Positions 1-32,670 of a stretch of DNA of 32,670 nt are shown piece after piece. Position numbers and translations under genes: made by a program. Every line of letters starts with the position of its first letter. Position 1 is the stretch's first letter. The notes under the pieces are model-generated. The model was not told the DNA's origin, did not search any database, and saw only the letters and a program-made list of their open reading frames with translations. Source of the stretch: a virus. The stretch is taken from positions 1 through 32,670 of the IMG/VR virus record IMGVR_UViG_3300022413_000031, one strand, 5' to 3'.

Positions 1-121
1 TGAGGAAGAGGGATCGTGCGACGCCTCTACGATCGTAGTGCCAGAGCCCAAGTCGGACAACCCATTCGGTGGGGATGACGTTGACGTCGAAGCTGCTGAC
101 GCGGATGGCGGGGACTTCTAA
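1..121 (+). CDS. Single-stranded DNA-binding protein, C-terminal tail only (T7 gp2.5-like)
   Basis: Only the last 39 codons are present; the gene enters from the left edge with its reading frame starting at base 2. The visible end reads DNPFGGDDVDVEAADADGGD and then F and a stop: a strongly acidic tail closed by phenylalanine. T7 gp2.5 has the same arrangement, where the tail contacts the polymerase and primase-helicase and covers the DNA-binding groove. Position supports the call, because the next gene is endonuclease I as in T7. The tail overlaps the chosen start of that gene by 17 bases. The OB-fold domain is outside the window, so the family call rests on the tail and the gene order. Confidence 0.72.
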   Translation, partial: EEEGSCDASTIVVPEPKSDNPFGGDDVDVEAADADGGDF

Positions 122-569
122 GCGGCGAGGCCTAGTCTTCGGCTACCGCTCAGGACTTGAAGAGAAGGTGGGTGAACAGATCACAAAGTTTGGCTTCGCA
201 GTTCAGTATGAGGCCTACAAGATCGCGTTCACTCCCCCTCTCAAGTTGCGGACATACACGCCGGACTTCGTCTTGCCCAACGGCATCGTCATCGAGACCA
301 AGGGACGTTTCATGACGGCAGACCGCCAGAAGCACAAGTTCATCCAGAAGGAACACCCCGATCTGGACATTCGATTTGTGTTTTCAAATTCTCGCCAAAA
401 ATTAAGCAAGAAGTCGCCGACCACTTATGGAATGTGGTGCGACCAGTACGGTTTCCAATACGCCGACGCCCTGATACCTATTTCGTGGTTCGAGGAGCCG
501 TCGTATAAGCGCCGACTTGCAGCAATACAGGGGGCAATCCCGCCTCCAACAAAAAGCAGGAGCAAATAA
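105..569 (+). CDS. Endonuclease I, Holliday-junction resolvase (T7 gp3-like)
   Basis: A 154-residue protein close in length to T7 endonuclease I (149). This enzyme cuts branched DNA and helps break down host DNA and resolve replication intermediates. The T7 active-site residues all have counterparts: Glu19 in RSGLEEK, and Asp54, Glu64 and Lys66 in YTPDFVLPNGIVIETKG. Their T7 equivalents are Glu20, Asp55, Glu65 and Lys67, a constant offset of one, which supports the ATG at 105 (product starting MAGTSKRRG) over the upstream in-frame GTG at 69 or ATG at 75. No strong ribosome-binding site precedes 105, and translation is probably coupled to the overlapping SSB end. The segment from HPDLDIRFVFSNSRQKL to YGMWC also matches the family. 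Confidence 0.95.
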   Translation: MAGTSKRRGLVFGYRSGLEEKVGEQITKFGFAVQYEAYKIAFTPPLKLRTYTPDFVLPNGIVIETKGRFMTADRQKHKFIQKEHPDLDIRFVFSNSRQKLSKKSPTTYGMWCDQYGFQYADALIPISWFEEPSYKRRLAAIQGAIPPPTKSRSK

Positions 570-790
570 TGGCACCACCCACCATCAACAAACGGACGAT
601 GGAGGATATGGTCTATATCCACCTACACGCCGTCGGCAGTATCTCTTCCCTCGAGGCCGCCACTCTCTACAAGTGCCGGTCACTATCCCGACGGATCGCT
701 ACCCTTCGTGAAGACGGGCTCGACATCTTCTCGGAATGGTGCAAGGACCTGACAGGACAGCGCTACGTCCGCTATTACATCTCGGTGTAG
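569..790 (+). CDS. Small winged-helix DNA-binding protein (HTH_39-like)
   Basis: A 73-residue protein whose start shares one base with the stop of endonuclease I. It begins MAPPTINKRTMEDMVYIHLH, continues with a helix-turn-helix pattern (SISSLEAATLYKCRSLSRRI), then LREDGLDIFSEW and a beta-wing ending in RYVRYYISV. The pattern of an LSRRIATLR recognition helix followed by a G-x-x-I-x-SEW strand is typical of small phage proteins with the HTH_39 winged-helix fold. Its target and role are unknown. It lies between endonuclease I and primase-helicase, so it is expressed with the replication genes and could act as a local regulator or a nucleoid-type DNA binder. The fold is fairly sure; the function is not. 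Confidence 0.7.
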   Translation: MAPPTINKRTMEDMVYIHLHAVGSISSLEAATLYKCRSLSRRIATLREDGLDIFSEWCKDLTGQRYVRYYISV

Positions 791-793
791 GCG

Positions 794-2434
794 ATGGAGA
801 GTGACAGCGAGTTCCTATATCACGAACCATGCCCTGAGTGTGGTTCATCCGACGCCCTTGCGCGGTACACTGACGGCCACGGGAAGTGTTTCTCATGTGG
901 GAAGTATTTCCATGCCGACGGCGACGCGCCCAAACCGAGGAGCACACATAAGATGGCGGGAGACTTGATCCCTGCGGGGGAAGCTGTGGCGCTACGCAAG
1001 CGGTGCCTGTCCGAAGAGACCTGTGCTAAGTGGGGGTACACAGTCGGGGATTTCGGAGGGGTGCCGGTCCAGGTGGCCGCCTACCGCAGTCCAGAGGGAC
1101 ACGTTGTCGCCCAGAAGATACGCTTCTCCAATAAAGAGATGAAGACCAGGGGGGACTTCAAGCAGGTCGGGCTGTATGGTCAACATCTCTGGAGCGGCGG
1201 GGGTCAGAAAGTAGTAGTGACGGAAGGTGAGATTGATGCAATGTCAATGTCGCAGGTCCAGAACCACCGTTGGCCTGTCGTGTCCATCCCCAACGGAGCG
1301 CAGGGGGCGGCTAAGGCACTGACCAAGGCACTGGGATTTCTCCTCACCTTCGACGAGATCATCTTGATGTTCGACATGGACGAGGAGGGGATTAATGCAG
1401 CCTCTAAGTGCGCCCTCCTCTTCCCACCGGGCCGCTGCAAGATCGCCAAGCTGCCCCTCAAAGACCCCAACGAGATGTTGGTCGAGGGCAGGGCAAAGGA
1501 ACTAGTCAGCGCAGTCTTTGAGGCCCAGGTCTTCCGCCCCGATGGCATAGTCACCGTCAGCGACGTTCGCGATAGGGTGCTGGCGCCTAAGCCAGTGGGC
1601 CTGCCGTGGTACTGCCCTGCGATGACAAGCATGACCTATGGCCGGCGGACGGGGGAAATCTACGCTCTAGGTGCTGGCACTGGTGTCGGCAAGACAGACT
1701 TCCTCACGGAGCAGATGCAATACGACATAGGAGTTCTCAATGAAAAGATCGGCGTCTTCGCTCTTGAACAGCATCCAGCAGAAACTGTCACCCGACTGGC
1801 AGGAAAAATGGTCAGTCTACGGCTCCATGTTCCTGATGCTGGATGGGAAGTCAGTGACTTGGTATCCGCCGTCGACCTACTTGAAGAAGCCGACGCCCTT
1901 AGAATGTACGACAGCTTCGGAGCCACAGACTGGGAGATAATACAGAACACTATCAGGCACTTAGCTCATGGTGATGGTATCCGCATCTTCTACCTCGACC
2001 ACTTAACCGCCCTAGCTGCTGCTGAGGAGGACGAGCGGAAGGGACTGGAGAAGATCATGTCGGAGATGGGGAGCCTAGTTAAGGAGCTCGACATCATGAT
2101 CATCCTTGTCAGCCACTTAGCCACACCTGATGGCAAGCCCCATGAAGAGGGCGGCCGTGTCATGATCAGGCACTTCAAAGGCAGCAGGGCGATCGGCTTC
2201 TGGTGTCACTTCATGTTTGGCATGGAGCGCGACCAACAGCATGACGACCCAATCCTTAGGCGCACCACCACCTTCCGCTGCCTCAAGGATCGCTTCACTG
2301 GTTCTGCTACTGGCGAAATATTTTTTCTACAATACGATCAAGCCTCGGGCCGTCTCAGCGAGACAGCCTACAACCCATTTGAAGAGGAAAGGGCACTACA
2401 TGAGGGCGTCGATGACGAAGACAGTCCCTTCTAG
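794..2434 (+). CDS. Bifunctional primase-helicase (T7 gp4-like)
   Basis: A 546-residue protein, close to T7 gp4 (566). The N-terminal zinc-binding domain has Cys13, Cys16, Cys32 and Cys35 (CPECGSS and CFSCGK), which in T7 reads the primer-initiation site. A TOPRIM primase core follows, with Glu144 in VVVTEGEIDAM and acidic residues 194-198 in LMFDMDEEG. The C-terminal RecA-like DnaB-type helicase has the Walker A GAGTGVGKT at residues 293-301 and a Walker B-like FYLDHLTAL. T7 makes a shorter helicase-only product from an internal start; I could not show one here. The protein should unwind DNA ahead of the polymerase and lay down primers, with its partner SSB encoded at the left edge. The last 35 bases overlap the next small gene. 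Confidence 0.96.
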   Translation: MESDSEFLYHEPCPECGSSDALARYTDGHGKCFSCGKYFHADGDAPKPRSTHKMAGDLIPAGEAVALRKRCLSEETCAKWGYTVGDFGGVPVQVAAYRSPEGHVVAQKIRFSNKEMKTRGDFKQVGLYGQHLWSGGGQKVVVTEGEIDAMSMSQVQNHRWPVVSIPNGAQGAAKALTKALGFLLTFDEIILMFDMDEEGINAASKCALLFPPGRCKIAKLPLKDPNEMLVEGRAKELVSAVFEAQVFRPDGIVTVSDVRDRVLAPKPVGLPWYCPAMTSMTYGRRTGEIYALGAGTGVGKTDFLTEQMQYDIGVLNEKIGVFALEQHPAETVTRLAGKMVSLRLHVPDAGWEVSDLVSAVDLLEEADALRMYDSFGATDWEIIQNTIRHLAHGDGIRIFYLDHLTALAAAEEDERKGLEKIMSEMGSLVKELDIMIILVSHLATPDGKPHEEGGRVMIRHFKGSRAIGFWCHFMFGMERDQQHDDPILRRTTTFRCLKDRFTGSATGEIFFLQYDQASGRLSETAYNPFEEERALHEGVDDEDSPF

Positions 2435-2567
2435 GAGGGCGCCTGGGGCACTCAAGGTGTCCATCAAGGACGGTCTTCTGACCCTGAAAACCACAGAAGT
2501 GACACTGCAGCTGACTATGGACAACTGGCGGCTGCTCACTGAGACCATAGGAGACATGAAACAATGA
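2400..2567 (+). CDS. Small protein of unknown function, nested start in the helicase gene
   Basis: A 55-residue ORF whose ATG at 2400 is preceded by a good ribosome-binding site (GAGGAAAGGG, about 5-9 bases upstream), although it lies inside the 3' end of the helicase gene in another frame. The N-terminus is basic (MRASMTKTVPSRRAPGALK). It is followed by alternating hydrophobic residues suggesting beta strands (VSIKDGLLTLKTTEVTLQL), then a short helix ending GDMKQ. The stop overlaps the ATG of the next gene (ATGA). I recognise no family. The clear Shine-Dalgarno and the tight coupling on both sides are the reasons for calling it real. An internal ATG at 2412 is an alternative start. Confidence 0.6.
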   Translation: MRASMTKTVPSRRAPGALKVSIKDGLLTLKTTEVTLQLTMDNWRLLTETIGDMKQ

Positions 2568-2941
2568 CTGTCGCAGAGACACAGCACGCAACGACATGCG
2601 CGATCATGACCAAGCTGATCGACAGGATGTACGCCGATCTTGTCAAGTCGCAGGGAGACCACAAGTCCTTACTGGCGCAGCACCGCGCCGCCCGGCAGGA
2701 GGTGACACACCACGCAGGCCTGGTCATCGCCCTACGTAAGCAGCTGGATGAATTGAGCACACAGTACGACACCCTGCTGGAGCACTGCGAAGAGGAGATA
2801 TGGGAGGCCCGCAAGCCTCTGATAGCGGGGGACAGTGCGCCACCGCCACCAACGCCTTGCTGGACACCATCGACAGGGTCCCCTGCCTTGTTCGAAGTGC
2901 AGCCGTCGACTGCACCATACACTCTACCTTCAGTCGAATAA
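2564..2941 (+). CDS. Predicted coiled-coil protein of unknown function with a proline-rich tail
   Basis: A 125-residue protein starting in an ATGA overlap with the previous gene, with AGGAG ten bases upstream. Residues about 15-85 are helical and heptad-like (LIDRMYADLVKSQ, then LRKQLDELSTQYDTLLEHCE), which suggests a coiled coil. From about residue 90 the character changes to a Pro/Ser/Thr-rich tail (GDSAPPPPTPCWTPSTG). That tail is encoded by DNA resembling the start of the polymerase gene about 157 bases downstream but read in a different frame, so it looks like a recently acquired C-terminus, or a sign that the original gene end was lost. I know no family for it. Its position implies expression with the replication genes. 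Confidence 0.55.
   Translation: MTVAETQHATTCAIMTKLIDRMYADLVKSQGDHKSLLAQHRAARQEVTHHAGLVIALRKQLDELSTQYDTLLEHCEEEIWEARKPLIAGDSAPPPPTPCWTPSTGSPALFEVQPSTAPYTLPSVE
2851..2928 (+). repeat. Diverged partial duplication of the DNA polymerase gene 5' end
   Basis: These 78 bases align without gaps to 3008-3085, the codons for about residues 11-36 of the DNA polymerase. By hand count about 60 of 78 positions are identical. Read in frame 2851, this copy encodes LLDTIDRVPCLV followed, after five residues, by VDCTIHST; the polymerase has LLDTLDSVHCLV and later DGTIHST. The frame used by the surrounding small gene is different, so the copy is not translated as polymerase there. Frame 2851 stays open to a TGA at 2974-2976, just before the polymerase ATG at 2978. 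Confidence 0.8.
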
Positions 2942-2977
2942 AACTTCACACAACGAACACTCAAGAGAGATATTGAT

Positions 2978-4852
2978 ATGGTTCGTATGGTATTTGACAT
3001 CGAGACCAACGGCTTGCTGGACACCCTCGATAGTGTCCACTGCTTGGTCATCAAGGCTGTCGACGACGGCACCATCCACTCTACCTACAATGGCGGCTAT
3101 AAGGACATCGACGACGGACTGGCCATACTCTCCAAGGCTACGGAGATCATCGGCCACAACATCCTAGGCTTCGATCTCCCTGCCCTCGAGGAGGTGTATG
3201 GGTGGAAGCCATCGCCTGGCACGAAGGTGACCGACACTATGGTACTGACCAGGCTGCTATGGCCCGACATCAAGAACAAGGATGCTAGGCGTATCAAACA
3301 GGGGAAGCTGCCTGGCAACATGCTCGGCCGCCACTCCCTCGAGGCGTTCGGCCACCGTCTGGGGCGCTGGAAGGGGGACTACGCCAAGATCATGAAGGAC
3401 GCAGGCATCGACCCTTGGGCTGCATGGTCAGAGAAAATGCAGGAGTATTGTGAGCAGGACGTCGAAGTCACCCACGCCTTGTGGGAGGCTTGCATGGCAC
3501 GAGCCAAGGCCTTCTCACAGGAGAGCCTCGATCTGGAGCATGCAGTCGCCAACATCATCATCCGGCAGGAGCGCAGGGGCTTTGCCTTCAATGAGTGCGC
3601 CGCTCAGCAACTCTACGCCGACCTAGTGGGGCGCCACAATGACTTAGCGCAGGAACTTAGGGACACCTTCGGGAGCTGGACAGTCAAGACACCTTTCCTC
3701 CCCAAGCGGGACAATAAGACCCTAGGCTATAAGAAGGGCGTCCTGACCCATAAGATCAAAGAGATTGAGTTCAATCCAGATAGTCGCCACCACATCGCCA
3801 ATAGGCTCAAAGTTATGTGTGGCTGGAAGCCCAAAGTGTTCACCCCTGGGGGAGAGCCGAAGGTGGACGACAAGGTGCTGACTACGATCGACTACCCTGA
3901 GGCCCAGGGGATCGCTGAGTACCTAATGCTAACGAAGCGCATCGCCATGCTGAGGGACGGCAGCCAGGGCCTGCTGCGGAAGGTGAAGAACGGCCGCATC
4001 CATGGCCGTGTCAATCCCAATGGAGCAGTCACCGGCCGTATGACACACAGCTCCCCTAACATCAACATCCCTTCCAATACTGCCCCTTACGGGGTGGAGT
4101 GTCGGGCGCTGTTCGAGAGCGGGGAGGGTTACAAACTGGTGGGCGCAGATGCCGACGCACTAGAACTATGCTGCTTAGCGGGCTATATGGCGAGGCACGA
4201 CGAAGGCGCTTACATCAAGGTAGTCTTGGAAGGCAATAAGGCTGATGGCACTGACATCCATTCCGTCAATGCCCGTGCTCTGGGGCTGGGGGCCACATCA
4301 GAGTACACTGTCGACGGCCGCACACTTACAGGGCGGGACATCGCGAAGACGTGGTTCTACGCCTTCATCTACGGTGCTGGTGATAGTAAGCTGCGGGACA
4401 TCCTAGGGAAGGAACAGGCTAAGCGCCTGCAGGGCTCAGGCCGCAAGGTCTTCCTAACTAACCTGCCAGCCTTGAAGGTGCTGATTGAACAGTGCAAGGA
4501 CAAGGCTAAGAACTACGGCGCTCTGCGGGGGCTCGACGGCCGGCGGCTCTATGTCCGTCACCTTCATGCCTCCCTGAATACGCTACTGCAGGGGGCTGGG
4601 GCGATCATCATGAAGAAAGCACTGGTGATCCTGGACGAGGACCTACAGGAGCGGGGGCTGGTCGCTGGTGAGGAATATGAGTTCGTCGCCAACGTCCATG
4701 ATGAATGGCAGATTGAAGTGCGTCCATCTTGGACATCAACAGTCGGGCCGATGGCCGCCGACGCAATCAGAAAGGCTGGCGAGAGTTATGAGTTCCAGTG
4801 CCCCTTGTCGGGGTCGTACAAAGTCGGAGAGAATTGGTCGGAGACACACTAA
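2978..4852 (+). CDS. DNA polymerase, family A with 3'-5' exonuclease (T7 gp5-like)
   Basis: A 624-residue replicative polymerase. The exonuclease domain keeps its acidic residues: Asp7 and Glu9 in FDIETNG, Asp66 in NILGFDLPAL and Asp161 in YCEQDVEVTH. The polymerase domain has motif A with Asp391 and Glu396 (GADADALEL), motif B with Arg453, Lys457 and Tyr461 (RDIAKTWFYAFIYGAG) and motif C with His574-Asp575-Glu576 (NVHDEW). T7 gp5 is 704 residues. Most of the difference falls at about residues 230-265, just before EFNPDSRHHI, where T7 carries its thioredoxin-binding insertion; here only a short basic stretch remains. This suggests that processivity does not depend on host thioredoxin in the T7 way (inference). 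AGAGAG lies upstream of the start. The next gene overlaps the stop. Confidence 0.97.
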   Translation: MVRMVFDIETNGLLDTLDSVHCLVIKAVDDGTIHSTYNGGYKDIDDGLAILSKATEIIGHNILGFDLPALEEVYGWKPSPGTKVTDTMVLTRLLWPDIKNKDARRIKQGKLPGNMLGRHSLEAFGHRLGRWKGDYAKIMKDAGIDPWAAWSEKMQEYCEQDVEVTHALWEACMARAKAFSQESLDLEHAVANIIIRQERRGFAFNECAAQQLYADLVGRHNDLAQELRDTFGSWTVKTPFLPKRDNKTLGYKKGVLTHKIKEIEFNPDSRHHIANRLKVMCGWKPKVFTPGGEPKVDDKVLTTIDYPEAQGIAEYLMLTKRIAMLRDGSQGLLRKVKNGRIHGRVNPNGAVTGRMTHSSPNINIPSNTAPYGVECRALFESGEGYKLVGADADALELCCLAGYMARHDEGAYIKVVLEGNKADGTDIHSVNARALGLGATSEYTVDGRTLTGRDIAKTWFYAFIYGAGDSKLRDILGKEQAKRLQGSGRKVFLTNLPALKVLIEQCKDKAKNYGALRGLDGRRLYVRHLHASLNTLLQGAGAIIMKKALVILDEDLQERGLVAGEEYEFVANVHDEWQIEVRPSWTSTVGPMAADAIRKAGESYEFQCPLSGSYKVGENWSETH

Positions 4853-5151
4853 TGTCTAAGGAAATTCGGAAGACAACAGGAGAGGGCCACATCTATGTCA
4901 TCACAAACCCGGCTTGGCCTGGGTACTGCAAAGTTGGGCGTTCGCTTGGGGTTACTGAACGCCTTAGGACATATCAGACAGCGTCACCCCATCGAGATTA
5001 CACCCTCGAGTTCACCCGAAGGTTCGCTGATGTACACGCCGCAGAGCGCAGGATCAGAGCCGTCCTCCCAGCCTTCAAAGCCAAGGGAGAGTGGCACCAC
5101 ATCTCGGTCATCGCCGCTATCTCACTACTCCACAGCCTCCCTTCTACGTGA
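4852..5151 (+). CDS. GIY-YIG-type nuclease, T5orf172 family
   Basis: A 99-residue protein whose ATG overlaps the polymerase stop (TAATG), with GGAG about eight bases upstream. It shows the compact T5orf172/MUG113 variant of the GIY-YIG fold: GHIYVITNP at residues 12-20, then CKVGRS at 26-31, TERLRTYQTASP, and a later helix with Glu65 and arginines (VHAAERRIRAVLP) before KGEWHHIS. Such small nucleases occur in phages both as free-standing homing-type endonucleases and as domesticated proteins; the cutting site cannot be inferred. Insertion between the polymerase and exonuclease genes is a typical site for mobile endonucleases. The domain is essentially complete, so activity is plausible. Confidence 0.8.
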   Translation: MSKEIRKTTGEGHIYVITNPAWPGYCKVGRSLGVTERLRTYQTASPHRDYTLEFTRRFADVHAAERRIRAVLPAFKAKGEWHHISVIAAISLLHSLPST

Positions 5152-5192
5152 GCGCTATGGTATCGCCAACGTATTTCAACAGGAGCATGAGA

Positions 5193-5279
5193 ATGATTAA
5201 CCTAATAATCGCCACCGCCATAATGCTGTGCCTGGGTGCCGTTGGGTACCTTATCATCTGGCTGGCCGCGGGGGTATGA
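5193..5279 (+). CDS. 28-residue single-span membrane peptide
   Basis: A very short ORF giving MINLIIATAIMLCLGAVGYL and then IIWLAAGV: almost wholly hydrophobic, one membrane span with a tiny N-terminus. The ATG at 5193 was chosen because AGGAG at 5181-5185 stands seven bases upstream. Other in-frame ATGs at 5157 and 5187 have worse spacing. The TGA at the end overlaps an ATG (5276) that is an alternative start for the exonuclease, which suggests translational coupling. No family is recognisable. Small hydrophobic peptides of this sort in T7-like phages are usually undefined host-interaction or membrane proteins. Confidence 0.5.
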   Translation: MINLIIATAIMLCLGAVGYLIIWLAAGV

Positions 5280-5281
5280 CA

Positions 5282-6070
5282 ATGAAGACACTGCTACTGA
5301 TCGACGCCGATATGTACGTCTATCAGGTGGCTGCTGCTGGGCAGACGGACGTAGAGTTTGATGGCGTCCCAATGTCCACCAGCGATTTCACCACCTGCCT
5401 GACCAACTTCGACTACTTAATCGACGATGTCATGGAGAAGATGGAAGCCGACCAGTTCATCCTTGCACTCAGCGACCCTAAGGGTGGCAACTTCCGCAAG
5501 GGTGTCCTGCCTACCTACAAGCATGGGCGGGTGGGCCTTACAAGCCCGCTGGTACGCCGGCAGATGGAAGAGTACCTGATCGAGAGGCGGGGCGCCAAGA
5601 CCAAGCCAGGCCTCGAGGGTGACGACATCCTAGGCATCTGGTCAACTGGTAGCATGTACCCAGGCTTCCACAAGATCGTGGTCAGTGGCGATAAGGACAT
5701 GAAGACCACAGTCCCTGGCTTCCATTGGAATCCACGCTCTGACAAGCCAGACGTCGTCACCTTCGTCAGCGAACAGGCAGCAAACTACGGGCACATGTAC
5801 CAGACCCTTACAGGTGACTATGTCGATGGTTATACAGGCATCCCAGGCATCGGCCCGAAGAAAGCTGAGAAGATACTGGCTGACTACAAGGACATGCCCG
5901 ACAGCAAACCTATGCGCCTCTTGATGTGGCGTGATGTAGTCCGCGCCTACGTCAGTAAGGGCCTCGAGCCTGAGGATGCCCTAGTCCAGGCACGCTGCGC
6001 CCGCATCCTCCGCGCTGAGGACTACGACTTCACCAAAAAAAGACCCATACTGTGGAGCCCACCACGATGA
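5282..6070 (+). CDS. 5'-3' exonuclease / flap nuclease (T7 gp6-like)
   Basis: A 262-residue PIN-like 5' nuclease that would remove RNA primers and degrade host DNA. Metal-binding acidic clusters are visible in order: Asp8 and Asp10 in LLIDADMYVY, Glu112-Gly-Asp-Asp115 in LEGDDILG, Asp137 and Asp139 in VSGDKDM, then the helix-3-turn-helix GDYVDGYTGIPGIGPKKA at about 178-195. The ATG at 5282 was chosen because GGGGG lies seven bases upstream. The ATG at 5276 adds only Met-Thr and has poor spacing. The reading frame extends upstream to a GTG at 5228, but that part lacks family similarity and overlaps the membrane peptide. The end overlaps the DUF3310 gene by four bases. Confidence 0.94.
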   Translation: MKTLLLIDADMYVYQVAAAGQTDVEFDGVPMSTSDFTTCLTNFDYLIDDVMEKMEADQFILALSDPKGGNFRKGVLPTYKHGRVGLTSPLVRRQMEEYLIERRGAKTKPGLEGDDILGIWSTGSMYPGFHKIVVSGDKDMKTTVPGFHWNPRSDKPDVVTFVSEQAANYGHMYQTLTGDYVDGYTGIPGIGPKKAEKILADYKDMPDSKPMRLLMWRDVVRAYVSKGLEPEDALVQARCARILRAEDYDFTKKRPILWSPPR

Positions 6071-6432
6071 AACACGGATATGAAGATAGCTTCAAGGCCG
6101 CAGAAGCCCTCAAGAAAGTCAGGGAGAGTGCCAAGCGTCCTGTCGTTGACTACTACTCACACGAGGAGGAGGTCGAACCATTCTCAGCGCCGCCGAGGAC
6201 GTCCTTCGACAAGCCAGAAGACGCTGTCAACCACCCCGGCCACTACACTAAGTACAAGATACAGCCGGTCCACTTCATCATGGAGAACGATATCCCGTTC
6301 TGGGCCGGCAACGTTATCAAGTACGTCCTCAGGCATGGGGATAAAGACGGTATCCAAGACCTTAAAAAGGCTCAGAGATACCTGGAAATGCAGATCAAGA
6401 AGCTTGAGGGAGACCCGTCGTACTCACAATAA
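6067..6432 (+). CDS. DUF3310 protein, possible nucleotide kinase (cf. T7 gp1.7)
   Basis: A 121-residue protein starting at an ATGA overlap with the exonuclease, with GGAG nine bases upstream. The first 50 residues are charged and probably flexible. The rest is a DUF3310 domain: VNHPGHYTKYKIQPVHFI, then AGNVIKYVLRHGDKDG, then LKKAQRYLEMQIKKLEG. T7 gp1.7, which contains this domain, has been described as a nucleotide kinase acting on dTMP and dGMP. Whether this shorter protein does the same is inference. In T7 the gene is early; here it closes the DNA-metabolism block just before a promoter-like element and the morphogenesis genes. The domain call is firm; the activity is tentative. Confidence 0.83.
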   Translation: MKHGYEDSFKAAEALKKVRESAKRPVVDYYSHEEEVEPFSAPPRTSFDKPEDAVNHPGHYTKYKIQPVHFIMENDIPFWAGNVIKYVLRHGDKDGIQDLKKAQRYLEMQIKKLEGDPSYSQ

Positions 6433-6434
6433 GT

Positions 6435-6475
6435 CGATTACCCCCCTCTATAATGCACTCCCACTATAAGGGAAG
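6435..6475 (+). promoter_or_regulatory. Candidate phage RNA polymerase promoter before the morphogenesis genes
   Basis: The gap after the DUF3310 gene holds CGATTACCCCCCTCTATAA (6435-6453), which recurs with one change at 32233-32251 in the right-end non-coding region. Directly downstream is TAATGCACTCCCACTATAAG and GGAAG, which resembles the T7 promoter consensus in TAAT, CACTATA and GGGA, but with spacing longer by one or two bases. It lies where T7 has its phi6.5 promoter. The exact core and start site cannot be fixed from two examples. Confidence 0.55.
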
Positions 6476-6483
6476 TAACACAG

Positions 6484-6672
6484 ATGGATATAAATAAAGG
6501 CGTTTTTGACCGCAATACTATTGAGCTCCTCGACGAGGTGTTCCCTCCACGACCCCCCGACGCCAATGATAGCGAACGGGAAGTGTGGATGAAAGCCGGT
6601 GAGAGGCGCCTAGTGGAATGGCTGTTGATTAAGCTCAAAGAGCAGGAAGACCACGGCCTTGTGCTTCTCTAG
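6484..6672 (+). CDS. Small protein of unknown function ahead of the portal cluster
   Basis: A 62-residue protein, the first gene after the candidate promoter. AAGGGAAG lies 8-15 bases upstream of the ATG. It is acidic and mostly helical, with a proline-containing turn (EVFPPRPPDANDSEREVWMK) and a leucine/lysine-rich C-terminal helix (WLLIKLKEQEDHG). It occupies the T7 gene 6.5-7 region, where small proteins of poorly known role occur. No family is recognisable. Its last 14 bases overlap the next gene. Confidence 0.6.
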   Translation: MDINKGVFDRNTIELLDEVFPPRPPDANDSEREVWMKAGERRLVEWLLIKLKEQEDHGLVLL

Positions 6673-6865
6673 CCCCAAAATACCGGACCAGAAGATTGCT
6701 GGCCCACCACCCACCCCTGAGTTACCCCCGGAGCCGCCTATCACGGCAACAGCTGCCGCCAATAAGACGAAACGCGCTGGACGTAGCTCACTCAGGATCG
6801 ACCTAGCCGCTGGCGCCGCTGGCAATACCAGCCTCGGAGGCAAGTCAGGCTCGGTGATCACATAA
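6659..6865 (+). CDS. Small virion or tail-assembly protein in the T7 gp7.3 position, TTG start
   Basis: A 68-residue protein. The proposed TTG start at 6659 gives MCFSSPKIPD, an N-terminus of a type seen in small podovirus proteins before the portal gene, with AGGAAG upstream. A proline-rich segment (GPPPTPELPPEPP) follows, then NKTKRAGRSSLRIDL and a glycine-rich end. T7 gp7.3, a small tail-assembly protein encoded immediately before the portal gene, has a comparable RAGGKKSLSVAR and Gly-rich C-terminus, so position and tail composition agree. The similarity is short, so the gp7.3 equivalence is a reasoned guess. The unusual start codon and the 14-base overlap with the previous gene suggest coupled translation. 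Confidence 0.65.
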   Translation: MCFSSPKIPDQKIAGPPPTPELPPEPPITATAAANKTKRAGRSSLRIDLAAGAAGNTSLGGKSGSVIT

Positions 6866-6904
6866 TAATAACCACGACGACAACACGAAGGACTACACTT
6901 CATC

Positions 6905-8446
6905 ATGACAACTGCAGCAGCGCGTTACGCAAAGCTGGAAGCTGAGGATCGTCGTCCTTTTCTGGATCGGGCGCGTACCTGTGCCAAGCTGACTATACCT
7001 ACGCTGTTCCCCCCTGAGGGATACAGCAACTCGACGCGGTACGACACGCCCTATCAGGGAGTAGGGGCGCGGGGCGTAAACAACCTCGCGTCCAAACTCT
7101 TGCTCACCCTTTTCCCGCCACACTCCCCGCACTTCAAGTTTGAAGTCGACGAATTGACGCTCGAGGAGCTAACAGGCGCCGAAGGGATGGAAGCAGAAGT
7201 CTCCAAGGCCCTATCAGCCTACACCAAGAGGGTGATGACTGACGTCGAAGTCCGCGCCTTCCGCCCGTCAGTGTTTGAGGCTCTCAAGCACCTGATTGTG
7301 GGTGGAAATGGATGCCTTTACGTACCAGAAGAGGGCCCTACTAGGTTCTATGCCCTAGAGAAATACGTATGCCGCCGCGACCCCTCAGGGAAGCTGCTGG
7401 AATTGATTATCAAAGAGAGCATGAATGTTGCCGCAGTCCCTGAGGAGATACGCTCCCAGGTAGCAGCAGCCGCCACCACAGAAGAGAAGGTGACGGACGA
7501 TACAGTCGATCTCTACACCTACGTCTATATCGAAGATGGCGAGTATCTCGTTCACCAGGAACTAGAGGGCGCGATCGTCCCAGGTTCCGACGGATCATTC
7601 CCTGCCGAACGCCTGCCCTGGCTCGTCCTCCGCTTCAATAAGGTTGATGGAGAGAACTACGGGCGCGGCCACTGCGAGGAATACCTGGGCGATCTCAATG
7701 CCTTAGAGGAACTCTCTAAAGCAGTCGTCGAATACACAGCCATTGCATCAAGGGTCTTCATGTTCGTGCGACCCAATGGCACCACCAGCGCCCGCATCCT
7801 CAAGAAGGCGAGCAATGGTGACATTCTAGCCGGCGACGCAGCAGACGTCACCGTCCTTACCCTCGAGAAGTACAACGACTTCCGGGCTGCAAGGGAAACG
7901 ATGCAAGAAGTTGAACAGCGGCTAGCGTTCGCGTTCCTTCTCAACACAGCGATCCAGCGCCCCGGCGAACGGGTGACAGCTGAGGAAATTCGCTACATGG
8001 CCAGGGAACTAGAGAGTACCCTCGGCGGCGTCTACTCCGTGCTATCGCAAGAACTACAACTCCCAGTCACGAAAATCCTTATCTTTCAGTTAGTTAGGAC
8101 AGGCAAGCTAGACGAACTGCCTGACACAGTCCAGCCGAAGATCGTCACAGGGCTCGACGCCCTCGGTCGCGGCAACGACCTTGCCCAACTTGATGCCTTC
8201 ATCCAGGGTGCCATGGCCTTAGCGCCAGAGGCAGCCGCCGCCGTCATCAACTGGCAGGACTACATGACACGTCGAGGAGCCTCTCTTGGCATCGACATGG
8301 ACGGCCTGATCAAGTCTGAAGAGCAGATCGCTCAGGAACAGCAGCAGGCTCAGATGATGCAGATGGCCCAAAGCATGGGACCACAAGCAGTTAACCAAGT
8401 TGGCCAGATGGTCAACAAACAAATGGAGACGCCAGAAGATGGCTGA
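6905..8446 (+). CDS. Portal protein / head-tail connector (T7 gp8-like)
   Basis: A 513-residue protein (T7 gp8 is 536) that would form the dodecameric ring at the unique capsid vertex through which DNA is packaged and ejected. The N-terminus is typical of the podovirus portal family: an early helix (ARYAKLEAEDRRPFLDRAR), then LTIPTLFPPEG and YQGVGARGVNNLASKLLLTL, with FPPHSPHFKFEVD after it. The C-terminus is rich in glutamine and methionine (AQEQQQAQMMQMAQSMG), as in other T7-like portals. AAGGA lies about 12 bases before the ATG. The gene is followed by scaffold, as expected, after one small gene whose start overlaps its last eight bases. Confidence 0.96.
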   Translation: MTTAAARYAKLEAEDRRPFLDRARTCAKLTIPTLFPPEGYSNSTRYDTPYQGVGARGVNNLASKLLLTLFPPHSPHFKFEVDELTLEELTGAEGMEAEVSKALSAYTKRVMTDVEVRAFRPSVFEALKHLIVGGNGCLYVPEEGPTRFYALEKYVCRRDPSGKLLELIIKESMNVAAVPEEIRSQVAAAATTEEKVTDDTVDLYTYVYIEDGEYLVHQELEGAIVPGSDGSFPAERLPWLVLRFNKVDGENYGRGHCEEYLGDLNALEELSKAVVEYTAIASRVFMFVRPNGTTSARILKKASNGDILAGDAADVTVLTLEKYNDFRAARETMQEVEQRLAFAFLLNTAIQRPGERVTAEEIRYMARELESTLGGVYSVLSQELQLPVTKILIFQLVRTGKLDELPDTVQPKIVTGLDALGRGNDLAQLDAFIQGAMALAPEAAAAVINWQDYMTRRGASLGIDMDGLIKSEEQIAQEQQQAQMMQMAQSMGPQAVNQVGQMVNKQMETPEDG

Positions 8447-8681
8447 TAATAATAAGATCGACACCACCACACCGCCTGCCGACGTGTTCAAGGAACTAGA
8501 AGTCAAGGCAGCAGCGGTTGTCCCAGCCCCCAAGCAGGGCCCGCACGATCCTGATGCCTATGGCACCGACGTCAAACCCCTCCGCTCTGGAGAGAAGCTG
8601 GTACATGGCGATGGTGGCAAGGTCTACCGTAAGCGTGCAGGCACCCGCAAGGGTAGCTACCGCATGGTAAGGGTCAACTGA
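8439..8681 (+). CDS. Small protein of unknown function between portal and scaffold
   Basis: An 80-residue protein starting at an ATG inside the end of the portal gene, with GGAG about 11 bases upstream. The first half is Ala/Pro/Thr-rich and probably disordered (TTTPPADVFKELEVKAA). The second half is basic and Gly-rich (LRSGEKLVHGDGGKVYRKRA, then GTRKGSYRMVRVN). No known domain was recognised. Location and tight coupling suggest a minor head or assembly factor. An in-frame ATG at 8400 lies deep in the portal gene and is less likely. Confidence 0.6.
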   Translation: MADNNKIDTTTPPADVFKELEVKAAAVVPAPKQGPHDPDAYGTDVKPLRSGEKLVHGDGGKVYRKRAGTRKGSYRMVRVN

Positions 8682-8682
8682 C

Positions 8683-9477
8683 GTGGTCGAACGTATGGAG
8701 AGTAGTGACCACACAACGGGCCCTGATGCGCCTGTGATAGAGGATGCCGGCGGACGGCCCGACAGTGTGCCAGAGAAGTTCTGGGATGCCGACAAGGGTG
8801 AGATTCGCACAGAAGACCTACTAAAATCCTATACAGAACTCGAGAAGAAATCCTCCGGCCTCCCATCCGACGAGGCTGCCGCTCCCGCTGAGGGGGCCCT
8901 TGCTGCTGAGGGGGCCCCTGCTGCTGAGCCCGAAGAGGGTGAGGCGAAAGAGGAAGCAGTAGTGGCTGCAGGCGTCGACATGGACGCACTCGAGACTGAG
9001 TTTATGGCTGAGGGAAAGCTTGGCGACGATAGCTACGCCGACCTGGAAGCCAAGGGTTTCAATCGAGAAGAAGTTGACGACTTCATCCAATACCGCACCC
9101 AGAAATCTGAGCGGTATATGGGGGAGTTACACGAGACAGTGGGCGGCGCCGACAACTTTGCCAAGATGGCAGAATGGGCGTCGAACAACTGGACTGCCGA
9201 CGAACTGAGTGAGTACAACTCAGCCGTCGAGAGTTACGAAATGGGCCGCGCCAAGCTGGCCATGAAGGGGCTCCGCGCCGACTACGAGAAGGCCAACGGA
9301 AGAGCCCCGAAGTTACTTGATGGAGATGGTTCCCGTACTGCGGGTGGCACCCTCTACAGGTCCGACGCTGAAATGCTTCGCGACATGGAAGACCCTCGTT
9401 ATAAGACAGATGCTGCTTTCCGCAATGACGTCATGGAGAAGGTCGGAAGGTCACAGAAAGCATATGGCCAGACCTAA
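8683..9477 (+). CDS. Capsid assembly scaffolding protein (T7 gp9-like)
   Basis: A 264-residue acidic protein (T7 gp9 is 307) that would fill the procapsid during assembly and leave on maturation. The N-terminal part contains VPEKFWDADKGEIRTEDLLK and SYTELEKK, the common podovirus scaffold pattern. A disordered Ala/Glu-rich linker with a short internal repeat (AEGALAAEGAPAAEPEEGEA) follows, then helical segments ending near DAAFRNDVMEKVGRS. The GTG at 8683 was chosen because AAGGG lies about nine bases upstream. The ATG at 8695 would remove four residues but lacks a well-spaced site. The gene follows portal as in T7, but the capsid gene is not next. Confidence 0.9.
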   Translation: MVERMESSDHTTGPDAPVIEDAGGRPDSVPEKFWDADKGEIRTEDLLKSYTELEKKSSGLPSDEAAAPAEGALAAEGAPAAEPEEGEAKEEAVVAAGVDMDALETEFMAEGKLGDDSYADLEAKGFNREEVDDFIQYRTQKSERYMGELHETVGGADNFAKMAEWASNNWTADELSEYNSAVESYEMGRAKLAMKGLRADYEKANGRAPKLLDGDGSRTAGGTLYRSDAEMLRDMEDPRYKTDAAFRNDVMEKVGRSQKAYGQT

Positions 9478-9505
9478 CCCCAACACCCTCAAAGGAAACT
9501 AACTA

Positions 9506-9886
9506 ATGCGCCTCATCAAAAAGTTCATCGACTTCAATGACGAAGATACCGCCGTTGTTGTTGGTAACACCTACCCCGGCGATATGATCGTCGACGGTGG
9601 GTTCTTCTGCACCGAAGTCTTCAACGGTACTACGCCCATCATGGACATGGGCTTTGTCGCTGATAACGCTGGTGGCAGTGCCGATCCCAACGCCCTAATG
9701 TCCGCCGTCACCCCGACTGTCGGCGCCTTGGCGATGGACGAACTTGCCGCCACGACTAACAAGCGCTGCACGACTGCTGACCAGGTCACTGCTACCTTCT
9801 CGGTGGCCTCGGGCACCCCGTCGACCGGCAAAGGCTACGCCTGGGCCCTGATCATGACTGAGAACGTTCTGAACGACGACAGCTAA
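9506..9886 (+). CDS. Putative structural protein, unknown family
   Basis: A 126-residue protein with a good ribosome-binding site (AAAGGAAA, about nine bases upstream). After a short basic start (MRLIKKFIDFNDED) it is rich in Gly, Ala, Thr and alternating hydrophobic residues, as in small all-beta virion proteins: VVVGNTYPGDMIVDGGFF, then a Thr/Ala-rich middle and KGYAWALIMTENVLNDDS at the end. The position right after scaffold, where T7 has its capsid gene, suggests a capsid-associated or decoration protein, but it is much too short to be the capsid subunit and a clear capsid gene lies downstream. No family is recognised. It is followed by a stem-loop at 9944-9985. Confidence 0.6.
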   Translation: MRLIKKFIDFNDEDTAVVVGNTYPGDMIVDGGFFCTEVFNGTTPIMDMGFVADNAGGSADPNALMSAVTPTVGALAMDELAATTNKRCTTADQVTATFSVASGTPSTGKGYAWALIMTENVLNDDS

Positions 9887-9943
9887 GCCCTGCCGTCTAC
9901 CTATCCCTGGCCCCGAACGGATTATTTCGACGGGTGCTGGGGC

Positions 9944-9985
9944 GGTGGGGGCTGGCTGCTGCCGCTCCTCAGCGCTGCCCCCACC
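9944..9985 (+). terminator. GC-rich stem-loop before the lysis genes, possible terminator
   Basis: GGTGGGGGC (9944-9952) and GCCCCCACC (9977-9985) form a perfect nine-base-pair stem around a 24-base loop. No run of T follows, so it may weaken or process transcripts rather than stop them. It occupies much of the 127-base gap between the putative structural gene and the endolysin gene, whose ribosome-binding site starts just after it. Confidence 0.4.
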
Positions 9986-10013
9986 ACCACCTATCCAAAG
10001 AAGGAGTTTTTGC

Positions 10014-10685
10014 ATGAACAGAGCCCTATTTTTATCCCTATGCCGATCCCAAGTATTCAACGGCAGGCTGACGGCAGAAATTATTAAGGGTCTCGGCGCC
10101 ATCCTCGACGCCTTTGATAGACACCACGTCACAGACAGAGAAATGCAGGCCTATATTCTGGCGACTGCCCAGTGGGAGACTGCCCACAAAATGTGGCCCA
10201 TCAGAGAGTACGGCAGGGGGCAGGGAAGGCCGTATGGCAAGACAGACCCAGTCACAGGGCAATCCTACTACGGCAGGGGGTTCGTTCAACTGACGTGGAA
10301 ACGCAATTATAAGACCATGGGTGACCTGTTAGGGGTTGACCTCGTTGGGCAGCCCGACCAGGCCCTCGAACTCCATCTTGCCGCTGACATACTTGTCATT
10401 GGCATGAGAGACGGCCTGTTCGCCCCGAAGTCCGGCAAGCTGTCCAAGTACCTTGGCAAATCCCTTGATTGGATTGGCGCCAGGAGAACTGTCAACGGCA
10501 CTGACAAGGCCATTGAGATAGCCGCGATTGCCAGGCTCTTCCACGCCATCCTACAAAAATCATACTCGGCTGAACGCATGATCGTTATAGAGAGGCCACC
10601 GTCCTCCCGGCCTGTTCGTGAAAAGGTAACTATCGCCTCCCTCCTGATCAAACTGTTCAGGTATCTCTTATCAAAAAGGAAATGA
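10014..10685 (+). CDS. Endolysin, glycoside hydrolase family 19 (chitinase-like)
   Basis: A 223-residue muralytic enzyme. The start was set at ATG 10014 because AAGGAG lies 6-11 bases upstream; the open frame extends to 9945 through a non-coding-like stretch. GH19 features visible are AQWETAHKMWPIREYG at about residues 52-67, with Glu55 and Glu65 as candidate catalytic acids, and YYGRGFVQLTWKRNY at 85-99, the family signature. Phage GH19 enzymes cleave the sugar backbone of peptidoglycan. There is no signal peptide, so export should depend on the holin-like proteins encoded next. The last 20 residues are hydrophobic and basic (SLLIKLFRYLLSKRK) and might touch the membrane. It presumably replaces T7 gp3.5 amidase, which is absent from the replication block. 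Confidence 0.9.
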   Translation: MNRALFLSLCRSQVFNGRLTAEIIKGLGAILDAFDRHHVTDREMQAYILATAQWETAHKMWPIREYGRGQGRPYGKTDPVTGQSYYGRGFVQLTWKRNYKTMGDLLGVDLVGQPDQALELHLAADILVIGMRDGLFAPKSGKLSKYLGKSLDWIGARRTVNGTDKAIEIAAIARLFHAILQKSYSAERMIVIERPPSSRPVREKVTIASLLIKLFRYLLSKRK

Positions 10686-10690
10686 CGCAC

Positions 10691-10915
10691 ATGTCAGAAG
10701 ACCCAGAGAAAGTTGAAGACATCTTTAAGGACGTGCCGCAGGGCAGCAGAGACCCCAACATAACCCGCGAGCAACTCATTGAGATGATGAACGGCCGTGG
10801 TGAGCGTGTTCCCCGCAAGCCCAAGACGATCCTGGGTATGCCGAAGAGGAAGCTCTTCATGTATGTCGGCGCCGGCATGGCTGTCGTCGTAGTCGTAGCC
10901 GTGTTGTTCGGCTAA
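10691..10915 (+). CDS. Small protein with one C-terminal membrane span, lysis cassette
   Basis: A 74-residue protein. AAGGA ends ten bases before ATG 10691, so that start is preferred over ATG 10682, which follows the site too closely. The N-terminal 50 residues are charged and soluble (SEDPEKVEDIFKDVPQG, then REQLIEMMNGRGERVPRKPK). The C-terminus is one hydrophobic span (FMYVGAGMAVVVVVAVLFG) preceded by basic residues, giving a predicted tail-anchored protein facing the cytoplasm. It sits between endolysin and the holin-like gene and shares its last base with the next start codon. A role as pinholin, antiholin or lysis accessory is possible but unproven. Confidence 0.65.
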   Translation: MSEDPEKVEDIFKDVPQGSRDPNITREQLIEMMNGRGERVPRKPKTILGMPKRKLFMYVGAGMAVVVVVAVLFG

Positions 10916-11139
10916 TGCTCAAGCGCATCTGGCGCCGGCTCAAAGGTTTCAGAACGGTTGTCGTCAACGCCCTCATCGGCTTGGCGGCGGCCGCCCTTGT
11001 TATCTCGGAGCAATTCACAGGCTTTAACTGGCGCGACTGGATGGAACCGAAGTACGCTCCATTGGCAGTCATCGCACTCAACGTGCTCAACACCTGGCTC
11101 CGAAGTGTCACCACTACTCCCATGGGGAAAGCACAATGA
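10915..11139 (+). CDS. Holin-like membrane protein
   Basis: A 74-residue protein that starts in the stop codon of the previous gene (TAATG). A basic amphipathic start (MLKRIWRRLKGFRT) is followed by one hydrophobic segment (VVVNALIGLAAAALVI), a polar turn with tryptophans (FNWRDWMEP), a second segment (YAPLAVIALNVLNTWLR) and a short polar tail. This two-helix layout ending in NxxLRxxTTTPxGK is common in small phage holins that accumulate in the inner membrane and release endolysin. It overlaps the i-spanin gene by four bases, so the order is endolysin, membrane protein, holin, Rz, Rz1. The family name is not certain; the role follows from topology and context. Confidence 0.72.
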   Translation: MLKRIWRRLKGFRTVVVNALIGLAAAALVISEQFTGFNWRDWMEPKYAPLAVIALNVLNTWLRSVTTTPMGKAQ

Positions 11140-11486
11140 TCGGACTACTGTTCAGCAAGTTCAAGGTCGCCATGGTCGTCGCCCTAGTGGTGGCGCTCAT
11201 CGGCGCGGCTGGCGCTCTCTACTGGAAGGGCAACGACAACGCCCGCCAGAAAGCCAAGATCGCCCTCCTGCAGCACAACCTTCAAGTCACGGAGCAGCAC
11301 CTAGCTGACACTGCAGCGGCCTATGCTGCTGACACCGCCCGCTCAGCTGAGGACAAGATAGACAACAACGCACTGCGTAACAGGATACAAGAGCTAAATG
11401 ACTATGTCTCACAGCTTGATGATACCGCTTGCCTTAGTGGCGATGATGTTGACGAGTTGCGTAAGCTCTGGTCCCACGACGGTTAG
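11136..11486 (+). CDS. i-spanin (Rz-like inner-membrane spanin subunit)
   Basis: A 116-residue protein with an N-terminal signal-anchor (about residues 8-30, KVAMVVALVVALIGAAGALY), then a long periplasmic helical region with coiled-coil character (residues about 35-95) and the ending CLSGDDVDELRKLW, a common closing pattern of phage Rz proteins. It starts in an ATGA overlap with the holin-like gene and has GGGGAAAG upstream. Together with the overlapping o-spanin it should bridge inner and outer membranes and fuse them in the last step of lysis. The presence of spanins shows a Gram-negative host. Confidence 0.9.
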   Translation: MIGLLFSKFKVAMVVALVVALIGAAGALYWKGNDNARQKAKIALLQHNLQVTEQHLADTAAAYAADTARSAEDKIDNNALRNRIQELNDYVSQLDDTACLSGDDVDELRKLWSHDG

Positions 11487-11667
11487 CCTCAAGGTCCCCG
11501 CCATCCCCTCCGATTTGCGGTCATGCTTCGATTACATTGTCCCAGCCCCTAAGGGGCCACTAACCAGGGGTCAGGTGATGAAGCTGATCTCCTCGCTGAA
11601 ACTGTCCGAGACTGAGAAAGTCCGGTGCGGTAAGCGTCTCATCCACTTCTACAAGGATTTCACGTAA
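11398..11667 (+). CDS. o-spanin lipoprotein (Rz1-like), starting inside the Rz gene
   Basis: An 89-residue lipoprotein read in a different frame from the i-spanin gene, overlapping its last 89 bases and running on past its stop, the classic overlapped Rz/Rz1 layout. The signal sequence MTMSHSLMIPLALVAMMLTS ends in a lipobox with Cys21 as the acylation site, followed by VSSG. The mature part is short, with proline-containing stretches (LKVPAIP, VPAPKGPLTRG) and a basic C-terminal helix. Tethered in the outer membrane, it would bind the i-spanin C-terminus. The stop overlaps the ATG of the next gene. Confidence 0.88.
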   Translation: MTMSHSLMIPLALVAMMLTSCVSSGPTTVSLKVPAIPSDLRSCFDYIVPAPKGPLTRGQVMKLISSLKLSETEKVRCGKRLIHFYKDFT

Positions 11668-12041
11668 TGGCATTTGCATATACCAATACCGTCAAGGACG
11701 ATCGGTTACAGGCGGTTATTGACAATATCGACCTCGGCGCCGGCGCTGGCAAGCTAGAGATCGGCACAGCCGCCATGGCTTCCACGCTCGTCACTATCAC
11801 CCTCGCTGACCCCTCAGCAACCAAATCCGCAGGCGTCCTGACCCTATCTGGGGTCACGCTCAGCGCCAACGCCAGTGCGGCAGGAACGGCTGTTGAGGCT
11901 CGCATCCGCGACAGCAACAACGTCGATGTTGTCACTGGCCTGACAGTCGGCACCGCTGCCACAGACATCATCATCGACAACGACGTCATTGCCAACGGAC
12001 AGACTGTTAACGTCACTGCCGGCACCATCACACACGGCTAA
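11667..12041 (+). CDS. Putative beta-rich structural protein
   Basis: A 124-residue protein that overlaps the o-spanin stop by one base. It begins MAFAYTNTVKDDRLQAVIDN and then becomes Gly/Ala/Thr-rich with alternating hydrophobic residues (AGKLEIGTAAMASTLVTITL, later GVLTLSGVTLS and VVTGLTVGTAATDIIIDN), suggesting stacked beta strands. Proteins of this look recur in phage structural regions, but I know of no assigned function. It heads a run of four such genes between the lysis cassette and the capsid gene and is probably a virion component. Confidence 0.62.
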   Translation: MAFAYTNTVKDDRLQAVIDNIDLGAGAGKLEIGTAAMASTLVTITLADPSATKSAGVLTLSGVTLSANASAAGTAVEARIRDSNNVDVVTGLTVGTAATDIIIDNDVIANGQTVNVTAGTITHG

Positions 12042-12056
12042 AGGGGCACCCTGATC

Positions 12057-13556
12057 ATGGGAACAGAGAGACAACCGCTCAATTCTGTGATCACGTCCAC
12101 TAACCTGAGTAGCGCCACGGTCGCATTATTGGACGACGATCCAGATAGCCCTGGCGGCGATTGGGTTACTGCCGACGATGACAAATCAGCCGGCGTGCTT
12201 GTTGTGGGGTTCCCCACCCCCACTGGGAACCCTACAACCGGCGCTGGTGTTCAAGAATTTAAGATATACACACGGCTGACCGTAAACGGCAATGCGTGTT
12301 CGTATAACATCTACCTATCTGAGGCAGGCACCCGCCGGAATGGCGGCACCGCTATTGCCTCAGGCTCCGTTACCTCCACTACGGGGCAACTGATCACAGC
12401 TACGTGGAACGCCTCTTTACTCAGCACAGCCGATGGTTCGGATGTTGAGCTTGATGCCGCCTTTGGATTTGTTGGCGGCGGACCGTCTTCAAGAACCGCT
12501 GTCGAAGTGGACGCTGTTGAGTGGAACGTCACCTATGACGCCGCCCAGATCACCGGCACCCTAGCTGCCACCGAAAGCTTCACAGACACAGTTGCGATCA
12601 CCGCTGACGCTGACGCTGACGCTGTCCTTGCCCATACTGAGGCAGCTGACGCATTCGCCATCACTGCCGACGCTGACGCTGACGCCACCCTAGCGCACAC
12701 CGAGGCGGCGGACGTATTTGCTATCGCTGCTGGTGTTGAGTACGACGCCACCTTAGGGGCCACCGAGGGCTTCACAGATACGGTGGCCATTACTGCTGAG
12801 ATGGCTCCCGCAGACGCTGTCCTTGCTATCACAGAGCCCGTTGACGTGTTCGCGATTACCGCTGACGCTGACGCAGGCGCTGTCCTGGCCGGTACAGAAA
12901 CTGTTGATGTATTTGCCATCACTGCTGACGCTGACGCTGACGCAGCCCTAACAGCGACAGATAGCCCCGACGTGTTCGCCTTCACCGCCGACGCGGATGC
13001 AGACGCTGTCCTTGCTATCACAGAGCCCGTTGACGTGTTTGCCTTCACCGCGACCCTGACAGACGGCGCCTCTGCTTCCTTTGCTATCACAGAGCCCTTT
13101 ACAGACACATTCGCCATCACTGCTGACGCTGACGCAGCTGCCACTCTAGGTGCTGTTGAGGCTCCAGACGTGTTTGCCATCACTGCTGGTGTTGATGCCG
13201 ACGCTACCATGTCCGCAACTGAGGGCTTCACAGATACGGCGGCCATCACTGCCGACGCTGACGCTGACGCTACCATGGGCGCTGTCGAAGGCTTCATAGA
13301 CACACTCCTAGTTGTTGTTGACGTGGACGTAGGTGCCGTCCTGGGTGCCGTTGAGGGCCCAGACGTGTTCGCCGTAACATCCAACATCGAGGCAGCTGCC
13401 ACTCTAGGTGCTGTTGAGGCTCCAGACGTGGTCTTCATAAACGTTGTGGAAACTGTCGAAGAAGACACAAGCACCCTACTACGTAAGCTCACGCTCTCTA
13501 ACACAGAGTTTCCCCTGCAACACGCGCTACAGGACCTCCCTGGGCGATCACCGTAA
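12057..13556 (+). CDS. Large acidic repeat protein, putative virion surface protein
   Basis: A 499-residue protein with AAAGGGG about 11 bases upstream. Residues 1-160 look like a beta-sandwich virion domain (ATVALLDDDPDSPGG, VQEFKIYTRLTVNGNACSYN, then VDAVEWNVTY). Residues about 167-465 are some fourteen tandem units of 21-23 residues of the type VLAITEPVDVFAITADADAD. No lysine or arginine occurs across the repeats, so the region is extremely acidic, and many units contain DADAD runs that could bind calcium (inference). A short basic C-terminus follows (LLRKLTLSNTEFPLQ). Placement before the capsid gene suggests a head fibre, decoration or adhesin. Similar Ala/Thr/Asp repeats occur in uncharacterised phage proteins. 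Confidence 0.68.
   Translation: MGTERQPLNSVITSTNLSSATVALLDDDPDSPGGDWVTADDDKSAGVLVVGFPTPTGNPTTGAGVQEFKIYTRLTVNGNACSYNIYLSEAGTRRNGGTAIASGSVTSTTGQLITATWNASLLSTADGSDVELDAAFGFVGGGPSSRTAVEVDAVEWNVTYDAAQITGTLAATESFTDTVAITADADADAVLAHTEAADAFAITADADADATLAHTEAADVFAIAAGVEYDATLGATEGFTDTVAITAEMAPADAVLAITEPVDVFAITADADAGAVLAGTETVDVFAITADADADAALTATDSPDVFAFTADADADAVLAITEPVDVFAFTATLTDGASASFAITEPFTDTFAITADADAAATLGAVEAPDVFAITAGVDADATMSATEGFTDTAAITADADADATMGAVEGFIDTLLVVVDVDVGAVLGAVEGPDVFAVTSNIEAAATLGAVEAPDVVFINVVETVEEDTSTLLRKLTLSNTEFPLQHALQDLPGRSP
12555..13451 (+). repeat. In-frame tandem repeat tract of about 63-69 bp units
   Basis: About fourteen units encode the consensus A-x-L-x-x-T-E-x-x-D-x-F-A-I-T-A-D-A-D-A-D. 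Units begin near residues 167, 189, 210, 231, 254, 275, 296, 317, 338, 361, 383, 405, 427 and 447. Some copies share long stretches of DNA (for instance the units at about 12816 and 13005 both read GCTGTCCTTGCTATCACAGA), showing recent copying. Smaller GCTGAC hexamer runs inside units change the number of Asp-Ala pairs in frame. Confidence 0.85.
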
Positions 13557-13564
13557 GGTATACA

Positions 13565-13837
13565 ATGCCACTCCTTCTAGAAGCCGCCGCCGCCAACGGT
13601 GACAGCGATACTTTTTGGCCCCGGAACTCCGATAAGTTGGATTACGGTATGGCTCAGTGCGAGATCACCGGCACGGCCACAGTGACGGTATACGGGAGGT
13701 TACACCCATCTCTACCCTTTGTGTCCATAAAATCATGGACAGCTTCTGGTGGGGAGCGGGTTAGTCTCTTTCCAGAAATGAAAATCACAGTCTCGGGGTT
13801 AAGCTCCGGTACGGTCTCCGCCGCCCTGGTGGAGTAA
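13565..13837 (+). CDS. Putative beta-rich structural protein
   Basis: A 90-residue protein starting nine bases after the repeat-protein stop; AAGG is just upstream. It reads MPLLLEAAAANGDSDTFWPR, then segments of alternating hydrophobic residues (EITGTATVTVYGRL, MKITVSGLSSGTVSAALVE), typical of a small beta-sandwich. The look and size match minor decoration or fibre-associated proteins, but I recognise no family. It belongs to the same putative structural run as its neighbours. Confidence 0.58.
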   Translation: MPLLLEAAAANGDSDTFWPRNSDKLDYGMAQCEITGTATVTVYGRLHPSLPFVSIKSWTASGGERVSLFPEMKITVSGLSSGTVSAALVE

Positions 13838-13852
13838 AAGGGACCCCAAGAT

Positions 13853-14155
13853 ATGCCCAGACAACTTTCCTATGAGACAGTCGCCGCCTCCCAGACTGCA
13901 CAGGTGATCGGCGGGACAGGCGATAAGGGGGACCATATCGCAGGCCTCCTGGTCATCCCCGCTACCACCTCCCCCGGCGTCGTCACTCTCCTCGACAATG
14001 CTACGTCGATCGCCCTCTTTGTGGGTGGAGCGACGAGTGTTTCCGATCTAGTACCTTTCTTCATCCCGCTCAATCTGGTAAGTCTCAGCGGCGCCTGGAA
14101 AGTCACCACTGGCGCCAACGTTTCTGTTGTTGCTTCCGGCTTCTTTACGGCGTAA
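13853..14155 (+). CDS. Putative beta-rich structural protein
   Basis: A 100-residue protein with AAGGGA upstream. After MPRQLSYETVAASQTAQVIG it continues GGTGDKGDHIAGLLVIPATT, SPGVVTLLDNATSIALFVGG and a final strand set (LSGAWKVTTGANVSVVASGF). I have an impression of similar sequences among unannotated proteins of T7-like phages near capsid genes. The predicted all-beta fold suggests a capsid decoration or fibre-tip protein. It is the last gene before a 329-base non-coding gap that contains a terminator and leads into the major capsid gene. Confidence 0.6.
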   Translation: MPRQLSYETVAASQTAQVIGGTGDKGDHIAGLLVIPATTSPGVVTLLDNATSIALFVGGATSVSDLVPFFIPLNLVSLSGAWKVTTGANVSVVASGFFTA

Positions 14156-14484
14156 GGACACAGACCGCGCAGTGACTTAAATCTTAGGGCTTATGGCAGT
14201 AATCGCTTGCCGGGCCCTATGATAGCGGGGCATCCATTTTAATCTGGGTGCCCCGTTTCCACCCCCAAAAAAGATCGGCCAATAGATCGGCCAAATGCCC
14301 CCAATTGCATAGTCGTGCTGCCTTTATAGGCGGCGTCTACAGGGCACCAAGAACACCCCCCTCGTACACGAAGAACTGACCCTACATGCGTGGCTGCGGC
14401 TGCAATTGAGAGGATAATCTGATCTGACAGGCGAAGGCGTTCAAGGGACCTTCCCTTCAACCCCTATCCACCAGGATCAAACAC
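14156..14484 (+). other. Non-coding region upstream of the major capsid gene
   Basis: This 329-base gap has no credible ORF. It holds an intrinsic terminator (14226-14258), two tandem copies of AGATCGGCCAAW (14272-14295), an ACCCCCCTC stretch at about 14354-14363 that matches part of the element at 6440-6448, and a small hairpin AAGGGA-CCT-TCCCTT at 14443-14457. The layout, a stop for upstream transcription followed by a fresh leader, fits independent high-level expression of capsid as in T7, where phi10 precedes gene 10. A full promoter match was not found. Confidence 0.6.
14226..14258 (+). terminator. Intrinsic terminator before the capsid leader
   Basis: CGGGGCATCC (14226-14235) pairs with GGGTGCCCCG (14246-14255) over ten base pairs including one G-T wobble, with a ten-base loop ATTTTAATCT, and is followed by TTT. 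The T-run is short, so termination may be partial. It separates the lysis and structural block from the capsid gene. Confidence 0.65.
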
Positions 14485-15411
14485 ATGTCTGATGCAAACG
14501 TATCCTTCATCGGCCAAGTGAACGGCGCTGGTTCCCTCGATGCACTACACCTCAAAGTGTGGAGTGGCGAAGTTATCAGTTCGTTTAACACGGCCGTGAA
14601 GTTCCGGGATAAGCAGACCGTCCGCGAAATTCAGAGCGGAAAGTCTGCAACTTTCGCAGCTACTGGCAAGATCACCGCGGAGTATCACACGCCAGGCTCT
14701 GAGATTGTCGGAACCACCATCAACCAGAATGAGCGCGTCATCACGATTGATGACCTGCTGGTCTCCAACGTCTTCATCGGTAACCTCGATGAAGCCAAGA
14801 GCCACTTCGACGTCCGTTCGGAGTACACTAACCAGCTGGGCGACGCCCTGGCGCAGGCCTTCGACACCAACTCCGCGCAGGTCGGCCTACTGGCTGCCCG
14901 CGCATCTGCGACGATCACCGGCCAGGCCGGCGGTTCCGCGATCACCTCTGCCAACGTCCGTACCGTGGGCGCCGATCTCTCGGCTGCTCTCTTCGACGCT
15001 GCTGAGGACCTGGACGACGCTGACGTCCCCGAGAATGACCGCTATGCGTTCGTCCTCCCGGCTCAGTATTACCTCGCCGTCCAGCAGACCGACCTGATCA
15101 ACAAAGACTATGCTGGCCTCGGCTCGATTGCCGCCGGCATGATTGACAGCGTCGCTGGTCTCAGAATCGTGAAGACCAACAACCTGCCGCAGACCAACAT
15201 CACTACCGGACCGTCCGCCTACCAGGGCGACTTCACGAATTCTGCCTTCCTAGTATGGCAGCGTGGAGCCATCGGCACCGTTCAGCTGATGAGCCTCACC
15301 ATGGAGAGCGGCTACGACCTCCGTCGCCAGGGCACGCTCATGGTCGCCAAGTACGCGATCGGCCACGGTATCCTACGTCCGCATTGCGCGGTCGAAGTCA
15401 AGGTTGCGTAG
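14485..15411 (+). CDS. Major capsid protein (T7 gp10A-like)
   Basis: A 308-residue HK97-fold capsid subunit; T7 gp10A is 345. The N-terminus SDANVSFIGQVNGAGSLDAL leads to ALHLKVWSGEVISSFNTAV, then ITIDDLLVSNVFIGNLDEAK and an extended AAEDLDDADVPENDRYAFVL stretch, all characteristic of T7-type capsids. The C-terminus includes GYDLRRQGTLMVAKYAIGHG. AGGA lies upstream of the ATG. The gene has its own leader and is followed by a strong terminator, which fits a very abundant product. No slippery sequence extending the protein into a gp10B form was found; the stop is followed only by the terminator. Confidence 0.96.
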   Translation: MSDANVSFIGQVNGAGSLDALHLKVWSGEVISSFNTAVKFRDKQTVREIQSGKSATFAATGKITAEYHTPGSEIVGTTINQNERVITIDDLLVSNVFIGNLDEAKSHFDVRSEYTNQLGDALAQAFDTNSAQVGLLAARASATITGQAGGSAITSANVRTVGADLSAALFDAAEDLDDADVPENDRYAFVLPAQYYLAVQQTDLINKDYAGLGSIAAGMIDSVAGLRIVKTNNLPQTNITTGPSAYQGDFTNSAFLVWQRGAIGTVQLMSLTMESGYDLRRQGTLMVAKYAIGHGILRPHCAVEVKVA

Positions 15412-15453
15412 AGCAACTTCAACTCACTGCCAATCCACTCCATCTCATCCCTT

Positions 15454-15484
15454 GGGGGCTCCTTCGCGGGGCCCCCTTTTTTTT
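15454..15484 (+). terminator. Strong intrinsic terminator after the capsid gene (T-phi equivalent)
   Basis: GGGGGCTCC (15454-15462) pairs with GGGGCCCCC (15468-15476) over nine base pairs around the loop TTCGC, directly followed by eight T residues. It is the best terminator in the window and sits where T7 has T-phi, just after gene 10. It would lower expression of the tail genes relative to capsid. Confidence 0.92.
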
Positions 15485-15505
15485 CATTTTTGAAGGACGC
15501 GCCTC

Positions 15506-15769
15506 ATGGCATTCAAAATCATTGGCACCTCCCCGGACGCCGACAAGGCCCGGAAAGAGACCAAGAAGAGGAAGAAGGCCAAGAAGGCCACCAGTAACCC
15601 AGAACGGCTGTCTACTACGGCCCAGGGTAAGCGCCTACACAAGAGCGAAGAGAAGACCATGTCACAGGGCAAGGTCAAGAAGTCTAAGGGCTCCCTAACC
15701 ATCTCGACCAAGAAGCGCGGCTCAGTGACCTCGCCGTTCAGCATCATCAACAAAGCCCTCAACAAATAA
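15506..15769 (+). CDS. Lysine-rich small basic protein, unknown function
   Basis: An 87-residue protein with AAGGA upstream, lying between the capsid terminator and tail tube A. By count it has 20 lysines and 5 arginines against 6 acidic residues, with a dense cluster KARKETKKRKKAKKA near residues 15-29. The C-terminus is less charged (GSVTSPFSIINKALNK). Such composition suggests binding to nucleic acid or to the acidic capsid interior, but no domain is recognisable. The ordinary start signal and conserved-type location argue that it is a real gene. Confidence 0.65.
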   Translation: MAFKIIGTSPDADKARKETKKRKKAKKATSNPERLSTTAQGKRLHKSEEKTMSQGKVKKSKGSLTISTKKRGSVTSPFSIINKALNK

Positions 15770-15781
15770 GGACATGCACCT

Positions 15782-16369
15782 ATGGCCGAAGTCTTAGGCC
15801 CAGCCACGGAGTTGAACGCCGTCAACGAAATGCTGGCCTCCATTGGGCAAGCCCCCGTCAACTCCATCGTGACCAACGTCTCTCCTGATGCAGTCATTGC
15901 CATGAACGCCCTCCGTGCAGCTTCTCGTGACATCCAGGAAGAAGGCTGGCACTTCAATACAGAGACTGACGTCGAACTAATCCCCGACGTAGGCGACGGC
16001 CACATCGACATCCCCACCAACGCCTTGAAGGTGGACGCTGTCGATAGTTCCATCAACGTCACAGTGCGCGGCGGAGAACTATACGATCTCGAGAACAACA
16101 CCCTGGTCTTCACCGATACGAACAAATACCAGATCGTCTACCACTTTGAGTTCGCCGATCTCCCTGCAGTAGCCAGGCGCTACTTCACTCAGGCCGCCAT
16201 CTTTGAAAGGTTCGCGCCGGCCTACGACAGCGCTGCGCCGCAGACACGTATCAATGAGCGCAATTTCGTCAGAGCCCGCTCTGCCTTCCTAGATGCGGAG
16301 ATGGAGAATGGAGACTACAATCTCTTGACGTCAATCGGCGCCTCCAACGTAATTCGCAGGACTATCTAA
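15782..16369 (+). CDS. Tail tubular protein A (T7 gp11-like)
   Basis: A 195-residue protein, essentially the T7 gp11 length (196), that would form the adaptor ring between portal and tail nozzle. Recognisable segments are LNAVNEMLASIGQAPVNSI near the N-terminus, NALRAASRDIQEEGWHFNTE, ALKVDAVDSS, and LPAVARRYFTQAAIFERFAP in the middle, then a helical C-terminal part (ERNFVRARSAFLDAEMENGD). AAGGA is nine bases before the ATG. It ends two bases before tail tube B, so the two are co-translated. Confidence 0.95.
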   Translation: MAEVLGPATELNAVNEMLASIGQAPVNSIVTNVSPDAVIAMNALRAASRDIQEEGWHFNTETDVELIPDVGDGHIDIPTNALKVDAVDSSINVTVRGGELYDLENNTLVFTDTNKYQIVYHFEFADLPAVARRYFTQAAIFERFAPAYDSAAPQTRINERNFVRARSAFLDAEMENGDYNLLTSIGASNVIRRTI

Positions 16370-16370
16370 T

Positions 16371-19106
16371 ATGAGCAGAGTTGCCGGAACGATCCAGAAC
16401 TTCATCAACGGTGTCTCCGAACAGCCACCGGCAGTCCGCCTGCCGACCCAGGTCGAGGGCCAGATCAACGCCTACTCGACTATCGTTCGTGGATTGGTAA
16501 AGCGGTTCCCTTCACAGCACATCGCTAAGCTCTCAGGCTTCGAGCCGGCATCCTCATACCTGCACACCATCAACCGTGACACCACAGAGCGCTATGAAGT
16601 AGCTTTCCGCACAGACGGCATCGACGTCGTCAGTCTAGTGGATGGCGCCAGCAAGACAGTAAACTTCGCCACCTTCACAATCACGTCACTGGACGAAGTG
16701 GAAGCCACCGCAGACGGCGTCTCAAAAAGGGTGTATACAGCTACCGGCGACACCAATCTAAACGTCATCACCACTGGCACCTTCGTTGGCACCGTTCAGC
16801 TGGAAGAGAGCGCTACAGGGGCGTTCGCAGGAGAAGAAACCAATAATGGTGCGGGCATCACGACGGCGACGACGTCCGCCAGGACGATCACTAGTGGCTA
16901 CTACTACCGCCTTACGTGCTCTGCATACACCTCAGGGACCATCACAGGGACCATGGATTGGAAGGACACTGGGTACCTACAGGGAACGCCCTCTACCGAC
17001 TACGAGGCCCTGACAGTTGCCGACTACACCTTCCTGACCAATAAGAGTGTGACTGTCGCCAGCGACGCCAACGTCCTCTCATCTTCCAATGGCCCAGAAG
17101 CCCTTGTCCACATTGTACGCGGAGCATACAGCCGATGGTACCGTGTCTATATTGATGGCACCCAGGTCGCTAACTACCAGGCGCCTGCCCTAAACCAAAC
17201 CACTACTGCAAACTCCTACCTAGCAGAAGAAGCTATGTCTATGGAGTATATACAGACTGCAATGTGGAATGGCACTTTGGGTGGGGCGCTGCCAAGCGTG
17301 AATGGTGATACCACCAAGGACTTCGTATCTAATCTCACGACTGGCTTCACTGCAGTGCGCGTAGCTGACAACTGCTTCCACATCGTCAAGGATGATGGCA
17401 CAGACTTCACCTGTACCGTTGAGACGGACACCGACGTCGACAGCACCATACTCCGCGCTCACAAAGGCGCAGTCACAAAATTCTCTGATCTCCCAAGAGA
17501 GGCCCCGCAGGGCTTCCAGATCAAGGTCAAGGGTGACGCAGATACGAACTTCGATGACTACTACGTAGAGTTTGAGTTCGATGACGTCAACGACAGCGCC
17601 GGCAGATGGAATGAGAAGGTCGCCCCTGGCATAGAAATCTGGCTGGACAAGACTACCATGCCCCACACCCTGGTCCGGGAGAGCGACGGCACCTTCACCT
17701 TTGGTGCTGCCACCTATCTTGCGAGGGACGCTGGCGATCTAACCACATCACCGTGGCCGTCCTTCAAGGGCACCACCATCGACAATATCTCATTCTTCAA
17801 AAACAGGTTGATCTTCACAGGGTCAGAGAATGTAGTTTCCAGCCGAGCTGGGGAGTTCTTCGACTTCTTCCGGGAGACAATCACCACTGTCCTCGACACC
17901 GACCCAGTCGACATCGCCATCAGCTACAGGGACGTCTCGGTCATTACCCATGTTGTGCCACAGGAAGAGACCATCATCCTGTTTGCTGGGCATGACCAGT
18001 TTATCTTGAAGGGGTCTTCCAATGATGATCTCTTCACCCCCAAGACTGTGTCCATCAATCATATCAGGGACTACCGCTCAGACCCCAACGTCACCCCAGT
18101 CACCATCGGACCGTCGATCTTCTTCGCAGTCGATGGTCGTGACGCTACTCAGGTTCGGGAACTGATCATTGACCGGCAAGGCGCCAGCGTGGAGGCACCG
18201 TCGGTGACTGCACACGTCCCAGGTTATCTCCCGCTGAACTTTACGAAGATAGTGGGCTCCTCAGACGGCAGCGCATTGGTAGGAATGTCGTCCACCCACA
18301 CCGATCGGCTGTACGTCTACAAGTTCTTCATCTCTGGGAACGAGAAGCTACAGAGTTCCTGGTCGTACTTTACATTCGATCATACAATCATGGACATCGA
18401 GTTTGTTGATGACGACTTGATTGTTATTTTCGATGACGGCACAGACATCTACATAGATCAGTTGCCCTTCAATGAGGACTTTGTTGACAGTGGCGACATC
18501 TACGTCTGCCTAGACCACAGGGTCCACACCGACGACCTTGCGGCTGGCTCCTACGCCGCAGGCCCTGACGAGACCACCTACACGCTTCCCTATGATGCGT
18601 CCGGGGTCGTATGCGTCACTGATGCAAACCACACCCTGGGAATTGGGGTCAACGTCGTCGTGAATGATGACACCTCCACCACGACCGTTGTGGTTGCTGG
18701 CGATCAAACAGCAGAAACCCTCTACTTCGGCTTCACCTACGACAGCACCGTCACGCTTTCTGAGTTCGTCTCTAAGAAGAGTGGCCCTGGTGGCGCGGAA
18801 ACGCCCTTCGTAGCTGGAGAACTCACTGTCCTATCGCTGGATTTGCTCATGGGACAGTCAGGCTATCTCACAGCAGAAGTCACGCAGGCCTACCGCGACA
18901 CCTTTACGCACACCTTTACAGGCGCCGCTATTGGTGCTGCAGCAAACCTTGCTGGCCAGCCTGCCCTCGAGTGGGACAATTGGTACATTCCAGTCAATTC
19001 AGCCGCAAAGGAAACCACCATCACCCTCAAATCCACTTCCAGCTACCTACAGTTCGCCCTACTCAATGCTGAGTGGCGCGGACGGCTCTACCGTCGTGGC
19101 ATATAA
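16371..19106 (+). CDS. Tail tubular protein B / nozzle (T7 gp12-like)
   Basis: A 911-residue protein; T7 gp12 is 794, so this version has extra sequence. The N-terminus is diagnostic: GTIQNFINGVSEQPPAVRLP, then QVEGQINAYSTIVRGLVKRF. Later landmarks are WNEKVAPGIEIWLDKTTMPH, FKGTTIDNISFFKNRLIFTG, VSSRAGEFFDFF and DPVDIAISYRDVSVITHVVP, all typical of the nozzle family, which forms a beta-propeller-rich hexamer around the DNA channel. The region around residues 130-340 is Thr/Ser/Gly-rich and less conserved, and probably holds the added length. The final 41 bases overlap the proposed start of the next gene. Confidence 0.95.
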   Translation: MSRVAGTIQNFINGVSEQPPAVRLPTQVEGQINAYSTIVRGLVKRFPSQHIAKLSGFEPASSYLHTINRDTTERYEVAFRTDGIDVVSLVDGASKTVNFATFTITSLDEVEATADGVSKRVYTATGDTNLNVITTGTFVGTVQLEESATGAFAGEETNNGAGITTATTSARTITSGYYYRLTCSAYTSGTITGTMDWKDTGYLQGTPSTDYEALTVADYTFLTNKSVTVASDANVLSSSNGPEALVHIVRGAYSRWYRVYIDGTQVANYQAPALNQTTTANSYLAEEAMSMEYIQTAMWNGTLGGALPSVNGDTTKDFVSNLTTGFTAVRVADNCFHIVKDDGTDFTCTVETDTDVDSTILRAHKGAVTKFSDLPREAPQGFQIKVKGDADTNFDDYYVEFEFDDVNDSAGRWNEKVAPGIEIWLDKTTMPHTLVRESDGTFTFGAATYLARDAGDLTTSPWPSFKGTTIDNISFFKNRLIFTGSENVVSSRAGEFFDFFRETITTVLDTDPVDIAISYRDVSVITHVVPQEETIILFAGHDQFILKGSSNDDLFTPKTVSINHIRDYRSDPNVTPVTIGPSIFFAVDGRDATQVRELIIDRQGASVEAPSVTAHVPGYLPLNFTKIVGSSDGSALVGMSSTHTDRLYVYKFFISGNEKLQSSWSYFTFDHTIMDIEFVDDDLIVIFDDGTDIYIDQLPFNEDFVDSGDIYVCLDHRVHTDDLAAGSYAAGPDETTYTLPYDASGVVCVTDANHTLGIGVNVVVNDDTSTTTVVVAGDQTAETLYFGFTYDSTVTLSEFVSKKSGPGGAETPFVAGELTVLSLDLLMGQSGYLTAEVTQAYRDTFTHTFTGAAIGAAANLAGQPALEWDNWYIPVNSAAKETTITLKSTSSYLQFALLNAEWRGRLYRRGI

Positions 19107-19572
19107 TAAGCTACGTGCTAAGGGCTTTGTACGCCCAGCGACAATCGACGACGCGAAGTATCTCGCCCCCCGCCTACGACAAGCCGATCGGGATGAGTGC
19201 ATCGCTGTCGTCGGCAAGCCACCAGAGGCCTTCCTTCCAGGCTCAGTGACCCTTGCTACTGGTGCCTGGACGATTATAGCGCCTACAGGTGGACGCATAG
19301 GCATGTTCGGCGTCTCCCCCACCCCTACCCTGCCCAATGTTGGGACGGTGTGGATGGTGGCGACTGACGAACTGCCGAAGTACGCTACGCAGTTCCTTAG
19401 AGAGAGCCGGCGGTGGGTAAGCGTCATGCAAGACCACTACCCCATCCTCTGGAATGTCGTCGACACCCGCAACACTGTCCACATGCGATGGATTGCGTGG
19501 TGTGGCTTCAAGTTCCATGGGACAGTCGCCATCTCCGGGCTCCCCTTCCTCGAATTTTCAAAGGTAAGATAA
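19066..19572 (+). CDS. Internal virion protein, T7 gp13-like (acetyltransferase-like fold)
   Basis: A 168-residue product if started at ATG 19066. A GTG at 19096 gives a 158-residue product beginning MAYNKLRAKGFVRPATIDDA and is a serious alternative; neither has a clear ribosome-binding site and both overlap the nozzle gene. The body resembles GNAT-type proteins of this position: FVRPATIDDAKYLAPRLRQA and DRDECIAV, then VWMVATDELPKYATQFLRES and YPILWNVVDTRNTVHMRWIA. T7 gp13 has a comparable arrangement (a Trp-Asn-Tyr-Val, then HIRFLKTIG). T7 gp13 is needed for virion morphogenesis rather than acetylation, so no enzyme role is claimed. Confidence 0.82.
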   Translation: MLSGADGSTVVAYNKLRAKGFVRPATIDDAKYLAPRLRQADRDECIAVVGKPPEAFLPGSVTLATGAWTIIAPTGGRIGMFGVSPTPTLPNVGTVWMVATDELPKYATQFLRESRRWVSVMQDHYPILWNVVDTRNTVHMRWIAWCGFKFHGTVAISGLPFLEFSKVR

Positions 19573-19574
19573 AC

Positions 19575-20105
19575 ATGTGCTCTCCTATGGTCCTAGCGAT
19601 TGCGTCATTCGCAGTCGGTGCCGCCGGTCAGGTCGCGGGTTTCATGCAGCAGTCGCAACAAGCTGACGCTCAGGCGGAGGCGTATAAGCGCAACGCAGAG
19701 AATGCTGCTAAGGCAACCTCAGCCCGGTATGACCAGATCAACGTCAAGTCCATACAAGAGGGCGAAGCTGCGTCGGATAGGAAGTTTGAGGCTGCGCTCG
19801 ACGCCCGCAGGGCTGCAGCTACTGCAGTCACTGCTGCTGGCGAGGGTGGCGTATCTGGACTGTCCGTCACAGCGCTCCTGGGAGACATCGCTTCGAGGCA
19901 CGGCAGGTTCGAGACCAACACCGATAAGCAGCTACAGATCAGCCGCGCCTATCTGGGCGGGGAGAAGGTGGCGGCACAGGCGGGCGGTCAAGGGCAGATC
20001 AACTCTGTGCCCATCCCTGAGAAGCCCAACTTCGCTTCGGCGTTGGTCGGTATCTTCGGCAGCGGACTAGACGCCTTCACGGGTTACAAACAGGCAACTT
20101 CATAA
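19575..20105 (+). CDS. Internal virion protein B (T7 gp14-like)
   Basis: A 176-residue protein (T7 gp14 is 196) with AAGGTAAGA upstream. It starts MCSPMVLAIASFAVGAAGQV, a hydrophobic Ala/Gly-rich segment, followed by a long Ala/Gln-rich helix (FMQQSQQADAQAEAYKRNAE), AAATAVTAAGEGGVSGLSVT and GRFETNTDKQLQISRAYLGG. T7 gp14 begins MCWMAA and has a similar composition. In T7 it leaves the capsid during infection and forms the outer-membrane part of the ejection channel. It overlaps the next gene by one base. Confidence 0.9.
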   Translation: MCSPMVLAIASFAVGAAGQVAGFMQQSQQADAQAEAYKRNAENAAKATSARYDQINVKSIQEGEAASDRKFEAALDARRAAATAVTAAGEGGVSGLSVTALLGDIASRHGRFETNTDKQLQISRAYLGGEKVAAQAGGQGQINSVPIPEKPNFASALVGIFGSGLDAFTGYKQATS

Positions 20106-22390
20106 TGGCTCTATTTGGTAAGAACGTTTCTATTGACCGGGAACTTGAGAAGATCAAGGCCCCCTCGATCCAGGCTGCCCCGATCGGCTCTAGTCAGTTT
20201 GCAGGCGCGCCGCGGTACCAGGTGGGTAGCAACGCCAGGGCCCTCGCACAGAGCCTTAGCAAGCTGAGCACCTCGATCCAGAACTACGGCGCAGTGGCCG
20301 CTAAGGACGCCTCTGCCGACAGCCAGTTCGACGTCAGAGAGTACACCGATCTCTTCGAGGGCAGGACAGCCCAGGAAATCCGCTCTCAGTTCGGCACCGC
20401 CGATCACCAGAGCCGCTCTAAGTACCAGAAGGCCGGCCTGGCCGCCATCCTCGGTGGGGCTGAGGTCTCCGACTTCACCCGCTGGGCAGATGAGCAGTAT
20501 AAGGACCGCCTTTCGACTGACCCCAACAGCGGGGACATTCAGAATGAGATCGAAGCAGAACGTCAACGTCGCATGGAAGGGCTTCGCGGCCTTCACCCAG
20601 CTGCTGGAGCATCCTTCGCTCGCGGCTCTCAGGGCGCCATGGACAGGCTCGCCGTTGGTGAACAGACCCGTCTGGTGGAAGTCATTGAGACACGTCGCGA
20701 CGACGCCATCCAGGAGTTTCTACAGGCAGGCACCACAGACATCCTCTTCGACAGCGAAGCTTCCCCCGACGAGGTGGCTGGCTTCATTATCGACAGCGTC
20801 GAGGAAATGGACCTCACCGCCGGCCTGTCAAATGAAAAGAAGGCTGAGCACATCTTCCGTGCGGCGGTCTCGTTTGCCGCTCAGGGCCGCCCCAAGCTTG
20901 CAGAAGCCCTCCTCAATAAGCAGCGCGGCAATGCAGGCTCCCTAATGGGGACTGCTAAGTACAAGGACAAGTCAATAGAGCTGCTGGAGGCCGCCTACGA
21001 CGCTAAGCGTACACAGGACAAGGAAGCTGCAGAAATCCCCTACTCGCAGCTGCAGTCCCTGGCAGACAGAGGACTGATGACCGACCAGGACATCATCGAG
21101 TACGAGACCAAGTTCGGCGAGTTGGATGGCCCCACCAAGTCCCGCCTTCGTCGCACTAATGAGACCGCCAAGGTGCGGATCGAAGTGAAGGCCAACACCT
21201 TCGCTGCCAAGCAGGCCATCAAGACCAGCATCGCCAATGACAAGGAAACCAGTTTTCGACAGGCGTCTGCTGACATCAAGGGTGAGAAGGGCCGCTCTAG
21301 CTGGTTCGATCAGAATGGCTACAGCACCCACACGACTACAGGAGAACCAGCCTGGGTCGATGGTAAGAGCCAGCGGGCCGACAACAAGGCTGAGTACCTG
21401 CGTAGGGTCGACGCCAGCGATCTCGACGACGTCAACAAGATGGCCGCCAAGCTTGTGTTTGCTGAGCACACAGGAGAGATCATCGACGAATTCAGGCAGA
21501 CCTTGTTTGGTGGCTCTGTCCATGCCATCCCAGAGAACCTGCAGGGGGATCTGCCACATTCCGTAGCTGCTGGCCTGGGGCTCTACTTGGAGCTCTACTC
21601 CCGTGACAGCAGGGTAGCCTCCAGGCACCTCGCTGGCAATGAGGAACTAGAGGAGTTCTACGAAGCCGCAAGGATTTTCACCCTCGCCGGCCAGCGCCCA
21701 CAGGAAGCCTTACAGTCAGCCTTCCAGATACAGCAGGACCTCGACCCCAAGCGTCGCAGTGTCTTGATCACTGAACTGGAGAGCATGGAGGACGACATCG
21801 TCCAGATCATGGATGACAAAGAGTTCACAGGCTTCTGGGACGTCTTCGGTCAGGGTGCCAAGGTTCCTGTAAACACCCGGCAGGTCGCTAGGGTGAGCAT
21901 GTCGATGGCGAATCTATACATCCGCACAGGCATGGGTAAAGCAGAGGCTATCGAGAAGGCTGTCAGGAAGATCGGCGATAAGTACGACGTCGTCAATGGC
22001 TACCTTATCCCCACAGGGAATGCCAATATCCCAGGTGATTTCAAGGACTTAGCTCAAGAGAAGATCAGGCGATACTGGGAAGCCAATGGCGAGAAGGAAG
22101 GCATCGAGCAGCCAGAGGACATCACCATGATGCCCGTTGGAAACAGCGACGTCGCCTTCATGCTTATTAATACCAAGACAGGTGATCCTGTTGAGGACCG
22201 CGCAGGCCGCTTCCTGAACAGGGACGGCCTCGACTTCCTGCGGGGAGATATGGTTGTTCAACAGGATTTGACTACAATCGAGGACAGTGAACGCGAGAAA
22301 AAGCGCCTTCTGCGGAGGGACGAAGATGCAGAACGGTTCCGGCTTCAAATGCTGGAGCGTTCGGAAGGCATCGGCAAACTCGGACGCTGA
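20105..22390 (+). CDS. Internal virion protein C (T7 gp15-like ejection protein)
   Basis: A 761-residue protein (T7 gp15 is 747), starting in the stop codon of the gp14-like gene. The beginning (IDRELEKIKAPSIQAAPIGS) and mid-protein features such as YTDLFEGRTAQEIRSQFGT, DRLAVGEQTRLVEVIETRRD and a mostly alpha-helical charged body fit the family. In T7, gp15 and gp16 form the periplasmic tunnel and motor that pull the genome into the cell. Length, helical content and strict position between gp14-like and gp16-like genes support the call more than any single motif. Confidence 0.88.
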   Translation: MALFGKNVSIDRELEKIKAPSIQAAPIGSSQFAGAPRYQVGSNARALAQSLSKLSTSIQNYGAVAAKDASADSQFDVREYTDLFEGRTAQEIRSQFGTADHQSRSKYQKAGLAAILGGAEVSDFTRWADEQYKDRLSTDPNSGDIQNEIEAERQRRMEGLRGLHPAAGASFARGSQGAMDRLAVGEQTRLVEVIETRRDDAIQEFLQAGTTDILFDSEASPDEVAGFIIDSVEEMDLTAGLSNEKKAEHIFRAAVSFAAQGRPKLAEALLNKQRGNAGSLMGTAKYKDKSIELLEAAYDAKRTQDKEAAEIPYSQLQSLADRGLMTDQDIIEYETKFGELDGPTKSRLRRTNETAKVRIEVKANTFAAKQAIKTSIANDKETSFRQASADIKGEKGRSSWFDQNGYSTHTTTGEPAWVDGKSQRADNKAEYLRRVDASDLDDVNKMAAKLVFAEHTGEIIDEFRQTLFGGSVHAIPENLQGDLPHSVAAGLGLYLELYSRDSRVASRHLAGNEELEEFYEAARIFTLAGQRPQEALQSAFQIQQDLDPKRRSVLITELESMEDDIVQIMDDKEFTGFWDVFGQGAKVPVNTRQVARVSMSMANLYIRTGMGKAEAIEKAVRKIGDKYDVVNGYLIPTGNANIPGDFKDLAQEKIRRYWEANGEKEGIEQPEDITMMPVGNSDVAFMLINTKTGDPVEDRAGRFLNRDGLDFLRGDMVVQQDLTTIEDSEREKKRLLRRDEDAERFRLQMLERSEGIGKLGR

Positions 22391-22415
22391 CCTTCACCAA
22401 AGGATTACACCTTAA

Positions 22416-25400
22416 ATGAGCACACTCGGCGCCTACGACCGCGACCTAGTCATTCGTACCATCCTTGGAGAAGCCTCCAATCAGGGCGACGAAGGCTGGG
22501 CTGCGGTGGCCCACGTTATCCGTAATCGGACCCTAAGCCCCCGCTTCCCCAATAGTGCAGGAGAAGTCGCCACACAGGGCGCCAATAAGAAGTACGCACA
22601 ATTCAGCACTTGGAACAAGAAGGGCGACGGCGGCAACTCACTACATGCCAAATACCGTCCAGGCGATAAGCGCTACGACGCCGTCGGCAAGACTGTTGAC
22701 GCAGTCTTCAGTGGTGAGAAGGGCGACAATACTGGAGGTGCAACCCACTACTACGCCCCATCAGGCATGCTCAATAGGCGCGAGCCCCGCTGGTGGCAGG
22801 ACGAAGTCAAGCGGGCCGGGGGTGTCCGATCCATAGGCGGCCACAGGTTCGCTGGGTCACCCAATGGTACAGACCGTGGCGCTGGCGCCATCACCCGCAA
22901 TGATATGTCTCACGGCGCTCAGCAGCACTTCTCCGCTGACCAGGAGCGCGAGATGGAGCGTATCGAAGAGGGCGAGCCTGAGCCAGAGCGCGGCGTCGAC
23001 TTCATCGGTCAGGAAGTCCCAGACCACCTCAGGGCAGAAGCTGGCACAGCCCCTGCGTCCTTCGCAGACATCATGGTCAATGAGTGGTCCCCAGTACAGG
23101 CCTACCGCGCCAGTATCGGGTACTTCGAGATGGACCCTCAGTGGTCTCTCACACAGGACCACATTGATCGTGCTCGCCAGGAGGGCCTGGAAGAGAGCTA
23201 CATCGACAGGGTCACTACAGCCCACTCTGAGGGAGAGTACGAAGCCCGTCTGGGCAGTGCGAAGCGCTATCAGGCTCAGATGAAAGAACTACACGCCGCC
23301 GGCGGCATGGGCACAGTCGCCCAGCTGGTAGGAGCAGTCACCGATCCAGTGGCCCTTGCAGTCTCTGTAGGCACCTTTGGCGTCGCAGCCCCTCTCATCT
23401 ATGGAGCAAAGGCTGGCCGTCTCGCCAATACAGTACGAGTAGCCGCCGTCGCAGGCATCGCAGAGGGTGCTGCAGAAGCAGCTGTGCAGTCGATCGACGC
23501 CAACGGCTTCAATCTCGACCAGGTTTTCATGGCTTCCGCAGCAGCAATGACCCTCGGGGGTACTATAGGTGCCCTATCGACGAAAGCTGGCTTGTCGGGA
23601 GAAGCACTCAAACTGGAGAACGCCGGCAGAGCGCTGGCGAGGCAGATAGACAATGGGTCAGCTAACTCCGCAACCCTTATCGCTAGGGGTGGGGGTGCAG
23701 CGGGCGCCGCTAGGGCCCCTACCATCAAGCCTCTCTCAGCAGATGATTTAGACGTCTACCAAGACGACGTCGGCAAGGCCTTCTGGTCCGCTGCACGATT
23801 TTCATCTGCTGGGAGGCTCGGGGGTTCTGAGAATGCGTTTGTCCGCGCTATCTACGACAGCCTCGGCCTGGACGCCGCTGGCCGTACATCTGGTGTAACA
23901 GCTACAGCAGCGACAGAGCGCCAGTCGATGGCTATGAGAGTATGGACCCTCGAGCGTAACAAAGTCATGGACCCCGCATTCCGGCGCTTCCATGAAGCCA
24001 ACAAGGCCCGTTACGGGACAGGACCAGGCTCCACGAAGCGGGCCACTAAGGAGTTCCAAGAGGAAGTCTCTGAGTACATCAGGAATGATCGTTCTAGGCA
24101 CCTAGACACCGTCAGCCCAGAAGTCAAACAAGTCGGTGATTGGTGGCGGTCCAGGGTCCAGGAGATCGGCCTAGACGCCCAAAACCCTATGAGGGAATTT
24201 GGCGGCGTCGGCAGGTCCCTCCAAGGCTTCAAGAACTTCACGCCTAATCCTAACTACGTACCACGTATCATCAATCAGCGGGCTCTGACCCAATTGGTGG
24301 AAGAATTCGGCGACGACCAGCTGCACGACTTCTTCTCCATGGCCTTCAAGAGTGGCCGTAGTGAACTACCTGAGGGTCTCGCCGACAGGGTCGGTAAGGG
24401 ATACCTGAACAGGCTGCGCCATGTTGCCGCAGGGATTGATGAAGGCGAAGGCGCCAAACTCTTCTCAGGTGACATTGAAGACCTCAAGGAAGTCATTGAC
24501 GAGATTGAGATTTCCGACATAGACAAAGAAGCTGTCATGGACGCAGTAAGGAAGGCTGAGGCCAAAGCTGAGAAAGGTTCTGGCACTTCCCGTGGTAAGC
24601 GAAGGGCCCTCTTCGACGAAGGCTTCAAGGCCAACGCCAGGGGCCGCGTCTCTGGCCTGGATCGAGAACTCCGCTTCGACGACTTCCTTGTCAACGACTT
24701 CCACGTCCTTAGCGACAGCTACTTCCGCAATATGTCGGGCTGGCTGGCAATGGCGAAGGTCGTCGTAGAAAACCCCTCCCAGCCTGGCAAGCTGCTGATC
24801 AACGGCATCACCAATGATGCTGACATCGCGAAGCTTATCAAGCACGTCCGGCAGACAGGTTCTTCCCTATCTAAGAAAGAGCGGGAGCGGGACGTCGACC
24901 TAATCATGGGCCTTATCGACAGCGTCCTCAATCGGAAGGAGAGCGGCGGGCCCTGGCTCAAGCGCCTACGCGACTTCAACTACATCAGAGTGATGAACCA
25001 AGCTGGCGCCCCCAGTGCTGCGGAAGTAACCAACATTGCAGCAGTGACAGGCACCAGAGCCATGCTCGAGCAGATGCCTGCCTTCCGCAGGATTATCGAC
25101 GAGGCTGGTGTCTCCCGTCGTGCCGACCCCTTCGCGGAAGAGGCTGAACAGCTTTGGGGCTTCGGCGCGGATCGCTTGATGGGGCAGTCAGACTTCCGGT
25201 TTGATCACTTCGGTGATGACGTCGGTATCGCTGGCCTTGGCGCACAGTCCAAGAGCCTGGACAGTCTCGACGAACTCCTAGAGAAGGGCCGCAAGCTGAC
25301 GTCTGACATTGGCGGGCTCCGTCCTGTCACGCAGATCACCCAGCAGTGGGCTGCACGGGCCATCTCCCACAGGCTTGCCCTGATGGCAGTGGGCGAGGCG

Positions 25401-26228
25401 AAACATCTTGATATGCCGCTCATCCGCAGCCTGGGCATGGCTGATGACGATCTCCAGCGTGTCCTCAAGGAAATGAAGAAGCGCGTCACGCTCGAGCCAG
25501 GCAAGTTTGGGAAATACAAGCTGACGCAGCTGAATACTGATAGTTGGAACCTGCAAGAAGCTGCAGTCTTTAAAGAAGCAGTCTACCGCTTTACCAGAAA
25601 GGCCATTCAGGAAACCGATCCTGGAATGCTGAACAACTGGCTGAGCGCCCCGCTGGGCAGGATCATCTTTCAGTTCCGGTCCTTCATGCTAGGCTCCTAC
25701 GACGCCCAGCTTCTGTCCAACATGAACGCCTTCCAGCAAGGCGCCCACAAACGGTCGATGGCCTACTTCTCTGCGTCTCTCCTGAGTGGGTCCCTGATGC
25801 ACGCCGTCCGCGTCGGCGCCAATGCTGCAGGCATGGCCCCTGAGCACCAGCGGAAGTACCTGGATAGAATGCTCGAGCCTAAGAAGATTGCAGGCGCTGC
25901 CTTCTCTCGCGTAGCGTGGTCGACGTTCCTCCCAGATATTGGGGATACAGCAGCCTTCATGCTTGGGCAGGACACCCTGTTCGGCTTCGCCAAGTCCGCC
26001 AATGAGGCCAACAGCTTCGTCGCCAATCCTTCTACCGATTTGGCAGCAAAGTCCCTCAAGGCAGTGCGCGGCTTATCCCAGAGTATCCTCGAGGACCGTC
26101 CAATGGCTAAGAGCGAACTCCGAAACTTCACAGGCATAACCCCGCTGCAGAACGCCCTGCCCTTCGTATGGGCGTACTCCTGGGCCTTCAAGGACAGGGA
26201 AGCTACACCACCGATAAGAAAGAGATAA
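22416..26228 (+). CDS. Internal virion protein D (T7 gp16-like) with SleB-type cell-wall hydrolase domain
   Basis: A 1270-residue protein (T7 gp16 is 1318), AAGGA upstream. Residues about 8-145 match the SleB/CwlJ-type hydrolase_2 family: DRDLVIRTILGEASNQGDEG with probable catalytic Glu19, then WAAVAHVIRNRTLSPRFPNS, KKYAQFSTWN and GGATHYYAPSG. T7 gp16 has a lytic transglycosylase here, so the muralytic module is different but the role, opening the wall for ejection, should be the same. The rest is helical, with a hydrophobic Ala/Gly-rich segment near residues 290-380 and a conserved-looking end (NNWLSAPLGRIIFQFRSFML). It is expected inside the head and injected first with gp14 and gp15 equivalents. 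Confidence 0.93.
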   Translation: MSTLGAYDRDLVIRTILGEASNQGDEGWAAVAHVIRNRTLSPRFPNSAGEVATQGANKKYAQFSTWNKKGDGGNSLHAKYRPGDKRYDAVGKTVDAVFSGEKGDNTGGATHYYAPSGMLNRREPRWWQDEVKRAGGVRSIGGHRFAGSPNGTDRGAGAITRNDMSHGAQQHFSADQEREMERIEEGEPEPERGVDFIGQEVPDHLRAEAGTAPASFADIMVNEWSPVQAYRASIGYFEMDPQWSLTQDHIDRARQEGLEESYIDRVTTAHSEGEYEARLGSAKRYQAQMKELHAAGGMGTVAQLVGAVTDPVALAVSVGTFGVAAPLIYGAKAGRLANTVRVAAVAGIAEGAAEAAVQSIDANGFNLDQVFMASAAAMTLGGTIGALSTKAGLSGEALKLENAGRALARQIDNGSANSATLIARGGGAAGAARAPTIKPLSADDLDVYQDDVGKAFWSAARFSSAGRLGGSENAFVRAIYDSLGLDAAGRTSGVTATAATERQSMAMRVWTLERNKVMDPAFRRFHEANKARYGTGPGSTKRATKEFQEEVSEYIRNDRSRHLDTVSPEVKQVGDWWRSRVQEIGLDAQNPMREFGGVGRSLQGFKNFTPNPNYVPRIINQRALTQLVEEFGDDQLHDFFSMAFKSGRSELPEGLADRVGKGYLNRLRHVAAGIDEGEGAKLFSGDIEDLKEVIDEIEISDIDKEAVMDAVRKAEAKAEKGSGTSRGKRRALFDEGFKANARGRVSGLDRELRFDDFLVNDFHVLSDSYFRNMSGWLAMAKVVVENPSQPGKLLINGITNDADIAKLIKHVRQTGSSLSKKERERDVDLIMGLIDSVLNRKESGGPWLKRLRDFNYIRVMNQAGAPSAAEVTNIAAVTGTRAMLEQMPAFRRIIDEAGVSRRADPFAEEAEQLWGFGADRLMGQSDFRFDHFGDDVGIAGLGAQSKSLDSLDELLEKGRKLTSDIGGLRPVTQITQQWAARAISHRLALMAVGEAKHLDMPLIRSLGMADDDLQRVLKEMKKRVTLEPGKFGKYKLTQLNTDSWNLQEAAVFKEAVYRFTRKAIQETDPGMLNNWLSAPLGRIIFQFRSFMLGSYDAQLLSNMNAFQQGAHKRSMAYFSASLLSGSLMHAVRVGANAAGMAPEHQRKYLDRMLEPKKIAGAAFSRVAWSTFLPDIGDTAAFMLGQDTLFGFAKSANEANSFVANPSTDLAAKSLKAVRGLSQSILEDRPMAKSELRNFTGITPLQNALPFVWAYSWAFKDREATPPIRKR

Positions 26229-27551
26229 ATGGCCAATAGCTACACCAAGGTGACAAGTGGGGGTGGTGCGACATTCACCGCTCCTGCCTACATCTCGCAG
26301 TCGCACATCACGGTTTACGTCAATGGCGTTTCCGTGGCCTTTACCTGGAATAGTTCGACGATCGTGAACATCACAGCAGGGACCACCTCAGGCGACATTG
26401 TCAAGGTCGCTAGGAACACCCCAGAGACGTCTCTTGTAGCCACCCTATCAGACGGGGCGGTGGACAGCGCAGCGTACTACAACAACATCGCCACCCAGAT
26501 GCTCTACCTCCACCAAGAGAGCATGGAGGCGTCAACTACATGGCACTTCGGGGATGGTGATCCTAGTGCTGTGCCTGACGAGACTGACGGCGACGTCTAT
26601 TTCGACAAAGGCACCACGATCCCTGCCGATAGGGGCAACATCTGGGAACTGATCGACGGGACCTGGACGGAAGTGACGAACCTTCTGGGTACTACTGGCG
26701 CTACTGGTGCTGCTGGCGCAGATGGGGCAGATGGCGCAGATGGGGCAGATGGGGTAAGCCCAACTTGGATTGCCCAGGCTGGCGCCCCCAACGATGTTGG
26801 CGATGGCGTCAATGGCGATATGTATTTCAATACCACCACCGATGAGGTCTACGGCCCAAAGGCTGCTGGTGCTTGGGGTGCTGCGATCGCTGACTTGACG
26901 GGCACGCCAGGCGGCGCTGGCGATATGCTCATCTCCGTCTATGACCCTACAGCGGTCTCTGGTGATGCCTTCAATACCGACAACCACGTCGATGGCTCTA
27001 CGAACCACGTCTTCACTGCTGCGGACGACACAAAGCTGGCAGGCATCGCCACATCAGCGAACCTGTACGTCCACCCAAACCACAGCGGAGACGTTACCTC
27101 GACTGCCGATGGTGCCACAGTGATCGCTGCAGGGGCTGTGGAGGCCTCCATGCGGGATGCTGCTATGGTTGCCACCGCAGCACAGTATCGCTCCAAGACT
27201 GCAGACGTTGGCCTCGATGCAGACATTGTCTACTCCGCAGCAGCAGAAGTCACCCTTACTGACGCAGCGACCATCGCCGTCGATATGGACAGCTTCATCA
27301 ATGGTGTAGTCACCCTAGCAGGGAACCGCACACTCGGCAACCCCACCAACGAAGATGTGGGACAGTCTGGGTATATCCGCATTATCCAGGATGCTACAGG
27401 GTCTCGCACATTGGCCTACGGGACAGACTGGGAGTTTGCCGGCGGCACAGCTCCTACGCTCTCCACAGCTGCAAACGCTCAGGACGTACTGCACTACGTC
27501 GTCCTAGCAGCTAATCGCGTACTCGCGCAACTCACCGCCAACATCTCCTAA
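26229..27551 (+). CDS. Tail fibre protein with T7-type N-terminal domain and collagen-like stretch (T7 gp17-like)
   Basis: A 440-residue protein beginning directly after the gp16-like stop. Residues 1-105 are the T7 fibre N-terminal domain that attaches to the tail: FTAPAYISQSHITVYVNGVS, later DGAVDSAAYYNNIATQMLYL and HQESME. A short collagen-like run of Gly-X-Y triplets spans about residues 154-175 (GATGAAGADGADGADGADG), encoded by a GCAGATGGG-type DNA repeat at about 26720-26753. It is flanked by two copies of a G-D-[VM]-Y-F element (residues 121-125 and 196-200). The C-terminal part is Ala/Thr-rich beta structure. It is shorter than T7 gp17 (553). The tip binds the host receptor; no depolymerase signature was seen. 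Confidence 0.92.
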   Translation: MANSYTKVTSGGGATFTAPAYISQSHITVYVNGVSVAFTWNSSTIVNITAGTTSGDIVKVARNTPETSLVATLSDGAVDSAAYYNNIATQMLYLHQESMEASTTWHFGDGDPSAVPDETDGDVYFDKGTTIPADRGNIWELIDGTWTEVTNLLGTTGATGAAGADGADGADGADGVSPTWIAQAGAPNDVGDGVNGDMYFNTTTDEVYGPKAAGAWGAAIADLTGTPGGAGDMLISVYDPTAVSGDAFNTDNHVDGSTNHVFTAADDTKLAGIATSANLYVHPNHSGDVTSTADGATVIAAGAVEASMRDAAMVATAAQYRSKTADVGLDADIVYSAAAEVTLTDAATIAVDMDSFINGVVTLAGNRTLGNPTNEDVGQSGYIRIIQDATGSRTLAYGTDWEFAGGTAPTLSTAANAQDVLHYVVLAANRVLAQLTANIS

Positions 27552-27564
27552 GGGACCAGCCAAG

Positions 27565-27951
27565 ATGCTTATCAGAACAGACATACTCCGTCCATGGCGG
27601 GGAGAACGCATCGACGGTGTTCTCTACCCAAGGAATATTGAATTCTTGTGGACAGTCGAGGAACTTGCTGCAATCAAGCTTGTCAAGGAAGTACCATTCA
27701 AGGTCCCGCAAGGGCACAGGAAGGTTGGGGCAGAAGCTACCTGGAATGCTGCAGGACAGCGCCATGAAGAGACAGTGGAAGTCCCAGTTCCTACGCCAGC
27801 AGAGGCTCTTGCTGACGATAGCCTTCGGATGGACGACCTGCTAGGGCAGTACAAGATGCTGCAGAGGGTGTTGTGGCAGTTGGCCAAGAGGGCCACCAAT
27901 AAGCCCAACATGACCCTTTCTGAATTCAAGGATTGGATGAGGGGGCTGTAA
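27565..27951 (+). CDS. Protein of unknown function downstream of the tail fibre
   Basis: A 128-residue protein with only a weak ribosome-binding site (GGGACC). The first half contains RGERIDGVLYPRNIEFLWTV, then EELAAIKLVKEVPFKVPQGH and an acidic proline stretch (EVPVPTPAEALADD). The second half is helical (LGQYKMLQRVLWQLAKRATN, MTLSEFKDWMRGL). The layout, a small beta-type start and a helical end right behind a fibre gene, is reminiscent of fibre-assembly or fibre-accessory proteins, but I recognise no family and do not claim the role. It overlaps the next start codon by one base. Confidence 0.6.
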   Translation: MLIRTDILRPWRGERIDGVLYPRNIEFLWTVEELAAIKLVKEVPFKVPQGHRKVGAEATWNAAGQRHEETVEVPVPTPAEALADDSLRMDDLLGQYKMLQRVLWQLAKRATNKPNMTLSEFKDWMRGL

Positions 27952-28637
27952 TGGGCGTCCTCCCTGGTGCAACCCCAGCTTTGATGGGGTTTTCTTCTGC
28001 TGTAGCAGCCAATCCTGTGTCCTACTCAGACGATGATGCCCAAGCAGGGACTGCAGCAAACCCTTCGACAGCCACCATAACTGCTGACACCAAGACAGAC
28101 GCCATCATCATCTGCCTAGCCAATTTCACCTCAGCAACAACCTTCAATATCACCAGTGGCACCCTGGATGGCAACGCCATGACGCTTCTGCATACTGCGT
28201 ATTATGGCACCTCAGGCAGTCCCGACGACATAATGAGCGTAGGCATATTCGCAATCAGGGGCAACGCCACAGCCAAAACAGTGTCAGTCTCATTCGACGA
28301 CACCCCCAATGGCGTGTATTTCCTGGCCTTAACAGTTGATGATCTGCAGAGCCTGACGCCTCTGGATACAGACGACAACGGCGGGACTTCTGGAACCTCC
28401 TCCCCACTGTCCAACCTCACTGTATACGATACAGACGGGATCACCATCTGCGCCTTCGGTAACGTCGCGCAACTAGCCGCAGTCACATGGACTAACGCTA
28501 CAGAGATACGTGACGCTAATACAGGGCAGGGCTTCAGGGGCGCTGGGTCTGTCGATCTCGGACATGACCCTGCAGGGACAGTGGATGCAGCCGGTGCTAG
28601 TAATGATCACTGCCTAGTAGGAGTGACCTTACGATGA
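27951..28637 (+). CDS. Putative receptor-contact or accessory fibre protein
   Basis: A 228-residue protein; ATG 27951 was chosen because it overlaps the previous stop (TAATG) and has GAGGGGG at about six to seven bases, while ATG 27933 lies in the upstream gene. It starts MGVLPGATPALMGFSSAVAA and is then a Thr/Gly/Asp-rich beta protein (TATITADTKTDAIIICLANF, TFNITSGTLDGNAMTLLHTA, AVTWTNATEIRDANTG). There is no signal peptide or known domain. Composition and location behind the fibre gene suggest a virion adhesin or fibre-tip protein. The last four bases overlap the following gene. Confidence 0.6.
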   Translation: MGVLPGATPALMGFSSAVAANPVSYSDDDAQAGTAANPSTATITADTKTDAIIICLANFTSATTFNITSGTLDGNAMTLLHTAYYGTSGSPDDIMSVGIFAIRGNATAKTVSVSFDDTPNGVYFLALTVDDLQSLTPLDTDDNGGTSGTSSPLSNLTVYDTDGITICAFGNVAQLAAVTWTNATEIRDANTGQGFRGAGSVDLGHDPAGTVDAAGASNDHCLVGVTLR

Positions 28638-28903
28638 CAACCCCCTCAAAAAAGAGTGAACAACCGACCGCTATGACAGACTTTTCAGAAATGGGTGAAC
28701 TCCAACGTGTGCTAGGGCGCATCGAGGGTAAGATTGACGCTATAGACGACCGCTTGGACGTCGCTGATCATAACCACGAAGCTGTTGGCGCCCGCGTCAG
28801 CAGCCTCGAGCGTCGACAATGGTACTTCAATGGCGCCTTCGCTGTCATAGTAACTGGCTCTGTAATCTACATGCGTAACCTTATAGGAGGGTTATTTCCT
28901 TGA
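28634..28903 (+). CDS. Coiled-coil plus single-span membrane protein, XhlA-like, in the T7 gp17.5 holin position
   Basis: An 89-residue protein starting in an ATGA overlap. A polar start (TTPSKKSEQPTAMTDFSE) is followed by a heptad-patterned helix (LGRIEGKIDAIDDRLDVADH), then VSSLERRQWYFNGAFAVIVT, which leads into one C-terminal membrane span and GGLFP. Haemolysin XhlA-type and related holin-associated proteins show this coiled-coil then membrane order. T7 encodes its holin gp17.5 at exactly this place, between fibre and small terminase. Since a separate holin-like gene exists at 10915, this may be a second or regulatory lysis protein. Topology is clear; role is inferred. Confidence 0.65.
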   Translation: MTTPSKKSEQPTAMTDFSEMGELQRVLGRIEGKIDAIDDRLDVADHNHEAVGARVSSLERRQWYFNGAFAVIVTGSVIYMRNLIGGLFP

Positions 28904-29169
28904 GCAACCTCAAGCAAACCCTTGGGAACATTCACGAACTCCTGGCAGCAGATATGGAAAAAGTTCTGCGGAAGGGTGTAAAGGTCGTTGGGGAGGATGG
29001 CGAGACAACCTACCGTCGCCCCAACGCTCAAGAGTGGAATGCTATCTGCAAGTTCCTCAAGGATAACGGCGTCGACAGGCCCCCTCAGGACACCCCTAGT
29101 GCCGACGACCCCTTCGCCAAGCTCCTAGTACTGGCTGCTGAACGGACCAACACAGAGGCACAACACTAA
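28900..29169 (+). CDS. Terminase small subunit (T7 gp18-like), TTG start
   Basis: An 89-residue protein, identical in length to T7 gp18. The TTG at 28900 is supported by an excellent ribosome-binding site, TAGGAGGG, ending nine bases upstream, and by the four-base overlap with the previous stop. The sequence is mostly helical: NLKQTLGNIHELLAADMEKV, an acidic turn, then RRPNAQEWNAICKFLKDNGV and a C-terminal helix. A P-x-A-x-E-x-x-A-I-x-x-F-L-K-D-N-G pattern is common in podovirus small terminases, which recognise concatemer DNA and load the large subunit. The large subunit gene lies three genes downstream. Confidence 0.82.
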   Translation: MSNLKQTLGNIHELLAADMEKVLRKGVKVVGEDGETTYRRPNAQEWNAICKFLKDNGVDRPPQDTPSADDPFAKLLVLAAERTNTEAQH

Positions 29170-29681
29170 TGTCACACAGAACATCGGCCTACAGCCAAAA
29201 GGGCGTAGCGCCATCCCAGGTAATCAAGACCTATTTATTTGATGACGCTAACTCTGACATGGCTGTAGACGGCTCTGGCACCCCGGTAATCTTCAAATAC
29301 ACAGTCCCTGCCAATAGCGTCCTGTTTCTTGAGCGGTTCATCCTTTACATGGAGGGATCGACTGCTCTCGACAGCATCAAGTTTGGGAACTTAACGGCCC
29401 TGACAAACGGTGTCGATCTAAGCGCTGGTGGGACAATCCTCCAAAACTGGAAAGACAACATCGACATAGCTACGACGATGTTCGATGTTCCTGGGCGGGC
29501 AAATTTCGGTAAGGAAGCCAATACCTTAACAGGCCGATGGACGCTGTCAAAAGAGACCGGGGGCTTTCCCCTCGCAGTAGAAGCGGGTGGTACAGTGGAC
29601 GTAACGGTTAATGATGACCTCTCGACGCTTGTCGCCATGCACCTCAAAATAGGCGGCATGCTCTGCAATCTAAACTACTAA
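29169..29681 (+). CDS. Putative structural protein between the terminase genes
   Basis: A 170-residue protein overlapping the small terminase stop by one base. It looks like a beta-sandwich: AYSQKGVAPSQVIKTYLFDD, then TPVIFKYTVPANSVLFLERF, ILYMEGSTALDSIKFGNL and VAMHLKIGGMLCNLNY at the end. I know of no function. T7 places the Rz/Rz1 spanins between its terminase genes; here those are elsewhere and this protein and two others occupy the gap. It could be a small virion or fibre-associated protein. Confidence 0.58.
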   Translation: MSHRTSAYSQKGVAPSQVIKTYLFDDANSDMAVDGSGTPVIFKYTVPANSVLFLERFILYMEGSTALDSIKFGNLTALTNGVDLSAGGTILQNWKDNIDIATTMFDVPGRANFGKEANTLTGRWTLSKETGGFPLAVEAGGTVDVTVNDDLSTLVAMHLKIGGMLCNLNY

Positions 29682-29941
29682 TGAAATCAAAAAAGGGTTT
29701 GTGCTTCGCTGAGAATGCTGGGCACCTCCTCATCGACAAGATCAAGGCCAAGTCTGGCTGCTCCATCTGCGAGAGGGAGAACGATCCTGCCGAATTGATC
29801 TTCTGGTCCCTCAAAATTGGAGGACCAGTTGACGACAAAGATGCTAACCTGATGCACCACGCCGACGTCCTCGATCTTGGCGTTGCATGTCTGGATTGTG
29901 TCGTCCACACTTTGCAACTAGAAATCCCCCCATTGAAATAA
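29681..29941 (+). CDS. Cys/His-rich protein, putative zinc-binding
   Basis: An 86-residue protein overlapping the previous stop by one base (TAATG). It contains Cys27-x-x-Cys30 in KSGCSICERENDPAE and Cys70-x-x-Cys73 in GVACLDCVVH, with His59, His60 and His76 between or near them. Two CxxC pairs at this spacing suggest one zinc site of a treble-clef or ribbon type, a scaffold also used by HNH nucleases. The HNH-type catalytic His-Asn pair is not evident, so nuclease activity is not claimed. The family is unknown. Confidence 0.58.
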   Translation: MKSKKGLCFAENAGHLLIDKIKAKSGCSICERENDPAELIFWSLKIGGPVDDKDANLMHHADVLDLGVACLDCVVHTLQLEIPPLK

Positions 29942-30064
29942 GGCCCACTGACGGCCGTTAGGGTCGTACAGGTACCCCCATAGCCAAGCCACCGCTCGCG
30001 GGCTCTGGCGGCACCGTTCTGATTGAATTTATCCCCTTTTAAACCCAATGGAGAGCAATGCTAC

Positions 30065-30352
30065 ATGTTGAAGTCTGCTGCAATCATCATCATCACCACC
30101 CTTTTCCTAGTTTCTTGTGGCACCCCCACGGTCGTCCTCAGAGACAACGATAAGGACGTTTTCATCACCAAGAATGTTGTTACACACAACAAAAAGGCGC
30201 CTGTACGTGCGAAGGCGGAGCCTGAGCCGACGGAAAAGGAAGATGGGAAGATGGTCGAGGTCACCGATAAGAATTATCGCCACGACCACGGCAAGGGTGA
30301 CCACACTGCAGGTAAGGGCAAGGGTCACGATAAAGGCAAAGGACACAAGTGA
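30065..30352 (+). CDS. Small lipoprotein with a His/Lys/Gly-rich tail, directly before large terminase
   Basis: A 95-residue protein; ATG 30065 has GGAGAG nine bases upstream and follows a 123-base non-coding gap with no clear element. The signal sequence LKSAAIIIITTLFLVSCGTP ends in a lipobox with Cys18. The next residue is Gly, so outer-membrane sorting is likely. The mature part is charged, with a Pro/Glu stretch (KAEPEPTEKEDGKMVEV) and a striking C-terminus of His, Lys and Gly (RHDHGKGDHTAGKGKGHDKG). It sits where T7 encodes Rz1, but the Rz/Rz1 pair is at 11136-11667. It may be an extra o-spanin-like, superinfection-exclusion or metal-binding lipoprotein. Overlaps the terminase by four bases. 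Confidence 0.75.
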   Translation: MLKSAAIIIITTLFLVSCGTPTVVLRDNDKDVFITKNVVTHNKKAPVRAKAEPEPTEKEDGKMVEVTDKNYRHDHGKGDHTAGKGKGHDKGKGHK

Positions 30353-32052
30353 CCGCCACACCGACGAAGTCCGACGACCCCTTACGCAACGAATTCAAGG
30401 TTTTCTTGTACGTTGTCTGGGACGCCTTAGGCTTACCTGAGCCTACACGGTCACAGCTTGCACTAGCAGACTGGCTGCAGTACGGCCCTAAGAGACTTGT
30501 CATCCAGGCCTTCAGGGGCGTCGGCAAGTCCTGGGTCTGCTCAGCCTATGTCTGTTGGTTGCTCTATTGCGATCCTCAGCTGAACATCCTCGTGGTGTCA
30601 GCCTCAAGGACACGCTCAGATGACTTCTCTACATTTACGCTGCGCCTGATAAACGAGCTACCATTCCTCTCGCACCTTATCCCTAAGGACGGCCAGAGAA
30701 ACTCTAAGATCAGCTTCGACGTCGGTCCGGCAATCGCCGCCCACGCACCCTCTGTCAAGTCGATAGGGATCACAGGGCAGCTTACAGGGTCCCGTGCAGA
30801 CGTTATAGTGGCCGACGACATCGAAGTCGCAGGTAACTCAGCCACACAGGTCATGCGTGATAAGCTCTCTAGTCTGGTCAAAGAGTTCACTGCCATCATC
30901 AAGCCGCTCGATAACTCCAAGATCGTATACCTCGGCACGCCCCAGACGGAGCAGTCGATCTACAACATCCTACCTGAGAGAGGGTATGAGATACGCATCC
31001 TACCTGCTCGCTACCCTGAGGACATCAATAAGTATGGAGAACGCCTTGCAACTTACCTTCGAGACGATATGGGGAAACAGCCTGGACTTGCCGGGGAACC
31101 GACGTGTGAACGCTTCGGACACGATGTGCTACTCGAAGCTCGTGCCGAGTATGGAAGCGCAGGGTTTGCGCTCCAATTCCAACTCGACACCTCACTATCC
31201 GACGCTGAGAGATACCCCCTTAAACTCCACGATCTGATCGTCATGGACTGCGACATTAACCAAGCTCCTTCCAATATGGCTTGGTGCAATGACCAGTCGA
31301 ACATCGTCAACGAAGCCCCCAACGTTGGCTTCAACGGCGATAGATACTACAGGCCTTTCCATGTCTCACAAGAATGGCTGCCGTACAGCGGCGTCGTCAT
31401 GGCTGTCGATCCTAGTGGTAGGGGCGGTGATGAGACAGGCTACGCCATTGTAGCTATGCTCCATGGTAGGCTCTACATCCTAGATGCTGGGGGCTTCAAG
31501 GGCGGCTACGCAATGGAAACTCTCGAAGCCCTCGCCAATAAAGCCAAAGCGTATAAAGTGAATGAGATCGTCGTCGAGCCCAACTTTGGCGATGGGATGT
31601 ACAACCAGCTGCTGGAGCCAGTCACCTCCCGCATCTACCCAGTAGCTATCAATGAGACTGAACGATCCAGAACCCAAAAGGAATTGCGTATCATCGACAC
31701 CCTCGAGCCTGTCATGATGCAGCACCTGCTAATCGCCGATCGCTCATTGATTGAAAGGGACTATAAGAGCACAGAGGACCTGCCACCAGAGCAGCAGAAT
31801 AAATACAGGCTGTTCTACCAAATGACCCGCATCAATCGCGATAAAGGCTCGATACCTAAGGATGATAGGATCGACGCCCTCTCCCTAGCAGTCCACTACT
31901 GGACAGAGCAGATGGGAAGGGACGCAGATGAGGCGCACCGGCAAGCTAAGGCTGAGGCGCTCGATAAGGAACTCGAGAAGTTCATGGATCACGTCATGGA
32001 TACTGAGGGTTTCGGTCCACGCAATCCTTCGTTGCTAGATAGGAGGCTGTAA
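30349..32052 (+). CDS. Terminase large subunit (T7 gp19-like)
   Basis: A 567-residue packaging motor (T7 gp19 is 586) starting at GTG 30349 in a GTGA overlap. The ATPase domain has the Walker A QAFRGVGKSW (residues 53-62), Walker B DVIVADDIE (151-159) and a C-motif-like IVYLGTPQTEQSIYN. The RNase H-like nuclease domain has Asp354 in VVMAVDPSGRGGDETGYAIV, Glu410 in VNEIVVEPNFGDGMYNQLLE and the late acidic residues in IPKDDRIDALSLAVHYW (Asp506, Asp509). It cuts concatemers and pumps DNA through the portal. The next small gene overlaps its stop. Confidence 0.96.
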   Translation: MTATPTKSDDPLRNEFKVFLYVVWDALGLPEPTRSQLALADWLQYGPKRLVIQAFRGVGKSWVCSAYVCWLLYCDPQLNILVVSASRTRSDDFSTFTLRLINELPFLSHLIPKDGQRNSKISFDVGPAIAAHAPSVKSIGITGQLTGSRADVIVADDIEVAGNSATQVMRDKLSSLVKEFTAIIKPLDNSKIVYLGTPQTEQSIYNILPERGYEIRILPARYPEDINKYGERLATYLRDDMGKQPGLAGEPTCERFGHDVLLEARAEYGSAGFALQFQLDTSLSDAERYPLKLHDLIVMDCDINQAPSNMAWCNDQSNIVNEAPNVGFNGDRYYRPFHVSQEWLPYSGVVMAVDPSGRGGDETGYAIVAMLHGRLYILDAGGFKGGYAMETLEALANKAKAYKVNEIVVEPNFGDGMYNQLLEPVTSRIYPVAINETERSRTQKELRIIDTLEPVMMQHLLIADRSLIERDYKSTEDLPPEQQNKYRLFYQMTRINRDKGSIPKDDRIDALSLAVHYWTEQMGRDADEAHRQAKAEALDKELEKFMDHVMDTEGFGPRNPSLLDRRL

Positions 32053-32192
32053 TGCCCCAACCCGCCAAGACCTGTGAGAACTGCGGTTCCTTCGACCCTA
32101 GTGACAGTTCGTGTCACCTAGACCCTACCACCCTGCCCAAGCTAAGGCCTGCGATAGATTGGTGTGAGAAATGGGTCCCAATACCAGGTTGA
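32052..32192 (+). CDS. 46-residue Cys-rich protein, putative zinc ribbon
   Basis: A short ORF beginning in the terminase stop codon (TAATG) with a near-ideal ribosome-binding site, AGGAGG, five bases upstream. It encodes MPQPAKTCENCGSFDPSDSS, then CHLDPTTLPKLRPAIDWCEK and WVPIPG. Cys8, Cys11, Cys21 and Cys38 form a likely four-cysteine zinc site, with the final Trp-Cys pair typical of tiny phage proteins of this kind. It lies where T7 has genes 19.2-19.5, small genes at the right end. The function is unknown. Confidence 0.72.
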   Translation: MPQPAKTCENCGSFDPSDSSCHLDPTTLPKLRPAIDWCEKWVPIPG

Positions 32193-32232
32193 TGAATGCC
32201 CGCATAGAAAACGCAGTTCGATCAAGGACTTA

Positions 32233-32276
32233 CGATTACCCCCCGCTATAAGCCGGTGGGGATATATATAGGGAGA
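32233..32276 (+). promoter_or_regulatory. Candidate phage promoter at the right end (phi-OR-like)
   Basis: CGATTACCCCCCGCTATAA (32233-32251) differs by one base from 6435-6453. Downstream, 32267-32276 reads TATAGGGAGA, identical to positions -4 to +6 of the T7 promoter consensus. No gene follows, which parallels phi-OR of T7, a promoter linked to initiation of replication near the right end. The spacing between the two parts differs from the other copy by three bases, so which part is the true promoter is open. Confidence 0.55.
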
Positions 32277-32412
32277 CTATGATCCTTCTGTATATAGGTA
32301 TACTCTATAGGGGACCTTAAGGGGGACCCTTTAGAGGGTATTGATCCTTCTGTATGTTCATTTTGTATGTAGGGGATAACGCCCATCAACACCCCCTTAA
32401 TAGTACTACTGA

Positions 32413-32496
32413 AGAGTGCACTGTAGGGTATCCTTTAGGGTATCCTTTAGGGGACACTGTAGGGGACCCTTTAAAGTGGACTGTAGGTGGAATGTC
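32413..32496 (+). repeat. 12-bp degenerate tandem repeat array, about seven units
   Basis: Consecutive 12-base units read AGAGTGCACTGT, AGGGTATCCTTT (twice, identical), AGGGGACACTGT, AGGGGACCCTTT, AAAGTGGACTGT and AGGTGGAATGTC. On the other strand they contain CCTAAAG, the heptamer that is repeated beside the terminal repeat of T7. A related but irregular cluster lies at 32309-32340 (AGGGGACCTTA, AGGGGGACCCTTT). Confidence 0.85.
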
Positions 32497-32528
32497 AGCG
32501 GAGCGTTGGTGGGTGTCGATGGACTATT

Positions 32529-32572
32529 GGCACTATCAAGGCACTGTCAGGGCATTGTCAGGGCATTGTAGG
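32529..32572 (+). repeat. 11-bp tandem repeat, four units
   Basis: Four adjacent units read GGCACTATCAA, GGCACTGTCAG, GGCATTGTCAG and GGCATTGTAGG. They follow the 12-bp array after 32 bases and have about one helical turn per unit. Confidence 0.85.
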
Positions 32573-32670
32573 CTGCGGGTCCATATTCCATCAGCGAAGC
32601 ATCCGCGAAGCATGTCGATACCCCTTAGGGGGGACTGTCGGTGTATGTCGGTGTGTAGGGGGCAAATAAT

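Follow-up and report, generated by a model that had tools for sequence, protein, structure and literature searches.

We analysed a stretch of 32,670 nucleotides from a virus (IMG/VR record IMGVR_UViG_3300022413_000031, positions 1 to 32,670; hereafter the window), in which a segment from the start of the DNA polymerase gene occurs a second time, in diverged form, just upstream of that gene. The main finding of this study is that the upstream segment is probably the product of an old within-genome duplication of the phage's own polymerase start, which later decayed, and that the frame of a neighbouring small gene reads it, giving that gene a C-terminal tail that would be neutral or nearly so.

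The repeat and its genomic setting

The window is that of a T7-like phage, with genes in the order endonuclease (69-569, identified through its DNA similarity to annotated relatives), primase/helicase (phrog_239), polymerase (phrog_17, PF00476), 5'-3' exonuclease (phrog_107) and portal (head-tail adaptor), and onward head assembly protein, major head protein, internal virion protein and large terminase. The repeat sits between the genes for the primase/helicase and the family A DNA polymerase. The former, which is T7 gp4-like (794-2434, + strand; phrog_239, E 1e-171), is overlapped at its end by a small gene with an inferred start codon (2403-2567, +) and a weak phmmer match (E 0.0034) to one related phage (L003). 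The latter, which is T7 gp5-like and 624 aa long (2978-4852, +; PF00476, E 8e-40; phrog_17, E 1e-131), shares 46-49% amino-acid identity with the polymerases of the cultured relatives Rhizobium phage Pasto, Mesorhizobium phage Lo5R7ANS and Pseudomonas phage LUZ100. The interval between helicase and polymerase is a short gap in many relatives and holds at least one small gene, of no fixed kind, in others. Elsewhere in the window, an endolysin-like gene (9945-10685, phrog_181) separates the genes for head assembly and for the major head protein; the amidase gene of Lo5R7ANS is placed similarly, following the one for capsid assembly. An open reading frame of 499 codons (12057-13556), located upstream of the gene for the major head protein, has many degenerate internal repeats (12554-13430, ~67-98% alike) and no PHROG match, and may encode a repetitive virion surface protein.

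The direct repeat consists of 92 nt at 2841-2932 (+), a decayed duplicate with neither the start codon nor the body of the polymerase, which aligns without gaps to 2998-3089 (+) in the intact polymerase gene at a spacing of 157, with 70/92 identities (76%). The source segment, codons 7-38, covers the region of the 3'-5' exonuclease motif I (DIETNGLLDT...); read in the polymerase frame, the copy gives TNALLDTIDRVPCLVRSAAVDCTIHSTF and the polymerase TNGLLDTLDSVHCLVIKAVDDGTIHSTY. The original prediction had placed the resemblance at 2851-2928 and 3008-3085, with about 60 of 78 bases alike and no gaps, and exactly 60/78 are identical there, within a longer match that begins slightly further left, at about 2841, and runs to about 2932, shortly ahead of the small gene's stop codon (2939-2941). 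When the region upstream of the polymerase was aligned locally, with gaps allowed, to the first 323 bases of the gene, the score was 84; 1000 dinucleotide-preserving shuffles averaged 20 (sd 2.3) and reached at most 32, which places the observed score about 28 sd above their mean, and self-BLAST of the repeat gave E = 3e-13. When the whole window was compared with itself, this pair was the sole strong repeat among the matches listed, the repeat-rich frame at 12057-13556 aside. A second assembly (L001), which may or may not be an independent sample, is identical to the window at the repeat and differs from it at two places only, 1182 and 5956. At the first of these a missing A shifts the frame of the helicase gene, most likely through an error of sequencing or assembly.

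Divergence of the copy and its origin

Comparison with related polymerases indicates which of the two segments has changed. At the 22 differing sites, 26 well-aligned relatives carry the polymerase base 327 times, the copy base 88 times and neither 157 times. Because these relatives were picked by likeness to the polymerase segment, a second tally used 102 relatives whose positions were anchored through protein alignment; this gave 1101 polymerase bases, 330 copy bases and 682 of neither, every one of the 102 being nearer to the polymerase than to the copy at these sites. At 2846, 2855 and 2882, which are invariant second-codon positions, the copy stands alone against all 26 relatives, and the substitutions replace the Glu of the exonuclease motif by Ala, the Gly of Asn-Gly by Ala and a His by Pro, the first two losses (Glu9 and Gly12) being read from base counts in the 26 relatives together with the alignment of copy and polymerase. 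The Asp and Glu of exonuclease motif I are catalytic residues in T7 DNA polymerase. Following the majority of relatives, some 16-17 changes are assigned to the copy and about three to the polymerase (2874, 2877 and 2887), where the commonest base of the family is kept in the copy and not in the polymerase; the relatives are distant (~53% amino-acid identity at best), and third-position states are consequently saturated. Since its private changes hit family-invariant positions and all 102 relatives side with the polymerase, the copy, to judge from these base states, has evolved free of polymerase constraint. Its family-typical bases at 2874, 2877 and 2887 imply that the split is not recent, and they make a close unsampled sister polymerase a possible donor; by the same comparisons, the duplication event is not very recent.

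Aligned to its own polymerase the copy scores 84, no other fetched locus gives it more than 37, and the polymerase segment itself scores up to 57 with other loci. Neither a degenerate shared-motif pattern in IMG/VR nor the fetched loci yielded a polymerase that resembles the copy more than the resident one does, and 50,697 phage records held no significant match to the copy. The import candidates that the motif search returned have ~37-42% amino-acid identity to the polymerase of the window, and none is close to the copy. Genome contigs contained no close relative of the polymerase N-terminus, and plasmids no match to 2435-2977. An upstream copy of the polymerase start was absent from 85/85 related loci (best score 31); it was thus rejected as a common feature of relatives, and the event looks private to the lineage of this phage. 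Duplication of the phage's own gene is the simpler account and is favoured because every other polymerase found lies far from the copy and because the private changes of the copy fall at (nearly) invariant positions of the family. Of the two origins first proposed, partial duplication and recombination with a related polymerase, the former is therefore retained and the latter loses ground, since nothing elsewhere approaches the copy.

We picture the following course of events. About 92 bp near the 5' end of the polymerase gene (codons 7-38) would have been duplicated in direct orientation 157 bp upstream, landing inside a small gene that lies between those for helicase and polymerase, or at its end. 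Judging only by the size, direct orientation and 157-base spacing of the repeat, the mechanism was probably slippage or template switching in the course of replication. With neither start nor body of the polymerase, the copy would have had no polymerase function, and hence it drifted. The frame of the small gene enters it in the +1 frame, which was already free of stops, and meets a TAA shortly past the repeat, giving a tail of 33 residues on what was presumably an older, shorter gene.

The strongest competing explanation, which we nonetheless consider unlikely, is that illegitimate recombination with a sister phage left one polymerase start upstream of a complete polymerase gene, the remnant then decaying. 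Such an import or replacement would be consistent with the 24% divergence between the copies and with the few family-typical bases that the copy keeps and the polymerase has lost (2874, 2877 and 2887), as well as with an ATG preceded by AGGAG at 2800 in the polymerase frame of the copy and with the wide variation among relatives in the genes between helicase and polymerase. However, the copy has no near known polymerase, most of the differences resemble post-duplication decay, and a leftover gene start should show traces of both the exonuclease motif and the true start, which the copy lacks.

The small gene and its tail

The small gene that runs into the duplicate (2564-2941) encodes 125 aa, and its start overlaps the stop of the preceding gene as ATGA, with AGGAGA upstream. 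As predicted, it crosses the copy in a frame other than that of the polymerase and ends in a Pro/Ser/Thr-rich C-terminus, PPPPTPCWTPSTGSPALFEVQPSTAPYTLPSVE. Its first 92 codons (2564-2839, +), which are coiled-coil-like, have a frame score of +0.275 per codon and a GC3 of 0.77, a phage-like codon usage, whereas the last 33 codons with the stop (2840-2941, +), in the +1 frame relative to that of the polymerase, score -0.352 per codon with a GC3 of 0.48. For comparison, the intact polymerase scores +0.558 per codon and the old polymerase frame in the copy -0.019 (GC3 0.72). By these measures, the tail frame looks non-coding, the first 92 codons and the polymerase look coding, and the old polymerase frame in the copy falls in between. 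The changes between the two copies were also sorted by their effect in the tail frame, in which three codon differences are silent and 16/19 alter the amino acid, with 4/22 changes at the third position; these tests use 22 changes only, numbers small enough to leave room for weak selection. In the intact polymerase segment, the +1 frame is likewise open for more than 50 codons (ORF 2835-3167) and also Pro/Ser/Thr-rich, so that the openness and composition of the tail came with the DNA and need no selection. Homologues of the 125-aa protein were found neither in viral contigs, by peptide patterns, nor in phage records or the fetched loci, and Pfam, PHROGs and NCBIfam gave nothing beyond weak sub-threshold matches. 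On the sequence evidence, the tail is likely an acquired one.

It is quite improbable that overprinting of the duplicate has given the small protein a tail with a selected function, for example as a flexible linker or as a peptide for binding a replication protein. The frame does stay open up to a stop just past the repeat, and tails rich in Pro/Ser/Thr, like this one, often serve as functional linkers. Nevertheless, its codon usage is unlike that of the phage's genes, most of its changed codons alter the amino acid with few changes at the third position, and the parental DNA was open in this frame already. The idea that a new protein tail is being made by overprinting thus survives as far as the open frame through the copy is concerned; that the tail is selected finds no such backing, given the codon usage and the pattern of change. 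The least credible explanation, chance resemblance or an assembly artefact, could appeal to there being only two stretches, in a virus contig, but it can safely be set aside given an alignment score far beyond 1000 shuffles, a 24% divergence that rules out assembly duplication, which would not give 76% identity, and the agreement of the second contig (L001) with the window.

Other features of the duplicate were noted in passing. Its old polymerase frame lies within a predicted open frame of 58 codons (2800-2976, +), with an ATG at 2800, AGGAG just upstream and a stop at 2974-2976, for which no family match was found. This stop is one base before the ATG of the polymerase, an arrangement that could couple translation. 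A transcript of 2780-3010, comprising the duplicate and the ribosome-binding site of the polymerase, is predicted to fold better than most shuffles (z -2.3), as a leader structure possibly would. The duplicate was also considered as a regulatory element and rejected as such, there being no terminator and a single promoter-like site at about the chance rate.

Relation to known systems

The duplicate can be set beside two known phenomena. The first is partial gene duplication with decay, as in the pseudogene fragments of tailed phages, with which it shares being a short, directly repeated piece of an adjacent gene that lacks both start and body and has lost residues invariant in the family. The similarity is beyond chance, the closest gene is that of the own genome and the copy shows release from the constraint on its parent. 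It differs in that the fragment is embedded in the open frame of an adjacent small gene, whose C-terminus it forms. The second is overprinting, outlined in a review (PMC8227390) as the emergence of new protein sequence when older coding DNA is read in an alternative frame, and a bacterial case of it has been presented (PMC4683798); the literature search returned only general papers on overprinting and new genes. The likeness here is that, in the small protein, residues 93-125 are encoded by DNA of known coding origin, derived from the polymerase, that is read in an alternative frame, open at 2840-2941. The difference is that overprinting here affects a redundant, decayed copy, which is therefore free of double coding constraint, and that the new frame gave no sign of selection. 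As for the setting, the T7-like replication modules of the Autographiviridae Pasto (MT708545), Lo5R7ANS (KM199771) and LUZ100 (OP329100) have the same order of endonuclease I, primase/helicase, polymerase and exonuclease as the window, with small genes in between. Unlike the window, they have neither an upstream copy of the polymerase start nor a homologue of the 125-aa protein.

The evidence supports no consequence for phage function. Were the tail translated and useful, it would clearly capture how a phage protein acquires a segment through duplication plus overprinting, but we give little credence to the view that it is a recently made, translated and useful segment, drawn from a spare copy of the polymerase start that is read out of frame. 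If our preferred reading is correct, namely a decayed duplicate of the phage's own gene with a tail that is neutral or nearly so, this phage would provide a well-marked case in which a short duplication extends a neighbouring reading frame with sequence never selected as protein, and would thereby illustrate a passive origin for the ORFan tails of small phage proteins.
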